From positions 248,001-312,000 of the forward strand of contig JAUHZU010000001.1 of assembly GCA_030425705.1 (NCBI GenBank): 64,000 bases of DNA. The letters are read 5' to 3'. The notes under the pieces are model-generated. The model was not told the DNA's origin. It worked only from the letters and a program-made list of their open reading frames with translations, and did not search any database. Both the position numbers and the translations under genes were made by a program. Within the stretch, counting starts at the first letter, position 1. Each line of letters starts with the position of its first letter. Origin of the DNA: Phycisphaerae bacterium. Its GTDB lineage: Bacteria > Planctomycetota > Phycisphaerae > Phycisphaerales > Phycisphaeraceae. Of the stretch, positions 1 to 64,000 are shown piece after piece.

Positions 1-491
1 TCGCCGAGGATCGCCGCGCCCGGCCGCGCATCAACGGGGTTGAACAGCGGCGTATCGACATCCACCCGGCCGGAGATCGCCGCCGTCACCACCAGCCCCG
101 CCCCACGCATCTGCACGCCGCCCGCGCCCGTCGGCACCGCCGAATCAAAATAGACCGCCAGGTGCCGGACGCCCGGCCCGTAGCCCGGGGCGGTCTCGAT
201 CCGCACCACCGCGTTCGCCGCACGGAAGCCCTGCACCCCGATCACGACCGAGGCGTCGCCCTCCAGCAGCAGCACCTGCGCCCCGCCGTCGCGGTAGACC
301 GTCACACGGTTGGCCGAGGCGAGCAGGTCGCTGCCCAGGACCTGCGGCGCGTAGGGGTGGTCGGCGGGCAGCGGCGGGAGGATGCCGGGCCCGGCGGCGG
401 CGGGCGGGGTGTCATGTGCGAGGGCGGCCGTCGCCGGGGGGACAGCCGCGAGGGCGGCGAGCAGCACGGCGGCGGTGAATCGCATCGGCAT
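1..491 (-). CDS. Secreted protein of unknown function, 3' end beyond window
   Basis: The reading frame opens at an ATG at 491 and stays open to the window edge, so about 163 residues are visible and the C-terminus is missing. Residues 1-25 form a signal peptide (start MPMRFTAAVLLAALAAV, then Ala-rich with a likely cut near AHD). After this come a Pro-rich linker and a beta-rich stretch (VTVYRDGG, LLLEGDASVVIGVQG, HLAVYFDS) with some likeness to the OstA/LptD N-terminal beta repeats; that resemblance is weak. A TATCAT box lies six bases before the ATG, favouring this start over the in-frame ATG at 485. The protein should act outside the cytoplasm. Function is not recognised. Confidence 0.75.
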   Translation of the reverse strand, partial: MPMRFTAAVLLAALAAVPPATAALAHDTPPAAAGPGILPPLPADHPYAPQVLGSDLLASANRVTVYRDGGAQVLLLEGDASVVIGVQGFRAANAVVRIETAPGYGPGVRHLAVYFDSAVPTGAGGVQMRGAGLVVTAAISGRVDVDTPLFNPVDARPGAAILG

Positions 492-497
492 CGCCGG

Positions 498-503
498 ATG
501 ATA
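498..503 (-). promoter_or_regulatory. -10 box of the gene ending at base 1
   Basis: TATCAT on the minus strand, six bases before the ATG at 491. The expected transcription start falls on or next to the start codon, so the mRNA is probably leaderless. No clear -35 box was seen. Confidence 0.45.
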
Positions 504-568
504 CGTCGGTGGTGGGGTGCCGCAAGTAGCCCGCACCCGTGGCACAGGCATCGTGCCTGCGAATCCCA

Positions 569-1270
569 TCACACCGCGGCCGCAACACCCCCGGGCACCG
601 CGCCGGGCTCGCCCACGTCCGCGCCCGCCCGCAGCACCAGCGCCGGCCCCGTTGGGCTCAGCACCACGATCTGCCAGATGTCCACCACGCTCGTCTTGAA
701 GTGGTACCGCACGTGCAGCCCCGTCCCCTCCAGACAATCCTCCAGCGACAGGTCGCTCTTCCAACCGATCTTCAGGAACACCGGGTTCAGCACCGTCTCG
801 AAGAACGCCACCACCCGGTTGCTCGCGTGAAAATGGTTGAGCAGCACGATCGTCCCGCCAGGCTTCACCAGCCGCTCGGCCCACAACAGCAGCTTGTTCG
901 GCTCGCTCACCACGCTGATCGTGTGTGCGATCATCACGTGGTCAAACACCCCCTCGGCCAACGGCGGGAACATCGCGTCCGCCTGCACCAGGTGCACATG
1001 CCCCAGCCCCTGCTCACGCTTCTTGTCCGCCGCCTTCCGCAGCATCCCCGCCGACAGGTCCGCGCCGACGACCGTGATGTCGCCCGGGTACTCCGGCAGC
1101 GTCATCCCCGTCCCCACCCCCAAATCCAGCACCAGCTCGCCGGGCCGGGTCTTGAGCTGCTTAATCGCCCGCACGTGCCGCTTGTGCACCAACGCCCCGA
1201 ACGTGTAGTCGTAAAACTTCGACCACAGGTCGTAGCACTTGGCCGTAAACGAGGTCTGCATCGTGCTCAT
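569..1270 (-). CDS. Class I SAM-dependent methyltransferase, PmtA-like
   Basis: The protein is 233 residues. The SAM-binding loop is VLDLGVGTG at about residues 47-55, followed by motif II (VVGADLSAGML) and an acidic motif near VQADAMFPP. The N-terminus (YDLWSKFYDYTFGALVHKRH) matches the opening of bacterial phosphatidylethanolamine N-methyltransferase-like enzymes (PmtA) and other small-molecule methyltransferases, so a membrane-lipid or quinone substrate is plausible but unproven. I chose the ATG at 1270 because a GGAG ribosome site sits eight bases upstream; an in-frame ATG at 1291 lacks one. The last 25 residues are Ala/Gly/Pro-rich and poorly structured. It is transcribed away from thiS. 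Confidence 0.8.
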   Translation of the reverse strand: MSTMQTSFTAKCYDLWSKFYDYTFGALVHKRHVRAIKQLKTRPGELVLDLGVGTGMTLPEYPGDITVVGADLSAGMLRKAADKKREQGLGHVHLVQADAMFPPLAEGVFDHVMIAHTISVVSEPNKLLLWAERLVKPGGTIVLLNHFHASNRVVAFFETVLNPVFLKIGWKSDLSLEDCLEGTGLHVRYHFKTSVVDIWQIVVLSPTGPALVLRAGADVGEPGAVPGGVAAAV

Positions 1271-1371
1271 GGCAATCGCTCCGAGCCGCATATGCTACCC
1301 GATGCCCCAAGCCCGCGGCTTGTCGTGCAGCGGCACGCCGCGCGACCGTGCTTCCACCATGTTGGCCCTGC

Positions 1372-1377
1372 TAAACT
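1372..1377 (+). promoter_or_regulatory. -10 box of thiS
   Basis: TAAACT six bases before the thiS ATG predicts a leaderless transcript. There is no TPP riboswitch between the methyltransferase and thiS, which is notable for a thiamine operon. Confidence 0.45.
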
Positions 1378-1383
1378 ACCCCC

Positions 1384-1584
1384 ATGCCCACGATCACCCT
1401 CAACGGCCAGCCCCACACCACCGACGCCACCACCGTCGCCGATCTCCTCCGCGAGCAGGGCCTCGAAGGCCAGGCCGTCGCCGTCGAACTCAACCAGTCC
1501 GTCGTCCCCAAACGCGACCACCCCGGCCAGCCGCTCCAAAACGGCGACACGATCGAACTCGTCACCCTCGTCGGCGGGGGGTGA
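1384..1584 (+). CDS. thiS: Sulfur carrier protein ThiS
   Basis: ThiS is the small ubiquitin-like protein whose C-terminal glycine is adenylated and converted to a thiocarboxylate, which donates sulfur to ThiG in thiazole synthesis for thiamine. The 66-residue product has the usual length. It opens with MPTITLNGQPH, contains the VVAVELN-like core (AVAVELNQSVVP) and ends LVTLVGGG, supplying the essential terminal Gly-Gly. It is the first gene of a run that continues through a small membrane protein to thiG, so cotranscription is likely. The start is supported by a -10 box immediately upstream. Confidence 0.92.
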   Translation: MPTITLNGQPHTTDATTVADLLREQGLEGQAVAVELNQSVVPKRDHPGQPLQNGDTIELVTLVGGG

Positions 1585-1589
1585 GTGCG

Positions 1590-1790
1590 ATGCCTCGCAA
1601 GCCAGGCCGATCAGCCAAGCACGACCGCTGGGAAGAGATCCGCGCCTCTCAATCGATCTTCCGGGCGTACCCCCGGAGCTTCTGGATCAGGGTGGTGGCC
1701 CTGGGGCTCGCCTCGTTCCTGGTCTTGTCCGCCGTCCTGTTCTTGCTCTACCTCCTTCAACGCGCCTGGTGGGCTAAAGTAATCCCGTAG
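1590..1790 (+). CDS. Small single-pass membrane protein between thiS and thiG
   Basis: The 66-residue protein has a basic N-terminal half ([14 protein letters not shown]) and one strong hydrophobic segment at about residues 32-55 ([22 protein letters not shown]), followed by a short tail. The ATG at 1590 lies five bases after the thiS stop; an alternative GTG at 1581 would overlap thiS. Its place between thiS and thiG suggests cotranscription with thiamine genes, but nothing in the sequence links it to thiazole chemistry. I do not recognise a family. Confidence 0.7.
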
Positions 1791-1828
1791 CGACACGCAA
1801 CCCCGCCTCTCTACCCCCCGGAAACACG

Positions 1829-2674
1829 ATGACCGCCACCCTCGCCACCAACCTCGACGCCCCCCTCCACATCGCCGGCCGAACCCTCGCCTCCCGACTC
1901 ATCGTCGGCACCGGCAAGTACGCCTCCTACGAGCAGATGCAGCACGCCCTCGACGCCTCCGGAGCCGAGGTCATCACCGTCGCCGTCCGACGCGAACGCC
2001 TGGTCAACGACAAAGGCGAGTCCCTGCTCGACTACATCGACACATCCCGCTACAACATCCTCCCCAACACCGCCGGCTGCTTCACCGCCGACGACGCCGT
2101 CCGCGTCGCCAAGCTCGGCCGCGAACTGCTCGACCAGCTCGACAACCCCGGCAAAGACTGGGTCAAGCTCGAAGTCCTCGCCGACAAAAAGACCCTCCTC
2201 CCCGACCCCCTCGGCACGCTCGAAGCGACCAAACAACTCGTCGCCGATGGCTTCAAGGTGCTGTGCTACACGAGTGACGACCCCGTCATGGCCGTGAAGA
2301 TCAAGGAGGCCGGCGCGAGCAGCGTCATGCCCGCCGGCTCACCCATCGGCTCGGGCCAGGGCGTCCTCAACCCCAACGCCATCACCATCATCCTCGAACT
2401 CTTGAAGGACGGCGATCCCGATTACCCCGTCATCGTCGATGCCGGCGTCGGCGAAGCCGCCGACACCGTCCACGCCATGCAGCTCGGCGCGGACGGCGTC
2501 CTCATGAACACCGGCATCGCCCACGCCAACGACCCCGTGAAAATGGCCCACGCCATGCGCCACGCCGTCCACGCCGGCCGCCTCTCCTACCTCGCCGGCC
2601 GCATCCCCAAGAAGCTCTACGCCACCGCCAGCTCCCCCTGGGACGGTGTGATCTCGTATATTCCGGGGGAGTAG
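1829..2674 (+). CDS. thiG: Thiazole synthase ThiG
   Basis: ThiG condenses 1-deoxyxylulose 5-phosphate, dehydroglycine or its equivalent, and ThiS thiocarboxylate into the thiamine thiazole phosphate. The 281-residue product is a TIM barrel of roughly family length. Visible landmarks are [14 protein letters not shown] near the N-terminus, the Schiff-base lysine context WVKLEVL, the phosphate-binding loop region [16 protein letters not shown], and [27 protein letters not shown] near the C-terminus. It follows thiS and the small membrane gene in the same direction. The dehydroglycine-forming ThiO or ThiH is not seen in this window. Confidence 0.93.
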
Positions 2675-2773
2675 AGTATTCGGTAACGTCTACATACACC
2701 TGATGGCGGCGAGTGAATACCGAATAGAGAGCACCCGACTGCATGAGTCTTGAGCTTTGTTTGTTCTGTGTCT

Positions 2774-3871
2774 TTATTCAGCGTACTCGACAAACTCGTC
2801 GAGAACAGTGTCTGTAGTGTGGGACAAGTACTGCAAATCAACAAGGTCTCGAATGCTGCCGTATGATAAGTATGTACAACGCTCGGACAATGGCGTGTGT
2901 TCCAAAAGCGAAAACACGGGGCGTGTGATTTCTTGAAACACCTTATCTCGACGTTCTTCTGGTGCCACGAGATGAAGTGACACATTAATATTCGGCAGAA
3001 GAGCGCATAGATCTGCCATACGGAGGATGCCGGAGTAGATCGCAGTGGTGTGTTCCACCTCGAAGGCGCGTGTAATTGAACGTCCCTTTAGCCACAACAC
3101 ATCAATACGTTTAATCGTATCAAGAGTTGTTTCGTCGTAATTCAAGGGAAGTCGGTCAAGCAAAACACCTTGTTGTGGTGTCCAGTGATCTGCAACACGA
3201 GTTCGATCTGCGGCGGGAAGCCAGATTTTGAAACCCATCGCCTCACCAATGCGACATAGATCGGCCTGAACCCGTATTGATTCGCGGTCAGACGATTGTG
3301 GGCTAGTAGTCTGTTCTTTCTCAGCTGAATCATCAGGGACTGTGACGACTACTGACCCTTCGGGCCGCTGAATACGACGTTTTAGTGCACGTTCGTATTG
3401 ATCGATGTCAAAGTCAAATTTCCTGTGATCCACAGTTTGGCGCACTAACAAGTCATTCAGAAAACCACCATCTTGCGAGTCCAGTTTCTGGAGGCTGCGC
3501 CGGAGAGGACCAAGCCAGTAGCCGCCTTCCTCAACGTTCCGCGTGAATGTCAATTTCGAGAATACTTCGTCGTCCTGGATCGGAATGGTTTCGTCGAGCG
3601 GTAGCCATGCGGTTGGTGCGACCTTGAATCGTACGACAAATGGGTCGTCTTCCGGAAGAAAGATCGGTGTCTGATCTATGAATGGCCCTTCAAGTACGTC
3701 GAGGACACCTACCCATCGCGACATGCGGACCATATAACAAATGAGTTTGTCACCCACCTGAATACGGTCAGCCATCCCTTTTTGTGTTTCACGAAATCCA
3801 GAGATTGTCCGATCAGATCGAGCGAACGCCTCATAGGTTTCCGGTGTGAATAAATCAGTCCAATAGTTCAT
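2774..3871 (-). CDS. EVE-domain protein with C-terminal PD-(D/E)XK-like nuclease, probable modification-dependent restriction enzyme
   Basis: The 365-residue protein starts with an EVE (PUA-like) fold at about residues 1-140 (MNYWTDLFTPETYEAF, then GDKLICYMVRMSRWVGVLDV). EVE domains read modified bases in nucleic acids. A charged linker follows, then a C-terminal domain with a nuclease-like core around residues 250-285: an Asp in RIDVLWLK and FEVEHTT, which fit the D...ExE/K pattern of PD-(D/E)XK or Vsr-like enzymes. I infer cleavage of modified foreign DNA, for example phage DNA, without a partner methylase. The coding sequence is visibly AT-richer than its neighbours, with different codon use, suggesting transfer. 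The start has GAGAGG four bases upstream. Confidence 0.65.
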   Translation of the reverse strand: MNYWTDLFTPETYEAFARSDRTISGFRETQKGMADRIQVGDKLICYMVRMSRWVGVLDVLEGPFIDQTPIFLPEDDPFVVRFKVAPTAWLPLDETIPIQDDEVFSKLTFTRNVEEGGYWLGPLRRSLQKLDSQDGGFLNDLLVRQTVDHRKFDFDIDQYERALKRRIQRPEGSVVVTVPDDSAEKEQTTSPQSSDRESIRVQADLCRIGEAMGFKIWLPAADRTRVADHWTPQQGVLLDRLPLNYDETTLDTIKRIDVLWLKGRSITRAFEVEHTTAIYSGILRMADLCALLPNINVSLHLVAPEERRDKVFQEITRPVFSLLEHTPLSERCTYLSYGSIRDLVDLQYLSHTTDTVLDEFVEYAE

Positions 3872-4018
3872 TTAGCCTCTCATGTTGCATTTCATTATGC
3901 CGCAGAACGCAAAAGGCCCAGTCGCTGGCCGCCCGCAGGGAAGCATACTACAAACCAACAACAACATAATAACGCGGGTGTAGCCGGCAGGTGGCCGGGT
4001 AGAGCGGAACGGCTGGTT

Positions 4019-4058
4019 GCCGGGGTGGAGCGAGTCCGCGAGCGACCCCCCGGAAGGG
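4019..4058. repeat. Palindromic intergenic repeat, copy 1
   Basis: A core reading CCGGGGTGGAGCGAG, then TCCGCGAGCG, then ACCCCCCGG can fold with CCGGGGT pairing to ACCCCCCGG. Related copies occur at 4400 and 5364 in this window, so it behaves as a dispersed REP-like element. Confidence 0.6.
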
Positions 4059-4168
4059 ATCGACAAGATGGACGGATCGGAACGTGTGAGGTGATACGCC
4101 GCCGTCTCGTTTCGGGGGCGTATGCGGGCCGGGTCACGGTCGAGGTGTGGGCAAGCGTGGCGAGCGCT

Positions 4169-4336
4169 TGGGGATTCGCGGCTAAACCCCGGGAATACGC
4201 CGCAAAAACCCGGGAGTATGGCGCAAAACCCCGGGAGTACGCCTCGAAAACCCGGGAGTACGGCTTAAAAACCCGGGAGTTTGTGGCGGAAACCCGGGTT
4301 TTTGCCGTGAATCCCAGGGGTTTCGTCGGCATATCC
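4169..4336. repeat. Tandem array A, about eight 21-bp units
   Basis: Units step exactly 21 bp (4169, 4190, 4211, 4232, 4253, 4274, 4295, 4316). The consensus is about CGGGAGTACGCCGCAAAAAC plus C. Each junction makes CCCGGG, and each unit has a partial dyad GGG...GC-N-GC...CCC. The last units are more diverged. It lies about 300 bp upstream of the EVE-nuclease start. Confidence 0.85.
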
Positions 4337-4399
4337 CACACGCCGGCCGTGGATGGCCGGGTTATTGAGACGCGTCCGAGCGTTTCCCCCGCGGCGGGT

Positions 4400-4455
4400 G
4401 GCTGGGGTGGAGCGAGTCCGCGAGCGCCCCCCCCCCCCCCCCCCCCGGAAGGGGG
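4400..4455. repeat. Palindromic repeat copy 2 with a 20-base poly-C tract
   Basis: The same GGGGTGGAGCGAG...GCGAGCG left half as the copy at 4019, but the usual six-C run has become a run of 20 C at 4427-4446, followed by GGAAGGGGG. Such a tract is prone to slippage, and its length may vary between cells or be miscounted. Confidence 0.7.
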
Positions 4456-4561
4456 CGGCAACGCGGTTTGATCGGTTCGGGTGGCGCTGATTGAGCGGCG
4501 TCCTGTTCAGGGCCTTTTCGGGGACCGGGGGCTCGCGGACTCGACCCCGGCCACCATGCTT

Positions 4562-4848
4562 CTGCGCTGGCGCAGCGAGACGCTGCGCCAGCGCCGCTCG
4601 GACGTGCGCTAGCGCACAGCAGACATGCGCCAGCGCACCACGGACGTGCGCCAGCGCACAGCGGACGTGCGCCAGCGCACAGCGGGCGTGCGCCAGCGCA
4701 CAGCGGACGTGCGCCAGCGCACAGCGGACGTGCGCGAGCGCAGAGGGGATTGGCGCGAGCGCACAGGAGACGTGCGCCAGCGCACAGGGGGTGTGCGCCA
4801 GCGCACAGGGGATTGGCGCTTGCGCACCGCCGGCGTGCGCGAGCGCAC
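4562..4848. repeat. Tandem array B, fourteen 21-bp dyad units
   Basis: Starts every 21 bp from 4562 to 4835. The unit is GTGCGCCAGCGCAC plus seven bases, usually AGCGGAC. GTGCGC and GCGCAC form a perfect six-base dyad about a CA centre. The first unit is CTGCGCTGGCGCAG, where both outer bases changed together. It lies downstream of the DUF2200 gene. Confidence 0.9.
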
Positions 4849-4943
4849 GCCGTGTAAAACGCGTGGGTAAGCCGCGGATGGACGCGGTTTGCCGTGTTAT
4901 CGGGGCTCGCGGTTCGGAGTAAGTGTGTGGAGTGCCAGTGCCC

Positions 4944-5315
4944 TCACTCTCCGCTGCGCAGGATGCTCTCCATCTTCTTGCCCCTTGCCAGTTCGTCGAT
5001 GAGTTTCTCGAGCTGGCGGAGCTTTCGCATGAAGGGGTCTTCGATGTCCTCGACGCGGTAGCCGCAGACGACGCCGGTGATGAGGTGGGCGTTGGGGTGG
5101 AACTTCGCTTTCTTAACGAAGGTGTCGAACGTCACCCCGTCCTGGATGAGGGCCTGCTGCTTCTTGGCGGTGTAGCCGGTCAGCCAGTGGATGACCTTCT
5201 GCAGGTCCTGCTCGGTCTTGCCGTTCTTCTCGACCCTGGCGAGGTAGAGCGGGTAGATGGACGCGAAGGTCATCTTCCGGACGCGTTCGATGCTCTCGGG
5301 CGGCGGCTGTTTCAT
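4944..5315 (-). CDS. DUF2200 family protein
   Basis: The 123-residue product matches the compact DUF2200 family: VRKMTFASIYPLYLARVEKN near the N-terminus, then VIHWLTGYT, FHPNAHLITGVVCGYRVE and PFMRKLRQLEKLIDELA. The family is small, cytoplasmic and of unknown function, and often occurs alone. The ATG at 5315 gives the family start (MKQPPPESIERVRKM). The upstream frame extension is open but reads through an unrelated divergent region and the neighbouring VOC gene. It is divergent from the VOC gene. Confidence 0.85.
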   Translation of the reverse strand: MKQPPPESIERVRKMTFASIYPLYLARVEKNGKTEQDLQKVIHWLTGYTAKKQQALIQDGVTFDTFVKKAKFHPNAHLITGVVCGYRVEDIEDPFMRKLRQLEKLIDELARGKKMESILRSGE

Positions 5316-5363
5316 GGCGGGTCCGTGTGGGGTGAGGTGGTGGAACGCTGGTGAATGTCTGAT

Positions 5364-5398
5364 GGCCGGGGTGGAGCGGAGCGCCCCCCGGGAAGGAT
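5364..5398. repeat. Palindromic intergenic repeat, copy 3
   Basis: GGCCGGGGTGGAGCGGAGCG followed by CCCCCCGGGAAGGA is a shortened copy of the element at 4019 and 4400, lying between the divergent DUF2200 and VOC genes. Confidence 0.55.
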
Positions 5399-5483
5399 GG
5401 CCATCCTGCCTGGACCGCATGGATGGTACCGGCTCGCAGGCGGTCCCGGGGTCGGCGCACCCGCCCCCGGCCACCAAGGGGTT

Positions 5484-5489
5484 TATCAT
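5484..5489 (+). promoter_or_regulatory. -10 box of the VOC gene
   Basis: TATCAT six bases before the ATG at 5496 predicts a leaderless mRNA. Confidence 0.45.
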
Positions 5490-5495
5490 GCGGCC

Positions 5496-5927
5496 ATGAC
5501 CTTCGGCCAACTCCACCACGTCGAGCTGTACGTCTCCGACCTCGCGCAGTCGAAGGCGTTCTACGGCTGGCTGCTTGGGGAACTGGGCTACACCGTCTAC
5601 CAGCAGTGGGACGCGGGGGTGAGCTACCAGAAGGGGGAGACGTACCTCGTGCTGGTGCAGGTCCTGGAGAAGTACGCGGGTGACGGCGCTTCCGGGGGGC
5701 CGGGGTACCACCGCTGCCGGGTGGGGCTGAACCACCTGGCGTTCCATGGCGCGTCGCGGGCGAAGGTCGATGCGTTGACGGCGCAGCTGCGCGAGCGCGG
5801 CGTGACGGTGTTGTACGAGGACCGGCACCCGTATGCGGGCGGGCCGGGCTACTACGCGGTGTTCTTCGAGGACCCGGACCGGATCAAGCTGGAGGTGATG
5901 GCGCCGCCGGAGGCGTCGGAAGGGTAG
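5496..5927 (+). CDS. VOC family (glyoxalase/dioxygenase-like) protein
   Basis: The 143-residue product contains one full vicinal-oxygen-chelate module made of two beta-alpha-beta-beta-beta halves. It starts MTFGQLHHVELYVSDLAQ and continues KAFYGWLLGELGY. Likely metal ligands are the His in HHVEL, the His in LNHLAF and the Glu in IKLEVM. Family members isomerise or cleave small molecules or bind antibiotics such as fosfomycin and bleomycin; the substrate cannot be told here. No ribosome site is visible, but a -10 box sits six bases upstream. Confidence 0.85.
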   Translation: MTFGQLHHVELYVSDLAQSKAFYGWLLGELGYTVYQQWDAGVSYQKGETYLVLVQVLEKYAGDGASGGPGYHRCRVGLNHLAFHGASRAKVDALTAQLRERGVTVLYEDRHPYAGGPGYYAVFFEDPDRIKLEVMAPPEASEG

Positions 5928-5986
5928 TCGGGTTGACGGCCCGGTTGTTGCTGGGCTTGCCCGGTGATGCGTAAGGCGAGTGATCG

Positions 5987-6214
5987 TCAACGCCTGCGGG
6001 TATGCGCCCACGCGGCGGCGATACATAAAGTCAGGCCTACGGCGAGCACGGGCAGGCCGAGCTTCAGGAACCCGAAGCCGATCTGACGGTTCTCGGCCGG
6101 GCCGACGTCCGCGAGGATGCCGATGAACCCGAGCACGGCGAAGCCGAGCAGCGGCAGCGACAGGAGCGTCACCGCCGCGCCGAGGATCAGCAGGATCAGT
6201 ACGGTGGGTTTCAT
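5987..6214 (-). CDS. Small membrane protein
   Basis: The 75-residue protein has two predicted transmembrane helices: residues 4-34 (VLILLILGAAVTLLSLPLL and onward) and about 50-70 (LKLGLPVLAVGLTLCIAAAW), ending in a basic tail HTRRR. A TATAGG hexamer lies eight bases before the ATG. No family is recognised. It is divergent from the DinB-like gene. Confidence 0.6.
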   Translation of the reverse strand: MKPTVLILLILGAAVTLLSLPLLGFAVLGFIGILADVGPAENRQIGFGFLKLGLPVLAVGLTLCIAAAWAHTRRR

Positions 6215-6363
6215 AACGTCGGCCTATAGGGGGTGTGGTGGTCTTGGGCCGGGTTACGATAGGCCGGGTACCTATAGCCGGGCGGGACTAGGGAGAGTGC
6301 GTTCGGCGGAAGGCGTATCATGCCGCGGAGTTGAATCTTGGAGCAACGAACAGGGAGTCTTGC

Positions 6364-6873
6364 ATGCAACCGGCCGAGCTGATCGCGGCGTTGGAGGCGA
6401 ACCACGGCGTGTTCGCGGCGCAGTTGCGTGGCGTGCCGGAAGCGCTGCGGGCCTGGCGGCCGCGCGAGGACCACTGGTGCCTGCTGGAGATCGCCTGCCA
6501 CCTGCGAGACGAGGAGGGGGAGGACTTTCGGGCGCGGGTGGCGTCGGTGCTGGACGACCCGTCGCGTCGGCCGCCGCAGATTGACCCGCAGGGGTGGGTG
6601 GCCGAGCGGGCGTACATGGCGCAGGACTACGACACGGCGGTCGAGGCGTTCCTGTCGGCGCGTGAAGCGTCGCTGGCGTGGCTGCGCGGGCTTGAAGCGC
6701 CGGCGTGGGACCACGCCTACCAGCACCCCGAGTACGGCCCGCTTTCGGCGCTGTTCTTCCTCACCAACTGGGTCGCCCACGACTACCTGCACCTGCGGCA
6801 GGTCACGAAAGTGAAGTACCTCTACCTCGATCGCCACACCGACGCGACGCTGCAGTATGCGGGGGAGTGGTAG
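6364..6873 (+). CDS. DinB superfamily protein
   Basis: The 169-residue product fits the DinB/DUF664 four-helix bundle. Three metal-ligand histidines are visible: one in ACHLRDEE and two in AHDYLHLRQ near the C-terminus. Family members include thiol-dependent transferases and damage-inducible proteins; the exact substrate is unknown. The ATG at 6364 is preferred over an in-frame ATG at 6331 because AGGGAG precedes it by about seven bases and MQPAELIAALEANH is the usual family opening. Confidence 0.82.
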   Translation: MQPAELIAALEANHGVFAAQLRGVPEALRAWRPREDHWCLLEIACHLRDEEGEDFRARVASVLDDPSRRPPQIDPQGWVAERAYMAQDYDTAVEAFLSAREASLAWLRGLEAPAWDHAYQHPEYGPLSALFFLTNWVAHDYLHLRQVTKVKYLYLDRHTDATLQYAGEW

Positions 6874-6926
6874 GTGCATTCGCAGTAGGTTAGGCGAGCG
6901 CTCTTCGAATCATGCGGGGTTAGGCA

Positions 6927-7232
6927 ATGGGCTGGGCTGAGATCGGGTTGTGGGTGCTCGCCGTGTTGGGTGTGTTGCTCCTGTTGATCGTGGCGTTTGT
7001 CGCGCTTTTTGTGAAGGGGTACATCCTGGGAGATGGGGATTGTGTGTTCTTGTGTGATGTGGTCGGTTTGTTGCTGACCGTTGTCTTGTTTCTGCCGCTG
7101 CTGGTGGTGGGGGCTCCTCTATGCTGGGTCTGGCCCGTCCATGACAACGAGCGGCGATCGACCGTGTTTTTGCCGCGTTTGAAGCGTGTGATGTTCTGGT
7201 GGCGGTGGGCATTCAAAGCGTACAATGGATAG
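6927..7232 (+). CDS. Small membrane protein
   Basis: The 101-residue product has two long hydrophobic helices: residues 3-32 (WAEIGLWVLAVLGVLLLLIV onward) and 46-68 (VVGLLLTVVLFLPLLVVGAP), then a basic C-terminal tail. It is AT-richer than the enzyme genes around it. No family is recognised; it is not obviously cotranscribed with the DinB gene 53 bp upstream. Confidence 0.55.
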   Translation: MGWAEIGLWVLAVLGVLLLLIVAFVALFVKGYILGDGDCVFLCDVVGLLLTVVLFLPLLVVGAPLCWVWPVHDNERRSTVFLPRLKRVMFWWRWAFKAYNG

Positions 7233-7437
7233 GCGTTCCATGGCCTGCGGGGACTTCTGGATAGGATGGATGATTGAATCAGGCGTAGGAAGTTGCGGCT
7301 CGTCGTAGCTGGTCGGGATGCGCTGGCGGGATCGGGGTTGACACGGCTGGCTTCCGATGCGTATTGTCTGCCGCGGGGGACAGTCCGAATTCTTGCCGGG
7401 GCGATTCTCTGGGCGGCAGCCCATCGAAAGGAGCCCG

Positions 7438-8520
7438 ATGCGAGTGTTGACAAACCAGACCCTCGCCGTCTTGCTGGCGGCGCTGTTGTGTATGTGTGCG
7501 CCCGGGGCCGTTGCCCAGGTGCCCGAGCCGCTGCCGGCCCCCGATGGCGAGCCGGCGGACCAGACCCAGCCCGTGCAGGTGTTTATCCTGCTGGGCCAGT
7601 CGAACATGCTGGGCTTCGGCCGGGTCGAGGACCGGGCGACCAGGGGCACGCTCGCACACCTCGTCCACGAGCAGGGGCGCTACCCGCACCTGGTCGATTC
7701 GGACGGCAACTGGTCGACCCGCCGCGACGTGCACTACATCCAGACGACCGTCGGCAACCGCCAGCAGCCGCTGGGCGTCGGCTGTGGTGTGCGGAACGGG
7801 TTTGTCGGCGTCGAGCTGCAGTTCGGGCACATCATGGGGCACCTGCACGACGCGCCGGTCGTGATCCTCAAGGCGTGCATCGGCAACCGGTCGCTGGGCT
7901 GGGACCTGCTCCCGCCGGGCAGCGAGCGTTACGAATTCGACGGCCGATACTACGCGGGATACGGGGAGAGCCCGCTGTCGTGGGAGGTGGGCCGCGAGCC
8001 CGAGCCGATCGAGTGGTACGCCGGCAAGCAGTACGACACGGACACGTCCAACGCGAAGGCCGTCCTCGCGAACCTGGTCGAGCACTACCCGGACTACGCG
8101 GGGCAGGGCTTCGAGGTCGCGGGCTTCGTGTTCTGGCAGGGGCACAAGGACCAGAACGCGGCGCACGCGGGGCGGTACGAGCAGAACCTGGTGCGGTTCA
8201 TCAAGACGCTGCGCGAAGACTTTGAGGCGCCCGACGCGAAGTTTGTCCTCGCGACCATCGGGTTCAATGGCGATGCGATGCAGGGCCACGCGCTGACGAT
8301 CGTCGACGCGCAGCTCGCGGTCGACGGCGGAGCGGGCAACTACCCCGAGTTTGCCGGCAACGTCGCAACGATCGACGCGCGGCCGTACTGGCGCGGCGCG
8401 GACGAGTCCCCGGCCAACCAGGGGCACCACTACAACCAGAACGCCGAGACCTACATGCAGGTGGGCGATGCGCTGGGGCGTGCGATGGCACGGCTGCTCG
8501 CGGACCCTGCCGACGACTAG
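7438..8520 (+). CDS. Secreted SGNH-type carbohydrate esterase (sialate O-acetylesterase domain)
   Basis: The 360-residue protein removes acetyl groups from sugars, by family inference. Residues 1-26 are a signal peptide ending in GAVAQ. The catalytic serine is in VFILLGQSNMLGFG (block I), VFWQGHKDQN matches block III, and a His in the C-terminal GHHYNQNAETYMQVGDAL could complete the triad. The ATG at 7438 has AAAGGAG six bases upstream. It heads a same-strand group with a beta-helix protein, a flavoprotein and a GH43-like enzyme, suggesting polysaccharide breakdown outside the cytoplasm. Confidence 0.85.
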   Translation: MRVLTNQTLAVLLAALLCMCAPGAVAQVPEPLPAPDGEPADQTQPVQVFILLGQSNMLGFGRVEDRATRGTLAHLVHEQGRYPHLVDSDGNWSTRRDVHYIQTTVGNRQQPLGVGCGVRNGFVGVELQFGHIMGHLHDAPVVILKACIGNRSLGWDLLPPGSERYEFDGRYYAGYGESPLSWEVGREPEPIEWYAGKQYDTDTSNAKAVLANLVEHYPDYAGQGFEVAGFVFWQGHKDQNAAHAGRYEQNLVRFIKTLREDFEAPDAKFVLATIGFNGDAMQGHALTIVDAQLAVDGGAGNYPEFAGNVATIDARPYWRGADESPANQGHHYNQNAETYMQVGDALGRAMARLLADPADD

Positions 8521-8534
8521 CGGAATCCCGATGG

Positions 8535-9731
8535 ATGGACCGGCAAACCATGCGTAACCGACTGCGGCTTGTCCTCTTTCTCGCCCTGGCGTTGTGCGCC
8601 CGGTCGGGTTCTGACGCGGCCGCTCAGGATATCCGGGTCGACTCACGGGCGGGGTTGTTGTCGGCGTTGGCGGACGCCGGGCCGGGCACGACGGTGCTCA
8701 TCGCGCCGGGGGTGTACGACGGGGGGCTGCATGTCGCGGGGCTGCACGGCGAAGAAGGTTCGCCGATCACGGTGCGGGCCGCGGACCCGGACGACCCGCC
8801 GGTGTTCCGCGGGGGGACCAACGGGATGCAGCTGTCGCGCGTGTCGCACGTGGTGCTGGAGCACCTGGTGTTCGAGGGCGCGACGGGCAACGGGCTGAAC
8901 ATCGATGACGGCGGGGTCATCGACGAGCCGTCGCACGGTGTGGTGCTGCGCGGGCTGGTGGTGCGTGAGGTCGGGCCGAGAGGCAACCGGGACGGGATCA
9001 AGCTGTCGGGCGTGGTCGCGTTCCGTATCGAGGACTGCACGCTGACCGACTGGGGCGACGGCGGGTCGGGGGTGGACATGGTCGGCTGTCACAACGGCAT
9101 TGTGATCGGTTGCTCGTTCCAACGAACGGACGAGGGGGCGCTGGGCAGCGGCGTGCAGATGAAGGGCGGGACGAGCGGGGTTCGCGTGCTGGGGTGCCGG
9201 TTCGAGAACGCGGGCAGCCGGATGGTGAACGCGGGCGGCTCGACGGGGCGCGCGTTTTTCCGCCCGGCGTTGGAAGCGTCGGGCAACGCCGAGGCGCGGG
9301 GCCTGGAGGTCGCGGGGTGTGTGTTTGTCGGGCCGGGCACGCCGGTGGCGTTCGTGGGGGTGGACAGCGCGGCGGTGCACCACAACACGATGGTGGGCCC
9401 GACGCCTTGGGTGCTGCGCATCCTGCAGGAGTCGGACGGCGAGGACTTCGTGCCCTGCCGGGACGGCGTGTTCACGGACAACCTGGTCGTCTTCGGCGGC
9501 GACGGCTACCGCCGCGCGGTGAACATCGGCGGGGGCACCGCGCCCGAGACATTTACGTTCGCGCGGAACTGGTGGTACCACGCCGGCTCGCCGGGCGACT
9601 CCCGGCCGCAGTTGCCGGCCACGGAGGCCGACGGCGTCTACGGCCGCGACCCCCGGGTTCTGGCGGACGGCACGCCCGCCGAGGGGTCGCCGGCGACCGA
9701 TGTCGGGGCGCACGCGTGGGACGGCGAATAG
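8535..9731 (+). CDS. Secreted right-handed beta-helix protein, pectate-lyase-like fold
   Basis: The 398-residue product has an N-terminal signal peptide (RLRLVLFLALALCARSG, cut near AAAQD). After this it shows repeated short beta strands typical of a parallel beta-helix: ITVRAADPDDPPVFRGG, HVVLEHLVFEGATGNGLNI, GVVLRGLVVREVG, VAFRIEDCTL and later rungs. Such proteins are polysaccharide lyases, hydrolases or sugar-binding proteins; no catalytic residues are certain. Starts at 8535 and 8550 are both possible and neither has a clear ribosome site. The 14-bp gap to the upstream esterase suggests one transcript. Confidence 0.8.
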   Translation: MDRQTMRNRLRLVLFLALALCARSGSDAAAQDIRVDSRAGLLSALADAGPGTTVLIAPGVYDGGLHVAGLHGEEGSPITVRAADPDDPPVFRGGTNGMQLSRVSHVVLEHLVFEGATGNGLNIDDGGVIDEPSHGVVLRGLVVREVGPRGNRDGIKLSGVVAFRIEDCTLTDWGDGGSGVDMVGCHNGIVIGCSFQRTDEGALGSGVQMKGGTSGVRVLGCRFENAGSRMVNAGGSTGRAFFRPALEASGNAEARGLEVAGCVFVGPGTPVAFVGVDSAAVHHNTMVGPTPWVLRILQESDGEDFVPCRDGVFTDNLVVFGGDGYRRAVNIGGGTAPETFTFARNWWYHAGSPGDSRPQLPATEADGVYGRDPRVLADGTPAEGSPATDVGAHAWDGE

Positions 9732-9747
9732 CCGGCGGCGGGTGGGC

Positions 9748-9753
9748 TACCAT
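9748..9753 (+). promoter_or_regulatory. -10 box of the YpdA-like gene
   Basis: TACCAT six bases before the ATG at 9760. This supports a leaderless mRNA starting inside the otherwise close gene group. Confidence 0.4.
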
Positions 9754-9759
9754 GCCCGC

Positions 9760-10806
9760 ATGGCTGAGTTGGAGCGAACGGATGTGTTGGTGGTCGGCGC
9801 CGGTCCGATCGGGCTGGAGTTGGCGGTGTCGCTGAAGGCGATGGGCGTCGGCTTTGTGCAGGTGGACGCGGGGCGGATCGGGCAGACGGTGCTGGACTAC
9901 CCGCCGGGGACGACGTTTTTCTCGAGCCCGGAGCGGATCGCGATCGCGGGCGTGCCGCTGATGACGCCGGACCAGGGCAAGGCGACACGCGAGCGGTACC
10001 TGACGTACCTGCACGCGGTAGTGAAGCAGTTTGACCTTGAGGTCCGCGACGGCGAGCGGGTCGAAGCGGTGACGAAGCGGGATGACGGCCGGTTTACCGT
10101 CACAACAAGCAGGCAGGCCTACGACGCACGGGCGGTCGTGCTGGCGATCGGGGACATGCACCGGCCGCGGCTGCTGGGTATACCGGGCGAAGACCTGCCG
10201 CACGTGTCGCACGTGCTGGCCGAGCCGCTGCGGTACTTCGGGCGACGGGTGTTGATCGTAGGCGGGAAGAACTCGGCGGTGGAGGCGGCGCTGCGCTGCC
10301 AGCGCGCGGGGGCGCACGTCAGCATCAGCTACCGGGGCGAGGCGTTCAGCGAGACGTCGATCAAGTACTGGCTGCTGCCGGAGATCAAGGCGCTTATCAA
10401 GCACGGGCAGGTCGGCTACTACCCGCGGACCGTGCCGACGCGTATCGATGAGCGGGGCGTCACGCTCGCGTCGGTCGACGACCCGGCCGACACGCGCGCC
10501 GTCGAGGCGGACGACGTGCTGCTGCTCACCGGGTACGAGCAGGACAAGACGCTGTTCGAGTCGGCGGGGGTCGGGCTCGAGGGCGAGAACCGCGCCCCCG
10601 TCCACGATCCGGCGACGATGATGAGCAACGTTGCCAACCTCTACCTCGCAGGCACCGCCGCCGCGGGCACGCAGCACCAGTTCAAGCTCTATATCGAGAA
10701 CGCCCACCCGCACGTCACGAAGATCGTCACATCCCTCACCGGCCAGCCGCCGCCGGCGCACCTGGTCAACACCGCCGCGAAGACGTACGGCCTGCCCGAG
10801 AGCTAA
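9760..10806 (+). CDS. YpdA-like FAD/NAD(P)H oxidoreductase
   Basis: The 348-residue flavoprotein has an FAD-binding Rossmann motif at its start (DVLVVGAGPIGLELAVSL) and a second NAD(P)-binding Rossmann motif mid-protein (RRVLIVGGKNSAVEAALRC). It matches the YpdA family, named for the putative bacillithiol-disulfide reductase, including the C-terminal TAAAGTQHQFKLYIENAHPH. It lacks the CxxC redox pair of thioredoxin reductases, as YpdA does. Its natural thiol substrate in this organism is unknown. It sits among secreted glycan enzymes but is cytoplasmic. Confidence 0.85.
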   Translation: MAELERTDVLVVGAGPIGLELAVSLKAMGVGFVQVDAGRIGQTVLDYPPGTTFFSSPERIAIAGVPLMTPDQGKATRERYLTYLHAVVKQFDLEVRDGERVEAVTKRDDGRFTVTTSRQAYDARAVVLAIGDMHRPRLLGIPGEDLPHVSHVLAEPLRYFGRRVLIVGGKNSAVEAALRCQRAGAHVSISYRGEAFSETSIKYWLLPEIKALIKHGQVGYYPRTVPTRIDERGVTLASVDDPADTRAVEADDVLLLTGYEQDKTLFESAGVGLEGENRAPVHDPATMMSNVANLYLAGTAAAGTQHQFKLYIENAHPHVTKIVTSLTGQPPPAHLVNTAAKTYGLPES

Positions 10807-10811
10807 GCCGC

Positions 10812-10817
10812 TACACT
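10812..10817 (+). promoter_or_regulatory. -10 box of the GH43-like gene
   Basis: TACACT six bases before the ATG at 10824, again with no ribosome site between them. Confidence 0.4.
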
Positions 10818-10823
10818 CTCCGC

Positions 10824-11876
10824 ATGAAACCCTTTCTCCTCGCGACTTGTCTATCCGTCCTCTCCGTTTCCCTGCTGGGCTGCGCTGCCGCCGAGCCGGT
10901 GATGTACTCCAACCCGATCGCGCCCGACGGCGAAGACCCCTGGGTCACGCGTCACGACGGGATGTACTACTACACCTTCTCGTCGGGCCCGAACCACACC
11001 GGCGAATACAGCCGACGGAACGCGGTGTGGGTGACCGGCTCGCCGTCACTGATCGGGGTATGTACCGCCGAGCCGGCGCTCGCGTGGGCACCGGAGCCGG
11101 GAACGATGTATTCCGAGGAATTGTGGGCGCCGGAGCTGCACTGGTACGACGGGGCGTGGTACCTCTACATCGCCGCAGACGACGGCAACAACGACAACCA
11201 CCGCACGCACGTGCTGCGCCGGACCGACGCCGACCCGCGCGGCGCGTTCGAGCACCTGGGCGAGCTCGAGCTGCCCGAGGGCAAGTGGGCGATCGACATG
11301 ACGCTGTTTGAGGACGACGGGCAACTCTACGGTGTCTGGTCCGGCTGGCCGGGCTTCGAGAACGTGCAGCAGAACCTGTACATCTGCCGGATGGACGACC
11401 CGGCGACGCCGGTGGGCGGTCGCGTGCTGATCTCCCAGCCCGAGCACGACTGGGAGCTGCGGGGCGGCGCGCCGGGGCTGCCGACGATCAACGAGGGCGC
11501 GGCGGTGTTCCATCACGACGGCCGGACGTTCCTGATCTACGCCGCGAGCGGGTCGTGGTCGGACTTCTACTGCCTGGGGCTGATGGAGCTGACCGGTGAT
11601 GACCCGATGGACCCGGACGCATGGACGAAGCACGAGGACGTGTGGTTCGAGAGCGGCAACGGCGTGACCGCGCCGGGGCACTCGTCGGTCGTCATGTCGC
11701 CGAACGGCCGCGAGTACTGGCTGGTGTACCACACGGCCAAGCACCCGGGCGCGGGCTGGGACCGGCAGGTGTGCATGCAGCGGATCACCTTCGACCCGGA
11801 GACCGGCCTGCCGACGCCCGGCGCCCCGGTGCCGGTCGGCGTGCCGACGCCGGGCCCCTCGGGCGAACGGCCGTAG
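10824..11876 (+). CDS. GH43-like glycoside hydrolase lipoprotein
   Basis: The 350-residue protein has a lipoprotein signal (SVLSVSLLGCAAAE, lipidated Cys about residue 20) and a five-bladed beta-propeller pattern. The three acidic residues of family GH43 are in place: a catalytic base in EDPWVTRHDGMYYYTF, a pKa-modulating Asp in WAIDMTLFEDDG and the acid Glu in INEGAAVFHHDG. GH43 enzymes release arabinose or xylose from plant or algal polysaccharides; the exact sugar cannot be told. It closes the carbohydrate-active group beginning at 7438. Confidence 0.82.
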   Translation: MKPFLLATCLSVLSVSLLGCAAAEPVMYSNPIAPDGEDPWVTRHDGMYYYTFSSGPNHTGEYSRRNAVWVTGSPSLIGVCTAEPALAWAPEPGTMYSEELWAPELHWYDGAWYLYIAADDGNNDNHRTHVLRRTDADPRGAFEHLGELELPEGKWAIDMTLFEDDGQLYGVWSGWPGFENVQQNLYICRMDDPATPVGGRVLISQPEHDWELRGGAPGLPTINEGAAVFHHDGRTFLIYAASGSWSDFYCLGLMELTGDDPMDPDAWTKHEDVWFESGNGVTAPGHSSVVMSPNGREYWLVYHTAKHPGAGWDRQVCMQRITFDPETGLPTPGAPVPVGVPTPGPSGERP

Positions 11877-12006
11877 GCTCGGCTTGTCAACGGGCAACCT
11901 CCCGGGATTGGGACTCAACCCCGCCGACATTCGCGTCACCAACCTTGAAGGGCGGGTAAGTTAGCCGGGCCTGTCCGCTGGTCCCCGTCCCGAGCGAGCC
12001 GTTCAC

Positions 12007-13299
12007 ATGTCGCAGCTTCCGCCTCACGAGACGTCCCCCATCCCGTCGCCTACGGCCGGCTCACCGCTCGCGCCCACGGCGGGGTCGAAGCGGATCGTCG
12101 CGATCGATGTGCTGCGCGGCGTCGTGCTGCTGGGCATCCTGGTAATGAACATCCCTTTCATGGGCTGGCCCGAGGCGTGGGCGATGGACTCGCCGCGGTT
12201 CACGGACGACACGGGCCTGGAGCTGACGCTGTGGTTCTTAGCCGACGTGCTGGCGAACATGCGGATGATGTCGATCTTCTCGATGCTCTTTGGGGCCGGG
12301 GTCGTCATGGTCGCGGAGAAGGCGATCGCCGCGGGCAAGTCGCCGGCGGGGCTGCACTACAGACGCATGGGCTGGCTACTGGTGTTCGGCCTGGTCCACG
12401 CGTTCCTGATGTGGTACGGCGACATCCTCGTCGGCTACGCGCTCATCGGCTCGGTGGTCTACCTGCTCCGCCGGCTCCCCGTCGGCTGGCTGATCGCGTG
12501 CGGCACGGCCTCGCTGCTGGTCTCGACCGTCGCGACGCTCGGCCTGGCCGGGCTGTTTCTGATGTGGAAGCACGGCGACCCGTCGGGCTATGCGGCGTTC
12601 GACTTCTACGAGCGGGACCTGATCCCCGGCGAGATCGAGGCCTACCGGGGCGGGGTCGTGGCGCAGTTCCACGAGCGCTGGCCGGCGGCCTTGACGTTCA
12701 TCTTGTTTGTCGGCCCGGTGATGTTCTACTGGTGGTCGGCGGGGATGATGCTCTTTGGCATGGCGGCGATGAAGGCCCGGCTGATCACCGGCGAGCGGCC
12801 GACGAAGGTGTACGCGGCGATGGTCGCGGTAGGCTTCGGTATCGGGCTGCCGCTGGCGTCCGCGGTGACGTGGTACAAGCTGGCGTACGGCTCGGGCGAC
12901 GGGGCGCAGACGATGCTCCTGTTCGCCGCCCACTACCTGCCGACGGTGTGCGTGGTCTGCGGCTGGGTCGGGCTCGTGCTCCTGCTGTGCAAGCAGGCGT
13001 GGTTCGCGAAGCTGTCATACCCGCTCGCCAGCGTCGGTCGTATGGCGCTGACCAACTACCTCTCTCAGACACTGATCGTCACGTTCCTGTTCTATGGCCA
13101 CGGCTTCGCGCTCTTCGCTAAGCTCGAACGCCCGACGATGTTCGGCATCGTGCTCGGGGTCTGGGCGCTGCAACTGGTCTGGTCGCCGCTGTGGCTCAGC
13201 CGGTTCCGCTTCGGCCCGATGGAGTGGGTCTGGCGTTCGCTGACGTACGGCCGGCTGGAGCCGATGCGTCGGCGTGCGTCGCCGGCTCACACCTCCTAA
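12007..13299 (+). CDS. DUF418 (YeiB-type) multi-pass membrane protein
   Basis: The 430-residue protein opens with a short hydrophilic tail and the family signature KRIVAIDVLRGVVLLGILVM followed by NIPFMGWP. About ten hydrophobic helices follow, and it ends with the typical DUF418 box (SRFRFGPMEWVWRSLTYG). The fold is related to membrane acyltransferases, but the reaction is unknown. The next gene starts 12 bp downstream. Confidence 0.88.
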   Translation: MSQLPPHETSPIPSPTAGSPLAPTAGSKRIVAIDVLRGVVLLGILVMNIPFMGWPEAWAMDSPRFTDDTGLELTLWFLADVLANMRMMSIFSMLFGAGVVMVAEKAIAAGKSPAGLHYRRMGWLLVFGLVHAFLMWYGDILVGYALIGSVVYLLRRLPVGWLIACGTASLLVSTVATLGLAGLFLMWKHGDPSGYAAFDFYERDLIPGEIEAYRGGVVAQFHERWPAALTFILFVGPVMFYWWSAGMMLFGMAAMKARLITGERPTKVYAAMVAVGFGIGLPLASAVTWYKLAYGSGDGAQTMLLFAAHYLPTVCVVCGWVGLVLLLCKQAWFAKLSYPLASVGRMALTNYLSQTLIVTFLFYGHGFALFAKLERPTMFGIVLGVWALQLVWSPLWLSRFRFGPMEWVWRSLTYGRLEPMRRRASPAHTS

Positions 13300-13302
13300 A
13301 CT
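13297..13302 (+). promoter_or_regulatory. -10 box of the membrane protein at 13311
   Basis: TAAACT overlaps the end of the DUF418 gene and lies eight bases before the next ATG. It could give the downstream gene its own nearly leaderless mRNA. Confidence 0.35.
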
Positions 13303-13310
13303 TGCGGCCG

Positions 13311-14201
13311 ATGACCGAGCCCACGACCGCCGACCCGGAACAACCCGCCGACCGGCCCCGCCTGCGCAAACGCGACCTCGCCGCCGCCCTGGCCGGGCCG
13401 GCCCTGGTGCTGGCCTTGCTCGGGGTCTACCTCGTCTCGCCGGGGCAGTGGTACGAGGGCGTCGAGCTGGACGGCGACAAAACGCTGCTGCTCGACGACG
13501 CCCACAAGGGCTTCTACCTCACGCACATCCTCGAAGAGCGCTACCGCGAGTATCAACTGGTCGAGATGATCACGTTCGGCTGCTCGGTCCTCGCGGCGGG
13601 GTGCGGCTTCCTCGCGGCAGGGCTGGTCTTCCGGCAGGTGCGCGAACGCTTCCCCGACGCCGGGCCGCTGGCACGGTGGTTCTCGCCGGCACTGCTGGGG
13701 GTGTCGGCGTTGGCGTCGCTGTTCTTTGCCGGCGAAGAGGTCAACTGGGGGCAGACCTTCGCCCGATGGGGCCGGCCTGAGTTCACGCAGGACGCCGCGA
13801 CGGCCGAGCAGTACACCGCGCAGAGCATCCACAACAACCTCGAAGGACTGTCGGTGCAGTCGATGGGATCGGTGTTCCTGATCGTCGTGCTCGTGGTCCT
13901 GCCGATCGCGTGGGCCCGGCGGAAGCAGCTACGCCTGCCCGCGGCGTGGGGCCCGGCCATCGCGTGCTGGCCCGCGGCGGCGACGGTGGCCTCGGCCTAT
14001 GTGCTCAAGGAGGTCAAGTCCGTCTACCGCTCGGCTATTGGCAAGGACCAGGCCAAGCTCGATACGTTCTACATGGGCTACCTCGAGCAGATCAACGAGC
14101 AGAAAGAGATGCTGCTGGCCCTGGCGCTGCTGCTGTACCTGGGATACGCCCTGGCCCGGGCCTGGAAGGCGCGGGGAGAAGCCGGGCCGGACGCGGCCTA
14201 G
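13311..14201 (+). CDS. Multi-pass membrane protein with GEEVNWGQ motif
   Basis: The 296-residue product has a hydrophilic N-terminus and about six transmembrane helices (LAAALAGPALVLALLGVYLV, FGCSVLAAGCGFLAAGLVF, FSPALLGVSALASLFFAG and others). FAGEEVNWGQTFARWG resembles a GEEISWGQ-type box found in uncharacterised bacterial membrane proteins. A lumenal stretch precedes VLIVVLVVLPIAWARR-type helices. The function is not known. The start is 12 bp after the DUF418 stop. Confidence 0.75.
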   Translation: MTEPTTADPEQPADRPRLRKRDLAAALAGPALVLALLGVYLVSPGQWYEGVELDGDKTLLLDDAHKGFYLTHILEERYREYQLVEMITFGCSVLAAGCGFLAAGLVFRQVRERFPDAGPLARWFSPALLGVSALASLFFAGEEVNWGQTFARWGRPEFTQDAATAEQYTAQSIHNNLEGLSVQSMGSVFLIVVLVVLPIAWARRKQLRLPAAWGPAIACWPAAATVASAYVLKEVKSVYRSAIGKDQAKLDTFYMGYLEQINEQKEMLLALALLLYLGYALARAWKARGEAGPDAA

Positions 14202-14323
14202 ACCCTCCCGGGTTCGGGAAAAACGGGGGCGGGGGCCAAAAATAGTGGGAAAACCTGAGCCCGGTGCTTGGCTGGGCCGGCCCGGAAGGTATGATCCATA
14301 CTTCCGCTTCACCGAGGGTGCCG

Positions 14324-14914
14324 ATGTCCAACACGCCCAGAGCCCGCCGCGCCGCCGCCAAACTCCTTTGGCCGATGGCTGCGCTGCTCCTGCTGGCGTG
14401 GGCGGGCCCGGCCCAGGCGGCCCCCGTCGTGCCGGTCGAAGAAGCCGACGAATCGTCGCTGATCCAGTCGGCGATCCGCGCGTTCGACGTCTACCTCGGG
14501 CTGGTCGATGGCGGCGACGTCAACGCCGTGCGCGAGCATGTACTCGACCCCGGCTACACCGAGGGCCGGGTGTCCGTCGTCGAGAAGCTGTTGGCGTTCA
14601 TCCATGCCCGGCTGAACAGCAGCATCCAGAACGAAGGCGTCGTCGTCCGCGTTCAGGGCGACTGGGCGCTGGTGGTCTACCAGTACGACACGACGAGCAT
14701 GGGCCAGACCACGCGGGTCATCACGACCGCGTGGATGATCAAGTCCGAGGGGAGCTGGCGGCAGTTCATCGTCGCGCCGCGCGAGCGGGCGTTCTGGGAC
14801 AAGCGGCGTGCGGACTTCGACGCGCTCCAGCGCTGGTTCGACGAGCACGCCCGCGAGATCGTCGGCCGAACCGACGGCATGATCCTGCTGCCGACGCCGG
14901 TCGAAGACGCCTGA
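14324..14914 (+). CDS. Exported protein, possible NTF2-like fold
   Basis: The ATG at 14324 gives 196 residues with a clear signal peptide (ARRAAAKLLWPMAALLLLAW, ending PAQAA). The mature part starts with helices and continues with beta strands such as VVVRVQGDWALVVYQYDTT and GSWRQFIVAPRE, the pattern of SnoaL/NTF2-like domains, which bind or isomerise small ligands. No catalytic residue can be named. A rho-independent terminator follows at 14955. Confidence 0.65.
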   Translation: MSNTPRARRAAAKLLWPMAALLLLAWAGPAQAAPVVPVEEADESSLIQSAIRAFDVYLGLVDGGDVNAVREHVLDPGYTEGRVSVVEKLLAFIHARLNSSIQNEGVVVRVQGDWALVVYQYDTTSMGQTTRVITTAWMIKSEGSWRQFIVAPRERAFWDKRRADFDALQRWFDEHAREIVGRTDGMILLPTPVEDA

Positions 14915-14954
14915 GCGGTTGACCGCAGTACAACTAAAGAAGTGACGCGGCATC

Positions 14955-14980
14955 CCCACAGATCAGCGCTGTGGGTTTTT
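14955..14980 (+). terminator. Rho-independent terminator
   Basis: CCCACAG pairs perfectly with CTGTGGG across a seven-base loop and is followed by TTTTT. It ends the transcript of the exported protein at 14324-14914. Confidence 0.85.
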
Positions 14981-15002
14981 GGTTGGTGCGAGCCGCGAAG
15001 CG

Positions 15003-15635
15003 TTACCCGCCGAAGAGGTGGCGCCAGACGTCGCCGATGCCGATGCGGTCCGGGTCGTGCTCGTCGGGCAGGGCGGTGGGGGAGTACTCGCGGACGGCCG
15101 GCCGGGCGGTGAGTTCGGGGTCTTCTCCGTCGGCGAGGCGTTTGAGCCCCAGCGACCCGTCGCCGGTGACCGAGACGACCCACCGGCCCTCGTCGAGCCG
15201 GCGGTAGATGGCCTTGCCGTACATCGCGCCGGGCGCGTCCCAGTCGACCTCAAGCAGTTCTTCATCGATCGGCGTGGCGTAGGCCGGGGCCGTCTGATCG
15301 TCGAACACCCGGCGGATCAGCAGCCGGCCGTCGATCAGGGCGTAGTCGATAAACACCTCGCGGTCGGCGCGGTAGGGCGTAGGGATCGTCTCCTCGCCGT
15401 GGCCCGTGCGGACCACGACGCTGATCTTCCCATTCTGGACCAGCAGTTCGGTCACGGGCTTGGGGGTGACGGCCTGGTTGTATTCCTTGGCGAGCTCGCT
15501 GTACTCCGCGTGCAGCGAGTCCAGCCGGACGCGGTACACATCGCTCGCCACCGAGGCCTTCGCCCACTGATAGCCCGCCAGGGACATCGCCCCCAGCAGC
15601 AGCGCGGCCAACAGTAACACCAGTCGGTTCATCAT
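15003..15635 (-). CDS. Exported or membrane-anchored protein of unknown function
   Basis: The 210-residue product has one N-terminal hydrophobic helix (MMNRLVLLLAALLLGAMSLA), an anchor or uncleaved signal, followed by a helical segment (VYRVRLDSLHAEYSELAKEY) and a beta-rich C-terminal domain. Starts at 15635 and 15632 are both possible. The frame stays open far upstream, but that part is antisense to the esterase gene. It is divergent from that esterase with 117 bp between the starts. Confidence 0.65.
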   Translation of the reverse strand: MMNRLVLLLAALLLGAMSLAGYQWAKASVASDVYRVRLDSLHAEYSELAKEYNQAVTPKPVTELLVQNGKISVVVRTGHGEETIPTPYRADREVFIDYALIDGRLLIRRVFDDQTAPAYATPIDEELLEVDWDAPGAMYGKAIYRRLDEGRWVVSVTGDGSLGLKRLADGEDPELTARPAVREYSPTALPDEHDPDRIGIGDVWRHLFGG

Positions 15636-15752
15636 CGTCGGGCTCGAAAGCGGGTCCGCCGGGCTTCTCCACTGTCGCCGGGCCAAAACCCGTATGCTTA
15701 TCGGCGATCCGCCCCCGGTCGATCCAGCTTCCCGCGTCCGCCCCGCACCAGG

Positions 15753-17225
15753 ATGAACCCCGCCATGCCAACCCGCCTGCCCGCGTTCCTGACTCTGCTC
15801 GCCGTCCTGCTGCCGGTTCAGGCCCGGGCCGAGGTGACGCTGCCCAGCGTGATCGGCGATCACATGGTGCTGCAGCGCGACGCCGAGGTGCGTATCTGGG
15901 GCTGGGCCGAGCCCGGCGAGGCGGTCACCGTCGCCTTCGCCGGCCAGGAAGCCCAGGCCCGGGCCGACGCGGATGGCCACTGGTCGGTGATGCTGGACGC
16001 GATGCCCGCGTCGGCGGACGGCCGAGACCTGGTCATCCAGGGAGCGAACCGCATCGAGGTGATCGACGTGCTCGTCGGCGAGGTGTGGGTCGCGTCGGGC
16101 CAGTCCAACATGGAGTGGAACGTCCACAACTCCAACAACCCGCAGGAAGAGATCGCCGCGGCGAACCACCCGGGCCTGCGCATGTGGACCGCCCGACGCA
16201 CCGTCGCCGGTGAGCCGCAGCGCGACGTGCCCGGGCAGTGGCAGGTCTGCTCCCCCGCGACGGTCGGCGGGTTTTCGGCCGTGGGCTACTACTTCGCGCG
16301 CGAGCTGTACCAGCGGCTCGACATCCCCGTCGGCATCCTGCACTCGAGCTGGGGCGGCACGCCCTCCGAGGCGTGGACCAGCCGGGAGAAGCTCGAAGCC
16401 ACCGACGAGGCCGGCCCCATCCTCGAACGCTTCGACGCCGGCAACGGCCCCGCCGCCAACCACCCCCACGCGCCGGCGGGCCTCTTCAACGGCATGATCG
16501 CGCCGATCCTCCCCTACACCATCCGCGGCGCGATCTGGTACCAGGGCGAGTCCAACGCCGGCCGGGCCGAGCAGTACGCCTCGATCTTCCCCGCCATGAT
16601 CCACGACTGGCGCGAGCACTGGGACCAGGGCGAGTTCCCCTTCCTCTTCGTGCAGCTCGCCAACTTCATGGCCTACGACGACCAGCCGACCGACACCGAC
16701 TGGTCCCACCTCCGCGACGCCCAGCTCCACACACTCCACACCGTGCCCAATACCGGCATGGCCACCATCATCGACATCGGCGAAGCCAACGACATCCACC
16801 CCCGCAACAAGCAAGACGTCGGGCTGCGGCTGGCACTGTGGGCGCTGGCGGATACGTATGAAGAGGATGTGGTGAAGTCCGGGCCGGTCTTTGTGCCCGG
16901 CGCGGTGGTGAGCGTCGGCAACGCACTGGTCGTCCAAATGGAGACGTTCGGCAGCGAACTCAGGGTCCGCGAGGGCGAGGCGCTGACCGGCTTTACCATC
17001 GCGGGGGAAGACGGCCGGTTCGTTGAGGCCCAGGCCACCATCGGGTACGGAGACATCGAAGAGCCCGTCATCATGGTGCAGTCCCCCGACGTCCCCGACC
17101 CCCGTCACGTCCGCTACGCCTGGAAGAACAACCCCGAGGACGCCAACCTCGTGAACGAGGAAGGCCTGCCCGCCTCGCCGTTCCGCACCGACGACCTGCC
17201 CGGCCCCACCGACGGGCGACGGTAA
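15753..17225 (+). CDS. Secreted sialate O-acetylesterase-like protein
   Basis: The 490-residue protein matches the long sialate-O-acetylesterase family, which deacetylates sugars. After a signal peptide (LPAFLTLLAVLLPVQARAE) comes an N-terminal beta domain (LPSVIGDHMVLQRDAEVRIW). The SGNH domain follows, with the nucleophile in VWVASGQSNMEWNV, the conserved IWYQGESNAGRAEQY block and the Asp-His pair in NDIHPRNKQDVG. All expected catalytic blocks are present. A shorter start at 15765 is possible. It is the second SGNH esterase in the window, distinct from the one at 7438. Confidence 0.92.
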   Translation: MNPAMPTRLPAFLTLLAVLLPVQARAEVTLPSVIGDHMVLQRDAEVRIWGWAEPGEAVTVAFAGQEAQARADADGHWSVMLDAMPASADGRDLVIQGANRIEVIDVLVGEVWVASGQSNMEWNVHNSNNPQEEIAAANHPGLRMWTARRTVAGEPQRDVPGQWQVCSPATVGGFSAVGYYFARELYQRLDIPVGILHSSWGGTPSEAWTSREKLEATDEAGPILERFDAGNGPAANHPHAPAGLFNGMIAPILPYTIRGAIWYQGESNAGRAEQYASIFPAMIHDWREHWDQGEFPFLFVQLANFMAYDDQPTDTDWSHLRDAQLHTLHTVPNTGMATIIDIGEANDIHPRNKQDVGLRLALWALADTYEEDVVKSGPVFVPGAVVSVGNALVVQMETFGSELRVREGEALTGFTIAGEDGRFVEAQATIGYGDIEEPVIMVQSPDVPDPRHVRYAWKNNPEDANLVNEEGLPASPFRTDDLPGPTDGRR

Positions 17226-17262
17226 GTCAAGCCAGCCCAGTCTCGCCTAGCGAACACTTTGA

Positions 17263-17336
17263 CCGCATGACAGGATTCGCAAGATCTACAGGATCCGGGC
17301 CCGTTCTTGATCCTGTACATCCTGTCGTCCTGTCGA
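17263..17336. repeat. Inverted-repeat element with ATCCTGT motifs
   Basis: The left side carries GACAGGATTCGC and CTACAGGATCC; the right side carries TTGATCCTGTACATCCTGTC and GTCCTGTCG in the opposite sense. The two sides can form a long imperfect hairpin between the esterase and the transglycosylase genes. Elements of this ACAGGAT type are widespread intergenic repeats in bacteria. Confidence 0.65.
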
Positions 17337-17391
17337 TAACGGGCCCGCGGCGACCGTCATGACGCAACGCATCCGATAGCTCGGAAGCCGC

Positions 17392-17397
17392 TACGAT
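17392..17397 (+). promoter_or_regulatory. -10 box of the lytic transglycosylase gene
   Basis: TACGAT six bases before the ATG at 17404, with no ribosome site. Confidence 0.4.
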
Positions 17398-17403
17398 CTC
17401 CGC

Positions 17404-18015
17404 ATGCCGCGCCGCCGCTGCCGCCGCAGACGCAGACGCACGCTCCCCGGCCCGCCGGGCCCCGCGGGCTGGGTGTGGCGCGGCCTTGTCGTCCTGCTCC
17501 TCGCCGCGGCCGGGTGGATGGCCTGGGACCAGCTCCTCCGCCCCGGCGCGATCGATGCACAGCTCGAACAACGCATCGACCGCTCCGCATCCGCTGCCGG
17601 CCTACCGCCCGAGCTCGTCCGCGCCGTCGTTGTCACCGAGTCCGGCGGCGACCCGGCCGCACACTCCCCCGCCAACGCCCGCGGCCTCATGCAGATCACC
17701 CCCATCACCCACCGCGAGGTCATCCAGCGCTTCGGCCTCCCCCCGGCCGACGACGACAAGCTCTACGACCCCGCCTACAACCTCGACATCGGCACCCGCT
17801 ACCTCGCCTACCTCCTCGAACGGTTCGAAGGCGACACCAAGCTCGCCCTCGCCGCCTACCACATGGGCCCGACCGCCGTCGCCCGCCTCCGCCGTGCCCA
17901 CCCCGCGCTCACCACCGACGAACTGCTCGCCCTCGACGGCGAAGGCCAGGTCGGCCCCAGAACCCGCGCCTACGTCGCTAACGTCTTACGCCGTGCCGGC
18001 ATGGATGGGGAGTGA
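17404..18015 (+). CDS. Membrane-anchored lytic transglycosylase (SLT domain)
   Basis: The 203-residue protein cleaves the glycan strand of peptidoglycan by family inference. It starts with an unusually Arg-rich tail (MPRRRCRRRRRRTLPG), then one transmembrane helix (GLVVLLLAAAGWMAW), then a lysozyme-like SLT domain. The catalytic Glu is in VVVTESGGDPAAHS, followed by NARGLMQITP, YDPAYNLDIGTRYLAYLL and LALAAYHMGPTAV, all standard SLT motifs. The domain should face the periplasm. The stop codon overlaps the end of the repeat element at 18014. Confidence 0.9.
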   Translation: MPRRRCRRRRRRTLPGPPGPAGWVWRGLVVLLLAAAGWMAWDQLLRPGAIDAQLEQRIDRSASAAGLPPELVRAVVVTESGGDPAAHSPANARGLMQITPITHREVIQRFGLPPADDDKLYDPAYNLDIGTRYLAYLLERFEGDTKLALAAYHMGPTAVARLRRAHPALTTDELLALDGEGQVGPRTRAYVANVLRRAGMDGE

Positions 18016-18193
18016 ACCGCAGAGGCGCGGGTTAAGACAGGAACGACACAGCCACGGATGTCACGGATGGCCACGGATCACGCAAAGCAAAATTACACAA
18101 GCTGCTCAGCGATAGACCATAACGCACTTTTACGTCTAACCCCTATTGCCTGATTTTCTAATCCGTGTGGATCCGTGACTTCCGTGGCGGTTC
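18014..18193. repeat. Inverted-repeat element with CACGGAT motifs
   Basis: The termini are GAACCGC and GCGGTTC. Inside, CCACGGATGTCACGGATGGC plus CACGGAT on the left mirrors ATCCGTGTGGATCCGTGACT plus TCCGTGG on the right. The centre is AT-rich and carries no gene. The element begins within the stop codon of the transglycosylase gene. Confidence 0.75.
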
Positions 18194-18211
18194 CCTTATC
18201 GTTTTCCGTGG

Positions 18212-18469
18212 CTAATCCCCCGACTTCCCTACCAGCAGCCGGAACACCAGTGCGATACTCGCCGCCGCGGTCACGAACACCGCGCCGTACGCCGCGCCCA
18301 TGCCGTACTCCGTGCCCGACAGCGCGTGGGTCACCAGCGTGTCCGACGCCAGCAGCGCCACCCACCCCACGCACAGCCCCAGCGATGCGAGCGTGATGCC
18401 CACGATCGCGAGCATGCCCCCGGCCGACACCCGCTTGTCTCTGCGCTGCTTGTTGGTCGCATCCGCCAT
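18212..18469 (-). CDS. Small two-helix membrane protein downstream of tmk
   Basis: The 85-residue product has a basic N-terminus and two transmembrane helices (GMLAIVGITLASLGLCVGWV and GAVFVTAAASIALVFRLLVG). It starts three bases after the tmk stop, with GGGG shortly upstream, so it is probably cotranscribed and translationally coupled with tmk. No family is recognised. Confidence 0.65.
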   Translation of the reverse strand: MADATNKQRRDKRVSAGGMLAIVGITLASLGLCVGWVALLASDTLVTHALSGTEYGMGAAYGAVFVTAAASIALVFRLLVGKSGD

Positions 18470-18472
18470 CGG

Positions 18473-19207
18473 TTACCCCTTGTCGGTGAATTGCTTCACC
18501 CTCTCCGCCAGACCCGCACACATCCGGCCGTAGACCTCGTCCTCCTCGCCCCGCGCGTCGACCACGAGGTAGTGCCCCGGGTCGTTGGTCGCCTGGTCGA
18601 GGTAGCCCTGCCGGACCTTGCGGTGGAACGCGTCGCCCTTGCTCTCCATCCGGTCCTGGTCCGTGTCGAACTCCTGCCCGCGCAGGAGCGGGTTCATCCG
18701 CGCCCGGGCCGTCGCCGCGTCCACATCAAACACCACCACCAGGTCCGGCCAACACTCCTGCAACGCCACCTTCCCCACCGCGATGATCTCCTCCACCGGC
18801 AGCCCGCCGCCCGCGCCCTGGTACGCCAGCGTCGACGAGATAAACCGGTCCGCCAGGACCAGCTCCCCCCGCGCCAGCGCCGGCCGGACCCGCTGCGCGA
18901 TGAGCTGCGCCCGGCTGGCCATGAACAAGAGCATCTCGCAGCGCAGGTCGATCGGCGCTTCTTCCTCGTGCTGCGCATCCAGCAGCACCTTGCGGATCTC
19001 CTCGCCGATGTGCGTCCCGCCCGGCTCACGCACCTCGCACACGGTCACCCCGGCCGCCTCCGCCAGCCCCACCAGCCGACGGAACTGCGTGCTCTTCCCG
19101 CTCCCGTCCGGCCCATCAAACACGACAAACCGCCCGCCGAGCTTCCCCGGCCAGTCCGCCGGCGCTCCGCCTTCCCGTGCCAAACTGTCATCGCTCACCG
19201 CGCTCAT
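18473..19207 (-). CDS. tmk: Thymidylate kinase
   Basis: The enzyme phosphorylates dTMP to dTDP for DNA synthesis. The 244-residue product has the P-loop FDGPDGSGKSTQFRRL, the DR-type motif VREPGGTHIGEEIRKVLLDA, the conserved VLADRFISSTLAYQGAGGG and a lid region near ATARARMNPLLRGQEFD. It is longer than the usual 205-215 residues because of about 25 extra N-terminal residues. Part of these may be untranslated, but a TATTCT box six bases before the ATG at 19207 supports the long form. Confidence 0.92.
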   Translation of the reverse strand: MSAVSDDSLAREGGAPADWPGKLGGRFVVFDGPDGSGKSTQFRRLVGLAEAAGVTVCEVREPGGTHIGEEIRKVLLDAQHEEEAPIDLRCEMLLFMASRAQLIAQRVRPALARGELVLADRFISSTLAYQGAGGGLPVEEIIAVGKVALQECWPDLVVVFDVDAATARARMNPLLRGQEFDTDQDRMESKGDAFHRKVRQGYLDQATNDPGHYLVVDARGEEDEVYGRMCAGLAERVKQFTDKG

Positions 19208-19213
19208 ATGGAC

Positions 19214-19219
19214 AGAATA
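19214..19219 (-). promoter_or_regulatory. -10 box of tmk
   Basis: TATTCT on the minus strand, six bases before the ATG at 19207. The same CGTTATTCTGT context recurs before the HEAT gene at 19873. Confidence 0.45.
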
Positions 19220-19240
19220 ACGTGAATAGAGGCGGCTGTT

Positions 19241-19873
19241 TCACGGCTGTAAACCGCGATCCTGATCTTCAAGTGCGGATTCGATCTGCTGGACACTACG
19301 CACGAACTCGTCATGGAACGGAGAGTTTTGGTGGGCATTTGTGACCTCCCGAAGCGCAGGCAGCGAACGGGCCGCATCAGCGCCGAGATGGCCCAATACT
19401 TGTGCAGCAAACACGCGGACATCAATGCCAACCGGGTCATCCAGGCATGCGATGACTTCATCGAGGATGACCGATGCCTCGTCGCCCCGGTCTCTGACCG
19501 CGAGGATCGCATCACGCCTCGTATAGTGGTCCTCGTGAGATAGGTAGGGGGCGATGAGCTGGATCTCATCAAGCCGACTCGACTCAACCCGGCCCAATGC
19601 CCGCAGGGCCATGCCCCGCGTCTCATGATCGGGTTTGCCCAAGTAACGGACGATCCCCTCCGCGGCACCGATGTCGCCTGGATTACTGGCAATCTGTTGT
19701 TCGTAGGACTGTAATTTCGCGTAACGCTGTTTCAAGATGAAACGCTCGACCGGGTACTGCCCGAAGATGAGCCCGCAGCAGCACAGCGGCAGAGCAACAA
19801 ATAACAACGCCGCAACGGCGTTCGGTAGCTTGTTGAGGCATGACTGCCTAAAGATAGGGAGCTTCCAGCTCAT
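19241..19873 (-). CDS. Membrane-anchored HEAT-repeat protein
   Basis: The 210-residue protein has an N-terminal transmembrane helix (AVAALLFVALPLCCCGLIFG) and then about four helical HEAT-like repeats: RGMALRALGRVESS, RRDAILAVRDRGDEAS, VRVFAAQVLGHLGADA and a C-terminal helix. Such repeats bind other proteins or act in phycobilin-lyase-like scaffolds; the partner is unknown. The sequence is AT-richer than tmk. The start is supported by a TATTCT box seven bases upstream. Confidence 0.65.
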   Translation of the reverse strand: MSWKLPIFRQSCLNKLPNAVAALLFVALPLCCCGLIFGQYPVERFILKQRYAKLQSYEQQIASNPGDIGAAEGIVRYLGKPDHETRGMALRALGRVESSRLDEIQLIAPYLSHEDHYTRRDAILAVRDRGDEASVILDEVIACLDDPVGIDVRVFAAQVLGHLGADAARSLPALREVTNAHQNSPFHDEFVRSVQQIESALEDQDRGLQP

Positions 19874-19880
19874 GGACCAC

Positions 19881-19886
19881 AGAATA
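19881..19886 (-). promoter_or_regulatory. -10 box of the HEAT gene
   Basis: TATTCT on the minus strand, seven bases before the ATG at 19873. Confidence 0.4.
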
Positions 19887-19997
19887 ACGCGAGCCCGGAC
19901 CTGCTAACGCCCGCCACGCTAAACCTTGCCGGTACCAAGACATTGGGCCTACAATAAATCGGCGCATGCCGCGCACGAAAGGAATCCAAGGCACCCC

Positions 19998-20312
19998 ATG
20001 ATCATCCAGACCAACTACAGCAATATCGAGAAGAGCGACTCCCTCGAAGCCATGGCCCGCGACACCGTCACCGACAAGCTCGGCCACCTCGCCGACCGGC
20101 TCACCCGCGTCGAGGTCCACCTCTACGACGACAGCAGCCCGACCAAGCAGACGCCCGGCGACAAGCGCTGCCTCATGGAGGCCCGCCCCAAGGGCATGAA
20201 GCCCCTGGTCGTCGAGGCCAACGGCGACGACTTCTTCAGGGTCGTCAGCGACACCGCCGGCAAGCTCGCCCGCACGATCCAGAAAACCCTCGACCGCCTC
20301 GCCAGCCACTGA
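19998..20312 (+). CDS. hpf: Ribosome hibernation promoting factor, short form
   Basis: HPF/RaiA binds the 30S subunit in slow growth and promotes inactive ribosomes. The 104-residue product has the S30AE beta-alpha-beta-beta-beta-alpha pattern: MIIQTNYSNIEKSDSLEAMA, LADRLTRVEVHLYDDSS, RCLMEARPKGMKPLVVEANG and ARTIQKTLDRLASH. The C-terminal dimerisation domain of long HPF is absent. AAGGAATCCAAGG upstream provides a ribosome site, and TACAAT about 45 bp upstream is a possible -10 box. Confidence 0.85.
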   Translation: MIIQTNYSNIEKSDSLEAMARDTVTDKLGHLADRLTRVEVHLYDDSSPTKQTPGDKRCLMEARPKGMKPLVVEANGDDFFRVVSDTAGKLARTIQKTLDRLASH

Positions 20313-20370
20313 CCCCGCCCCCCGGCCCAACCCCCGGCCCGTGAGCCGCTTCGTCGCCCCCGCCCCCAAC

Positions 20371-21687
20371 TTACGCCGCATCCAGACGCAGCCGCTCCAC
20401 ACGCCCCGGCTCGGCATCCTGACTCCCGACAACACTCCCGACGCCACTCCCGGGGGCGGGGGCGGGGGGGTGCGTAGGGGCGATCTGCCGACGCACCGCG
20501 TACTTCTCGCTCCCGGCCGCCAGCAGGTGGGGGCGCTGCTGCACCTCCTCCAACCACCGGTCCTTAAGCTCCCGCGCAAACGCCACTTGGGCCGGGTCGA
20601 ACTTCTGCTTCGCCTTCTTCACCGCTCGCTTCGCCTCCTTCAACGCTCGCTCAACCTCCGCCACATCCACACCCCTCGAACCCGCATCCGGGGCCGTAGG
20701 CGAGTCAGCGATCCCCGGCCCAAAGCGGAAACCCCCAAGCTCGATCGAATCCTTCCGTAGCCCCTGCCCAGCCGCACCCCGGCCCTTCCCCTTCCCGCTG
20801 CCCCGCTTCGCCGCACGCTTCTCACGCTCCAAACGCGATACCTCATCCTCCAACAGCTTCACCTCATCCTCACCCCCATTCCGGGGGCGCGGGCCCTCCG
20901 GCAGCACCACCGGCTTCGCATCACCCCAATGCGTCCCCGGCGGGATCGGAAGCACGATCCGGTCCTCACCGATCGCACCCGCACCCGTCAAACTCGGGAA
21001 CCAATACGCGGTGCCACCCTGCGCCAAATCACCCTCATCCCCCTCACGGATCCGCTTCTGCCAGAAGATATGCATCCGCCCCCGGAACTTGCCATCCTTC
21101 TTCGTCTTCCCCCGGCCGCCACCCGTCCGAAACGCCAAAGGCACAAACCCCATCGCCTCCCAGAACCTATTCGCCGCTAAATCTTGCGCACACCAGCAGC
21201 AGTACAACCGACACCCGTACGCACTACGCTCAAACTTCGCCTTCAGCAGGTTGGCTGCAACCAACGAGCGTCGATATTCCGGGGCCACACACATCTGATA
21301 GATGATCCCCAGCTCGTCCCGCTTCAGGTACCGGTCGGCCCCGAGCACGTACCCCACGGGGCGTGGGGAGTGATTCGTGAACAGTGAACCGTCAACAGCC
21401 GAGCCTTCTTCCCCGCTGTTCACTGTGGACTGTTCACGATTCACTTTGATCGCCTCGGCGATCAGCAGGTTCCCCTTCTCGATATGCCCTTTGATGGCCG
21501 CCTCCCACATGAAGCCGACGCCTTGCTTGTTCGCCTTCTGCAGCGCATCCACAAACGCGAAGTCCGACAGCACCCCGGGCCGAACACGCATGTCCACCCG
21601 CGCCCCCGGAAGGACCGGGGGAACCGGGGGCACCGGCACGTGTGTATTGTTTCGATCTATATCAACAATACGGATGACATCCGACAT
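20371..21687 (-). CDS. GNAT-like acetyltransferase with long variable C-terminus and in-frame repeat insertion
   Basis: The 438-residue protein carries a GNAT-like core at about residues 30-190: VRPGVLSDFAFVDALQ, then GYVLGADRYLKRDELGIIYQ, CVAPEYRRSLVAANLLKAKF (acetyl-CoA loop) and DLAANRFWEAMGFVP. Between core strands, about 25 residues (REQSTVNSGEE to SLFTNHSP) are encoded by an inserted inverted repeat. The C-terminal half has a charged coiled-coil-like stretch (DEVKLLEDEVSRLEREKRAA), an Arg-Lys-rich segment and a Pro-Gly tail. The substrate is unknown. GGGAG precedes the start. It is followed upstream by an intergenic repeat. Confidence 0.65.
   Translation of the reverse strand: MSDVIRIVDIDRNNTHVPVPPVPPVLPGARVDMRVRPGVLSDFAFVDALQKANKQGVGFMWEAAIKGHIEKGNLLIAEAIKVNREQSTVNSGEEGSAVDGSLFTNHSPRPVGYVLGADRYLKRDELGIIYQMCVAPEYRRSLVAANLLKAKFERSAYGCRLYCCWCAQDLAANRFWEAMGFVPLAFRTGGGRGKTKKDGKFRGRMHIFWQKRIREGDEGDLAQGGTAYWFPSLTGAGAIGEDRIVLPIPPGTHWGDAKPVVLPEGPRPRNGGEDEVKLLEDEVSRLEREKRAAKRGSGKGKGRGAAGQGLRKDSIELGGFRFGPGIADSPTAPDAGSRGVDVAEVERALKEAKRAVKKAKQKFDPAQVAFARELKDRWLEEVQQRPHLLAAGSEKYAVRRQIAPTHPPAPAPGSGVGSVVGSQDAEPGRVERLRLDAA
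21370..21444. repeat. Inverted repeat inserted in frame in the GNAT-like gene
   Basis: The left arm 21370-21398 (GTGATTCGTGAACAGTGAAC onward) and right arm 21416-21444 (ending GTTCACGATTCAC) are near-perfect complements around a 17-base centre. The whole element keeps the reading frame. Confidence 0.8.
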
Positions 21688-22003
21688 GGCGAAACTCCCG
21701 CGAAAACAAAAACCGGAAAAACCTCACGCAGAGGCGCAAAGACGCAGAGAAGAAACAAAGCAATTGAAACCACCGATCCACACCGATCCACACCGATGCA
21801 CACCGATCGATCTACGATAGCTCTGAATCAGTGTGAATCCGTGTGCATCGGTGGTTCCTGCTTCCCTCCGCGCCTCAGCGTGAGGAAAAAGAACAAGAAA
21901 AAAGCACGGGGGGACAAACACACACCCCCATGCTTTCATCGAACCGATAGAACGGGATCACTCGGCCCCTCGACCCCTCGGCCCCTCGGCCCCTTCCGCG
22001 GCC
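21688..22003. other. Intergenic stretch with nested inverted repeats
   Basis: No gene is seen. Nearly the whole stretch is explained by the nested inverted repeat at 21722-21885 and a short CGACCCCTCGGCCCCTCGGC tandem near 21965. Confidence 0.6.
21722..21885. repeat. Nested inverted-repeat element
   Basis: The outer arms are CCTCACGCAGAGGCG (21722-21736) and CGCCTCAGCGTGAGG (21871-21885), one mismatch apart. The inner arms are ACACCGATCCACACCGATGC-type copies on the left (21766-21807) and GTGTGAATCCGTGTGCATCG on the right (21830-21850). The left inner arm is itself a tandem of a 10-11 bp unit. Confidence 0.75.
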
Positions 22004-22687
22004 TTACGCCGCCTGCTCGATCCCGTTGGAGATAAACGTCGCCACCGGCGAACACACCGGCCCGGCCTGGAGCTTGGTATTGCACCACGCCGCCGTGACC
22101 CACACCTTCGAGCCCGCCGGCACGGCCGTCGGGATCGTCATGTCCACCGTCGTCAGCGTCGTGTTGCCCTTGAACACCCAGCCCGTCATCTCCAGCGGGA
22201 AGTCCTCGCCCACCGCGTAGTACAGCGTCGCGCCCTTCACCCCCTCGGGCCGCGCACGACCCTCGCCCGGCCCGGCGGTCAGCTTGACCTTCACCGTCCG
22301 GCCCATCACCGCCACCACCGACAGCAACGGCGAGGTCTCCGGCACGGGCACCGGCGTCGGCTCATAATCGCGAATAGAGATATCGAGCGCGCGGCGCATA
22401 TCGTCCGTCGTGCCGGGGTGCGCCTGGATGATCGCGATGAGCCCGCGTGCCTCGGTGATGAGCGCCTTCTTGGCGAGCTTCTTCTGCTCGACCTTCTCGG
22501 GGGTGCGGGTGGTGGGCTGGTTGCACGCGTTGAACAGGGCCTGGAACGCTGTGACGCGGCCGGTAAACGCCGTCGCCTGCTCGGGTGTGAGCCCGTACGC
22601 CGCCGCATCTGCCTTCAAAATCAGGTCCGCGTTAAGGGCCCACGCCAAAAGGTCGGCCTCACGGCCGGGGGGGAAAGTGGTTGCCAT
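22004..22687 (-). CDS. Hypothetical protein with helical N-terminus and beta-sandwich-like C-terminus
   Basis: The 227-residue product starts with a helical region (FPPGREADLLAWALNADLIL and ATAFTGRVTAFQALFNACNQ) continuing to a Lys-rich helix (VEQKKLAKKALITEARGLIA) and a Pro-rich hinge (EPTPVPVPETSP). The C-terminal part is beta-rich (VVAVMGRTVKVKLTAGPGEG, ATLYYAVGEDFPLEMTGWVF, KVWVTAAWCNTKLQAG), like a fibronectin-type or immunoglobulin-like domain. There is no signal peptide. I do not recognise a function. GGAG precedes the ATG. Array C lies 260-560 bp upstream. Confidence 0.65.
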   Translation of the reverse strand: MATTFPPGREADLLAWALNADLILKADAAAYGLTPEQATAFTGRVTAFQALFNACNQPTTRTPEKVEQKKLAKKALITEARGLIAIIQAHPGTTDDMRRALDISIRDYEPTPVPVPETSPLLSVVAVMGRTVKVKLTAGPGEGRARPEGVKGATLYYAVGEDFPLEMTGWVFKGNTTLTTVDMTIPTAVPAGSKVWVTAAWCNTKLQAGPVCSPVATFISNGIEQAA

Positions 22688-22949
22688 GATTCAGGTCTCC
22701 ATTCAAATGCCTGGATGTCCTGCCCCCGCGGAAAAGAGAGGCCCCGAAGACATGAACACCCGGAAAACGCGGAACCCGTTGCCCCACAGGCGGAGCACTT
22801 TCGCCGCGTACCCCCAAGATCGGCCGCCCACACACCCCACATAACCCACGCAAAAGAAAAATGCCTCACAACCCGAATCAAACGCCCCCGTGCCGTGCGC
22901 ACCCCGAAAAACCCGGCCGGATAACCGAGTTATCCGCCGAAACCCCAAA

Positions 22950-23243
22950 GTTTTTGATCTGTAACACCCAGTTCTAGTTCTGCAACGCGCAGTTCTGGCT
23001 CTGGAACCCGTCGTTCCAGTTCTAGAACCCGGCGTTCCAGATCTGTAACCGAGCGCTGCAGACCTGTAACGCACCGTTCCAGTTCTAGAGCCCCGCGTTC
23101 CAGTTCTGAAACCGAGTGTTCCAGACCTGGAACGGAGCGTTCTAATTTTGGAATCGGGCGTTCCAGACCTGAAACCCCGCGTTACAGACCTGTAGCCGCT
23201 CGTTCTAGATTGGGAACGCCGGCTTCTGAGTTAGAATCGGTCC
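22950..23243. repeat. Tandem array C, fourteen 21-bp dyad units
   Basis: Units start every 21 bp from 22950 to 23223. The consensus is GTTCCAGNNCTGGAAC plus five bases. The two seven-base arms are complementary. In several units both arms changed together: GTTACAG pairs with CTGTAGC, and GTTCTAA with TTGGAAT. The dyad is conserved more than the sequence. Confidence 0.9.
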
Positions 23244-23290
23244 GGATACAAATGTGATACAATAACTATACCTCAAGTAAACATGATATT

Positions 23291-23316
23291 AAAAAACTTC
23301 CCTTATTGAAGGAGTT
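23291..23316 (-). terminator. Possible terminator of the SIR2-HerA operon
   Basis: On the minus strand AACTCCTTC and GGGAAGTT form an imperfect hairpin followed directly by TTTTTT. It lies about 60 bp past the HerA stop. The stem is weak. Confidence 0.4.
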
Positions 23317-23376
23317 GTATTGACTCAAAGTTTTTCGGGTGATTTCTATAGTCCTTGCCACTCCCCGGAGATGCAC

Positions 23377-25122
23377 TCATGTATTCATGCTCTGCCGCCT
23401 CCAGCACTCGACAGCTTTGGCTACTGCTTGCACTTTTGTATCTTCGCACCACCGGTCCCAAAAGTTAACTGTTCCGCCATCAGGTTTGGCATTTGGCTCG
23501 GCGATTCGTATTCGACTCGGTAGCAAAGATGCATCTCCAACCACTAGCGCTTCAGCAGTGTCCAAGACTGGGAGTATACCTGCAAATCCTCCCATGCTAT
23601 CAGGTAACAGCCTCTGAACTACAGATTGATCCTCCGCATTTGTCAATCGAAGAGCGATAAAGTTGTTACACTGGCTCAGTACCGTTTTGCTAACTTCAGA
23701 AGGTCGTTGACTAATGACAACAAGTCCCACGCCATACTTTCGTCCCTCTTTAGCAATTCGTTCGAAGTACGGCAACGCGACAGATGAGACACTGCCGGGA
23801 TCAGAACGATTAGGGATATACAGATGTGCCTCATCACAGAATAAAGCAATCGGATGGCGATTTGCTTTTGCGGTCCATTGCTGGACACTGAAGACCAAGC
23901 TTGCAAGTCGTCCGACCACTAGAGGCAAGATGTCTGATGGAACTTCCGAAAAGTTAATGACCTTGACGCCGCCGCACCCATCGTCTTGATCGATCGTGCC
24001 AGCAAGAAGACGAAGCGCAAACTCATCGAGCCAGGAGAAGTTACTGCATTCTGAAGGTGCGTCGAACAAAAAGCCAAGACGGCGGTCGTCTCGCTTTGCC
24101 TCAAGTCGTGCAATCAGCCGGCTTAATTTGCCGTGGAAGTCGCCTTGCTTCGCGCCCCTAGCTCCGGCCACCATCTCCGTGTTGATCTCGTTGAGCTTGG
24201 TCAGTACGGCTTGCAGTTCGAACGGAACCGGACTGTCAATAGTAAAGGCCTTTAAGATTTCGTGTTGCGTGTTCTGTGTCAAATAGTCACGCTTGGACTC
24301 CATGATCGCACGCCCCAGCAACATGGTTTGGTTCGGCGCATTCTGATCGGTACGATCTACAAAAAGGGACACAAGATCCTCATATCCTAAGAGCCAATAT
24401 GGGAAAAACATTACGTCATCTGCGGGTGAAGTATCTCCTGCGAGATCGGTAGGTCCGGCGATTCGGAAGTGGCGAACACCCTTGCCGTGAAGTGTGTGAT
24501 ATTCGCCGTGGATGTCGAAGAGAATCGCGCATGCATTCTTTAACTCTGATATGCGTTCTAGTAACAGTGCGGTTGTCCATGACTTTCCTGATCCTGTACT
24601 GCCGACAATGACGGCATGCCGCTGGAAAAATTTGTTCGCGTTGAGAAATGCTTCCGCATTCTCGTCAAGTGTGTAATGTCCCAGTGATAGGCGTTCACCA
24701 CTGTCCTTGCTTAATTGCGAAACAGCTCGCATGAAATGCGTAAGCGTTTCACCTTCAACTGAAAAGCATCTGGCATCAATCTCTGGAACACTCTCAAGCG
24801 TGCGGCGGAAGACGTCATTCTGGACCCCAAGTCGGTCAATGAACGTACCAATCAGACTGATCCGAACAATGTTGTTTTCCCTAATTTCAGCTTCTATCGA
24901 TTCATCGTCAGCAACCTCAGCACCCGCAATGGCATTGCGGATAATCTTCTGCACGATGCCAACGAGATGCTGGCCCGGCTTCGAGCTTTGTAGCGTAACT
25001 AGCCGATTCACCTGTAGCTTTCTTAGTAAGTCGACATTCTCAACCCGAACGGTTGCTGTTGCTGTATCTACTGCGGATACCAAACCAAGTGCGTCTGTGT
25101 CTTTGAAAGCGAATATCGGCAT
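23377..25122 (-). CDS. HerA-type hexameric ATPase of a SIR2-HerA defence pair
   Basis: The 581-residue protein has an N-terminal HAS-barrel-like beta domain (residues 1 to about 130) and a FtsK/HerA motor. Walker A is VIVGSTGSGKSWTTALL at about 170-186, Walker B is IALFCDEAHLYIP at about 425-437, and GVGLVVISQRPSEVSKTVLS is the typical sensor region. HerA proteins form rings that translocate or unwind DNA. The SIR2 gene ends nine bases upstream and its TAG stop overlaps the AGGA ribosome site of this gene, so the two are coupled. SIR2-HerA pairs are known anti-phage systems in which both proteins form one complex. The GC content is clearly below that of the neighbours. Confidence 0.88.
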   Translation of the reverse strand: MPIFAFKDTDALGLVSAVDTATATVRVENVDLLRKLQVNRLVTLQSSKPGQHLVGIVQKIIRNAIAGAEVADDESIEAEIRENNIVRISLIGTFIDRLGVQNDVFRRTLESVPEIDARCFSVEGETLTHFMRAVSQLSKDSGERLSLGHYTLDENAEAFLNANKFFQRHAVIVGSTGSGKSWTTALLLERISELKNACAILFDIHGEYHTLHGKGVRHFRIAGPTDLAGDTSPADDVMFFPYWLLGYEDLVSLFVDRTDQNAPNQTMLLGRAIMESKRDYLTQNTQHEILKAFTIDSPVPFELQAVLTKLNEINTEMVAGARGAKQGDFHGKLSRLIARLEAKRDDRRLGFLFDAPSECSNFSWLDEFALRLLAGTIDQDDGCGGVKVINFSEVPSDILPLVVGRLASLVFSVQQWTAKANRHPIALFCDEAHLYIPNRSDPGSVSSVALPYFERIAKEGRKYGVGLVVISQRPSEVSKTVLSQCNNFIALRLTNAEDQSVVQRLLPDSMGGFAGILPVLDTAEALVVGDASLLPSRIRIAEPNAKPDGGTVNFWDRWCEDTKVQAVAKAVECWRRQSMNT

Positions 25123-25131
25123 TTCGTATTC

Positions 25132-26163
25132 CTAGTTTTGTGTGCCAAGAGTGAGGTTCAAGAACTCTTCGAGGGTCCATAGAGAAGGAGTGTCTACTTC
25201 TATCCCACTAGTAGCTTGGTCTGTAAAAATGCGCGATCCAGATGCGCATTCTTCAATCGCCACATAATTTGACTTCACACGATTGACCAAAAATAGCTTA
25301 GATTCACTTGTTAGAGTTCGCGCTAAAACTACCACTGGGATTGTTTGTTTTTTCAGTCTTTTGACCAAGTTTGGCTCGACATGAGTATCTCGGAAGCCAA
25401 ATCCAACGCAAAGTACAGACTGCGCGGAAGTCATTGACTTGTCTGCCTCGGACAAGATTGATCTAAACGGATCAGATAAAGCTGCTTGATACTTCGTCGT
25501 GCCGGGCGTAACAATGAGCGGCATTAAATGTTCTGCTAGAGGTACATCGTCAACGCACAACGGCACACCATCACAATCTTTAAACCAGTCGATCGAACCG
25601 TGCACTTTCCAAATGTCAACAGTGCGCACTTTAGGATGACTTGCTTGCTGATCATCAAAAATGCCAAGCAATCCCGCCTTAAATCCGGTGTAGTATGCAA
25701 AGTCTGCCGCATTCGCGGCGTATTCAGCTAAGCGATCATAGTTTGTTGTCACGATCGAGATTCGATAGTGCGTGCTTTGGAATAGACGACGAAAGAGCTT
25801 CGAGAGTGGAAGTTGTACGGTCCCTTGTACGACCCCGGAGTAGACCTTGCGATCATCTTTGGATACTAAAGCGTGAGTTGTTTTCACGACCTCGTCAAGC
25901 AGTCGTTCGGGCAGAGTTACTTTTTGCAAGGCTACTTCTAAATTCTGTATAGTCGACAATTCTTTTCTGAATCGGGACCATATATCCTTGTCTGTTGGAT
26001 TCGGAGTTACAGTTGTTGCAAGGTGTTTGCCTAGCTCACCCATGCCTCCAACGCCGTGTGCCATTGACGCGCCACTTCCCAAGATAATCAAGGGCGGGCC
26101 GTTTAAAGCTTGCTGGCCGATTCGAGCGACTTTTTCAAGTAAATCGTCTTGCGTTTGTGCCAT
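25132..26163 (-). CDS. SIR2-domain NADase-type effector of a SIR2-HerA defence pair
   Basis: The 343-residue product has the SIR2 NAD-binding signature near its start (PLIILGSGASMAHGVGGMGE), then VTTNYDRLAEYAAN, a catalytic His in VDIWKVHGSIDWF and VLCVGFGFRDTHVEP near the C-terminus. Defence SIR2 proteins deplete NAD+ or act as nucleases after phage sensing. Here the partner is the HerA ATPase encoded immediately downstream. I use the ATG at 26163 (MAQTQDDLLEK); a TTG at 26184 is an in-frame alternative. Base composition is AT-rich, in line with horizontal acquisition. Confidence 0.85.
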   Translation of the reverse strand: MAQTQDDLLEKVARIGQQALNGPPLIILGSGASMAHGVGGMGELGKHLATTVTPNPTDKDIWSRFRKELSTIQNLEVALQKVTLPERLLDEVVKTTHALVSKDDRKVYSGVVQGTVQLPLSKLFRRLFQSTHYRISIVTTNYDRLAEYAANAADFAYYTGFKAGLLGIFDDQQASHPKVRTVDIWKVHGSIDWFKDCDGVPLCVDDVPLAEHLMPLIVTPGTTKYQAALSDPFRSILSEADKSMTSAQSVLCVGFGFRDTHVEPNLVKRLKKQTIPVVVLARTLTSESKLFLVNRVKSNYVAIEECASGSRIFTDQATSGIEVDTPSLWTLEEFLNLTLGTQN

Positions 26164-26302
26164 ATTTTGGATATCTCGAACCAATGTTGTTTAGGACGAC
26201 CCGCAGTGTCGCGCTACTTGAACTTCAAACGGCCAAACTTGACTATCCCCGAACAACCAAAGGATGTGAAAAGCCCAGAACCAACGGGGAATCTGCCCAG
26301 AC

Positions 26303-26386
26303 TTAAAACAAGTCTACACCGCAGCCGGTTGTGCCGCCTTTGGTGCCCTTTTGGATGATGTACGTGGGAGTGTGCTTGACGGGCAT
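26303..26386 (-). CDS. Possible 27-residue peptide
   Basis: ATG at 26386 to TAA at 26303 encodes a Gly/Thr-rich peptide starting MPVKHTPTYIIQKGTKGG and ending TTGCGVDLF. AAGG lies eight bases upstream. It lies between SIR2 and a membrane protein on the same strand. It is too short to judge coding bias. Confidence 0.3.
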   Translation of the reverse strand: MPVKHTPTYIIQKGTKGGTTGCGVDLF

Positions 26387-26424
26387 GATGGACCTTTCTG
26401 AGGAAGGGAAGAGGAGGAAGGGAG

Positions 26425-27141
26425 TTATTTGGTTGGTGTAGCGTCGGCCGCGAGCAGCTTCAAAAACAGACTGAATTCTCGCTTGCGATAGCTAGGGATC
26501 AGGAACAACGCCGCGATGAATCTACGGCTGAGCATCCATATCAAAAACAAAAAGCCGATAGCTATCGCCAGGAAAATTCCTACGCCGTTGGTCCAGATCG
26601 GGAAGTGCCCTGTCGCGGAACTGATCAGCGTGAGCACGGCAAACAAAAGGAGAATGTAGATGGGGTGCCGAGTAAGGGCGAACTCATCAAGGTCGCGCTC
26701 TTGTTGATCGATGCTGCATAAAGCAGTGAAATGATCTGACGAACTACGGATGACCTGTTCTACTCGCTCTCGGAAAAACAGGTAGCGGAGTGTGCGGAGG
26801 TGCAATTCGAGAGGCAGGCACCTTCTGGCATCGGGGGGCAGCCGATCTTTCAATGCAGCATGTGCTGCCAGATTGAGAATAGCAATGAGTACGGTGATTG
26901 AAGCGCCCATCGCACCGCCGAACCAGTGACCGCGTATCCCGGGCGCACCGAAAAGCACTTCAAGCGTGATCGGTGTAACCAATAGAGAGATACCCGAGAG
27001 ACTCAAAGCAAGACGCCAGGGCCACGCAGATCGGGAGAACACTGTCTTAAAGAGTTGCCAGCGTGTTAGCGATCGATGCTCGGCCCGGAGTGCCGCCAGA
27101 TCGAAATACACACTTCCACCGGAATGGGGAGTCTGCTTCAT
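26425..27141 (-). CDS. Four-helix membrane protein of unknown function
   Basis: The 238-residue protein has an N-terminal cytoplasmic stretch and four transmembrane helices: LALSLSGISLLVTPITLEVL, FGGAMGASITVLIAILNLAA, IYILLLFAVLTLISSATGHF and GIFLAIAIGFLFLIWMLSRR. A cytoplasmic loop between helices 2 and 3 is rich in Arg and Glu. It lies upstream of SIR2-HerA on the same strand but 240 bp away, so it is probably not part of that operon. TATCCT lies eight bases before the ATG. Confidence 0.65.
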   Translation of the reverse strand: MKQTPHSGGSVYFDLAALRAEHRSLTRWQLFKTVFSRSAWPWRLALSLSGISLLVTPITLEVLFGAPGIRGHWFGGAMGASITVLIAILNLAAHAALKDRLPPDARRCLPLELHLRTLRYLFFRERVEQVIRSSSDHFTALCSIDQQERDLDEFALTRHPIYILLLFAVLTLISSATGHFPIWTNGVGIFLAIAIGFLFLIWMLSRRFIAALFLIPSYRKREFSLFLKLLAADATPTK

Positions 27142-27149
27142 GAAGGTCT

Positions 27150-27155
27150 AGGATA
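27150..27155 (-). promoter_or_regulatory. -10 box of the membrane protein at 27141
   Basis: TATCCT on the minus strand, eight bases before the ATG. Confidence 0.35.
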
Positions 27156-27363
27156 ACAAACCCCGTATCGGTGTACACAGTCAAGGGTGAGAAAAGACCT
27201 ACGATTTCTCCCAAGCGTGGGTGATTGCAATTGCTGTGGGCGGTCTACGTCCGATTATCCCGTTGCACTGCTGCATCCAAGCGGGCGGTAGGGGGGCGTC
27301 GATAGGGGGGGTGGCCCGTGGTGGTTGCGGGTGGTTCGGTGTTTTCCTTTCGGGAGCTTGGGT

Positions 27364-28311
27364 ATGGCACGGCAGACGACTTCGGCGTATCGGGGGGTGG
27401 GGTGGGATCCATCGCGTGGCAAGATAGGACACGAGAATGGCCCGGCGGAACGGGTGACGACGGCTCAGGCGCGGGCGATGTTCGGGGTGTCGGCGCAGGT
27501 GTGGAAGGATTGGGTGCGGCTGGGGTGGGTCCCGCGCGGGGAGCGGGCGGGGGAGCGCGGGCCGCGGTGGTATGACCCGGTGGCGTTGGCGGGGGTGGTG
27601 GAGGCGTTGTTGGAGGAGGGGCGGCCGCGGCTGGACCCGCGGGGTAAGCCGGGGGAGGCGGGGAGTCATCCGGGGGGTCAGCCGGGGGCGGGGTTTGAGG
27701 GGTGTTGGTTGTTGCCGTTGGCGCGGAGCTTTCGACGCCGGCGGGACCCGCTTCGTGAGGTGCTGATCGATGGGGAGGACCTGGGGCTGGTGGCGGGGCG
27801 TCGGCTGGGGTGGGCGTCGGGCGGGTTGTATGGGGGGTTTGTGACGTACTCGGTGGGTGAGACGACGGCCCCGCTGCACCGGTTGATCATGGGGGTGGAG
27901 GAACCGGGGCTGCGGGTGATCCATCGGAATCGTGACCCGTTGGACTGCCGGCGGTCGAACCTTGAGGTGCGGACCGATGCGGAGGCGGTGGTGCGGAACC
28001 GGAAGATGGGGTCGGTCAGCGGGCGGGTGTATTCGTCACGGTTTAAGGGGGTGAGCTATGTGAAGCGGGTTGGGCGGTGGCGGATGCAACTGAGCAAGGG
28101 GGGTAAGAAGTTGGCGAGCGGATACTTTGAGGACGAAGCGGAGGCGGCGCGGGCGTACGACCGCGCAGCGTGGGACGCGTTCGGGCCGGGGGCGTATCTG
28201 AACTTCCCGGGGGATTTTGGTCGGACGCACGAAGACGGGGCGGACGAGGCGGGGCGGGTCGTCGGGTCTGTTGTGCGGGGTGCGGAGGCATTGGAGCGTC
28301 GCGCGGCGTAA
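27364..28311 (+). CDS. HNH/AP2-domain protein with N-terminal helix-turn-helix
   Basis: The 315-residue protein has four parts. Residues 1-20 (ARQTTSAYRGVGWDPSRGK) look like the first strands of an AP2 domain, cut short. A helix-turn-helix follows (VTTAQARAMFGVSAQVWKDW, then LGWVPRGERA). The middle carries an HNH-like zinc-finger nuclease region (LHRLIMGVEEPGLRVIHRNR then DPLDCRRSNLEVRTDAE). The end is a full AP2 domain (SSRFKGVSYVKRVGRWRMQL to FGPGAYLNFPG). HNH-AP2 proteins are homing-endonuclease relatives common in phages and planctomycetes. GGAG precedes the ATG at 27364; open frame extends to 27325. Confidence 0.75.
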   Translation: MARQTTSAYRGVGWDPSRGKIGHENGPAERVTTAQARAMFGVSAQVWKDWVRLGWVPRGERAGERGPRWYDPVALAGVVEALLEEGRPRLDPRGKPGEAGSHPGGQPGAGFEGCWLLPLARSFRRRRDPLREVLIDGEDLGLVAGRRLGWASGGLYGGFVTYSVGETTAPLHRLIMGVEEPGLRVIHRNRDPLDCRRSNLEVRTDAEAVVRNRKMGSVSGRVYSSRFKGVSYVKRVGRWRMQLSKGGKKLASGYFEDEAEAARAYDRAAWDAFGPGAYLNFPGDFGRTHEDGADEAGRVVGSVVRGAEALERRAA

Positions 28312-28440
28312 GGGGGCGTTGGATCGAGGTGCGATCGGGTGGGCCGTGCGGGGGTGGCTGGGGGGTGTTGCGTGCGTGGTCCGGGTGTGGTGGGGAGGTG
28401 TGGTCGGGGCGGTGGTTGGGTTGAGTTGGGGCGTGTGGGC

Positions 28441-28446
28441 TACGAT
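28441..28446 (+). promoter_or_regulatory. -10 box of the methyltransferase at 28453
   Basis: TACGAT six bases before the ATG. TTG-containing hexamers lie 14-19 bp upstream, but none matches TTGACA. Confidence 0.45.
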
Positions 28447-28452
28447 ACGGCC

Positions 28453-29079
28453 ATGACGATACAGGACCCCGAGTCGTATCTTGGCCCGTATGTAGAAGCG
28501 CAGAAGGAGCACGGCTCGGATGTGAAGGTGACGCTGTGGGCGAACGAGCGGACGCAGCGGCTGCGGTTCCGGGTGTTTACCGAGCTGGTGTTCTTCACCG
28601 GCAAGCGGGTGCTGGACGCGGGGTGCAGCCGGGGGGACTTTGCGGCGTATCTGTTGGAGCAGGACCAGCGGTACGCGCGGTTTGTCGGGGTGGACGGGCT
28701 GCCGGGGGTGGTGGACTTTGCGAACCGGCGGGGGCTGGGGGGGGCCGAGTTCCACGCGGGGGATTTCGTGGCGGACCCGGGGCTGCTGGCGATCGGCGAC
28801 CCGCAGGTGGTGGCGATCTCGGGGACGCTGAACACGATGGAGGACGCGACGGTGTTGCGGGTGCTTGAGCACGCGTGGTCGGCGGCGGGGGAGGCGTTGA
28901 TCTTCAACTTCCTGTCGGACCGGGTGTCGCCCGAGGCCGAGCCGCAGAAGCCCCCGTCCCGCCGGCTGCCGACGCTGGCGCTGCTGGCGTGGGCGTTCGA
29001 GCAGACCCCGCGGGTGGTGCTGCGGCAGGACTATTTCCCGCACGGGCACGACGCGACGATCCTGATGCGGCGGGACTAG
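28453..29079 (+). CDS. Class I SAM-dependent methyltransferase
   Basis: The 208-residue product has the SAM loop RVLDAGCSRGDFAAYLLEQ at about residues 51-69, followed by FVGVDGLPGVVDFANRRG (acidic end of strand 2) and AEFHAGDFVADP. VVAISGTLNTMEDATVLR occupies the catalytic-motif position. No substrate-recognition domain is seen, so the methyl acceptor is unknown. The start is defined by a -10 box six bases upstream, with no ribosome site. Confidence 0.8.
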   Translation: MTIQDPESYLGPYVEAQKEHGSDVKVTLWANERTQRLRFRVFTELVFFTGKRVLDAGCSRGDFAAYLLEQDQRYARFVGVDGLPGVVDFANRRGLGGAEFHAGDFVADPGLLAIGDPQVVAISGTLNTMEDATVLRVLEHAWSAAGEALIFNFLSDRVSPEAEPQKPPSRRLPTLALLAWAFEQTPRVVLRQDYFPHGHDATILMRRD

Positions 29080-29225
29080 CCCCGGAAGAGTTCTTGCTGC
29101 ATCGTCATGCCTCTGGCTGCGCTGCGCCTCGGTGGGCGGGCTTGCGGGAGCGGCTATCTTCGCCAGCTTGACACGGGGCGCTCAAAAATGTCTGTTTTCT
29201 AAGCGGTTAACCTGTTGAAAAGGGC

Positions 29226-29254
29226 TTGACCCTTGCGGGTCGGGCACGCACAAT
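29226..29254 (+). promoter_or_regulatory. Sigma-70-type promoter of the small membrane protein unit
   Basis: TTGACC and CACAAT are separated by 17 bp. The predicted start is about 29261, giving a leader of about 95 nt. The hexamers closely resemble the guaB promoter at 49558. Confidence 0.65.
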
Positions 29255-29264
29255 AGGGTTGCGA

Positions 29265-29341
29265 GAGAGACAAGGCCGGCCTGATGCCGGTGTGCTTTGT
29301 GTCCTATCGGGTGGCCTTTCTTGGGCCACCGCTTGTTTCTC
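29265..29341 (+). promoter_or_regulatory. Structured 5' leader, three-way junction just before the ribosome site
   Basis: GAGAGACAAG (29265-29274) pairs with CTTGTTTCTC (29332-29341) over ten base pairs with one G-U. Inside are two hairpins: CCGGC/GCCGG (29276-29290, five-base loop) and GGTGGCC/GGCCACC (29310-29330, seven-base loop). The AGGAG ribosome site begins at the next base, 29342. The placement suits a cis-acting RNA regulator. It does not match any riboswitch core I know. Confidence 0.55.
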
Positions 29342-29356
29342 AGGAGTACGTGCCGC

Positions 29357-29575
29357 ATGTCGGTAGCCCGAGATCGTTTTACCTTCTTCGCAGTGATGGC
29401 CGCGGTCGGGGTCGCGGTGTTTGGGTATATCCGTCTGGGGGATATGTATCCGACCCAGGGGCGAGCGGAGGAAGTCGACCGCGGGGGGGATGTTTCAGTG
29501 GAGGAATCGGACCACTCGGAGGGCGAGGCCCGGCTCCGGGAGGAAGGCCAGGCGACGCCCGACCCGGGCGAGTGA
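29357..29575 (+). CDS. Small single-pass membrane protein with acidic tail
   Basis: The 72-residue product has a basic start (MSVARDRF), one transmembrane helix at about residues 8-26 (FTFFAVMAAVGVAVFGYIRL) and a long acidic Glu/Asp-rich tail (EEVDRGGDVSVEESDHSEGE). AGGAG lies ten bases before the ATG. It forms a one-gene unit with its own promoter, structured leader and strong terminator, which is unusual care for so small a protein. Family unknown. Confidence 0.65.
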   Translation: MSVARDRFTFFAVMAAVGVAVFGYIRLGDMYPTQGRAEEVDRGGDVSVEESDHSEGEARLREEGQATPDPGE

Positions 29576-29593
29576 GTCCGTTGCGTTCGAACG

Positions 29594-29652
29594 CGGCGGG
29601 GTGTGTGGAGCGATCCACGTGAAGGAGGAGCACCCCGCCGTTTTTCTTTTTT
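29594..29652 (+). terminator. Strong rho-independent terminator
   Basis: CGGCGGGGTG pairs perfectly with CACCCCGCCG, followed by TTTTTCTTTTTT. The 27-base loop contains a small GTGGAGCGATCCAC hairpin. Confidence 0.9.
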
Positions 29653-29694
29653 GATCAGGGGATCGGGGCACGCGACGGCGTGTGCCCTGCAGGG

Positions 29695-31011
29695 TCATCC
29701 CCTCGGGCGCCTGTGGAGGAGCGCCCCGGCGGTATGGCCGCCGAAGCCCGCGGCGAAGACGGCGTGCGTGCCTGCGTCGTCGCACGCGGCGGGTCGAAGG
29801 GAGGCGGCTGCGCCGTTCAGGTCGATCGGCTGGTCCAGCCAGGGCATGGGGGGGAGCTTGCCCGTCCGCAGCGCGAGGAGCGCGAGGACGAGGGAAGCCA
29901 GGCCCGAAGCGCCCAGCGCGTGACCGAGTGCGCCTTTGCAGGCGTACAGGCCGACCGGTGGGGAGCCGTGCGTGCCGGGCCCGTGGGAGTTGCTGAGCGT
30001 CTGGAGGAGGGCGCTCAGCTCCCGCGGGTCGTGGTCGGGGGTGCCCGGGGCGTGGGGGTGCATGACATCGATGCGGCGGCCGTGTGCCTTAGCCGAGGCG
30101 AAGAGCCGGCCGGCGACGTATCGGAGCGCGTCCATGTGGTCGCTGGGGCGCAGCAGGTCGGTGGCCTCGCAGGCGGTGGCGGTGTCGAGGAGCTCGGTTT
30201 CGCCGGGCGCGGGGGCTTGGCCGCGTGGGAGCCGGCGGAGCAGGACGGCCACGCCCATCTCGCTGAGCATGAAGCCGACCCGGCGTTCGTCCAGCGGGCG
30301 TTCGCGGTAGCTGTCGGCGGAGGGCTCGGCGAGGACGCCCAGGCGGAGGTAGCTGTGCACAAACGCGGGGGTGAGCGCGGCGTCGGCGCTGAGGACCAGC
30401 ATCCAGTCGTTGCCCGCGCCGTCGGGCGCAGCCGCGAGCCGGCGGCGGGCGGTGTCTAACGCCGTGAGCCCGGAGGCGCAGGCGGCGACGCTGTGGCCGC
30501 GCGGCCGCGTGCCTAACCGCCTGGCGAGCGTATGCGCGAGGTAGCCGTGCGGCCCGAGCGCGAGGGTATGTTGGCCGGCCTCATCGAGCGGCTTGCCCAT
30601 GCCCAGTTGTGTGGACACCTGCGCGACCGCACCCTTGCTCGTGCCCAGCATCATCGGCAGACCCGCGACCGGCCGGCCCGCCATCGCGGCGGCCTCGCGC
30701 GCCGCGCGCTCCGCCAGCTCGACCGCCGGGTCGACCGCGCTGTGGCGCACCGCCGAGACCCCGCCCAGCGCCGCGACCCACTCCGCGGGGCGCAGCCCCC
30801 CGGGCAACGCATGGGCACGGTCGCTGATCGACCGGCCCGCCAGCAGCGAGCGGTAGGTCGGCCAGGCCCCGTCCCCCAACGGCGTGACCAGGCCGAAGCC
30901 GGCGACCACGATCCGCGCGTCGTCGGGCGCGGGGTGCGGGATGGGTTGTGCGTCGGGTGTAGGCATGAACGGCGGCAGGCGGATGGCGGGCGTGTGCGTT
31001 GGTTTGCTCAT
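29695..31011 (-). CDS. Beta-ketoacyl synthase (KAS I/II type), divergent
   Basis: The 438-residue protein has the thiolase-like ketosynthase fold. Catalytic residues are visible: the nucleophilic Cys in HSVAACASGLTALDTA, a His in HPHAPGTPDHDPRE (replacing the usual HGTGT context) and the Lys-His pair in CKGALGHALGASG. The N-terminus has a Pro-rich tail before RIVVAGFGLVTPLGDG. No acyl carrier or acyltransferase gene is adjacent. It is divergent, by 74 bp, from the oxidoreductase-like gene and lies near the E1-lipoyl-KAS III fusion, pointing to a shared acyl-condensing pathway rather than standard fatty-acid synthesis. Starts at 31011 and 30966 are both possible. Confidence 0.82.
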   Translation of the reverse strand: MSKPTHTPAIRLPPFMPTPDAQPIPHPAPDDARIVVAGFGLVTPLGDGAWPTYRSLLAGRSISDRAHALPGGLRPAEWVAALGGVSAVRHSAVDPAVELAERAAREAAAMAGRPVAGLPMMLGTSKGAVAQVSTQLGMGKPLDEAGQHTLALGPHGYLAHTLARRLGTRPRGHSVAACASGLTALDTARRRLAAAPDGAGNDWMLVLSADAALTPAFVHSYLRLGVLAEPSADSYRERPLDERRVGFMLSEMGVAVLLRRLPRGQAPAPGETELLDTATACEATDLLRPSDHMDALRYVAGRLFASAKAHGRRIDVMHPHAPGTPDHDPRELSALLQTLSNSHGPGTHGSPPVGLYACKGALGHALGASGLASLVLALLALRTGKLPPMPWLDQPIDLNGAAASLRPAACDDAGTHAVFAAGFGGHTAGALLHRRPRG

Positions 31012-31085
31012 CCCGGTAGGGGGGCCGATGATAGCGGCGCGGCCGAGGCGTGGGGCGGGCCGCGCATGGGAGTCCGGCACCGCCG

Positions 31086-34000
31086 ATGACGAACGAGACA
31101 CCCCCCGATACCGGGCTGGTCCAGACGCAGGGTCAGGCGCTGCTGACGACGCCGAAGATGCTGCTGCGCGCGGCGTTGTCGGCCGGTTGCGACGTGGTAA
31201 TCACCGCACGGATCGGCGCGCCCGAGTCGGCGGCGGAGCTGATCGAGGGCCACCGCGGCTGGCTGGCGGACCAGGGGGTGGAGGCGTTGGTGCTGCCCGA
31301 CAGCGTGCACGCGTTGGCGGCGGCGCGCGGCGCGGTGGTGGCCGGGCGCCGCGGGCTGCTGCTGCTGGAGGCGAAGTCGGTGCCGGAGGCGGGCTGGCTG
31401 TCGCTGGGGGGCGGCGGGGAGCCGGACGAGACGCGGGGGGCGGTGGTGCTGGTGGCGGGGCCGGTGGATACGCCGGAGGGTCGGCGGGCGTGTGAGGCGT
31501 GGGGCGCGGGCGGCGTGGCGGTGTTTGAGCCGGCGCTGCACGGGGAGGTCATCCCGTGGTTCGCGGTCGCGCTGCAGTCGGCGGGGCTCGCGGGGGGGTG
31601 GTCGGCGATGGGGCTGGCCGGAGAATTGTGGGACGGGTTTGCGACCGTCGCATGCGGGCCGACCGGTGGCCGTTCGTCGTCTTCGGGGGTCTCGTCCGCC
31701 CGGCCGAGCGAGCAGGTACAGAGCGAGCGGCTGGTCGCGCTGGCGCGTGAGCATTCGGTCAACACGATCGTGAACCCGCCGGGCCGGGACGAGGCGTTGC
31801 CGCTCGGGCTGATCGCGGGCGGGGTGGGTTACGCGCGTCTGCGGCAGGTCATCAGCGAGCTGGGGCTGATCGGTCGGCTGCCGATCCTCCGGCTGGGGAT
31901 GGCGGGCCCGCTGGACACCGAACTGCTGTCGCGCCACGCGCGGGACTGCCGGGCGTTGTGGGTCGTGGACCACCGCGAAGGCGGGTTGTACCGAGCAGTG
32001 GCGGCGGCGTTGCAACGCCGTGCCGGCGAACCGGTTCAGGCGAAGCTCGGCGCACTGCTGGAGTCTTCTGACGCGTCGCCCGGCGCGGTGCTGATGGGGT
32101 TGGCGCCGCACCTGAGCGGGCACCCGGCGGTGCCGCGGGAGGTGCTGGATGGCGCGCTCGACGCACTGCAGCGGCAGGTGCGCGCCGCCGCGGAGGGCAC
32201 GGACGAGACCATGCGCGACGTGCTCCCGCCGCCGGGCAGCGCGCTGGTCGATGTCGCGGCGGTGCTCGGTCGTCTGCGCCAGGACCTGACCGATGCGCAG
32301 TACATGTCCGAGCAGCACGGCCGGGGCCCGCTCGACCTGGTGCTCTACGGCGCGCTGGACGACCAGTCCCGCGCGCTGGTCGCCGACGAGGGCGCGGCGG
32401 TCACCGAGACGCTGGTGCCCGGCACGGTCGCGGGCGGCGCGGCGCACGGCGCGGGCGCACGCGACGACCTGCGCCCGGTCGTGGTGATGTCCGGCCGGGA
32501 CTTCTTCGCCAACGGCTACGCCTCCATCGCCAACGCGTCGCGCGGCGCTCGCGACATCACGTTCATCATCCACACCGAAGACCCGGCTACGCTGCGCAAA
32601 CGCAAGCGCCGCCGCCGACGGTTCAGGCGTCGGCCCGCCCCGGGGGTGCTGGACGTGCAGGCGATGCTCTCGGCGCTTTCGGCCGACGGCATCCACCACG
32701 GCATCAGCATCGGCGAGATCGACCCCACAGACCGACCGCGCCTCCGCCGGCTGCTCGAACGCTCGCTGGTGGGGCGCGGTGTCCACGTTGTGCTGGCCCG
32801 CCGCCGCTTCGGCCCGCGTGCGCTGGCAGAGGCGGCGCGCGAGACACAGCGCGAGTGGATCGAGCACAGCCACAACCCGGTCCAGCAGCAGCTGGTGCTT
32901 TGCCCGGAGGTCTGGCCGTTGGGCCCGGCCCAGCGCCTGCACCTGGGGCCTTTGGGGCTGGAGCCCGCGCCGGGCGAGACCGGCGGGTGGATGACCAGCG
33001 TGTCCTGGGGCTGGGCCGGCAAGCCGATGCTCAAGGCGCTGGCGAACCCGTCGCTCGGGCTGGCGACGGTGGTCCGCACGGGTCCGGAGCGCAGCCGGCT
33101 CGACGAGTCGGAGTTGGCCGACCTGCCCGCGCTGCCCCGGCCGGTCCACGCCGAGCAGGAGGTCTGGCGGGCGAGCGTGGCGGGGGTCGCGCTGGCGGGG
33201 ATGGACCTGCTGCTGGACCTGCTGACCGAGGCGGGCACGGCGATGGGCTACCAGGTGCGCGGCTCGCGCACCGACACGCTGTCCCTGGCGAGCACGGGCG
33301 GGCGGGCGGACGTGGTGTTCAGCAGCCGGCCGCGCGAGCAGGAGCTGACGGTCGCCGGCTCGCCGGGCCGATCGACACGAGCGATGTCCTCGTCGGCGCC
33401 AACGCCCGGCTCCACGGACCTGGTGCTGGGGACCGATGCACGCGAGTCGGTCGCGGCGCTGCTGGCCGTCGGCGGCGCGGGGCGGACCTCGGCGGTGGTG
33501 GACACCGCCGCGCTGCCGACCCTCGCGGAGCTCAAGGCCGGTCGGCCCGCGGCGAATACCGACACGCTGCACCGCGCTCTATCGAGCCGCACCCGGCCGA
33601 GCGGCGGGCTCGCGATGCCCGCCGCCGAGCTGAGCGAGTACCTGTGGGGCCACCGGCGGTTCGCGTCGTGGCTGATCATGGGCGCGGCCCTGCAGCTCGG
33701 GCTGGTCCCGCTGAACCGCCAGGCCGTCGACGCCGCGACCCGGCGGGTGCTTGGCCGCAACGACCTCCGCTGCCGGCAGGCGATCGACGTCGGCCGAAAG
33801 CTCGCGGTCGACCCCGGCTTCGCGGACCGGTGCCTGTCGGTCGACGAGGAAAGCCCCGAGACGCTGCTGGAGTCCGTGACCGAGGACCTCGCCCAGCAGT
33901 ACGGCGGGCGCAGCGGCCCGAGTGTGTCGCGCGAGTTCCACGGCCTGGTCGCGCCGCTGCTCGAACGCTGCGCCCCGCTGGACCCGGCCGTCCGAACCCG

Positions 34001-34622
34001 TCTGGTCCACGCCGCGCACCGCTGCGCCGTCTGGGGCGGCAAGCGCGGCGGCGTCGCGTACGCTCGGCGGTACTGCGAGGCCGTCGGCCTGCTGCTGGAC
34101 CACGACCAGCCCGAACGTCACTACGAGCTGACCCGCCGCGGCATCGACAGCGCCGCACGCGTGATGGTCGTCCCCGACGAGGTCTACCTGGCGTCGCTTC
34201 TGACCTCGCCGCTGCGGTACCGGCGGGACCGGCGTCGGCTGAACATCGCGCTCGAACGCGGTGACAAGGTCAGCTACCTGCACGTGGTCCGCCCGGAGTT
34301 CGACATCTTCAAGCGACACATCGCGTTCACGCTGACGCTCGGCGAGCGGTCGCTGCGGCTGCTGGCCCGGCTGCAGGTCGTCCGCCGGGTCCGCGCGGGC
34401 TGGTACCGCGAGCAGCGCGGGCTGCGCGACCTGTACCTGCAGACGCTGGCCGGCGTGTCGGATACCGCCGACCTGAGCGACTACCGCAAGTGGTGCGCGA
34501 TCGCCTCGAGCACCGCGCGGATCGCCGGCCGGGGTGAGACCCGCCGGCAGGCCGTCCGCGAAGCCCGGGCTCGCCTGGACCGGCTGGTCGCGGTCGATGC
34601 CAAACAGCTCGCGAACGAATAG
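31086..34622 (+). CDS. Indolepyruvate ferredoxin oxidoreductase-like giant protein without Fe-S cysteine motifs
   Basis: The 1178-residue protein has the length and order of fused alpha-gamma 2-oxoacid:ferredoxin oxidoreductases. The N-terminal pyrimidine-like domain (LLTTPKMLLRAALSAGCDVV) is followed by VNPPGRDEALPLGLIAGGVG and RLPILRLGMAGPLDTELLSR, the transketolase C-terminal-like part. A thiamine-domain remnant (MSGRDFFANGYASIANASRG) comes next, then a very basic run RKRKRRRRRFRRR near residue 505, a gamma-like domain (ASVAGVALAGMDLLLDLLTE) and a helical C-terminus like DUF6537. I found no CxxC pair or ferredoxin motif, and the GDG thiamine motif is altered. It may be a redirected or inactive paralogue. 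It lies 74 bp from the ketosynthase and 140 bp from the E1 fusion. Confidence 0.6.
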   Translation: MTNETPPDTGLVQTQGQALLTTPKMLLRAALSAGCDVVITARIGAPESAAELIEGHRGWLADQGVEALVLPDSVHALAAARGAVVAGRRGLLLLEAKSVPEAGWLSLGGGGEPDETRGAVVLVAGPVDTPEGRRACEAWGAGGVAVFEPALHGEVIPWFAVALQSAGLAGGWSAMGLAGELWDGFATVACGPTGGRSSSSGVSSARPSEQVQSERLVALAREHSVNTIVNPPGRDEALPLGLIAGGVGYARLRQVISELGLIGRLPILRLGMAGPLDTELLSRHARDCRALWVVDHREGGLYRAVAAALQRRAGEPVQAKLGALLESSDASPGAVLMGLAPHLSGHPAVPREVLDGALDALQRQVRAAAEGTDETMRDVLPPPGSALVDVAAVLGRLRQDLTDAQYMSEQHGRGPLDLVLYGALDDQSRALVADEGAAVTETLVPGTVAGGAAHGAGARDDLRPVVVMSGRDFFANGYASIANASRGARDITFIIHTEDPATLRKRKRRRRRFRRRPAPGVLDVQAMLSALSADGIHHGISIGEIDPTDRPRLRRLLERSLVGRGVHVVLARRRFGPRALAEAARETQREWIEHSHNPVQQQLVLCPEVWPLGPAQRLHLGPLGLEPAPGETGGWMTSVSWGWAGKPMLKALANPSLGLATVVRTGPERSRLDESELADLPALPRPVHAEQEVWRASVAGVALAGMDLLLDLLTEAGTAMGYQVRGSRTDTLSLASTGGRADVVFSSRPREQELTVAGSPGRSTRAMSSSAPTPGSTDLVLGTDARESVAALLAVGGAGRTSAVVDTAALPTLAELKAGRPAANTDTLHRALSSRTRPSGGLAMPAAELSEYLWGHRRFASWLIMGAALQLGLVPLNRQAVDAATRRVLGRNDLRCRQAIDVGRKLAVDPGFADRCLSVDEESPETLLESVTEDLAQQYGGRSGPSVSREFHGLVAPLLERCAPLDPAVRTRLVHAAHRCAVWGGKRGGVAYARRYCEAVGLLLDHDQPERHYELTRRGIDSAARVMVVPDEVYLASLLTSPLRYRRDRRRLNIALERGDKVSYLHVVRPEFDIFKRHIAFTLTLGERSLRLLARLQVVRRVRAGWYREQRGLRDLYLQTLAGVSDTADLSDYRKWCAIASSTARIAGRGETRRQAVREARARLDRLVAVDAKQLANE

Positions 34623-34762
34623 CCGGTTTCGGGTGCGATCGGGGGTCGGATCGGCTACCCTGTGGGGTTGTGTAAGCGGGGCATGAGGCCCCGACCCCGA
34701 CGCAAACACCGCCGGCCGGCGACCGGCCCCGTCCCGCGCCGCCGGCTTACGAAAGGGCACGG

Positions 34763-37700
34763 ATGACCACCCAGCCCGACCTGCTCAAGACCCAGCGCGC
34801 CGCCCGGCCCGACCCGGCCGGGCTCGACGCCATCTCCCACGACCGCCTCGCCGACGTCTACCGCGCGATGCGCGCCGCCCGCACCGTCGACCGCATCGAG
34901 CAGGAGCTCTGCGCCGCCGGCGAGGGCTTCTTCCACATCGCCGGCACCGGGCACGAGGCCGCCGCGGCGCTCAACCTCTTCTTCACGCCCGAGGACTGGC
35001 TGCACCCGCACTACCGCGACAAGGCGCTCATGCTCGCCCGTGGGGTCCAGACCCAGGCCTGGTTCGACTCGCTCCTGTCCAATGCCGGCAACTACGCCGC
35101 GGGCCGACAGATGGCCTGCTTCCTCGCCGACAACACCCTGAACCTGCCCAGCACCGTCATCCCCGTTGGCAACAACGCGTTGCAGGCCTGCGGCATTGCC
35201 ATGCAGGTCAAGGACCAGCCCGGCCGGCCCATCGTCCTCTGCGGGCTGGGCGACGGCACGACCCAGCAGGGCGAGGTCATGGAGGCCATCGCCCAGGCCG
35301 TCCGCGAGAACCTGCCCGTGCTGTTCTGGGTCCAGGACAACGGCCTGGCTATCTCCACGCAGACCGCCGGCAAGACGTTCTACAACCTGCCCGGCTGCGA
35401 GAACGACCGGTTCTTCGGGCTGGACGTCCACCATTTCGATGGCACGGACATCCTCCAGGACGTGCCCCGCATCGGCGCGCTGGTGGACGAGGTCCGCACG
35501 ACCCGCGGCCCGCGCCTCGCCGTGATGCACGTCGAGCGGCTGTGCAGCCACTCCAACGCCGACGACCAGCGCATCTACCGGATGGACGGCGAGATCGACC
35601 GCGTCCGGGCCGAAAGCGACCCGGTGCTGAACATGCGTAAGGCCCTGGTCGCGCACGGGCTCAGCGCCGCGGACCTGGACACGATCGATGAAGAGGTCGA
35701 GCGCGACTGCCGTGCCGCCGCGGAGCGCGCCCGTCGTATCGGTGACCCGGTCGCCTGCCACACCGCCAGCCGCGACCTGCCCGACCACCTGCTCCCCGCC
35801 AACGCGAAGCAGCACGAGTACCTCGGCAGCGCCGACCCCACCGCCCACGAGAACCCCGACGCCATCACTATGATTGAGGCGATGCGCGGCGTCCTCGCCC
35901 ACCGCCTCGCCGCCGACGAACGCGTCACCCTGCTGGGCCAGGACATCGAGGACCCCAAGGGCGACGTCTTCGGCGTCACCAAGGGGCTGTCGACGAAGTT
36001 CCCCGGCCGGGTCACCAACGCGCCGCTCGCCGAGTCGACCATCATCGGCACCAGCATCGGCCGGGCCATCGCCGGCGGCCGGCCCGTCGGGTTTATCCAG
36101 TTCGCCGACTTCCTGCCGACCGGCATCGGCCAATTGATGTCCGAGGTCGGCACGATGTTCTGGCGCAGCAACGGCCAGTTCGAGTGCCCGCTCATCCTGA
36201 TGATCACCTGCGGCGCCTACCGCCCCGGGCTCGGGCCGTTCCACAGCCAGACCCTCGAGTCGATCGTCGCGCACATGCCCGGCATCGACGTCATGATGCC
36301 AAGCTCCGCCTCCGACGCCGCGGCCATGCTCAACGCCGCGTTCGAGTCGGGCCGGCCCACCGTGTTCCTCTACCCCAAGGTCTGCCTCAACGACCGCGCT
36401 CCCTGGAAACTCACGTCCAAAGACGTTGATAAGCACCTCGCGCCCGTCGGCAGCGCGCGCATCCTCCGCAAGGGCAACGACCTCACCCTCGTCGCCTGGG
36501 GCAGCACCGTCACCATCGGCATGGGCGTCGCCGAGAAACTTGATGCCGCGGGCTTCGGCGTCGAGCTCATCGACCTGCGCTGCATCTCGCCCTGGGACCG
36601 CGACACGGTCATCGCCAGCGCACGCAAGACCGGCAAGCTGCTCGTAGTCCACGAAGACAACCTCACGCTCGGCTTCGGCGCGGAGATCCTCGCCACCGTG
36701 CTCGAGACGCTCGGCCATGAGATCAAGGCCAAACGCGTCACCCGAAGCGACACGTGGACGCCGTACAACTACACGAACCAGCTCGAGGTCCTCCCCAGCT
36801 ACCGCCGGACGCTGACCATCGCCTGCGAGCTGCTGGGGCTGAGCATCCGCTGGCCCGAAACGCATCACACCGACGACGATGGGCTGACCGAGATCGTGGA
36901 GGCCGAGGGCTCCAGCCCCGCGGACCAGTCGGTGACGATCAGCGCCTGGAAGGTGGCGGTTGGGGACACGGTGAAGTCCGGCCAGCTCCTCGCCGAGGCC
37001 GAGGCCGACAAGGCCGTCTTCGAGATCAACTCGCGTTACGACGGCACGGTCACGGAGCTCATGGTCGAGGAGGAGCAGACGGTCGACGTCGGCACGCCGA
37101 TCCTGAAGATCCGCACCGAGCAGGCCGAGCCCGGGCAGCGCGTGATGAAGCGTCAGACCCGCGAGGACCTGGGCCACCCCGAGATCAACAGCCCCGCCGC
37201 GCCAGTCACCTCCAGAGACCGCGAGCTGACCGACGCCGTCGGCAGCCGGGTGAAGATCTACCTCTCACCGATCCACATCGCCGAGGGCCGCGACCGGCTG
37301 ACCAACACGCTGTTCGAGCGCCGCTTCCCCGAGTGGACCAGCGACGACATCATCAAGCGCACCGGGATCGAGTCCCGCCCGATCCTCGCGCCCGACCAGA
37401 CCGCCGTCTCCATCGGTGCCGACGCCGCACGCAAGGCGCTCGAGGCCGAGGGGCTTACCCTCGACGACCTCACCGGCATCGTCTGCCACACGACGACCCC
37501 GCCGATGAACACGCCGTCCATGGCCTGCATGATCCTCCGCGAGCTGGACCCGGAGGCGAAGCACGAGCTGATGGTCTACGACGTCAACGCCGCGTGCTCC
37601 GGCTGGCTCTACGCGCTAGACACCGCCTACCACACCATCCTTACGCAGCCACACAAGGCCGTCCTCGTCGTCACGACCGAGGCGCTCTCCCGCGTCGTCG

Positions 37701-38224
37701 ATCCCAACGACTTCGGCACCGCGATCCTCTTCGGCGACGCCGCGAGCGCGACCGTCGTCCGTGGCACGACCAGCGACTCGGTCTGCTCCGACAGCGGCCG
37801 GTGCCTGGTCATGCGTCGGCCCGTCCTGTCCGGCAAGGCCGACAAGGGCAACGTCCTCACCGTCGGGTTCGAGGGCCGCAGCCACGTGCACATGGACGGG
37901 CAGAAGGTCTTCGCCGAGGCCGTCCGCGCGATGACGAAGATGGTCAAGCAGGCGTTCGAGGAGTCCGGCCTGCCGATCAACCAAGTCGACTGGCTGGTCC
38001 CGCACCAGGCCAACAGCCGCATCGCCGAGGCCGTGCGCGCCCGGCTCAAGGTCCCGCCGGAGAAGGTCGTCGACCTGCTCTCGACGCACGGCAACACGTC
38101 GTCGTCCTCCATCCCGCTGTCGATCTGCAAGTCCTACGAGCGCTTCGAGAAGGGCGACACGATCGGCGTCTGCGCCTTCGGCGGCGGCTTCACCTTCGGC
38201 GCCGGCGTGATGACGGTGGAGTAG
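34763..38224 (+). CDS. Four-part fusion: 2-oxoacid dehydrogenase E1-alpha, E1-beta, lipoyl domain, KAS III
   Basis: The 1153-residue protein joins four modules. Residues about 25-360 are E1-alpha, with the thiamine-diphosphate motif GLGDGTTQQGEVMEA and VQDNGLAIST. Residues 370-690 are E1-beta (GQDIEDPKGDVFGVTKGL, NAPLAESTIIG, GAYRPGLGPFHSQTLES). Residues 710-790 are a lipoyl domain with the lipoylation Lys750 in EADKAVFEIN. Residues 825-1153 are a KAS III (FabH-type) domain with Cys945 (NAACSGW), His1081 (VPHQANSR) and Asn1111 (HGNTSSSS), a complete triad. No E2 acyltransferase domain is present. I infer that a decarboxylated 2-oxoacid is carried as acyl-lipoyl and passed straight to the KAS III cysteine. 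GAAAGGGC precedes the ATG. Confidence 0.85.
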   Translation: MTTQPDLLKTQRAARPDPAGLDAISHDRLADVYRAMRAARTVDRIEQELCAAGEGFFHIAGTGHEAAAALNLFFTPEDWLHPHYRDKALMLARGVQTQAWFDSLLSNAGNYAAGRQMACFLADNTLNLPSTVIPVGNNALQACGIAMQVKDQPGRPIVLCGLGDGTTQQGEVMEAIAQAVRENLPVLFWVQDNGLAISTQTAGKTFYNLPGCENDRFFGLDVHHFDGTDILQDVPRIGALVDEVRTTRGPRLAVMHVERLCSHSNADDQRIYRMDGEIDRVRAESDPVLNMRKALVAHGLSAADLDTIDEEVERDCRAAAERARRIGDPVACHTASRDLPDHLLPANAKQHEYLGSADPTAHENPDAITMIEAMRGVLAHRLAADERVTLLGQDIEDPKGDVFGVTKGLSTKFPGRVTNAPLAESTIIGTSIGRAIAGGRPVGFIQFADFLPTGIGQLMSEVGTMFWRSNGQFECPLILMITCGAYRPGLGPFHSQTLESIVAHMPGIDVMMPSSASDAAAMLNAAFESGRPTVFLYPKVCLNDRAPWKLTSKDVDKHLAPVGSARILRKGNDLTLVAWGSTVTIGMGVAEKLDAAGFGVELIDLRCISPWDRDTVIASARKTGKLLVVHEDNLTLGFGAEILATVLETLGHEIKAKRVTRSDTWTPYNYTNQLEVLPSYRRTLTIACELLGLSIRWPETHHTDDDGLTEIVEAEGSSPADQSVTISAWKVAVGDTVKSGQLLAEAEADKAVFEINSRYDGTVTELMVEEEQTVDVGTPILKIRTEQAEPGQRVMKRQTREDLGHPEINSPAAPVTSRDRELTDAVGSRVKIYLSPIHIAEGRDRLTNTLFERRFPEWTSDDIIKRTGIESRPILAPDQTAVSIGADAARKALEAEGLTLDDLTGIVCHTTTPPMNTPSMACMILRELDPEAKHELMVYDVNAACSGWLYALDTAYHTILTQPHKAVLVVTTEALSRVVDPNDFGTAILFGDAASATVVRGTTSDSVCSDSGRCLVMRRPVLSGKADKGNVLTVGFEGRSHVHMDGQKVFAEAVRAMTKMVKQAFEESGLPINQVDWLVPHQANSRIAEAVRARLKVPPEKVVDLLSTHGNTSSSSIPLSICKSYERFEKGDTIGVCAFGGGFTFGAGVMTVE

Positions 38225-38243
38225 GCCCCGACCGCGAGACCCT

Positions 38244-38864
38244 ATGCACCTCGCCTTCATCGGTATGTCCGGCATCGGCAAGTCCTACTGGGCGCGGCGG
38301 CTCGCGCAGCGCGGCTGGCTGCACCTGGACTGTGACGCGATGATCGCCGAGCGTTTGGGCGAGCTCATCGAGGTCGCCGACAACGAGGACCCCGTCCACG
38401 CCGTCGGCCGGTGGATGGGCATGCCCTGGACGCCCGGCTACGCCGAGCGCGAGACGCGGTACCTCGAACTCGAACGCGCGGTGACCGCCGAAGCCCTCGA
38501 CACCGCCGCGACGCAGCCGGCCGACCGCGGCGTCGTGCTCGACACGACCGGCAGCGTGATCTACACCGGCGATACCACGCTCGACCGGCTCAGGCATGAG
38601 ACCCATGTGATCTACTTCGACGCACCCGAATCCGTGCGAGAGCAGATGGTCGAGCTATACCTGCGCGAGCCCAAGCCCGTGCTGTGGCAGGGCGGCTATC
38701 AACCCGTACCAGGGGAAGCTCAAGACGCAGCGCTGGCGAGGTGCTATGCGGCATTGTTGGCAAAACGGCATGCTCGATACAGTCGGCTTTCGAGTAAAAC
38801 AATCGCTTACAACGTGGCTCGGCAAGCAGATTTCGACGAGACCGATCTGATCAGCTTATCTTAG
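38244..38864 (+). CDS. P-loop kinase resembling shikimate kinase
   Basis: The 206-residue protein starts with MHLAFIGMSGIGKSYWARRL, a Walker A loop of the shikimate-kinase/AAA kinase type, followed by WLHLDCDAMIAERLG, a substrate-binding Asp position. A DTTGSVIYTGD segment may be the Walker B region, and YFDAPESVREQMVELYLREP resembles a lid. It is longer than shikimate kinase (about 170 residues), and the shikimate-binding arginines are not certain, so the phosphate acceptor is open. It starts 19 bp after the fusion gene and is likely cotranscribed. Confidence 0.7.
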   Translation: MHLAFIGMSGIGKSYWARRLAQRGWLHLDCDAMIAERLGELIEVADNEDPVHAVGRWMGMPWTPGYAERETRYLELERAVTAEALDTAATQPADRGVVLDTTGSVIYTGDTTLDRLRHETHVIYFDAPESVREQMVELYLREPKPVLWQGGYQPVPGEAQDAALARCYAALLAKRHARYSRLSSKTIAYNVARQADFDETDLISLS

Positions 38865-39344
38865 CTGCCTTTTGATCCAATAAAGTTGTCTATGACCGGA
38901 TTGTGCGTAGCGGTCTGAAAGCAGTGCCGCTTCCCATAGTGGTATAGCGGTCCTGACTTCATACTCAATACCGTTGTCGTCGGTCCTCATCAGGGTCGCC
39001 AAGGTTGGCATTAGATATCTGTGACAGACGATGATACTGTCGATGTCCGTGCAAAGGAATCGTAGGACTTCGATCGTATCGATTTCACAGTAGGCGAGAT
39101 CATCAGATACCACGATGTAAGTGACAGGTCCATTGCATTCGGATTGAGTGAGGTTTTCATACAACGCGGCGTAGCGACCAGAGGTGAGTCGCAACGGGAC
39201 ACCGCGTGCCGGTCCCAGCCCATCTTCAACAAAACTGATGTATGTCAAGTCCCTTGATTTACAGAGGTCCACGAGTGACCGGTTGACCCCAACAGGGTAA
39301 ACCGGCTGCTGTATCCCGCATAGATCGGGAGAAACAACTTCCAT
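38856..39344 (-). CDS. Hypothetical protein, AT-richer than neighbours
   Basis: The 162-residue product has mixed alpha/beta content (VDLCKSRDLTYISFVEDGLG, GPVTYIVVSDDLAYCEIDTI, EVLRFLCTDIDSIIVCHRYL). No signal peptide, membrane helix or known motif is visible. Its base composition is clearly lower in GC, suggesting recent arrival. It overlaps the stop of the convergent P-loop kinase by nine bases. TATGAT lies eight bases before the ATG. Confidence 0.55.
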   Translation of the reverse strand: MEVVSPDLCGIQQPVYPVGVNRSLVDLCKSRDLTYISFVEDGLGPARGVPLRLTSGRYAALYENLTQSECNGPVTYIVVSDDLAYCEIDTIEVLRFLCTDIDSIIVCHRYLMPTLATLMRTDDNGIEYEVRTAIPLWEAALLSDRYAQSGHRQLYWIKRQLR

Positions 39345-39352
39345 GCCGTACT

Positions 39353-39358
39353 ATCATA
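39353..39358 (-). promoter_or_regulatory. -10 box of the hypothetical gene at 39344
   Basis: TATGAT on the minus strand, overlapping the end of the upstream methyltransferase gene, eight bases before the ATG. Confidence 0.35.
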
Positions 39359-40556
39359 ACGCTAGTCGCCGACACACCAGCGCCACCACCCGCACATCAA
39401 ACCGAAGGATAAACACGGTGTAGGGCGTGTCGCCTTTGCCGCGCAGTTGTTTAGCCGTCGTGTCGGGGTCCACGGCCTTGCCGCGTGTCTTGACCTCGAC
39501 GATGCCCGCATTGTGTTCGTTCAGCCACCGCCGGACCTTCTTCGGCCGCCACGGCAGCTCAGCCAGGAGTTCGAACCCCGTGAGCCAGGGCGATTCGGTT
39601 GGCGTGTCGCGCGACAGCAGGCCGAGCTTCGGGTGGATCAGCGGCGCATCGTGTTCCCCCGCGAGCAGGTGGACCAGCCCCGCGCGTTCGACGGCGGGAT
39701 GCACAGCGTAGAGGTAGCGCTGGATCGATCCGGTCGGCGCCGTGCTGGGCGGGCCGGTCAGCGTGTGCGTTTGGCCGTGTGCGATCAGCGTCGCGCCGCG
39801 CTCGGCCTGCCGCAGTCTCCCGGTCCAGAGCACGGCCTGAACGAGCCGGCTGTCCTCGGCGATGAACTCCACGCCATGCGGCGCGCCGCCCGCGAGCTCA
39901 TCGAGGGCCGACAGATCGACGCCCGGACTGAGCTTCACGGCAGCGCCGAGTTCCCCGGCCGGTGTGATGAGTCGCGTGAGCACGTCGGGCCGGGGGCGTA
40001 GCGCGTCGAGCCGCCAGGCGCGTCGGCCCGTGCCTTCGTCCCGCCGGGTGGGGTCGATGTGGATGGCGCTGTGCGCACCCGCGGGCCAACCGTGTCCCCA
40101 GTCGGCGACATCCATGCACACCGCTTCGGCGCGCTGCCCGCTGTTCTGCCGAGCCATCCACGCGCGGACCGGCTCGCGGTCCACAGCCGTGACCGCCAGC
40201 CCCACATCACACAACGCGAGGGTGTCCCCGCCGATCCCGCAGCACAGGTCCGCGACGGCCGCGCCCTCGCCCAACGCGTCACGCATGCGTTGCGCCTTGT
40301 AACACGCGACGGTGGACCCGCTCGCCTGTTCGACGCCCTGCACGTCGGCGACCATCCCCGACGCACGGCCGCCGAACTTCGTGGCGGCCCTGCCACGCGC
40401 CTTGACCAGCTCGATCGCGACGGCGGCGGTGGTTTCGTCGTAGGCACCGCGCAGGCGAGCGATTTCATTGATCCCGCCCGCCTCGGCCTCGGCTGCACGA
40501 TCCAGCAGGGTGCCGTCCGACGCGACGCGTTGCCAGTCTTCCATCGTCCCACGCAT
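39354..40556 (-). CDS. SAM-dependent methyltransferase with C-terminal THUMP-like domain
   Basis: The protein is about 400 residues. The N-terminal helical part (ETTAAVAIELVKARGRAATK) leads to a SAM-binding domain (VADLCCGIGGDTLALCDVGL and VTAVDREPVRAWMARQN), with IHIDPTRRDEG in the catalytic-motif position. The C-terminal part (LLAELPWRPKKVRRWLNEHN, VEVKTRGKAVDPD) matches the THUMP-like domain of conserved methyltransferases thought to act on RNA. The ATG at 40556 is preferred because TACCAT lies seven bases upstream; ATGs at 40565 and 40544 and a GTG at 40577 are in frame. Confidence 0.8.
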   Translation of the reverse strand: MRGTMEDWQRVASDGTLLDRAAEAEAGGINEIARLRGAYDETTAAVAIELVKARGRAATKFGGRASGMVADVQGVEQASGSTVACYKAQRMRDALGEGAAVADLCCGIGGDTLALCDVGLAVTAVDREPVRAWMARQNSGQRAEAVCMDVADWGHGWPAGAHSAIHIDPTRRDEGTGRRAWRLDALRPRPDVLTRLITPAGELGAAVKLSPGVDLSALDELAGGAPHGVEFIAEDSRLVQAVLWTGRLRQAERGATLIAHGQTHTLTGPPSTAPTGSIQRYLYAVHPAVERAGLVHLLAGEHDAPLIHPKLGLLSRDTPTESPWLTGFELLAELPWRPKKVRRWLNEHNAGIVEVKTRGKAVDPDTTAKQLRGKGDTPYTVFILRFDVRVVALVCRRLAL

Positions 40557-40563
40557 GCGCCGC

Positions 40564-40569
40564 ATGGTA
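40564..40569 (-). promoter_or_regulatory. -10 box of the THUMP-like methyltransferase gene
   Basis: TACCAT on the minus strand, seven bases before the ATG at 40556. It decides between several in-frame starts. Confidence 0.35.
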
Positions 40570-40581
40570 GCGGACACGCAA

Positions 40582-40610
40582 GAAGCCCACGCTCGCCGAG
40601 CGTGGGCTTC
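40582..40610 (-). terminator. Hairpin after the TPR lipoprotein gene
   Basis: GAAGCCCACGCTC pairs perfectly with GAGCGTGGGCTTC across three bases (13 bp). The minus-strand trailer is only weakly T-rich, so it may stop transcription inefficiently or protect the mRNA end. Confidence 0.6.
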
Positions 40611-40636
40611 ACGGGTTCGTGTGGATACCGCCGCGC

Positions 40637-41629
40637 TCAGATGTCTTCATACCGCGCGAGGAGCTCGACGATCGCGGGCTGCTCGGGGTTCAGCTCCAGC
40701 GACTGGTTCCAGGCCCGCTTGGCCTGGTCGCGTTGCCAGATGTTCTCGCGCTTGCCCTCGATGTAGAGCGTCATGTACGCGACGCCGAGCCCGTTGAGCG
40801 CGGCGGTGTCGGAGGCGTCCAGGTCGACGGCCTGCTTGAAGTTCTCCAGCGCCTGGTCGTACCGGCGGAGCTTGAACATCGCCACGCCCATACGCTCGTG
40901 TGCGGTCGAGGTCGGCGCGGTGCGGAGTACGGACTGGAGCACGTTGATCGCGCGGGTGTAGTTGCCCAGACGGATGTGCGCGTCGGCCAGGCCGAGCATC
41001 ACACGCGCCGCCTCGTCGTCGTTGCCGGCCAACTCGGTCGCGGCGCGCAGCGCGTCGATCGCGTCCTCGTAGCGGTCCATGCGGATGTAGATGAAGCCCA
41101 GGTTCGCCCACGCCCCGTAGGACTCGGGGGAAAGGTCCGCGGCGCGTTCGGCGTAGGCGAGCGCGAGCCCGGCCTTGTTGTCCTGGAGGTAGGCCGACGC
41201 CAGCCCGCTGTTCGCCTCGCCCGAGTCCGGCTCGATCGCCAGGGCCCGGAGGTAGCTGCGGATCGCGACGGGCAGGTCGCCGAGCACCTGCTTGCAGACG
41301 CCGAGGTTGAAGTGCGCGTCGTAGTTGTTGATGTCGATCGCGGCGGCCATCTCGTAGCGGAACGACGCGCGTTCGTAGTCGCCGCGTTCCTTGTAGATGT
41401 CCCCGATGCCCAGGTGGGCCTCGACGATGCGCGGGTTCTCTTCGAGCGCGAGGCCGAAGGCCGCGAAGGCCGAGTCGGTCAGCCCCTGTTCGCGGAAGTC
41501 GTGGGCCTCGCTGAGCAGGTTGTTGATGCGTTCCTGCTTCGGGTCGAAGGTCGTCCGCGGGGTCGGGTTGCAGCCGGCGATGAGGACGGTGCAGCAGGAG
41601 GCCGCGAGGAAGGGGAAGATTCGTTTCAT
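40637..41629 (-). CDS. TPR-repeat lipoprotein
   Basis: The 330-residue product has a lipoprotein signal (FLAASCCTVLIAGCNPTP, lipidated Cys about residue 20) and then about seven tetratricopeptide repeats, for example VEAHLGIGDIYKERGDYERA, YDAHFNLGVCKQVLGDLPVA, GEANSGLASAYLQDNKAGLA and TAALNGLGVAYMTLYIEGKR. TPR superhelices dock other proteins, so it probably scaffolds an envelope complex. No partner gene is adjacent: it is flanked by a methyltransferase and, divergently, by nadE. Confidence 0.85.
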   Translation of the reverse strand: MKRIFPFLAASCCTVLIAGCNPTPRTTFDPKQERINNLLSEAHDFREQGLTDSAFAAFGLALEENPRIVEAHLGIGDIYKERGDYERASFRYEMAAAIDINNYDAHFNLGVCKQVLGDLPVAIRSYLRALAIEPDSGEANSGLASAYLQDNKAGLALAYAERAADLSPESYGAWANLGFIYIRMDRYEDAIDALRAATELAGNDDEAARVMLGLADAHIRLGNYTRAINVLQSVLRTAPTSTAHERMGVAMFKLRRYDQALENFKQAVDLDASDTAALNGLGVAYMTLYIEGKRENIWQRDQAKRAWNQSLELNPEQPAIVELLARYEDI

Positions 41630-41752
41630 TGCGTGGGCTCGGGTAGTGTTTCGCCTCGGGTCATACGCGGCCGGCCGGTGGACGGGTCGTCGTGTCGTCG
41701 CGGTGGGGGCAAAGCCCTAGAATGTAGTCGTAGATTTCACCGACCAGGATAA

Positions 41753-43513
41753 ATGATAACCGGGATGAAACTCGCGCTCGCCCAGCTCAACCCGACCGTC
41801 GGCGACATCGCGGGGAACGCCGAATTGATCCGCGACGCCCTCCTCCGGGCCCGTGACGCGGGGGCGGCGCTCTGCGCGTTCCCGGAGCTGGCGATTATCG
41901 GCTACCCGCCCAAGGACCTGCTCTTGAAGCCGGCCGTCGTCGAGGAGTGCGTCGCCGTCGTCCACCAGCTCGCCGAGGAGTGCCGCGACATCGCCGCGGT
42001 TATCGGGCTGCCGATCCCCTCGGAGCACGAGACCGGCCGGACCCTCCATAACGCCGCGGCCCTCTGCGTCGCGGGCCGGGTCGCGGGCTACCACCGCAAG
42101 CACCTGCTGCCGACCTACGACGTCTTCGACGAGCGGCGGTACTTCGAGCCGGGCCCGCGCGTCGACCTCGCCGACCTCGCCGGGGCCCGGCTGGGCATCA
42201 GCATCTGCGAGGACCTCTGGAACGACGAGCACGCCTTCAGCCGACGCCTGTATCACGACAACCCGATCGACGAGCTGGCCCGGCTCGGGGCGCAGCTCTT
42301 TGTGAACTGCTCCGCGTCGCCGTACATCCTCCGCAAGCACGCGTTCCGGCTGAAGCTGATGAGCCAGGTCGCGAAGCGCTACGGGCTGCCGCTGGCGTAC
42401 TGCAACCAGGTCGGCGGGAACGACGAGCTGGTGTTCGACGGCAACTCCTGCGTGTTCGACGCGGCCGGCCAGCTCCTCGCGCACGCCAAAGATTTCGAGC
42501 CCGACCTGCTCGTCGCCGACGTGCCGCTCGCGGGCTCGGCCGACGGTGGCGACGGGAAGGCCGGGGCGGGGCACGGCGCGTCAGAGGTGGCGCGGATCGA
42601 GTCGCCGCGCGAGGGGCTGGCGTCGGTCTACGCCGCGCTGGTGCTGGGGCTGCGCGACTACTGCCGCAAGTGCGGGTTCGAGCGGGTCGTGCTCGGGCTG
42701 TCCGGCGGGATCGACTCGGCCGTGTCGTGTGCCGTCGCGGTCGATGCGCTGGGCGCGGCGAACGTGCGCGGCTTCGGCATGCCGTCGCGCTACTCCAGCG
42801 GCGGCAGCGTGGACGACGCCCGGCAGCTCGCGGAGAACCTGGGGATCACGTTCGACGTCATCCCGATCGAGCCGGCCCACGCGGCGATGGAGGCGATGCT
42901 GTCCGGCGTCTTCGCCGGCCTGCCGGAAGACGTCACCGAAGAAAACATCCAGGCCCGCGTCCGCGGCAACATCATGATGGCGTTGAGCAACAAGTTCGGC
43001 GCGATGCTCGTGACGACCGGGAACAAGAGCGAGCTGGCCGTGGGCTACTGCACGCTCTACGGCGACATGTGCGGCGGGTTCTCCGTCCTCTCGGACGTGC
43101 CCAAGACGATGGTCTACGACCTTGCGCGGTGGATGAATACCCCGGACTGCCCCCTGTATCAACAATTCAACGGCCCGACGATCCCCGGGGACACGATCAC
43201 CAAGCCGCCCAGCGCCGAGCTGCGCCCCGACCAGACCGACCAGGACTCGCTCCCGCCGTACGACGTGCTGGACGAGATCATCGAGCGCTACGTCGAGCGG
43301 GAGCAGACGGCCAAACAGATCATCGAGCAGATGGATTGCGACGCGGAGACCGTCCTACGCATCGTACGGCTGATCGATCTGAACGAGTACAAGCGCAAAC
43401 AGGCCGCGCCGGGCCTGAAGATCACCGGCCGAGCGTTCGGCTTCGGCCGGCGCATGCCGATCGCCCAGCGTTACGACAACCGGCGAAGCGTGGATGCGGG
43501 TGTTGACCGGTGA
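41753..43513 (+). CDS. nadE: Glutamine-dependent NAD+ synthetase
   Basis: The enzyme makes NAD+ from deamido-NAD+ using ATP and glutamine-derived ammonia. The 586-residue product has the two-domain bacterial form. The N-terminal nitrilase-type amidase carries Glu in CAFPELAIIGYPPKDLL, Lys in HRKHLLPTYDVFDE and Cys in GISICEDLWND. The C-terminal synthetase carries the ATP P-loop VLGLSGGIDSAVSCAVAVDA and TTGNKSELAVGYCTLYGD. The family usually begins MKLALAQLNPTVG, so the ATG at 41765 may be the true start; the ATG at 41753 has AGGA close upstream. Confidence 0.95.
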   Translation: MITGMKLALAQLNPTVGDIAGNAELIRDALLRARDAGAALCAFPELAIIGYPPKDLLLKPAVVEECVAVVHQLAEECRDIAAVIGLPIPSEHETGRTLHNAAALCVAGRVAGYHRKHLLPTYDVFDERRYFEPGPRVDLADLAGARLGISICEDLWNDEHAFSRRLYHDNPIDELARLGAQLFVNCSASPYILRKHAFRLKLMSQVAKRYGLPLAYCNQVGGNDELVFDGNSCVFDAAGQLLAHAKDFEPDLLVADVPLAGSADGGDGKAGAGHGASEVARIESPREGLASVYAALVLGLRDYCRKCGFERVVLGLSGGIDSAVSCAVAVDALGAANVRGFGMPSRYSSGGSVDDARQLAENLGITFDVIPIEPAHAAMEAMLSGVFAGLPEDVTEENIQARVRGNIMMALSNKFGAMLVTTGNKSELAVGYCTLYGDMCGGFSVLSDVPKTMVYDLARWMNTPDCPLYQQFNGPTIPGDTITKPPSAELRPDQTDQDSLPPYDVLDEIIERYVEREQTAKQIIEQMDCDAETVLRIVRLIDLNEYKRKQAAPGLKITGRAFGFGRRMPIAQRYDNRRSVDAGVDR

Positions 43514-43621
43514 GAGGGTGGTGTGTTGCACCGTCTCGTTTGAGAAAAAACGCTTGCATGCGGTACGGCGTCTCTGGAAGATGGGGCGGTTGCCGTGCCG
43601 ACCACTTTCCTGGAGACGATA

Positions 43622-44530
43622 ATGCCGATCCGTGTTTTGTCCGCTGGCTTGCTGCTTGCAAGCCTGCTGCTGGCGGGATGTTCGACGCAGCAACAGGTGG
43701 CTGATCCCGCCACCGCCGATACAGCATTCATTGCACGCCTGCTGGATGAGGCGGGCAAACTGCGAGCGGAAAGCCACTACGAAGCGTCCTGGGCCGCATT
43801 GGAGCTGGCTATATGTATCGACCCTACTCATCCGCTTGCTGTGGAGATGTGGGATGCTGCGAAGCAGGATCGGGACATGATGGTTCAGCAGCAATTGCGA
43901 TTAGCCCGCAGCATGCAAATCGAACGGCGTTACGGGGAAACGCTTTTGGCGCTTGCTGAGGCGCAGCATTTGAAAGCCGACAACCCGGCGGTCGAGGTAC
44001 TGACCGAGATTATCGTGGATGTCATTAATGCGCAGACGGTCCAGGTTGCCGGCATGCGGGATAGCGCGACAACCGAGTGCGGGGATGGGATGCGCTGGGC
44101 GTGGTATGACGACCCGATTAGATCAACCCAAGAGTTTGAGCATTCAATCGAGCGTGCGATCCCACAGCACCGAATCGAGAGCTATTGCGAGAGTCAGGTA
44201 GCCGAATCGGTTGATACCCCGATCTATGTGAAGTCGGGCTCGATGCCTGTCTTTCTGCGTGATGAAGACGTGGTCATACGCGGGCGGCTGTTTGAAGACG
44301 ATGAAAACCTCGGACAGATCAAGTGGTACGCGTTTTCGTTTGGCAGTGTGCATTTTGAACATTTGTGGGCTTACGTTGTTTGGCGCGACGACGGGGAAGA
44401 CCGTTGGGTACTAAGGCGCGGCCTAGTGACCTACGACCCGGCGGTCAGCCCGGCTACCTATGACGGGGCCACAGTCATCAACAGCAGTGAGGATCGCTAT
44501 GAAAGTGTGATGATTGTCACGGACGGTTAG
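43622..44530 (+). CDS. Lipoprotein of unknown function
   Basis: The 302-residue product has a clear lipobox (SAGLLLASLLLAGCSTQQQ, Cys about residue 20). The next 100 residues are helical and TPR-like (AGKLRAESHYEASWAALELA, ERRYGETLLALAEAQHLKAD). The C-terminal half is beta-rich (EDVVIRGRLFEDDENLGQIK, WAYVVWRDDGEDRWVLRRGL). GGAG lies upstream of the ATG at 43622. Base composition is lower in GC than nadE. Its stop overlaps that of the convergent YihY gene by four bases. Confidence 0.7.
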   Translation: MPIRVLSAGLLLASLLLAGCSTQQQVADPATADTAFIARLLDEAGKLRAESHYEASWAALELAICIDPTHPLAVEMWDAAKQDRDMMVQQQLRLARSMQIERRYGETLLALAEAQHLKADNPAVEVLTEIIVDVINAQTVQVAGMRDSATTECGDGMRWAWYDDPIRSTQEFEHSIERAIPQHRIESYCESQVAESVDTPIYVKSGSMPVFLRDEDVVIRGRLFEDDENLGQIKWYAFSFGSVHFEHLWAYVVWRDDGEDRWVLRRGLVTYDPAVSPATYDGATVINSSEDRYESVMIVTDG

Positions 44531-46011
44531 GGCTGGCAACGCGCTTCCAGCGTCGCGTCGGCGAGGGCCTTGTTCTGCGCGTCGGCGAGCTGCTGCAACA
44601 ACGCGTGGCCCGGCAGCGGGGCGTCTTCCGCGGTCGCGCGGGTCGTGTCGATGAGGTCCGCGATGCGGATCTTGTTCGGCGGCATGGCGAGGGTCAGGCC
44701 CGCCGGGCCGTCGTCGCTGGGGAGCTGGTGCAGCAGGCCGCGTCGGGTCAGCTCGTCCACCAGCCGGTCGACGGGCTTGATCGGGGCGTCCAGCCGCTCG
44801 GCGATCTGATCCACCGAGACCGACCGGCCCTGCTCGAACGCCTCGGCCACGGCGCTCATCACCGGGATCACCAGCCAGGGGTCGCGCGTGGCCCGCCCGC
44901 CCCCGCCTCGGGCCGCGCTGAAAGGCGATCGGCCGATGCGTCCGGCGGGGAGTGTCTGCAGGATATGTGTCACCTCGAGCCCGGCGAGGACCACCAGCCA
45001 GGTGACGTACACCCAGAACAGCAGCAGCGGGATCAGCGCGAGCGAGCCGTACAACGCCGAGTTGGTCTGGCTGATGACGGCGTTCTCGATGTACCAGCGC
45101 AGCGCGGCCTTCATGCCTTCCCAGGCGAGCGCGGACACCATCGCGCCGATCATCGCCGGCCGCATCGCGACGCGCGCGTTGGGCATGAGCTTGAACAGCA
45201 GGAGGAACAGCAGCCAGGTGACCAGCAGCGCCATGAACCGGTTGAGCCAGGCGATTAGCGGGCCGACCACCGCGACATCCGAGCCGGCCTGGATGAGCTG
45301 GTTGCTGAGATAGAAGCTGCCCCAGGCCAGCACCGGGCCGAGGGTGATGACGGCCCAGTAGATCGGGATGCGGACGTGCCAGGGCCTGCCCTGTGGCGCT
45401 TTGAAGATGACATTGAAGTTCTTCTCGATCGTGACGATGAGCCCGAGCGCCGCCCAGATGAGGATGAGTGTGCCGACGACGCCGATGCTGCGGAGGTTGA
45501 TGCTGCCGATCCAGCCCGCGCCGTCATTCAGGAACTCGTCGATGCGGGCCTTCATCTCCGCGTTTTCGCGGGCCCGGGCGGCGGCGGGGTCTTCCTCGGC
45601 GGCGGCGGCGATCGCGCTCAGGACCACCGGCCGGTACCAGGATGGGAATTGGTCGGCGTCCAGCGACAGCACGGGGTTGGCCTCGGGGTCGAGGGCGGGG
45701 TCCGGGGTTTCGGTGTCGATCTCCAGCACGCGGTACGCGAGGTTGGTCAGGCCTTCCTGCGTATCGCTGAACCCGCCGAAGGCCTTGAAGACGATGAGGG
45801 TCATCACGACGACGGGGATGAAGCCGAAGATGGTGCGGTAGGTGAGGGCGGCGGCCATGGTGGTGGCCGAGTCGTCGCGTAGCTCGTCGCGTGCATGCAG
45901 CGCGAGGTCGATGCAGTAGCGGATGAAGCGTTGCCCGCGCGTGAGTTGCGTGCCGGGGCGCATGAGCGCCAGCCGGGTCTCGCGGTACAGGCGGTGCAGT
46001 CGTTTGACCAT
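44527..46011 (-). CDS. YihY/BrkB family inner-membrane protein with C-terminal winged-helix-like domain
   Basis: The 494-residue protein has the six-helix YihY/virulence factor BrkB core: AAALTYRTIFGFIPVVVMTL, VGTLILIWAALGLIVTIEKN, YWAVITLGPVLAWGSFYL and ALIPLLLFWVYVTWLVVLAG. An unusual soluble insert of about 100 residues lies between the first and second helices. A cytoplasmic tail of about 130 residues reads like a winged helix (VDQIAERLDAPIKPVDRLVD). The name ribonuclease BN once given to the family is not supported. The ATG at 46011 is chosen; open frame extends to 46086. Confidence 0.85.
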   Translation of the reverse strand: MVKRLHRLYRETRLALMRPGTQLTRGQRFIRYCIDLALHARDELRDDSATTMAAALTYRTIFGFIPVVVMTLIVFKAFGGFSDTQEGLTNLAYRVLEIDTETPDPALDPEANPVLSLDADQFPSWYRPVVLSAIAAAAEEDPAAARARENAEMKARIDEFLNDGAGWIGSINLRSIGVVGTLILIWAALGLIVTIEKNFNVIFKAPQGRPWHVRIPIYWAVITLGPVLAWGSFYLSNQLIQAGSDVAVVGPLIAWLNRFMALLVTWLLFLLLFKLMPNARVAMRPAMIGAMVSALAWEGMKAALRWYIENAVISQTNSALYGSLALIPLLLFWVYVTWLVVLAGLEVTHILQTLPAGRIGRSPFSAARGGGGRATRDPWLVIPVMSAVAEAFEQGRSVSVDQIAERLDAPIKPVDRLVDELTRRGLLHQLPSDDGPAGLTLAMPPNKIRIADLIDTTRATAEDAPLPGHALLQQLADAQNKALADATLEARCQP

Positions 46012-46158
46012 GGGAGCGCGGGGCTGGGGTGAGGGCCTAGGGGCTAGGGCTGTGTTGCGAAACGCTAGAGAGTGTATCGGCTGCAAGGGCCGTATCTTGG
46101 CGAGATCGGTTGGGCACCTTCGTTTTACATCTTAGACCTTAGCCCCTACACCCTCGCC

Positions 46159-46662
46159 CTACCCCTCTGACCCTCCCCGCGCTCTCCGCTTCTCTGCCAC
46201 CACGTGCAGTTGATCGACAGCGGTGGCGAGGTGCTGGGCGTAGGCCTCGAGCGACAACGCGGCGTGCGGGTGGACGATGACGACCAGGTCGTACCGGCCG
46301 GGCCAGGCGTGCTGGTTCAGCCGGAAGGCCTCGCGGAGCAGGCGTTTGATGCGGTGCCGCTTGACCGCGTTGCCGACCCGCCGGGAGACGGTCAGCCCCA
46401 GCCGGTGGTGCGGGGCCTCGGTGGGGCGGGCGAGGACCGCCAGGGGCCCGGCGTTCTTGCGGAGCTTGTTGGTGAAGACCCGCTGGAACGCGTCGTCCCC
46501 GTGCAGCCGGTGCGCATGGGTGAATTTGAACCGTCGGCACGGTTCGGGGCTGGGGTGTCGGGTTTGGGGTTTCGGGTCGGTGATGTTCAGTCTGCCGGCT
46601 ATGTTCGGTACGTCCGGAATCGTATCGGCTTTCGCACAAGACACGGTACTCAGACCCGGCAC
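46159..46662 (-). CDS. rnpA: Ribonuclease P protein component
   Basis: RnpA is the protein part of RNase P, which trims tRNA 5' ends. The core FTHAHRLHGDDAFQRVFTNK leads to RLGLTVSRRVGNAVKRHRIK and RLLREAFRLNQ, the conserved RNR box. The GTG at 46662 gives 167 residues, about 45 more at the N-terminus than usual; there is no ATG, GTG or TTG nearer the core in frame. AAGG sits four bases before this GTG. The 34-residue L34 gene rpmH, normally adjacent, is absent. The upstream ClC gene ends five bases before this start, suggesting cotranscription. Confidence 0.85.
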   Translation of the reverse strand: MPGLSTVSCAKADTIPDVPNIAGRLNITDPKPQTRHPSPEPCRRFKFTHAHRLHGDDAFQRVFTNKLRKNAGPLAVLARPTEAPHHRLGLTVSRRVGNAVKRHRIKRLLREAFRLNQHAWPGRYDLVVIVHPHAALSLEAYAQHLATAVDQLHVVAEKRRARGGSEG

Positions 46663-46667
46663 CCGCC

Positions 46668-48521
46668 TTACCCCTGCTCGTCGAGTTCGTCCTGGTACCG
46701 GCGGAGCAGGCGGGAGCGGGTGATCATGCCTGACACGCTGCCGTCGCCTTTGAGCAGGGGCAGGGAAGAGACCTCGTGCTTGGCGAATTTGTCGATCACG
46801 ACGTCCAGTGACTCCCCGGGCTGGACGGTGGGCAGGTTGGTGCGCATCAATTCGCCGACGATCATGAGGGGGATGGCCTCGCGCTGGACCAGCGCGGTGC
46901 GCAGGTCGTCGCCGACGACCATGCCGACGTAGCCCTCCCGGTCGTCGACGACGACGAAGTCGGACGCCGCGAAGTCGGTGGCGAGGTCGATCAGCCGCTG
47001 GGCCGGGTCTCCGGCGGTGACGAGGACGGCGGGGGTGGGGGGGACGTCGGCGGCGTGGAGGCGGCGCAGCAGGGTCATGTCGGCGAGCCGGCCGAAGCGG
47101 ATGCCGCGCCGGCGGAGGATGTCGGTGTAGACCGAGTCGCGGTGCATGAACTGGGCGGCGGTGGTGGCGATGATGGCGACCAGCATGATCGGGAGGATGA
47201 CCTTGTAGTCCTGGGTGATCTCAAAGACCAGGAGGAAGGCGGTCAGCGGGCAGTGCAGCGTCGCCGCGATCGCGCCGGCCATGCCCGCGAGGGCGTAGGT
47301 CGCGGGGGTCGCCCCGGGGAAGTAGCCGGTCTTCTGCAGCGCGACGGCAAGCAACGCCCCGCTGGCCGCGCCGACGAACAGGCTGGGCGCGATGACGCCG
47401 CCCGACCCGCCGGACCCGATGGTGAGCCCCGTGCCGACGACCTTGAACCCGATGATCGCCAGCAGCAGCCAGAGCCCGATGTTCGTGGCGTTGTAGGTGT
47501 CAGGGCGGAGCAGCGACTCGATGACCGGGTAGCCGTTGCCCATGAAGACCGGCTGGTGGTAGCCCAGTTCCTGCTCGATCGTGTGGTTCGCGGGGAAGAG
47601 GACGATGAACAGCAGCCCCATCGCCCCGAGCATCAGCCCACCGAGCGCCGGCCGCCAGTAGGGGGGCAGCGGGACGCGCTGCCAGAGCTTGCCGCTCAGC
47701 CGCAGCGCCGCCGCCAGCCCGAGCCCGGCCAGCCCGCAGAGCAGCCCGAGCATCATGTAGGCCGGCACTTCTTTCAGCGTGAACCGGTAGTCGATCAGCA
47801 TCTCGGCGGGCACTTGGAAGAGCGCGCCCGCAGCGCTGTCGTGCCCGCTGCCGAACTGCGTGAGGACTTCCTGTGACACGGCGGTGCCGAAGACGCTGGC
47901 GACAACGATGGGCATGAAGGTACGGACCGAGAAGTCCCGGAGGATGACCTCGAGCACGAAGAGGACGCCGGCAATCGGCGCGTTGAAGATGCCCGCTGTG
48001 GCCGATGCCGCGCCGCAGCCGATCAGGGTCGGGTAGTGCTCGGGCTTGATGTGCAGCCACTGGGCGATCTTGCTGCCGACCGTCGCGCCGATGGTGATGA
48101 TGGGCCCCTCGACGCCGGCCGACCCGCCGGTGCCGAGTGTGCAGGTCGCGGTGATGGCTTTGCTGGCGCCGATGCGGCCCTTAAGTTTGCCGCGGTCCCG
48201 CGCGAGGGACTCGATCACCTCGGGCACGCCGTGGATCGGTCCGGTGCGCATCAGCCGGGACTGGATGAGCCCGACGACGAGCCCGCCGGCCGCGGGGATG
48301 AGGACGATCATCGCGCCCATCTCCCAGGGCGAGTTGCGTGCCTGGGCGAGCGAGAGGTTTTCGCTGAGCCACTCGACCATGGTGCCGAAGCCGGCGGCCG
48401 CGACCCCGCCGAGCGCGCCGACCACGCCGGCCAGGGGGATGAGGAACCAGTCGGGCGTGAACCCGGCCGAGGCGCGGAGCCGGCTGAACGCGCGGGCGAG
48501 TTGGTTCCACCGCTGGGGCAT
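46668..48521 (-). CDS. ClC-type chloride channel or Cl-/H+ antiporter with CBS domains
   Basis: The 617-residue protein has the 18-helix ClC fold. Selectivity motifs are GTGGSAGVEGPIITIGA (with the gating Glu), TGSGGSGGVIAPSLFVGAA-type sequence and a C-terminal Tyr region. Residues about 480-610 form two CBS domains (VTAGDPAQRLIDLATDFAAS and GELMRTNLPTVQPGESLDVV), which bind adenine nucleotides and may gate transport. It lies in the cytoplasmic membrane. Its start has TACACT six bases upstream. Confidence 0.92.
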   Translation of the reverse strand: MPQRWNQLARAFSRLRASAGFTPDWFLIPLAGVVGALGGVAAAGFGTMVEWLSENLSLAQARNSPWEMGAMIVLIPAAGGLVVGLIQSRLMRTGPIHGVPEVIESLARDRGKLKGRIGASKAITATCTLGTGGSAGVEGPIITIGATVGSKIAQWLHIKPEHYPTLIGCGAASATAGIFNAPIAGVLFVLEVILRDFSVRTFMPIVVASVFGTAVSQEVLTQFGSGHDSAAGALFQVPAEMLIDYRFTLKEVPAYMMLGLLCGLAGLGLAAALRLSGKLWQRVPLPPYWRPALGGLMLGAMGLLFIVLFPANHTIEQELGYHQPVFMGNGYPVIESLLRPDTYNATNIGLWLLLAIIGFKVVGTGLTIGSGGSGGVIAPSLFVGAASGALLAVALQKTGYFPGATPATYALAGMAGAIAATLHCPLTAFLLVFEITQDYKVILPIMLVAIIATTAAQFMHRDSVYTDILRRRGIRFGRLADMTLLRRLHAADVPPTPAVLVTAGDPAQRLIDLATDFAASDFVVVDDREGYVGMVVGDDLRTALVQREAIPLMIVGELMRTNLPTVQPGESLDVVIDKFAKHEVSSLPLLKGDGSVSGMITRSRLLRRYQDELDEQG

Positions 48522-48527
48522 GCTGCC

Positions 48528-48533
48528 AGTGTA
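48528..48533 (-). promoter_or_regulatory. -10 box of the ClC gene
   Basis: TACACT on the minus strand, six bases before the ATG at 48521. Confidence 0.45.
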
Positions 48534-48565
48534 TCGCTGGTGCCGGGGGCTGCCCGTGCCCGGGG

Positions 48566-49498
48566 TCAGGCGTCGGCGGCCTGCCCCTCGAAGTCACCGA
48601 AGCGGACGCGGTCGATGGCCTGCGCCATGCCGATGCCCGTGGCGACGCCGACCATGCCGGCCGAGGCCCAGTGGATGGGCAGGGTGACGGCCGGGCCGAT
48701 CAACGCGCCGCGGTGCAATAGCCCGATCAGGTCGGTCGCGGAGGCGTCGGCGTGGACCACCGCCGAGTGGGCATAGGCCACGAACCCCGCGAGCAGCGGG
48801 CTGAGGACGAGGAAGACGACGTTGCCCGTGGGCACGACCAGCCGGGCGGTGAGCGACGCGACGGTGAAGCTCACGAGCATCGCGCCGATGACCTGGCCGT
48901 TGCTCGCGTTGCGGATCAACAGCATGCACCCGAGCCAGCCGATCGCCGCGCACAGCAGGCCCGCGACCATCGGCGCCACCCGCAGCACGAACTTGGGCGT
49001 GTCTTCCTCGGTGAGCCGCTCGGAGACCGCCGCGTAGGGCGTTTTCAGCCGCGAGGGCACGAACCGGGCGCGGACGCGCTCGCGGTATCGGCGGACCAGG
49101 AACATGAGCAGGCACCACGCGATAGCCCAGAGAACAAGCTCCAACTCGAGCCGGATGAACATGCCGCCCCCTCCGCCGGAGGGCCAGTTGGGCTGGCGGT
49201 GGTAGAGCCCCTCGGCCGACCCGCCGAGCCCCGCGAGGATCATCAGCGAGCAGCCGACGGTGAAGATGCCCGACAGCGGGTTGCCGGCCGAGGCGAGGTA
49301 CACCGCCGACACCAGCGCGGGCAGCCCGGCGACCAGCAGCAGGAGCCCCGCGAGGAGCGTGCCCGCGCGGGCGTCCATGAGTGAGACCCCCGGCGATCCG
49401 TCGGCTGGGAGCAGTTGGCGGTAGACCAGCATCCACGCCAGCGTGCCGACCGTGATCGCGGCCAGCATCATCAGCCGTTGGGTGATCGTAGGGAGCAT
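48566..49498 (-). CDS. Eight-helix membrane protein of unknown function
   Basis: The 310-residue product has about eight hydrophobic helices, beginning RLMMLAAITVGTLAWMLVYR and including AGTLLAGLLLLVAGLPALVS and ELELVLWAIAWCLLMFLVRR, plus a short cytoplasmic loop rich in Arg. An early Ser-Gly-rich loop (NWPSGGGGGMF) is odd. No family is recognised. It is divergent from guaB by 93 bp and followed by the ClC gene on the same strand. Confidence 0.65.
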   Translation of the reverse strand: MLPTITQRLMMLAAITVGTLAWMLVYRQLLPADGSPGVSLMDARAGTLLAGLLLLVAGLPALVSAVYLASAGNPLSGIFTVGCSLMILAGLGGSAEGLYHRQPNWPSGGGGGMFIRLELELVLWAIAWCLLMFLVRRYRERVRARFVPSRLKTPYAAVSERLTEEDTPKFVLRVAPMVAGLLCAAIGWLGCMLLIRNASNGQVIGAMLVSFTVASLTARLVVPTGNVVFLVLSPLLAGFVAYAHSAVVHADASATDLIGLLHRGALIGPAVTLPIHWASAGMVGVATGIGMAQAIDRVRFGDFEGQAADA

Positions 49499-49504
49499 GG
49501 CGGG

Positions 49505-49510
49505 ATTGTA
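49505..49510 (-). promoter_or_regulatory. -10 box of the membrane protein at 49498
   Basis: TACAAT on the minus strand, six bases before the ATG; a close match to TATAAT. Confidence 0.5.
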
Positions 49511-49557
49511 GGGCAATAAGGGCGTGCCGAGCGCCGTGGAGCAGCCCACGGCATTAC

Positions 49558-49586
49558 TTGACGGGCGCGCGGGGCGCGGACACAAT
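49558..49586 (+). promoter_or_regulatory. guaB promoter giving a leaderless mRNA
   Basis: TTGACG and CACAAT are separated by exactly 17 bp. CACAAT ends five bases before the guaB ATG, so the expected first transcribed base is the A of ATG or next to it. No ribosome site exists in the gap. Confidence 0.7.
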
Positions 49587-49591
49587 ACGCC

Positions 49592-51073
49592 ATGGAAGCC
49601 AAGATTATCACCGATGGCATCACGTTCGATGATGTCTTACTGATCCCCGCCCGCAGCGATGTGGTCCCCGCCTCCGCGGACCTGAGCACCCAGCTCACCC
49701 GCAACATCCGCCTGAACATCCCGCTGCTGTCGGCCCCGATGGACACCGTCACCGAGTCCGCCCTCGCGATTGCGCTCGCGCAGGCCGGCGGGCTGGGCAT
49801 CATCCACAAGAACCTCTCCATCGACGACCAGGTCCGCGAGGTCATCAAGGTCAAGCGGTCGGCCAACGGCGTGATCAGCGACCCGGTCACCCTCGCCCCG
49901 GATGCGCCCGCCGCCGAGGTCCGCCGGCTCATGGTCGAGCAGCACATCTCCGGCGTCCCCATCACCGACGACGGCACGACCAGCGGCAAGGTCGTGGGCA
50001 TCATCACCCGCCGGGACATGATGTTCCTCGACGGCGACGACCGCCCGATCCACGAGGTCATGACCAAGGACCGCCTGGTCACCGCGCCGCCGAACACGAC
50101 CCTTGAACAGGCCGAGCGCATCCTCAACCAGAACAAGGTCGAGAAGCTGATGCTCGTCGACGGGCAGATGAAGCTGCAGGGCCTGATCACGATGCGGGAC
50201 ATCTCCAAGCTGCACCAGTTCCCCCTCGCCTGCCGGGACGACCGGGGCCGGCTGCGGGTCGGTGCGGCGGTGGGCGTGCACCAGCTCGACCGCGTCGACG
50301 CGCTCATCAAGGCCGAGGTCGATGTGATTGTCATCGATAGTGCGCACGGCCACAGCGCGAACGTGATGGACTCGGTCCGCGCGGTCAAGGCGCGTTACAA
50401 CATCGACATCATCGCCGGCAACGTGGCGACCGAGGAAGGCGCCCGCGACCTGATCGAGGCCGGCGCCGACGCGGTCAAAGTCGGCATCGGCCCGGGGTCG
50501 ATCTGCACGACGCGGGTCGTGTCGGGCGTCGGGGTGCCGCAGATCACGGCCGTGTTCAACGCCTGCCGCGCCGCCGACCCCGCGGGCATCCCGGTGATCG
50601 CCGACGGCGGGATCCGCCTGAGCGGGGACATCACCAAGGCCCTCGCGGCCGGGGCGAGCGTGGTCATGCTGGGCTCGCTGTTTGCAGGGCTGGACGAATC
50701 GCCCGGCGACCTGATTATCCATATGGGCCGGCGCTACAAGCAGTACCGCGGTATGGGCAGCCAGGGCGCGATGCTCGCCGGCTCGGCCGACCGCTACGCG
50801 CAGAAGGGCGTCACGACCAAGGACAAGCTCGTGCCCGAAGGCGTCGAGGGCCGGGTCCCGTACCGCGGCCCCCTGGCGGATTATGTCTACCAGATGGTCG
50901 GCGGGATCAAGGCCGGCATGGGCTACTGCGGCACGCCGACGATCGAGGCCCTCCGCAAAGACGCGCGGTTCGTCCGGATCTCCGGGGCCTCGCTGGCCGA
51001 GAGCCACCCCCATGACATCCACATCACCCGCGAGAGCCCGAACTACTCCACCGAGGTCGTTGGCGGCGAGTAG
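49592..51073 (+). CDS. guaB: IMP dehydrogenase
   Basis: The enzyme oxidises IMP to XMP with NAD+, the first committed step to GMP. The 493-residue protein has the family length. The barrel begins [38 protein letters not shown] and [11 protein letters not shown] follow, and two CBS domains are inserted at about residues 95-210. The catalytic Cys is in [20 protein letters not shown], and [15 protein letters not shown] and [13 protein letters not shown] form the flap. The ATG at 49592 is the family start, and the promoter is so close that the mRNA should lack a leader. Confidence 0.96.
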
Positions 51074-51274
51074 GCGCGGCGCGGTTGCGGTTTCCGGCGT
51101 TATCGCTAAACTACCGCCTATGTAAGAAGAGCCGGGGGGTTCGATAAACTTTTGTTGCCCGCACGGAACCCTGCTTTTTCATTATCCATTCGCCGTTGAC
51201 ACCGCGCCCCCGCCGCCAAGTGACGGGTCTGTCTTTAGCGCGTTACCGTTCCACCTTCGTATTGAGAGCAACCT

Positions 51275-51868
51275 ATGGCCGCCGCCGCATTGTCAAAAGA
51301 ACAACTCATCGACCGCATCCGCAGCGCGGTTGCGCCGCACCTGGAGACCTACCTGAAGCAGAAGACCACGCATCAGCAGGAACAGGAAAAAGAGATCGAG
51401 CGCATCCAGAAACTGATCGCCAAAGAGCCGGCCAACAGCCCGACGCTCCCGGCCCTGCAGCGCGTGATCGAGTCGATCCAGGCCGAACTGGCCAAGCCCG
51501 GCATCAACATGCCGCTGCGGCGCGACGCGGCGCTGGCCGTCCTCGCCGTGTGCAACGAGCACCGCCTGCCCCTGCAGTTCAAGCAGGACGCGATCGCCCA
51601 GCCCGCCGCGCCCGCGAAACCCGCCCGCGCGAAGGGCGAACGCAAACGCCTCCCCCGCGAAGAGATGCAGAAGGCCTGCGACGCGATCATGAAGGTCCTC
51701 CCCCCCAAGGACACGCCCGACCACCTGTGCATGGCCAAGTCCCGCGTCGCCGAGAAGTGCGACCTCGACGCCAAGACCACCAGCAGCGCCCTCATCAAGC
51801 TCAACCGCGACGGCAAAGCCACCAGCAACGGCATCCGCGGCGCCGGCGGCGGCTGGCGCAAGCTATAA
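51275..51868 (+). CDS. Hypothetical protein with coiled coil and winged-helix-like C-terminus
   Basis: The 197-residue protein has an N-terminal helical domain with a coiled-coil-like stretch rich in Gln, Glu and Lys (KTTHQQEQEKEIERIQKLIA), an Ala/Pro/Lys linker (QPAAPAKPARAKGERKRL) and a C-terminal region (ACDAIMKVLPPKDTPDHLCM to TTSSALIKLNRDGKATSNGI) that looks like a winged helix. It could bind DNA. A 200-bp leader without a clear ribosome site precedes it, and a strong hairpin follows at 51904. Confidence 0.65.
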   Translation: MAAAALSKEQLIDRIRSAVAPHLETYLKQKTTHQQEQEKEIERIQKLIAKEPANSPTLPALQRVIESIQAELAKPGINMPLRRDAALAVLAVCNEHRLPLQFKQDAIAQPAAPAKPARAKGERKRLPREEMQKACDAIMKVLPPKDTPDHLCMAKSRVAEKCDLDAKTTSSALIKLNRDGKATSNGIRGAGGGWRKL

Positions 51869-51903
51869 ACTTCCCATGCAAACTCTCATTCTCGATAACG
51901 AAT

Positions 51904-51935
51904 AAGAAACCCACGCTAAACGGCGTGGGTTTCTT
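51904..51935. terminator. Bidirectional hairpin terminator
   Basis: AAGAAACCCACGC pairs perfectly with GCGTGGGTTTCTT over 13 bp with a six-base loop. It sits between the convergent genes at 51275 and 51978 and can serve both. Confidence 0.75.
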
Positions 51936-51977
51936 ACATCCATACAAGTTCTCGATCCTCCCCCCGGTTGCGCGTGC

Positions 51978-53027
51978 CTACTCCATCGCGTAATCGCTCG
52001 GCACACGGCCGACGATGTAGCCGTCCTTGCCCTCGGCCGCGGCGCCGAAGCCGTACTGGCTCGGGTGGTAGTCGCCGACCAGCGCGACATCCGTCCCGTC
52101 CTCGGGCACGTCCATCCCCAGCAGCCAGTACGCGGCGTTGACGATCAGCCGCCGCGTCCCCTCGGCCACGAGGTCGGTCGCCGCGCCCATCGTCGTGGTA
52201 AACGCCGTGCCTGCCTCCCCGCCCTCGAGTTGGTACGGCTTGGTCCACGCGATCGGCATCATCGGGGCGTTCTTCTGGTTGTCGACCGGCGCGTCGTCAT
52301 CGCCCATGCCCGTCAGCACCGCGCCGAGTACCAACGGCTCGCACCCCTCGGGCTGCGGCAGACGCACGCCGTACACGTCGCTGGGCCCCCAGATCGTGCC
52401 CGGCTCAATCCCCCGGACGATCGGGTGGACCCCGGCGGCTGCGGCCTCGGCGATCACGCCGCGCGTGCTCTCGACCTTGTGGTGGCCGTGGTGGTTGATC
52501 CACGTCTCCCCGAGCACGAACCGCCCAAACCCGCCTTGCCAGTCGCCTTCGCCGAAGTTGAAGGTGTATCGCTTGTAGGTGTTGCTGCTGCGAATGTTGA
52601 ACGCGTGCGTCGAGGTCCGCATCCCGATGACCGGTCCGCCGCGCTTCAGGTACGCATCGATATGCGCCATCTGCTCGTCCGGCAGGTCGCGGAACCGCAG
52701 CGCCATCACCACCAGGTCCGCGTCTTCCAGGTGCTCCAGCCCCGGGATGTTCTGCTGGTAGTCCGGCTGGATATGCCCGGTCTCGGGGTCGATCGCGAAC
52801 AATACGGTGCAGGTGAACCCGTGCCGCTCCGCCAGGATCTTGCCCAACTGCGGCAGCGCTTCTTCCGAGCGGTACTCGTCGTCGCCGCTGATGAGGACGA
52901 TGTGCTTGCCGACGCCAGGCCCGTCCGTCCCCTCGTAGGTCACCCACAGGTCGTCCGCGTGGGCGGGCGAACCCGCGCAGGCCGAAAGCAGCGCGAACAC
53001 AGGGATCAACATCATGGGTCTGAACAT
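51978..53027 (-). CDS. ThuA-domain exported protein
   Basis: The 349-residue product has a signal peptide with a lipobox-like end (LIPVFALLSACAGSPAHAD). The body is a ThuA/class I glutamine-amidotransferase-like domain: KHIVLISGDDEYRSEEALPQ, LEDADLVVMALRFRDLPDEQ, YLKRGGPVIGMRTSTHAF and VHPIVRGIEPGTIWGP. Planctomycete ThuA proteins are often secreted and linked to sugar metabolism; the reaction is not known. AGGAG precedes the ATG at 53027, and the open frame beyond it is not needed. Confidence 0.85.
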   Translation of the reverse strand: MFRPMMLIPVFALLSACAGSPAHADDLWVTYEGTDGPGVGKHIVLISGDDEYRSEEALPQLGKILAERHGFTCTVLFAIDPETGHIQPDYQQNIPGLEHLEDADLVVMALRFRDLPDEQMAHIDAYLKRGGPVIGMRTSTHAFNIRSSNTYKRYTFNFGEGDWQGGFGRFVLGETWINHHGHHKVESTRGVIAEAAAAGVHPIVRGIEPGTIWGPSDVYGVRLPQPEGCEPLVLGAVLTGMGDDDAPVDNQKNAPMMPIAWTKPYQLEGGEAGTAFTTTMGAATDLVAEGTRRLIVNAAYWLLGMDVPEDGTDVALVGDYHPSQYGFGAAAEGKDGYIVGRVPSDYAME

Positions 53028-53222
53028 CGTGTGGGCTCCTTGGGCGGACAAGTTATGCGTCGCGATTCTACGCCGACCGGCAGCGGCGCGGTAATGCAAA
53101 CGGGCCCGACGCATCCCTCGGGCAGGACGGGCCGACACCCGGCCCCGTTTCATCCGGGTTTCGCGTTAGAATCCTGAGCGATACTGGTTCATTTCCACCA
53201 ACCGTCTGCAGAGTGAGCGACC

Positions 53223-54197
53223 ATGCCCCGATCCTATTCCCGCCGTGACCTGATCAAGTCCGCCCCGCTCGGTGCTGCCACGCTCGCGGCCGGCTGCGCC
53301 TCGACCGGCAACGCCCAGCCCTCGGAGCAACCGACCGAAACCCAGCGCTGGCAGGGCGGCGCCAGCCCCTGGCCGATCTGCCTGGACTCCGCGACCATCC
53401 GCCCCAGCACGCTCACCCAGAAGATCCGCATCGCCACCGCCGCCGGCTACGACGCCATCGAGCCGTGGGAGGGCGAGCTCCACCAGTACGAGCAGGAGGG
53501 CGGCAACCTCCAGGACCTCGGCAAGCGGGTCCGTGACGCCGGGCTCTTTGTCCCCAGCGTCATCGGGCTGTGGGGCGCGATCCCGCCGACGCGCGAGCAG
53601 TTCGACGCTTCGCTGACCGACACCCGCCGACGCATGCGGCAGGCCGCGGACCTGGGCGCGGAGTTTATCCAGGTCGTCCCCCAGCCCGCCCGGCCGTGGA
53701 CCGAGTTCGACCCCAAGTGGGCCGCCGACCGCTACCGCGAGCTGCTGGAGATCGGCATCAACGACTACAACATCAAGCCCGCGATGGTCTTCGTCGAGTT
53801 TCTTGAGGGCAGCAAACGCATGGGCCAGGCCGCCGCCATCGCCATCGACGCCGACCACGCCGAAGGCCGTATCATCCCCGACGTGTTTCACATGCTCATC
53901 GGCGGGACGGGCTTCAACGGGCTCAAGCACCTCAACGGCGACTTCTTCGCCATCTTCCAGTTCAACGACGCCCCCGCCGATATGCCCGTCGACCAGATGC
54001 GCGACGAGCACCGTGTCTACCCCGGCGACGGCATCCTCCCGCTCACCGACATCCTCGTCGACCTCAAGCAGACCGGCTTCAAACGCTGCGTCTCGCTGGA
54101 GCTCTACAACCCTACCTACTGGGAACAGGACCACCTCACCGTCGCGAAGACCGGGCTGGAGAAAACCGTTGCGGTGATCCAGCAGGCCGGCGTGTAA
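53223..54197 (+). CDS. Tat-exported sugar phosphate isomerase/epimerase-like protein
   Basis: The 324-residue product begins with a twin-arginine-type signal (YSRRDLIKSAPLGAATLAAG) that also ends in a lipobox-like AAGCAS. The rest is a xylose-isomerase-like TIM barrel (AP endonuclease 2 family): TQKIRIATAAGYDAIEPWEG, RMRQAADLGAEFIQVVPQPA, AMVFVEFLEGSKRMGQAAAI and FKRCVSLELYNPTYW, with several His and Glu positions suited to metal. Substrates are probably sugars or inositols. It is divergent from the ThuA gene, a common pairing of functions. Confidence 0.85.
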   Translation: MPRSYSRRDLIKSAPLGAATLAAGCASTGNAQPSEQPTETQRWQGGASPWPICLDSATIRPSTLTQKIRIATAAGYDAIEPWEGELHQYEQEGGNLQDLGKRVRDAGLFVPSVIGLWGAIPPTREQFDASLTDTRRRMRQAADLGAEFIQVVPQPARPWTEFDPKWAADRYRELLEIGINDYNIKPAMVFVEFLEGSKRMGQAAAIAIDADHAEGRIIPDVFHMLIGGTGFNGLKHLNGDFFAIFQFNDAPADMPVDQMRDEHRVYPGDGILPLTDILVDLKQTGFKRCVSLELYNPTYWEQDHLTVAKTGLEKTVAVIQQAGV

Positions 54198-54509
54198 GAA
54201 AGAACACCGCACGGCTCCGCCGCACGGTGGTCATGGAAAAAAGAGTTTTGTTCTGGATCGGCGAAACAAGAGGTTTCGTGTAATGAGCGTTCCTTTCAGT
54301 GAGGGAGCGTGGGGTGAGTCTGGCACGGCCGGATGGATCGGTTCGTAGAGGCAGTGGCGGGTGCTCACCAGAGGACGGCGGTTTGTTTCATGGGTGGCCT
54401 TTCATCGGGTGCTATGCGGTCGTTTCAGTTCGGAGAGGAAGGAGGCGTCCCTGCCCCCTGAATCCACCGCCGAGCCGTTAGGCCGGGCGATGGGGTGAGG
54501 GTGTGTTGG
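54198..54509. other. Intergenic stretch between convergent genes
   Basis: I see no gene. It holds an imperfect hairpin at 54205-54229 (CACCG and CGGTG around an inner CGGC/GCCG) and a small GAAAC/GTTTC hairpin near 54263. Either may act in transcription ending. Confidence 0.4.
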
Positions 54510-54583
54510 TTACGCCCGCCGACGCCGGCGGATCAGGGCGAGGCCGCCGAGGCCGAGCAGGGCGATGCTGCCGGGCTCGGGGA
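54510..54583 (-). repeat. Identical 74-nt PEP-CTERM tag, copy 1
   Basis: This covers the stop codon and the last 24 codons. It is identical base for base to 55446-55519 and 56646-56719. Confidence 0.9.
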
Positions 54584-55382
54584 CGACCTCGAAGTTGTAG
54601 GTGGTTTCCGAGCCGTTGAAGCCGACGACCAGGTTGTCGACCGCGCCCTCGAAGGGGCCCCAGCCCGAGCCCACGCCCATCGAGAAGCCGAGCACAGCCG
54701 AGTTCGCATCAACGGTGCCGACACCAGCGACCCAGTCCGCGAGTGAGTTGCCATAACCCTCTTGGGCGAACGTCATGCCCGCGCCGAAGGTCCAGAGGTT
54801 GGCGCCGTCGCCGGCGTTGTATGCAAAGATGTCTTCGCTGACCCAAGTATCGGTCGCGGCGGTGGCCGAGCCGTTGTAGGCGATCTCGAAGACCAGGCCG
54901 CCACGGTCGCCGGTGGTGTTCAGGTCGCCATCGGCATCGACGAGGATACGCAGCGCCGGGTGCTGGCCGGCCGAGTTGGTGCTACTGCTGTCGCGGTACC
55001 AGTCGTAGCCGAGACTGGTCAGTTCCCCAAGGGTGCCGAACGAGCCAGCGGCGAAGTAGTTCCCCCCGATCGCCGTGCCGGAGGCCAGGAGTTCGAAGTC
55101 GGCCTTGCTGCTGTCGCCGCCCGGGCCGTTGACGGTCTGCAGGTAGACCGAGCCGTTACCGCTGCGGGCGTAGTTGGTGTTGATGCCCGCGACGCCATCG
55201 TTGCGGACGTTGTTGTAGTAAAAGTCCGTTCCGGTGACGGCCTGACCCTGGCTGCTGGTCCCGGCTTCGGTGAAGCTGTCGCCCGGGGCTGATGCGTTGG
55301 AGTAAACGGTCGTTGCGGATGCAGCGCCCGTGATTAGCGAGGCCGTGAGCGAAGCAGCGAGAATCGGGTGGTAAGTCTTCAT
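54510..55382 (-). CDS. PEP-CTERM exported protein 1
   Basis: The 290-residue protein has a signal peptide (ILAASLTASLITGAASATTV), a beta-sandwich-like body rich in Asp, Asn, Gly and Ser (VTGTDFYYNNVRNDGVAGIN, HPALRILVDADGDLNTTGDR) and the PEP-CTERM anchor: VVPEPGS, a Leu/Gly/Ala transmembrane stretch and a RRRRRA tail. Such proteins are cut and attached or released by an exosortase, which is not encoded in this window. The last 74 nt are identical to those of the two following PEP-CTERM genes. Confidence 0.85.
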   Translation of the reverse strand: MKTYHPILAASLTASLITGAASATTVYSNASAPGDSFTEAGTSSQGQAVTGTDFYYNNVRNDGVAGINTNYARSGNGSVYLQTVNGPGGDSSKADFELLASGTAIGGNYFAAGSFGTLGELTSLGYDWYRDSSSTNSAGQHPALRILVDADGDLNTTGDRGGLVFEIAYNGSATAATDTWVSEDIFAYNAGDGANLWTFGAGMTFAQEGYGNSLADWVAGVGTVDANSAVLGFSMGVGSGWGPFEGAVDNLVVGFNGSETTYNFEVVPEPGSIALLGLGGLALIRRRRRA

Positions 55383-55445
55383 GGCTTTCTTTCTTGGTGT
55401 GTTTGTTTGTTACGTTGAATGGTGAGAGTGTTTGTCGCCCCGCGT

Positions 55446-55519
55446 TTACGCCCGCCGACGCCGGCGGATCAGGGCGAGGCCGCCGAGGCCGAGCAGGGCG
55501 ATGCTGCCGGGCTCGGGGA
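55446..55519 (-). repeat. Identical 74-nt PEP-CTERM tag, copy 2
   Basis: This covers the stop codon and last 24 codons of PEP-CTERM gene 2. Identity with the other copies stops at the codon before PEPGS (Ile here, Val elsewhere). Confidence 0.9.
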
Positions 55520-56537
55520 TGGCGTTGAAGGCATAGATCTCGCCGGTCGAGCCGCCGGCGGCACGGGTCGCCACGAGCAGGTGCCCGTCGCTGGTTACAT
55601 CGATCCCACCGATCGAGACCCCGCCGGCGATCAGGGTGTCCAGGTCGATCGACGCGGTCGGTGTGGTGCTGGGGCTGGTCAGGTCGAACGCGTCGATGAT
55701 GCCGCTCTCCCAGGCCAGGTACAGGAAGCCGTCAAACTCAAGCAGATCCTGCGGCGTGTCGCGCCCGGACCCGGAGGTCGCGCCGCCCAGCAGGTCGGTC
55801 ACGGTCGTGCCGTCCTGCGAGATCGCGTAGATGTTGACCGAGGAGGAGCCGGCTACGGTGGCGACCCGGCCGTCGGAGAGCACGATCCCGTCGTTGCCGT
55901 TGCCGACGCCGGAGGCGAAGGTCGTGGACCAGTTCGGGGTGGCCGAGAGCGAGCCATCACCGTTGATGGTGTACTGAGCGACACTCTGGTCCGCCGAGTC
56001 GTCGGTCATGACGTAGAGGAAGCTATTGAGCCGATCGATCGCGATCCCTTCGGGGTCGTAGGCCGAGCCGCCATCCGCACGGACCCCCGTGAGGTCGGCG
56101 ACCTGAGTGTGCACCAGCGGGTCTGCGGCCAAACTCGTCGCCCGGCCGATCAGGCCGTAGGTGTTTGGACCACCCTCTTCCAGGGTGTAGTACAGGGTGT
56201 CCGCGTTGTAGAAATCCAGAGACTTCAGGCCCTGGCCGTTGTGGTTCAGGCTTGAGATCGAGTCGTAGTCGAGCGTCGCACCCGTGATCAGGCCGCCGAC
56301 ACGTGTGAGGGTGAAGCGGAGGATGGCCTGGTTCGAGGTGTTGCCGGTCTGGGCGACGAAGATCTGGTCCACGTTGAACGGGTTGGCGACGACGTCATCG
56401 GCCGTGCGGCTGGAGTTCGTGGTGCTGCCCAGGAGGACCTCGTCGGTTGACCATTGGAAGGGGGTAGATGCCTGCGCCACGCCGCCGAAGGTGGCGGCAA
56501 GGAGAGCTGAAAGAAGATTGGCGTTTCGGAAGTTCAT
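55446..56537 (-). CDS. PEP-CTERM exported beta-propeller-like protein 2
   Basis: The 363-residue product has a signal peptide (LLSALLAATFGGVAQASTPF), then a series of short beta repeats with Asp/Ser-rich turns (NPFNVDQIFVAQTGNTSNQA, GIAIDRLNSFLYVMTDDSAD, GNDGIVLSDGRVATVAGSSS, IGGIDVTSDGHLLVATRAAG) typical of an NHL or lactonase-like propeller. It ends in AIPEPGS and the same anchor and RRRRRA tail as its neighbours. It lies 63 bp upstream of gene 1 in the same direction, so cotranscription is likely. Confidence 0.85.
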   Translation of the reverse strand: MNFRNANLLSALLAATFGGVAQASTPFQWSTDEVLLGSTTNSSRTADDVVANPFNVDQIFVAQTGNTSNQAILRFTLTRVGGLITGATLDYDSISSLNHNGQGLKSLDFYNADTLYYTLEEGGPNTYGLIGRATSLAADPLVHTQVADLTGVRADGGSAYDPEGIAIDRLNSFLYVMTDDSADQSVAQYTINGDGSLSATPNWSTTFASGVGNGNDGIVLSDGRVATVAGSSSVNIYAISQDGTTVTDLLGGATSGSGRDTPQDLLEFDGFLYLAWESGIIDAFDLTSPSTTPTASIDLDTLIAGGVSIGGIDVTSDGHLLVATRAAGGSTGEIYAFNAIPEPGSIALLGLGGLALIRRRRRA

Positions 56538-56645
56538 GTCGATTCTCCTGTTTTCGTTGAGCTGACGATGCAGCGTTATTAGAGGGATGTTGCCCCGATC
56601 CGCCCACGGCGGCAGAGCCGCCGCGGTGGGCAGGGGGCAGATGGT

Positions 56646-56719
56646 TTACGCCCGCCGACGCCGGCGGATCAGGGCGAGGCCGCCGAGGCCGAGCAGGGCG
56701 ATGCTGCCGGGCTCGGGGA
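56646..56719 (-). repeat. Identical 74-nt PEP-CTERM tag, copy 3
   Basis: This covers the stop codon and last 24 codons of PEP-CTERM gene 3, identical to the copies at 54510 and 55446. Confidence 0.9.
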
Positions 56720-57392
56720 CGAAGTTGACTTGGCCGATGTCGCCGTTGTCGAGGGTGATGACCAGTGCATCCATTGCACCTGCGGTGCCGGGGCCGCTGT
56801 TGGTCTGCACGCTGATCATCTCGACAAGCTCGTCGCCGTAGGTCGCCTCGAACGTCGCCCAGTCCATGTAGTTGGTGCCGGCCCCCTGACCACTGCGCTC
56901 ATCCAAGTCGAGCATGCCGCCTGCACCCGTACTCCACTCGACCCAGATGCCGTCGGTGGCGATGCTGCCGTAGTTGTTGGTAAACGAGAAGCCGTACCAC
57001 GAGGCCTGGTCGTTGTCGCCGTCGGGGCGGGTGTAGACCTTCAAGAACCAGTGCTCGGTCGTGCTGTTGACTTGGTAGCTGATGTTCGCGATATCGCTGA
57101 TCGTCAGCGTTGCGGCCTGCGGCCCGAAGAGGGCGCTGAGCGCGTCGCCGTCGGCTCCATATCGGGCGTGCCAGTTGACCTTACCGGTCGCAGAATCTGA
57201 CCAGGAGTCGGGGCCGAACCCGGTCGGGGCGTCCCCGGTGTTGACGATCGGCATCATCTCGTCGGGAACCTGGGTCGGGTCGACGTTGATCGTGGTTGTC
57301 GTCGCTTGTGCGGCTCCCGATGCAAGCACGGCGGACGAAAGGGAAGTAACAAGGATGGTCTGTGCGGTGTTCATGGTGGATTTCTTAGACAT
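56646..57392 (-). CDS. PEP-CTERM exported protein 3
   Basis: The protein is 248 residues from the ATG at 57392, with alternatives at 57425 and 57374. A signal peptide (TILVTSLSSAVLASGAAQAT) is followed by a beta-rich body (ATLTISDIANISYQVNSTTE, HWFLKVYTRPDGDNDQASWY) and the C-terminal FVPEPGS anchor and RRRRRA tail. The body has no recognised catalytic motif and may bind sugars or form extracellular matrix. It is first of the three consecutive PEP-CTERM genes, 40-75 bp after the receiver-like gene. Confidence 0.82.
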   Translation of the reverse strand: MSKKSTMNTAQTILVTSLSSAVLASGAAQATTTTINVDPTQVPDEMMPIVNTGDAPTGFGPDSWSDSATGKVNWHARYGADGDALSALFGPQAATLTISDIANISYQVNSTTEHWFLKVYTRPDGDNDQASWYGFSFTNNYGSIATDGIWVEWSTGAGGMLDLDERSGQGAGTNYMDWATFEATYGDELVEMISVQTNSGPGTAGAMDALVITLDNGDIGQVNFVPEPGSIALLGLGGLALIRRRRRA

Positions 57393-57465
57393 AGGTGGTT
57401 TTGGAAGTTGGATCATCGAAAGCAAGTAGTTGATCGGTTTTGTTGTTGGTTGAGCAGGCTCAGTC

Positions 57466-58008
57466 TCAACCCGGTGATGGCCCGGCTCGTGGCATACGGT
57501 TGCGCAACCTCAGGGGCCCGTCCCGCGCCGGCGGGGGGTGTGCGAGCAGCCGCGCCAGGTGCGCCCTCGGCGCGATACCCGGGTCGACCGGTGTCGGATG
57601 CTTGACGGCAACAGGTGCGCTTGCCCGCTCAAACACGTTGTCGGGGAGCAGAGATTGAGCGGTGTCGATGACCTGCTCTGGCGACGGGTTGCTGAGATAC
57701 ACCGCGGCGCCCGCCGCGCGGATACGCCGCTCGGCCTCGGCAGCGGCATCAACCGCGATTGCGACGCTCTTTGCGGATTGCGAGGAAAGATGCATCGCGG
57801 TCAGCAGGCGTTGGGCCGGGCTGTTGGGCGTGATCATCTCGATGAGGACCGCGAGCCGCGGTATCGCGATCAGGGATCGGAGCAGTTCGCGAGTCATCGG
57901 CTCCATGAGGACCGGCCAACCCATCCGCTCGGCGGCCTGGCTCAGCGGGGTCGCCGAGAAGCCGTGCTCGGTCACGGCCAGGATCGGGTTAGGGGTTGCG
58001 GGTGTCAT
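57466..58008 (-). CDS. Receiver-like protein without clear phosphoacceptor
   Basis: The 180-residue product has alternating alpha/beta segments (PILAVTEHGFSATPLSQAAE, LIAIPRLAVLIEMITPNSPA, IRAAGAAVYLSNPSPEQVID) resembling a response-regulator receiver domain or degenerate cousin. The usual Asp-Asp pair and phosphoacceptor are not evident. A Pro/Arg-rich tail of about 45 residues follows. It lies between the sigma-54 activator and the PEP-CTERM genes on the same strand and might act as a non-phosphorylated sensor for that activator; this is inference. Confidence 0.55.
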   Translation of the reverse strand: MTPATPNPILAVTEHGFSATPLSQAAERMGWPVLMEPMTRELLRSLIAIPRLAVLIEMITPNSPAQRLLTAMHLSSQSAKSVAIAVDAAAEAERRIRAAGAAVYLSNPSPEQVIDTAQSLLPDNVFERASAPVAVKHPTPVDPGIAPRAHLARLLAHPPPARDGPLRLRNRMPRAGPSPG

Positions 58009-58357
58009 GGGGAACTACCTGTGTGTTGAAGTTGTCTTCGTGTGTTGACGCCATGACAAATGCAACGCCTATGCCATCGATGAAAACAATCGGAAAATAT
58101 TTGGAGCGTTGTTTTTGTCCTGACAGGACGGTTTCTGGGCCGCGTTATCCAGCGGGGCGACGATGAGAAGAGTGCCGTTCTGGTACTCGTTCCGTCCTTC
58201 GCGCGGAATCGAAAAGGAAAAACAGTGTGAAATACATCAAGTGCCGAACTGGTACCCGGTACCACAATGGTCGCTACAGCTATGCATCTTCCGGCGCAAC
58301 AGAAAACACACGTCTAAAAGACGTGTGTAATGCATCATTAAAATATAAAGGGTGGTG
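58009..58357. other. Regulatory-looking intergenic stretch
   Basis: No gene is seen. The stretch is AT-richer than the genes and includes an inverted GGTACCCGGTACC motif near 58248, an inverted TGTCCTGACAGGACG near 58116 and the terminator at 58302. I looked for a sigma-54 -24/-12 element on both strands and found no close match. Confidence 0.45.
58302..58328 (-). terminator. Rho-independent terminator of the sigma-54 activator gene
   Basis: ACACACGTCT pairs perfectly with AGACGTGTGT over ten base pairs with a three-base loop; the minus strand continues TTTTCTG. It separates the activator from the PEP-CTERM block. Confidence 0.75.
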
Positions 58358-59344
58358 TCAGCTACGCGTGTGCGCTTCGAGTCGGTGCCGCTTGACCATG
58401 CGATAGAACTTTCGGCGTTCGACCTGGATCAGACGCGCGGCCTGCCCCTGGTGGCCTTGGGTGGCATGCAGCGCGTTTAGGACGAGCTGTCGTTCCATGC
58501 GCTCCAGCGGCTGGACGACGGGCTGGTCTGGGCGTGCCACGACCCGGCCGGGAGTGTGCCGCCTGCGTAGTCGCGCGGGCAGGTCCTCGATGCCGATCTC
58601 GGCGTGCGGTGAAAGCACAAATGCACGCTCCACCGCGTTGATCAGTTCGCGCACGTTGCCGCGCCAATCCCAGGCGCACAGCGCACCGATGGCCTCATCA
58701 CTAATCGATCGCCCCGGCTCGTGATACAGCCTGGCCAGCCGTTGCATGCACATCTCGACCAGCGCGGGGATGTCTTCCCGCCGATCACGCAGGGGCGGCA
58801 GAGACACCTCGACGACGTTGAGCCGGTAGTACAGGTCCAGCCGGAACTCGTCCTTGTCGATCATCGCGGCTAAGTCCCGGTGCGTTGCCGTGATCACCCG
58901 GACATCCACCGGCGTCGGCCGAACCGAGCCGACCGGCGTCACGCTGGACTCCTGAAGAAACCGCAGCAGCTTCGCTTGGTTGCCAAGCGACAGCTCCCCC
59001 AGTTCATCGATAAACAGGGTCCCGCCTTCGGCCGCGCGGATGAAGCCCAGCGTGTTTTTGTGTGCCCCGGTAAACGACCCCTTCTCGTGGCCGAACATCT
59101 GCGATTCGAACAGCGAATCGCTCAGCGCGGTGCAGTCGACCGGCACGAAGGGTTTGTCTCGGCGTGGGCTGTGCTCGTGGACCGCACGGGCGACGCGTTC
59201 CTTGCCGGTCCCCGATTCCCCGCGGATCAGCACGGTGGAGTCTCGCGGGCCGACCTTACGGATGAGCGCGAAGATCTCCTGCATCCCACGGCTCACACCG
59301 ATGAAATCACTTGCCCCCGATTTCTCCCGGTCGCCGTGAGCCAT
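58358..59344 (-). CDS. Sigma-54-dependent activator without receiver domain
   Basis: The 328-residue protein begins almost directly with the AAA+ domain. Walker A is VLIRGESGTGKERVARA, the sigma-54 contact loop is EKGSFTGAHKNT (GSFTGA in place of GAFTGA), Walker B is GGTLFIDELGELS, and the arginine-finger region is RLDLYYRLNVVEVSLPPLRD. A C-terminal Fis-type helix-turn-helix follows (VLNALHATQGHQGQAARLIQ). With no sensor domain it should be constitutively competent or controlled by another protein, perhaps the receiver-like product next door. PEP-CTERM clusters often carry sigma-54 regulators (PrsR type). Confidence 0.9.
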   Translation of the reverse strand: MAHGDREKSGASDFIGVSRGMQEIFALIRKVGPRDSTVLIRGESGTGKERVARAVHEHSPRRDKPFVPVDCTALSDSLFESQMFGHEKGSFTGAHKNTLGFIRAAEGGTLFIDELGELSLGNQAKLLRFLQESSVTPVGSVRPTPVDVRVITATHRDLAAMIDKDEFRLDLYYRLNVVEVSLPPLRDRREDIPALVEMCMQRLARLYHEPGRSISDEAIGALCAWDWRGNVRELINAVERAFVLSPHAEIGIEDLPARLRRRHTPGRVVARPDQPVVQPLERMERQLVLNALHATQGHQGQAARLIQVERRKFYRMVKRHRLEAHTRS

Positions 59345-59741
59345 TCCCTCGAAATCCCCGCGTTAAAACTGCATCGCGAAAAGCCATCGCCGCACAATCA
59401 AGCGACGCCTCGCGGGCCGTCATCTTACGGGTTGGGTCCGATCATTTATACCCCGAACAGAGTAAAACTTCGGTTTGGTAAGATGGGGAACGCAGTGGGT
59501 TGTGTTCTGATCGTCTTGCGGCTCCGAACGACCTGCCCAAGGGCTTCATGAATGTGGAGCTGCGCATGCTGGAGGGTCTGGGTGTTTATGTCACGGGCTG
59601 GAAGCGCGGGCTGATCGCTTTAGAATTGGCCGTCTTGACACGCCCCGGTCCTCGGCGATAATGCTTCGCTCGGCAGAGGAGTGCACCCCGCTCCGCCTGC
59701 CGGCCCGGTCTCGGTTCGGCATCAATCCGGCCAGACAACCC
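59345..59741. other. Intergenic stretch upstream of tRNA-Ile
   Basis: Apart from the tRNA promoter at 59635-59662, I see no gene or repeat. A minus-strand frame here is an artefact of the tRNA antisense strand. Confidence 0.5.
59635..59662 (+). promoter_or_regulatory. Strong promoter of tRNA-Ile
   Basis: A perfect TTGACA and GATAAT (five of six) separated by 16 bp. The expected start is near 59669, about 70 bases before the tRNA. Confidence 0.75.
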
Positions 59742-59815
<74 letters not shown>

Positions 59816-59930
59816 TTTTTGGAAGTCCCGTCAGAGTCGCTAGTTAGCGACACCCGGCCCCGGCCGGTGCTGACCAGAACGCCTAGAGATCGCGCGGAAG
59901 ATTCCGCGCAAGGCACTGGAGCACCGACCG

Positions 59931-60929
59931 ATGGCAAAGCAACGCGATCCCCAGTACCGCCTCCACCGCCAGTCCGGGCAAGCGGTTGTCACGCTGCGCG
60001 ACCCGGCAACCGGCCGACGCCGGGAAGTTCTGCTCGGCGGGCACGATACCCCTGCCAGCCACGCCGACTATGCTCGGGTGGTACAAGAGTAGAACGATGC
60101 CGGCCGCGTGCTCGACTCGACCCCCACGCCTGACGCGTTGACCCCTCCCGACAAGAGCGTGGCCCGGCTGCTGCTGGATTACATCGCCGCCGAAAAGAAG
60201 CGGGCCGGCATCCCGCTCGATGCTAAACGGTTGCCGTCCAACCTTCAGAAAACCAAGAACGAACTGTCGCGGTGTCGATCCGTCGCAGGCGGGATGAACG
60301 CGCACGCGTTCGGTCCGCGGGCGCTTACCGAGGTCCGTGACGCGATGGGGGCCGTGAGATTGACCCGGCGTCATATCAATCAACTCATTCGCATCATCAT
60401 CCGTGCGTTATCGTGGGGCCTAGCCAAGATCGCTGATCGGTGCAGGTGCACTCCGCAGAGCGTGACCCGTGCCCGTGCCAAGCTCGTGAAACGTGGCCTG
60501 ATCGTACTGGTCTCGCGCGGCGGGGTCCATGGTGCCCGCCGCGCGAGCCGCTACCGAATCCCGATGCGCTGGCCCTCGCGGTCAGCGGACCCGTTTGCAC
60601 TATCGCCGCCGTCACGTCTGGACGCAGCTCCAGGCCCTGACACGGTACCGGGCAAACCGGCTCCGGACGCTGCTCCGGGCTTGGACGCAGTTTCAGGCGA
60701 GATCGGTTCGTGGCCAGACGCCGCTCTGGCACGTGTCAACGGGCAGAAGGGTAGCCCGATGGACACCCCCGACGGGGGTGCGCCACGCCACCCCCCTGGC
60801 GTTCACGCCCCCCTAGAAGCCCAGAGAACAACCCAGCAAGCAGCAAGGCAGACGGCGATACCGTCGGTGTGGGTGATCCGCCGCCGTCCGGATCGGACGA
60901 GGCGGTGCCTGCTGCTGCTGCGTTGTTGA
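59931..60929 (+). pseudogene. Tyrosine-integrase N-terminal remnant fused to a helix-turn-helix region
   Basis: The frame starts at ATG 59931 with GGAG upstream and reads MAKQRDPQYRLHRQSGQAVV, a planctomycete-type integrase opening, to an in-frame TAG at 60090 (after ARVVQE). The same frame continues at 60093 (NDAGRVLDSTPTPDALTPPD) through a SAM-like core-binding domain (FGPRALTEVRDAMGAVRLTR, HINQLIRIIIRALSWG). It then changes abruptly into a helix-turn-helix (LAKIADRCRCTPQSVTRARA) and a Pro/Ala-rich tail. The catalytic Arg-His-Arg-Tyr domain is missing. I read it as an integrase broken by a stop and a deletion. It lies 116 bp after tRNA-Ile. Confidence 0.65.
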
Positions 60930-61246
60930 TCGACTTCGGGATGGCCCCTCAGTCCGCATTGGAAATGGTCCGCGTACACGGGCCCACCCGCGACGAGGAG
61001 TGCATCGTGATCGCTAACGCCAAGGCGTGGCAGTAGGCCCAACGGGAGGGGCGGCGTAAAGCACTCAACAACCCTGTCGGATTCGTCCGCTCGGCGATCG
61101 CCAAGAAAAACTACACCCTTGACAGCGAGGCTAAAAAACAACAAGAAAGTAAGCGGTTCACCGCCGAGCGGAATGCGAAGCAGCCGCATAACGAGCAGCT
61201 CGATCAGGCATTTGCGGGCCTCTCTACTGAACAGCGAGAACGGTAA
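60842..61246 (+). pseudogene. Remnant of a replication- or plasmid-type protein
   Basis: In another frame overlapping the previous remnant, the sequence reads ALLIDFGMAPQSALEMVRVH, meets an in-frame TAG at 61034-61036, then continues AQREGRRKALNNPVGFVRSA and KKNYTLDSEAKKQQESKRFT to a TAA. The NPVGFVRSAI box and Lys/Gln-rich tail resemble C-terminal parts of helix-turn-helix replication-associated proteins of mobile elements. It may once have been continuous with the helix-turn-helix part of the preceding remnant, through a frameshift. Confidence 0.45.
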
Positions 61247-61252
61247 AAGGCC

Positions 61253-61399
61253 ATGGTCTTTGTTGAAATGCGGGCTCAGAATACGCGGGAGGCGGATTAC
61301 TTCAGGAAGTTTCTCCCCCAAGATGAGCCATTGCGAACGCTCATCGCCAGAGTTGCTCTGGCGGAATCAGAAGCAGGAATCCAGGGGTTGCGAGAGTGA
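61253..61399 (+). CDS. Possible 48-residue protein of the decayed element
   Basis: The ATG at 61253 opens a short helical, charged frame (MVFVEMRAQNTREADYFRKF, ending AGIQGLRE). AAAAGG lies a few bases upstream. It could be a real small gene or the displaced C-terminus of the preceding remnant. Confidence 0.3.
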   Translation: MVFVEMRAQNTREADYFRKFLPQDEPLRTLIARVALAESEAGIQGLRE

Positions 61400-61743
61400 G
61401 CTAGCAGGGCTGCTGCAATAAGCGTCCGAAGTAGGATTAGCCACGGAATCATCCACCAGAGGGTAACAGTCTGCTCGAGTGAGACGCGGCCTAACTCTGA
61501 CCTCCTCGGCTTCTTTGGTCCAGCCCTATTACAGAATGGGATAGTAGTTTGATCGGATGCTGAGTCGGTGGGAGGGGAGTAGCCCCGACCTGACGATCAG
61601 CCCCTGAGGCGGCCGAGAACGCCTCGGCCTTCGAGCCAAGTATCGTCGAGGCATTAGCCGCAAGTGTTTGCTAGTGCTCTGACGAACGCGGCCGGCGGTG
61701 GAAGTAGTCCAGCCGCCACCGCCGTGGACAAGAATCAGGCAGA
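61400..61743. other. Intergenic stretch with a stable hairpin
   Basis: I see no gene. A hairpin CGGCGGTGG/CCACCGCCG lies at about 61690-61725 and may end transcription of the minus-strand gene that stops at 61744. I found no second copy of the tRNA-Ile 3' end that would mark the far edge of the element. Confidence 0.4.
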
Positions 61744-64000
61744 TCAGGTGAAGCGTTGAGGCCTGCGGCCTGAGATCAGGCCAACCACTATCAGAGTTGA
61801 GGCTACGCCGGGCTCGGGGACGGGCTGAGTAAAAAGCGTCGCAGATGCGCCCCAATCCCCTTGGAGCAGGGCGAGGTCGGCCTGCCCAATGATGCCGTCG
61901 CCGTCGAAGTCGCCTTGCGCCCACCCATCGGGCCCGACGTCCTGTCCCCAGTTGGCGAGCAGCAGGTCCAGATCGTCGATACCCACGGTGCCGTCGAGTG
62001 TCGCGTCGCCGAAGTAAGGCAGGTAGAGCGAGACCAAACGGCCGCTCTGGACCAAGACATAGGCATCCGCTGCCTCGCCATCCACCGTGATGCTGTCGAA
62101 TGTTCCCTACAGCAGGCCGGTGTCGAAGAGCAGTAGACTGTCGCCGCGCGTCGGGTTGAAGCCGTCGGCCGTAATGAGCGCCAGTGTGCCACCCAGATCG
62201 AGCACTTCCGACACGCCGAGCACCACATCGTCGCCCGGCGCGGTTGCCGCGTTCCAGGCGACCTCGAAGACGCCATCGCTCATCAGGCGGAGGGTGTTGA
62301 GGGCGAGCGATCGTTGATCGGCGGCGCCCAGAAGGATCGTGCCGTGGTTGTGCCAGGTACCTGAGAATGCGACTGTCGCACCGGGGAGCGTCTCGATGAG
62401 GCCGAGGTTCGTGCCGTGGGCCTGGCCCCCGCTCTGTGTCCCGAGCCAGATACTGTGGCCGGGGGATTCGTTACGGACCGTGCCTTCGATAACCGTCTGG
62501 TGGTTGGACCGTCCCAACTGAACATTCCCATCGGTCGCGCGGACCGTCACACCCGTGCCCAGCGTGAAGTCGCCGTCGCCATCCAGGTATACCCGGCCGG
62601 TGTTGCCTGGCCCGTCGAACAGAAGGGTGGCGTTTGCGTCCGCCAACAGCTCACGGTTCAGGATCAGGAGCAGGGTGTCTAGCGTATCACCCGAGATGCG
62701 GATCGTCTGTCCATTCAACGGGTCGGGGCTATCCAGACGTACGATCGCGCCGTTGCGCATCACGGCCTCGCCCAGGAAGGTCGCATCAAACATAGACGTG
62801 CCGCGGTTGAAGAACAGCGGTGTCGCGCCGGTCGCGTCGATGGTGCCGTTGGAGACAGTACCGCCATCGCCGGCAAAGCCGACGACCAGCCCGCCGCGCG
62901 GGCCGTCGGTGCCCCAGGTCTGCCCGAGCAGGTCCAGCGACCCGATGACTTCAATCCACGCACCATTGGCCTGGGTGTAATCGGGCAGAGCGTTGAGGTC
63001 GAATGTCCCGCCAACGCGTAGCGCCCCGGCGTCGAGGTACACGGTGCCTGTGTTGTTTAGCTCGGTGGGGTCCAGCTCAATGGCGCCGCCATTGATGGCC
63101 GTAATCAGACCGGTGTTATTGACTGCGTCGGCAAGGTGGATCGACCGGCCCACACCCTCGGCGCGGATCGTCCCATTATTGTTGAGTAAGCCCCCGTAGA
63201 CCCGGCCCGACCCCGAACCGGTCCGCAGCGTCACGCCGGGGTCCAGGGTCAGCTCACCCGAACCGAACATCGTGATCTGGGCCTCGACGTTGACCGTATC
63301 GAAGACCAACGCTCCGTCGCCAACAACGCTCTGCACCTCGGCAAAGCGTATCGAGGTCGCGAAGCCCTGCTGGAAGTGGATCTCGGCCCCGTTGACCAGC
63401 GTCGTTTCGCCGACGAAGCGGATGCGGGTCGCGTCGATCGCGTCGATCCGGCCATCGAGCGTAAGCTGCTGGAACAGCGTGTTGTCGGTGGTGAAGAGCC
63501 GCGCACCATTGAGTGTGTTGACCGTGCCGATGATCGCGGCTTCATCGTTTACGCCAGCCAGTCCGCCGACCAGCCACGTGCCCGGGCCGTCGATGACCAG
63601 CGGCGCCGTAGTCGCATCGAGAACGCCGTTGATGCGGACGATCCCGGCGTTGATGGTGAGTGTAGCGAGCTGTGCTGTGTCGAACTGCCCCCCAAGCCGC
63701 AGCGTGCCGTTGTCGACCAGGATCGTGCCGGTGTTACTCCATTCGCCGCTGAGGTATACCGCACCGAATGAATTGGCTTCGATGTGCCCTGTGTTTGTGA
63801 CGTTGTACAGGTCCAGGGCACCGGCATTCGAGGCGCGTAGTGTCCCCGTGTTGTTGAAATCGGCGAATGCACTGTTCACGAGTGTGTTGGTGTTGAGCGC
63901 TTCGACTGTACCGTGGTTGGTGATGGTCAGGCCGCCGAGGATACCGTCGGCGCTGACGGCTTGGACGGTGAAATCGGCACCGATGGTCAGCGCGTCGTTG
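61744..64000 (-). pseudogene. Long exported beta-helix-like protein with dockerin and PEP-CTERM, interrupted by in-frame TAG
   Basis: The frame enters from beyond the window edge and stays open down to a TAG at 62107-62109, more than 620 residues. It is made of short Asn/Gly/Thr-rich beta repeats (NNTGTLRASNAGALDLYNVT, LTLDPGVTLRTGSGSGRVYG, VYLDAGALRVGGTFDLNALP), an autotransporter-like right-handed beta-helix. The same frame continues after the TAG to 61744 with a dockerin pair (YFGDATLDGTVGIDDLDLLL, GDFDGDGIIGQADLALLQGD) and a weakened anchor (PVPEPGVASTLIVVGLISGR). One changed codon, for example CAG to TAG, separates the secreted body from its docking and sorting signals. The 5' end lies outside the window. 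Confidence 0.75.

Follow-up and report, generated by a model that had tools for sequence, protein, structure and literature searches.

A single gene in the stretch of planctomycete DNA that we analysed (the window, 64,000 nucleotides from a Phycisphaerae bacterium) encodes E1-alpha, E1-beta, lipoyl and KAS III domains in one polypeptide. The encoded protein is probably a single-chain, CoA-free 2-oxoacid-to-3-oxoacyl-ACP synthase in which KAS III stands in place of the E2 acyltransferase.

The gene lies at 34763..38224 on the + strand, running from an ATG to the end of its stop codon, and its 1153-residue frame has no internal stop. Pfam finds E1_dh (residues 33-326, 8.5e-33), Transket_pyr (367-539) and Transketolase_C (563-675), followed by Biotin_lipoyl (724-783), ACP_syn_III (939-1005) and ACP_syn_III_C (1066-1150). 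There is no Pfam match in the protein to the E2 catalytic domain (2-oxoacid_dh) or to a peripheral-subunit-binding domain. The open reading frame and the Pfam domains thus confirm the original prediction, which had read four modules without an E2 domain from this frame.

Each module carries the features expected of its class. The E1-alpha domain, the thiamine-binding half (residues 33-326; 34859..35740, +), and the E1-beta domain (residues 367-675; 35861..36787, +) together hold all three domains of a 2-oxoacid dehydrogenase E1 of the alpha2beta2 type, the glutamate of E1-beta (Glu424) and the two histidines of reductive acylation, His263 and His494, which we take by motif to correspond to human His291-alpha and His146-beta'. 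The lipoyl domain (residues ~708-785; 36884..37117, +), delimited by Pfam and by the strands of the structural model, has a lipoyl fold with Lys750 (codon 37010-37012, +) in a motif of the E-x-D-K-A type; this lysine is predicted to be lipoylated. A linker (residues ~786-830; 37118..37252, +), placed from the model and the alignment, leads to the KAS III domain (residues ~831-1153; 37253..38221, +), which is supported by Pfam, NCBIfam, alignment and Foldseek and combines a thiolase fold with the Cys-His-Asn triad (Cys945, 37595-37597; His1081, 38003-38005; Asn1111, 38093-38095; all +). An AlphaFold2 model of the single chain, built from an alignment of 37 fusions, has a mean pLDDT of 87.1 and a pTM of 0.69, with low confidence in the linker at residues 790-796 and 812-828. 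The span equivalent to residues 785-830 measures 36-64 residues among the 37 fusions. In Foldseek searches the KAS part matches FabH and the E1-beta part matches 2-oxoacid dehydrogenases, each with a best target-normalised TM of ~0.9.

The catalytic residues are strictly conserved. His263, Glu424 and His494 of E1, Lys750 of the lipoyl domain and Cys945, His1081 and Asn1111 of KAS III are invariant in 37/37 full-length fusions, and the lysine and the triad are intact where the original prediction placed them. Equally invariant is Arg1086, at the place of FabH Arg249, an ACP-docking residue. Quick unrooted trees put the E1 parts that belong to KAS fusions on one side of a branch (support 100), and likewise the KAS parts (support 99). 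The divergences of the E1, lipoyl and KAS parts are correlated (r = 0.83-0.84).

The KAS III domain is like FabH and other KAS III starter enzymes in its fold, its triad and its Arg249 place, but it is joined to E1-lipoyl and lacks the clamp that binds the adenine of CoA. The adenine of CoA in FabH sits between Trp32 and Arg151. Each of these residues is absent from all 37 fusions, whereas both are kept in 33/33 FabH proteins from the same and related genomes, in 6/6 plasmid-borne KAS III proteins (hand-picked from 357 records with a match) and in the five best PDB FabH alignments, E. coli included. In the window protein the segment WTSDDIIKRT (residues 858-867; 37334..37363, +), the counterpart of TSDEWIVTRT in E. 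coli FabH, is missing Trp32, and Phe984 (37712..37714, +) replaces Arg151. The exact place of Trp32 depends on the alignment: it falls on Asp862 in two, and in a gap in another and in four of the five PDB alignments. Judged by eye, the fusions also shorten the loop that spans FabH residues ~190 to 205. FabH Arg36, which likewise contacts CoA, is retained in 32/37 fusions, and 22/37 have a tryptophan four residues upstream of the lost Trp32 that might stack on the adenine instead. The FabH Lys214 place holds Lys or Arg in 33/33 FabH proteins and in only 20/37 fusions; contacts with ACP may therefore differ too.

We reject the possibility that this domain is the housekeeping FabH, because each of the 12 genomes in the family Phycisphaeraceae that bear the fusion carries a separate canonical FabH above the curated TIGR00747 cut-off, as do G340 and G341. 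The fusion KAS scores 235.6 bits against this model, below the cut-off of 292.1, and the same is true of the 10 other KAS matches from fusions of this family.

What occupies the KAS III position in homologous chains is informative. Compared with the branched-chain and pyruvate dehydrogenase complexes (E1-E2-E3), the fusion is alike in E1-alpha/beta fold, catalytic residues and lipoyl domain, but it is a single chain and has KAS III instead of the E2 catalytic and subunit-binding domains. Other planctomycetes and Verrucomicrobiota have single-chain proteins of the order E1-lipoyl-E2 (from Pfam for L016 and L121, from reading of the sequence for L017-L019 and L021). Their order is the same through the lipoyl domain, and their E2 acyltransferase lies exactly where the fusion has KAS III; in the E1 tree they fall outside the KAS-fusion group. 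We favour direct transfer of the acyl group from lipoyl arm to ketosynthase because the adenine clamp is lost in 37/37 fusions while the triad and Arg249 place are kept, because E2 is absent, and because homologues have E2 at that position. On these grounds the CoA-free transfer put forward in the original prediction is the best-supported reading, and we infer it from the sequences.

The cycle would run as follows. With thiamine diphosphate, E1 would decarboxylate a 2-oxoacid and pass the acyl group by reductive acylation to the lipoyl arm at Lys750. The lipoyl domain, held on two linkers, would then swing to the KAS III active site, where Cys945 would receive the acyl group. KAS III, through His1081 and Asn1111, would condense it with malonyl-ACP, the presumed acceptor, to give 3-oxoacyl-ACP and CO2. 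Re-oxidation of the dihydrolipoyl arm would fall to a separate lipoamide dehydrogenase (E3), and no CoA would be used. The window genome has two E3 proteins above the cut-off, and a LipA-like frame that falls below the cut-off and is matched in two pieces.

The same genome also encodes three more E2 proteins, which could in principle act in trans, and two further E1 sets. The two halves might then be merely joined, with E1-lipoyl feeding an external E2 to make acyl-CoA and KAS III independently using acyl-CoA or acyl-ACP. The frequent retention of Arg36 and the nearby tryptophan of 22 fusions would fit such a role, but the uniform loss of the clamp does not, and the nearest E2 gene found on the fusion's contig is ~110 kb away from a protein that itself has no E2 or peripheral-subunit-binding domain. 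Moreover, the join is kept across two phyla, and no neighbour is common to more than 8 of 26 loci (counted over clusters of at least three loci, some loci ending at contig ends). We consider this arrangement unlikely, though it is the best placed of the alternatives to direct transfer.

Known systems bring thiamine enzymes and ketosynthases together in other ways. We assume that the two-component transketolase NapB/NapD of naphthyridinomycin biosynthesis resembles an E1-lipoyl unit. NapB/NapD, so named in PMC7570522, goes with NapC (an ACP) and NapE, and dnacin biosynthesis has DinU/DinS/DinT/DinQ, so that each combines a thiamine system with a KAS-III-like protein and an ACP. By the same description these systems, unlike the fusion, are separate proteins acting on a sugar phosphate, and the KAS-III-like protein is a proposed loader of the glyceryl group, not a condensing enzyme. 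The Photorhabdus keto-acid dehydrogenase operon BkdABC is said, in PMC4578411 and PMC4901931, to produce a 5-methyl-3-oxohexanoyl thioester; as described there it differs from the fusion in having three genes, with the ACP on BkdB. PMC3838401 gives the product as isovaleryl-CoA, and PMC4578411 leaves ACP or CoA open for the thioester. As far as these sources describe them, the nearest parallels to the fusion, NapB/NapD with NapE and BkdABC, are separate proteins. Two Streptomyces plasmid clusters are like the fusion in that E1 adjoins a lipoyl domain heading an assembly line (a lipoyl-E2-ACP-KS synthase), but they keep E2 and ACP between the lipoyl domain and the ketosynthase.

Some of these parallels would suit a KAS III that is only an acyltransferase, an E2 stand-in that makes no C-C bond and moves the acyl group from lipoyl to ACP or another thiol. 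DinQ, the NapE homologue clustered with the transketolase-like DinS/DinU (counterparts of NapD/NapB), is proposed to load an acyl group onto ACP (PMC7570522), and on both Streptomyces plasmids an E1 gene is followed by a synthase starting lipoyl-E2-ACP. Against this, all 37 fusions keep the Cys-His-Asn triad of decarboxylative condensation, and the neighbours tested in the window, a set that covers small frames only in part, include no gene recognised as encoding an ACP. A pure acyltransferase is thus improbable, slightly more so than a mere joining of the halves.

Loss of the clamp does not by itself single out a lipoyl donor, because KAS III enzymes that use acyl-ACP may also lack it. The domain could accordingly elongate or start from acyl-ACP, the lipoyl domain serving another acceptor; the missing clamp would fit any non-CoA donor, and the Arg249 place is kept. 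This would leave unexplained why KAS III sits at the place of E2 in homologous chains, and we regard it as quite improbable.

The fusion is not confined to the window genome. The same domain order, as one reading frame, occurs in other Phycisphaeraceae and, at full length, in 27/288 genomes of a second phylum, Verrucomicrobiota (42-83% identity). In the family, 12/51 genomes match, one of them (G297) ending before the KAS part; relatives with an intact frame are 83, 71, 70, 59-61, 56 and 52% identical, and include genomes assembled in 1, 2 and 6 contigs. Many independent genomes, some of them in 1-6 contigs, carry the frame unbroken, which excludes an assembly join or frameshift. Two of the points on which the original prediction might have failed, such a join or absence from relatives, are answered by relatives that keep the frame. 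Named genomes were scanned once, with patterns that closely resemble the window protein, and other phyla may also carry the fusion. Among the 994 records of a plasmid collection with a match, no single place covered 80% of the query, and a search of open-licence literature, a scope that mostly leaves out subscription papers, returned no description of the fusion.

The substrate is hinted at by the E1 part. Among solved structures it scores best with branched-chain enzymes: in E1-beta, a Thermus 2-oxo acid dehydrogenase reaches 189 bits and two branched-chain enzymes 184, against 183.5 (1ik6) and 151 (1w85) for chains labelled pyruvate dehydrogenase, and in E1-alpha the Thermus enzyme reaches 110 against 68 for 1w85. 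This lean is weak, because the pyruvate-labelled 1ik6 scores about equally in E1-beta and the NCBIfam matches of the E1 part are pyruvate dehydrogenase models. Of the branched or aryl starter units in the original prediction, neither is established: branched units keep this lean, and we found no evidence for aryl units in the data examined.

The neighbours of the fusion across 26 loci do not name its product, and we rejected an operon-based assignment. A divergent KAS II (FabF)-type ketosynthase (29695..31101, -) lies near the fusion in 6/8 Phycisphaeraceae loci examined and is a possible partner. Just upstream, and in 4/8 of these loci, is an indolepyruvate-oxidoreductase-like protein (31050..34622, +; DUF6537, weak POR) with neither a CxxC nor a GDG motif. 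Directly downstream is a small P-loop (AAA_33) protein (38244..38864, +), with a homologue in the same position in L008 and L009. The commonest neighbour is a ~760-residue protein at 8 loci, all those shown being of Verrucomicrobiota type; genes named by eye as P-II-like and ammonium-transporter-like occur at six loci, and mreB/rodA-like surroundings, also judged by eye, at four. A promoter and terminator scan gave nothing above chance.

Textbooks treat keto-acid oxidation and chain initiation as separate steps joined by acyl-CoA. On balance we lean slightly towards the view that these fusions are a widespread, CoA-independent way of starting fatty-acid or polyketide chains, in which a ketosynthase takes a lipoyl-bound acyl group directly as its substrate and KAS III has replaced E2. 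If so, a lipoyl arm linking both steps would open a new route into fatty-acid synthesis, and the supply of starter units would be tied directly to keto-acid catabolism, for example that of amino acids. The protein would also be a ready-made module for CoA-free starter making, with dozens of natural variants in its family.

The fusion of E1-alpha, E1-beta, lipoyl and KAS III modules (window 34763-38224, + strand) occupies 1,153 residues in a single uninterrupted frame, with a putative ribosome site, spotted by eye, upstream of its ATG. The Pfam domain order is E1_dh, Transket_pyr, Transketolase_C, Biotin_lipoyl, ACP_syn_III and ACP_syn_III_C, and Pfam matched no E2 domain in the 1,153 residues. 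Open frame and domain order together bear out the original observation of four modules in one frame without an E2. By NCBIfam, the last third exceeds the cut-off of a broad beta-ketoacyl-ACP synthase 3 subfamily (266.8 vs 249) and the KAS part falls below that of the FabH model TIGR00747. The AlphaFold2 model, built from an alignment of 37 sequences, is confident (pLDDT 87.1), with low-confidence stretches (701-705, 790-796 and 812-828) on both flanks of the lipoyl domain. Foldseek ranks FabH and the E1-beta of branched-chain 2-oxoacid dehydrogenases highest for it (target-normalised TM ∼0.9).

The fusion is a real, conserved protein. It is matched in 12 of 51 genomes (6 of 33 genera) of the window's family, Phycisphaeraceae, one of which (G297) ends at a contig end ahead of the KAS part; the fusion of another genome, G296, lacks its final residues at a contig end. 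Sampling 201 genomes evenly across the order Phycisphaerales returned the same 12 carriers. An even sample of 294 genomes across the phylum Planctomycetota gave the window and two others only, the remaining 23 matches being E1 alone or E1-lipoyl-E2. The Verrucomicrobiota carry it full-length in 27 of 288 genomes, with a piece cut at a contig end in two more. A scan of named genomes recovered full-length fusions from three Phycisphaeraceae, one member of the Verrucomicrobiota and one uncultured bacterium and, in a sixth record, part of an E1 abutting a contig end. The domain order was thus found in relatives, as had been proposed for checking, and these counts make its distribution patchy yet spread across two phyla.

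The residues needed for catalysis are intact. Across the 37-row alignment of fusions, E1 His263, His494 and Glu424, lipoyl Lys750, and KAS III Cys945, His1081, Asn1111 and Arg1086 are all invariant, which upholds the earlier reading of Lys750 and the KAS III triad. By motif, we equate His263 and His494 with the pair of histidines that the titles of human structures 1ols and 1olx (Foldseek listing) connect with reductive acylation. From this invariance, the fusion appears built to acylate its lipoyl arm and to condense.

FabH Trp32 and Arg151 grip the adenine of CoA. The KAS parts of the 37 fusions were aligned against E. coli FabH plus 33 stand-alone FabH, of which 30 are from family genomes, one is encoded by the window genome and two come from genomes G340, of the Verrucomicrobiota, and G341. 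The catalytic triad (Cys-His-Asn) and the ACP-docking Arg249 are identical throughout, but the adenine clamp is lost: the Trp32 site is Trp in 33/33 FabH and Asp, Ala, Glu, Lys or Gly in 37/37 fusions, the residue opposite Trp32 varying with the alignment used, and the Arg151 site is Arg in 33/33 FabH and Phe, Tyr, Pro, Gln, Thr or Ala in 37/37 fusions. The clamp Trp and Arg are visible in the five best PDB alignments, and Trp32, Arg36 and Arg151 are retained in all six stand-alone KAS III hand-picked from plasmid matches. By its title, structure 2ahb is the mycobacterial enzyme mutated at two Arg, the second of which presumably matches Arg151. The loop at FabH ∼190-205 is, by eye, shorter in fusions. 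Cautions apply: besides the alignment-dependent residue opposite Trp32, Arg36 is retained in 32/37 fusions, 22/37 have a Trp four residues ahead of the Trp32 site, and the Lys214 site, which holds Lys or Arg in all FabH, does so in only 20/37. Phe87, which restricts acyl size in FabH, is replaced by Thr (36/37) or Ser (1/37), so the acyl pocket could accept more than acetyl.

Where might such a protein have come from? In f52, another planctomycete family, five of six loci encode one-chain E1-lipoyl-E2 (the Pfam run covered one of these), the sixth having its frame broken within the E2 part; a verrucomicrobial protein, L121, shares this layout. KAS III of the fusion occupies exactly the acyltransferase position of these chains. 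A quick tree without a root, built from 65 E1 parts and flagged by the program for long branches, sets the 38 KAS-fusion rows apart at a single branch (support 100); the E1-E2 chains occupy more than one position outside this group. A likewise quick and unrooted tree of fusion KAS parts, 34 FabH and the long-branched KAS III L091 also splits off the fusion parts (support 99), with L091 joining on their side. Pairwise divergences of the E1, lipoyl and KAS parts correlate at 0.83-0.84, although such correlation would also rise from shared genome descent. The two splits and the correlated divergences would fit one fusion event followed by joint descent of the parts. Loci L016-L021, one-chain E1-lipoyl-E2 of a planctomycete family, carry E-A-N-K as their lipoyl motif, and an Asn replaces the Asp of D-H-R-x-x-D-G, which we take as the E2 motif; the frame of L020 is broken.

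The fusion does not stand in for FabH: canonical FabH above cut-off is also present in all 12 fusion-bearing family genomes, G340 and G341. Three E2 proteins are encoded in the window genome, the closest of them ∼110 kb from the fusion on its contig, alongside one other fused E1, one split E1 pair and two E3 above cut-off. It also has a LipA-like frame (G000:C7:178995-180146) that scores below cut-off; the match is split in two inside a single 454 aa open frame, as if an insert were present. Among eight Phycisphaeraceae loci, a KAS II-type gene (in the window 29695..31101, - strand; Cys-His-His in place, read off the alignment) lies near the fusion in six, and an indolepyruvate-oxidoreductase-like gene (31050..34622, + strand) in four; neither was seen in the 18 other loci. 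The latter's product (1,190 residues, DUF6537) has no CxxC or GDG motif and no significant match among solved structures, and resembles an oxidoreductase whose iron-sulfur and thiamine sites have gone. In six Verrucomicrobiota-type loci (L123, L125-L128, L130) the fusion has neighbours judged by eye to be P-II-like and ammonium-transporter-like. Local gene order is common to subsets of loci, as related genomes would show, with any one neighbour in at most 8 of 26. Given this survey, the fusion looks like a self-contained enzyme.

Elsewhere in the window, a HerA-type helicase (23377-25122, - strand) adjoins a SIR2 protein (25132-26184, - strand) in a low-GC island; their PADLOC matches (2.6e-233 and 5.9e-109) identify a predicted SIR2-HerA type anti-phage defence pair. 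PADLOC also matches a low-GC gene at 2774-3871 (- strand) with a type II restriction enzyme (2.4e-15).

In standard complexes E2 hands the acyl group on to CoA, whereas the fusion has KAS III in place of an E2 domain. Two Streptomyces plasmids (L141, 17044 onward; L142, 13950 onward) encode an E1 followed by a synthase starting lipoyl-E2-ACP-KS, an arrangement that resembles a module for loading an assembly line from acyl-lipoyl; there, E2 and ACP separate lipoyl from KS, whereas in the fusion KAS III follows lipoyl in one chain. In the naphthyridinomycin and dnacin clusters, transketolase-like NapB/NapD act beside an ACP and KAS-III-like NapE, as separate proteins (PMC7570522). Photorhabdus BkdABC is said to yield a 3-oxoacyl thioester, with an ACP in BkdB (PMC4578411, PMC4901931), or isovaleryl-CoA (PMC3838401). 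No one-chain E1-lipoyl-KAS III occurs among these systems, and the open-licence literature searched yielded no account of the arrangement.

Against solved structures, the E1 part is slightly closer to branched-chain enzymes, a lean that is not decisive because a chain labelled pyruvate dehydrogenase scores equally well against E1-beta. Most likely, E1 would decarboxylate a 2-oxoacid and place the acyl group on a lipoylated Lys750, the lipoyl domain would carry it directly to Cys945, and KAS III would condense it with malonyl-ACP, the arm being re-oxidised by E3 in trans.
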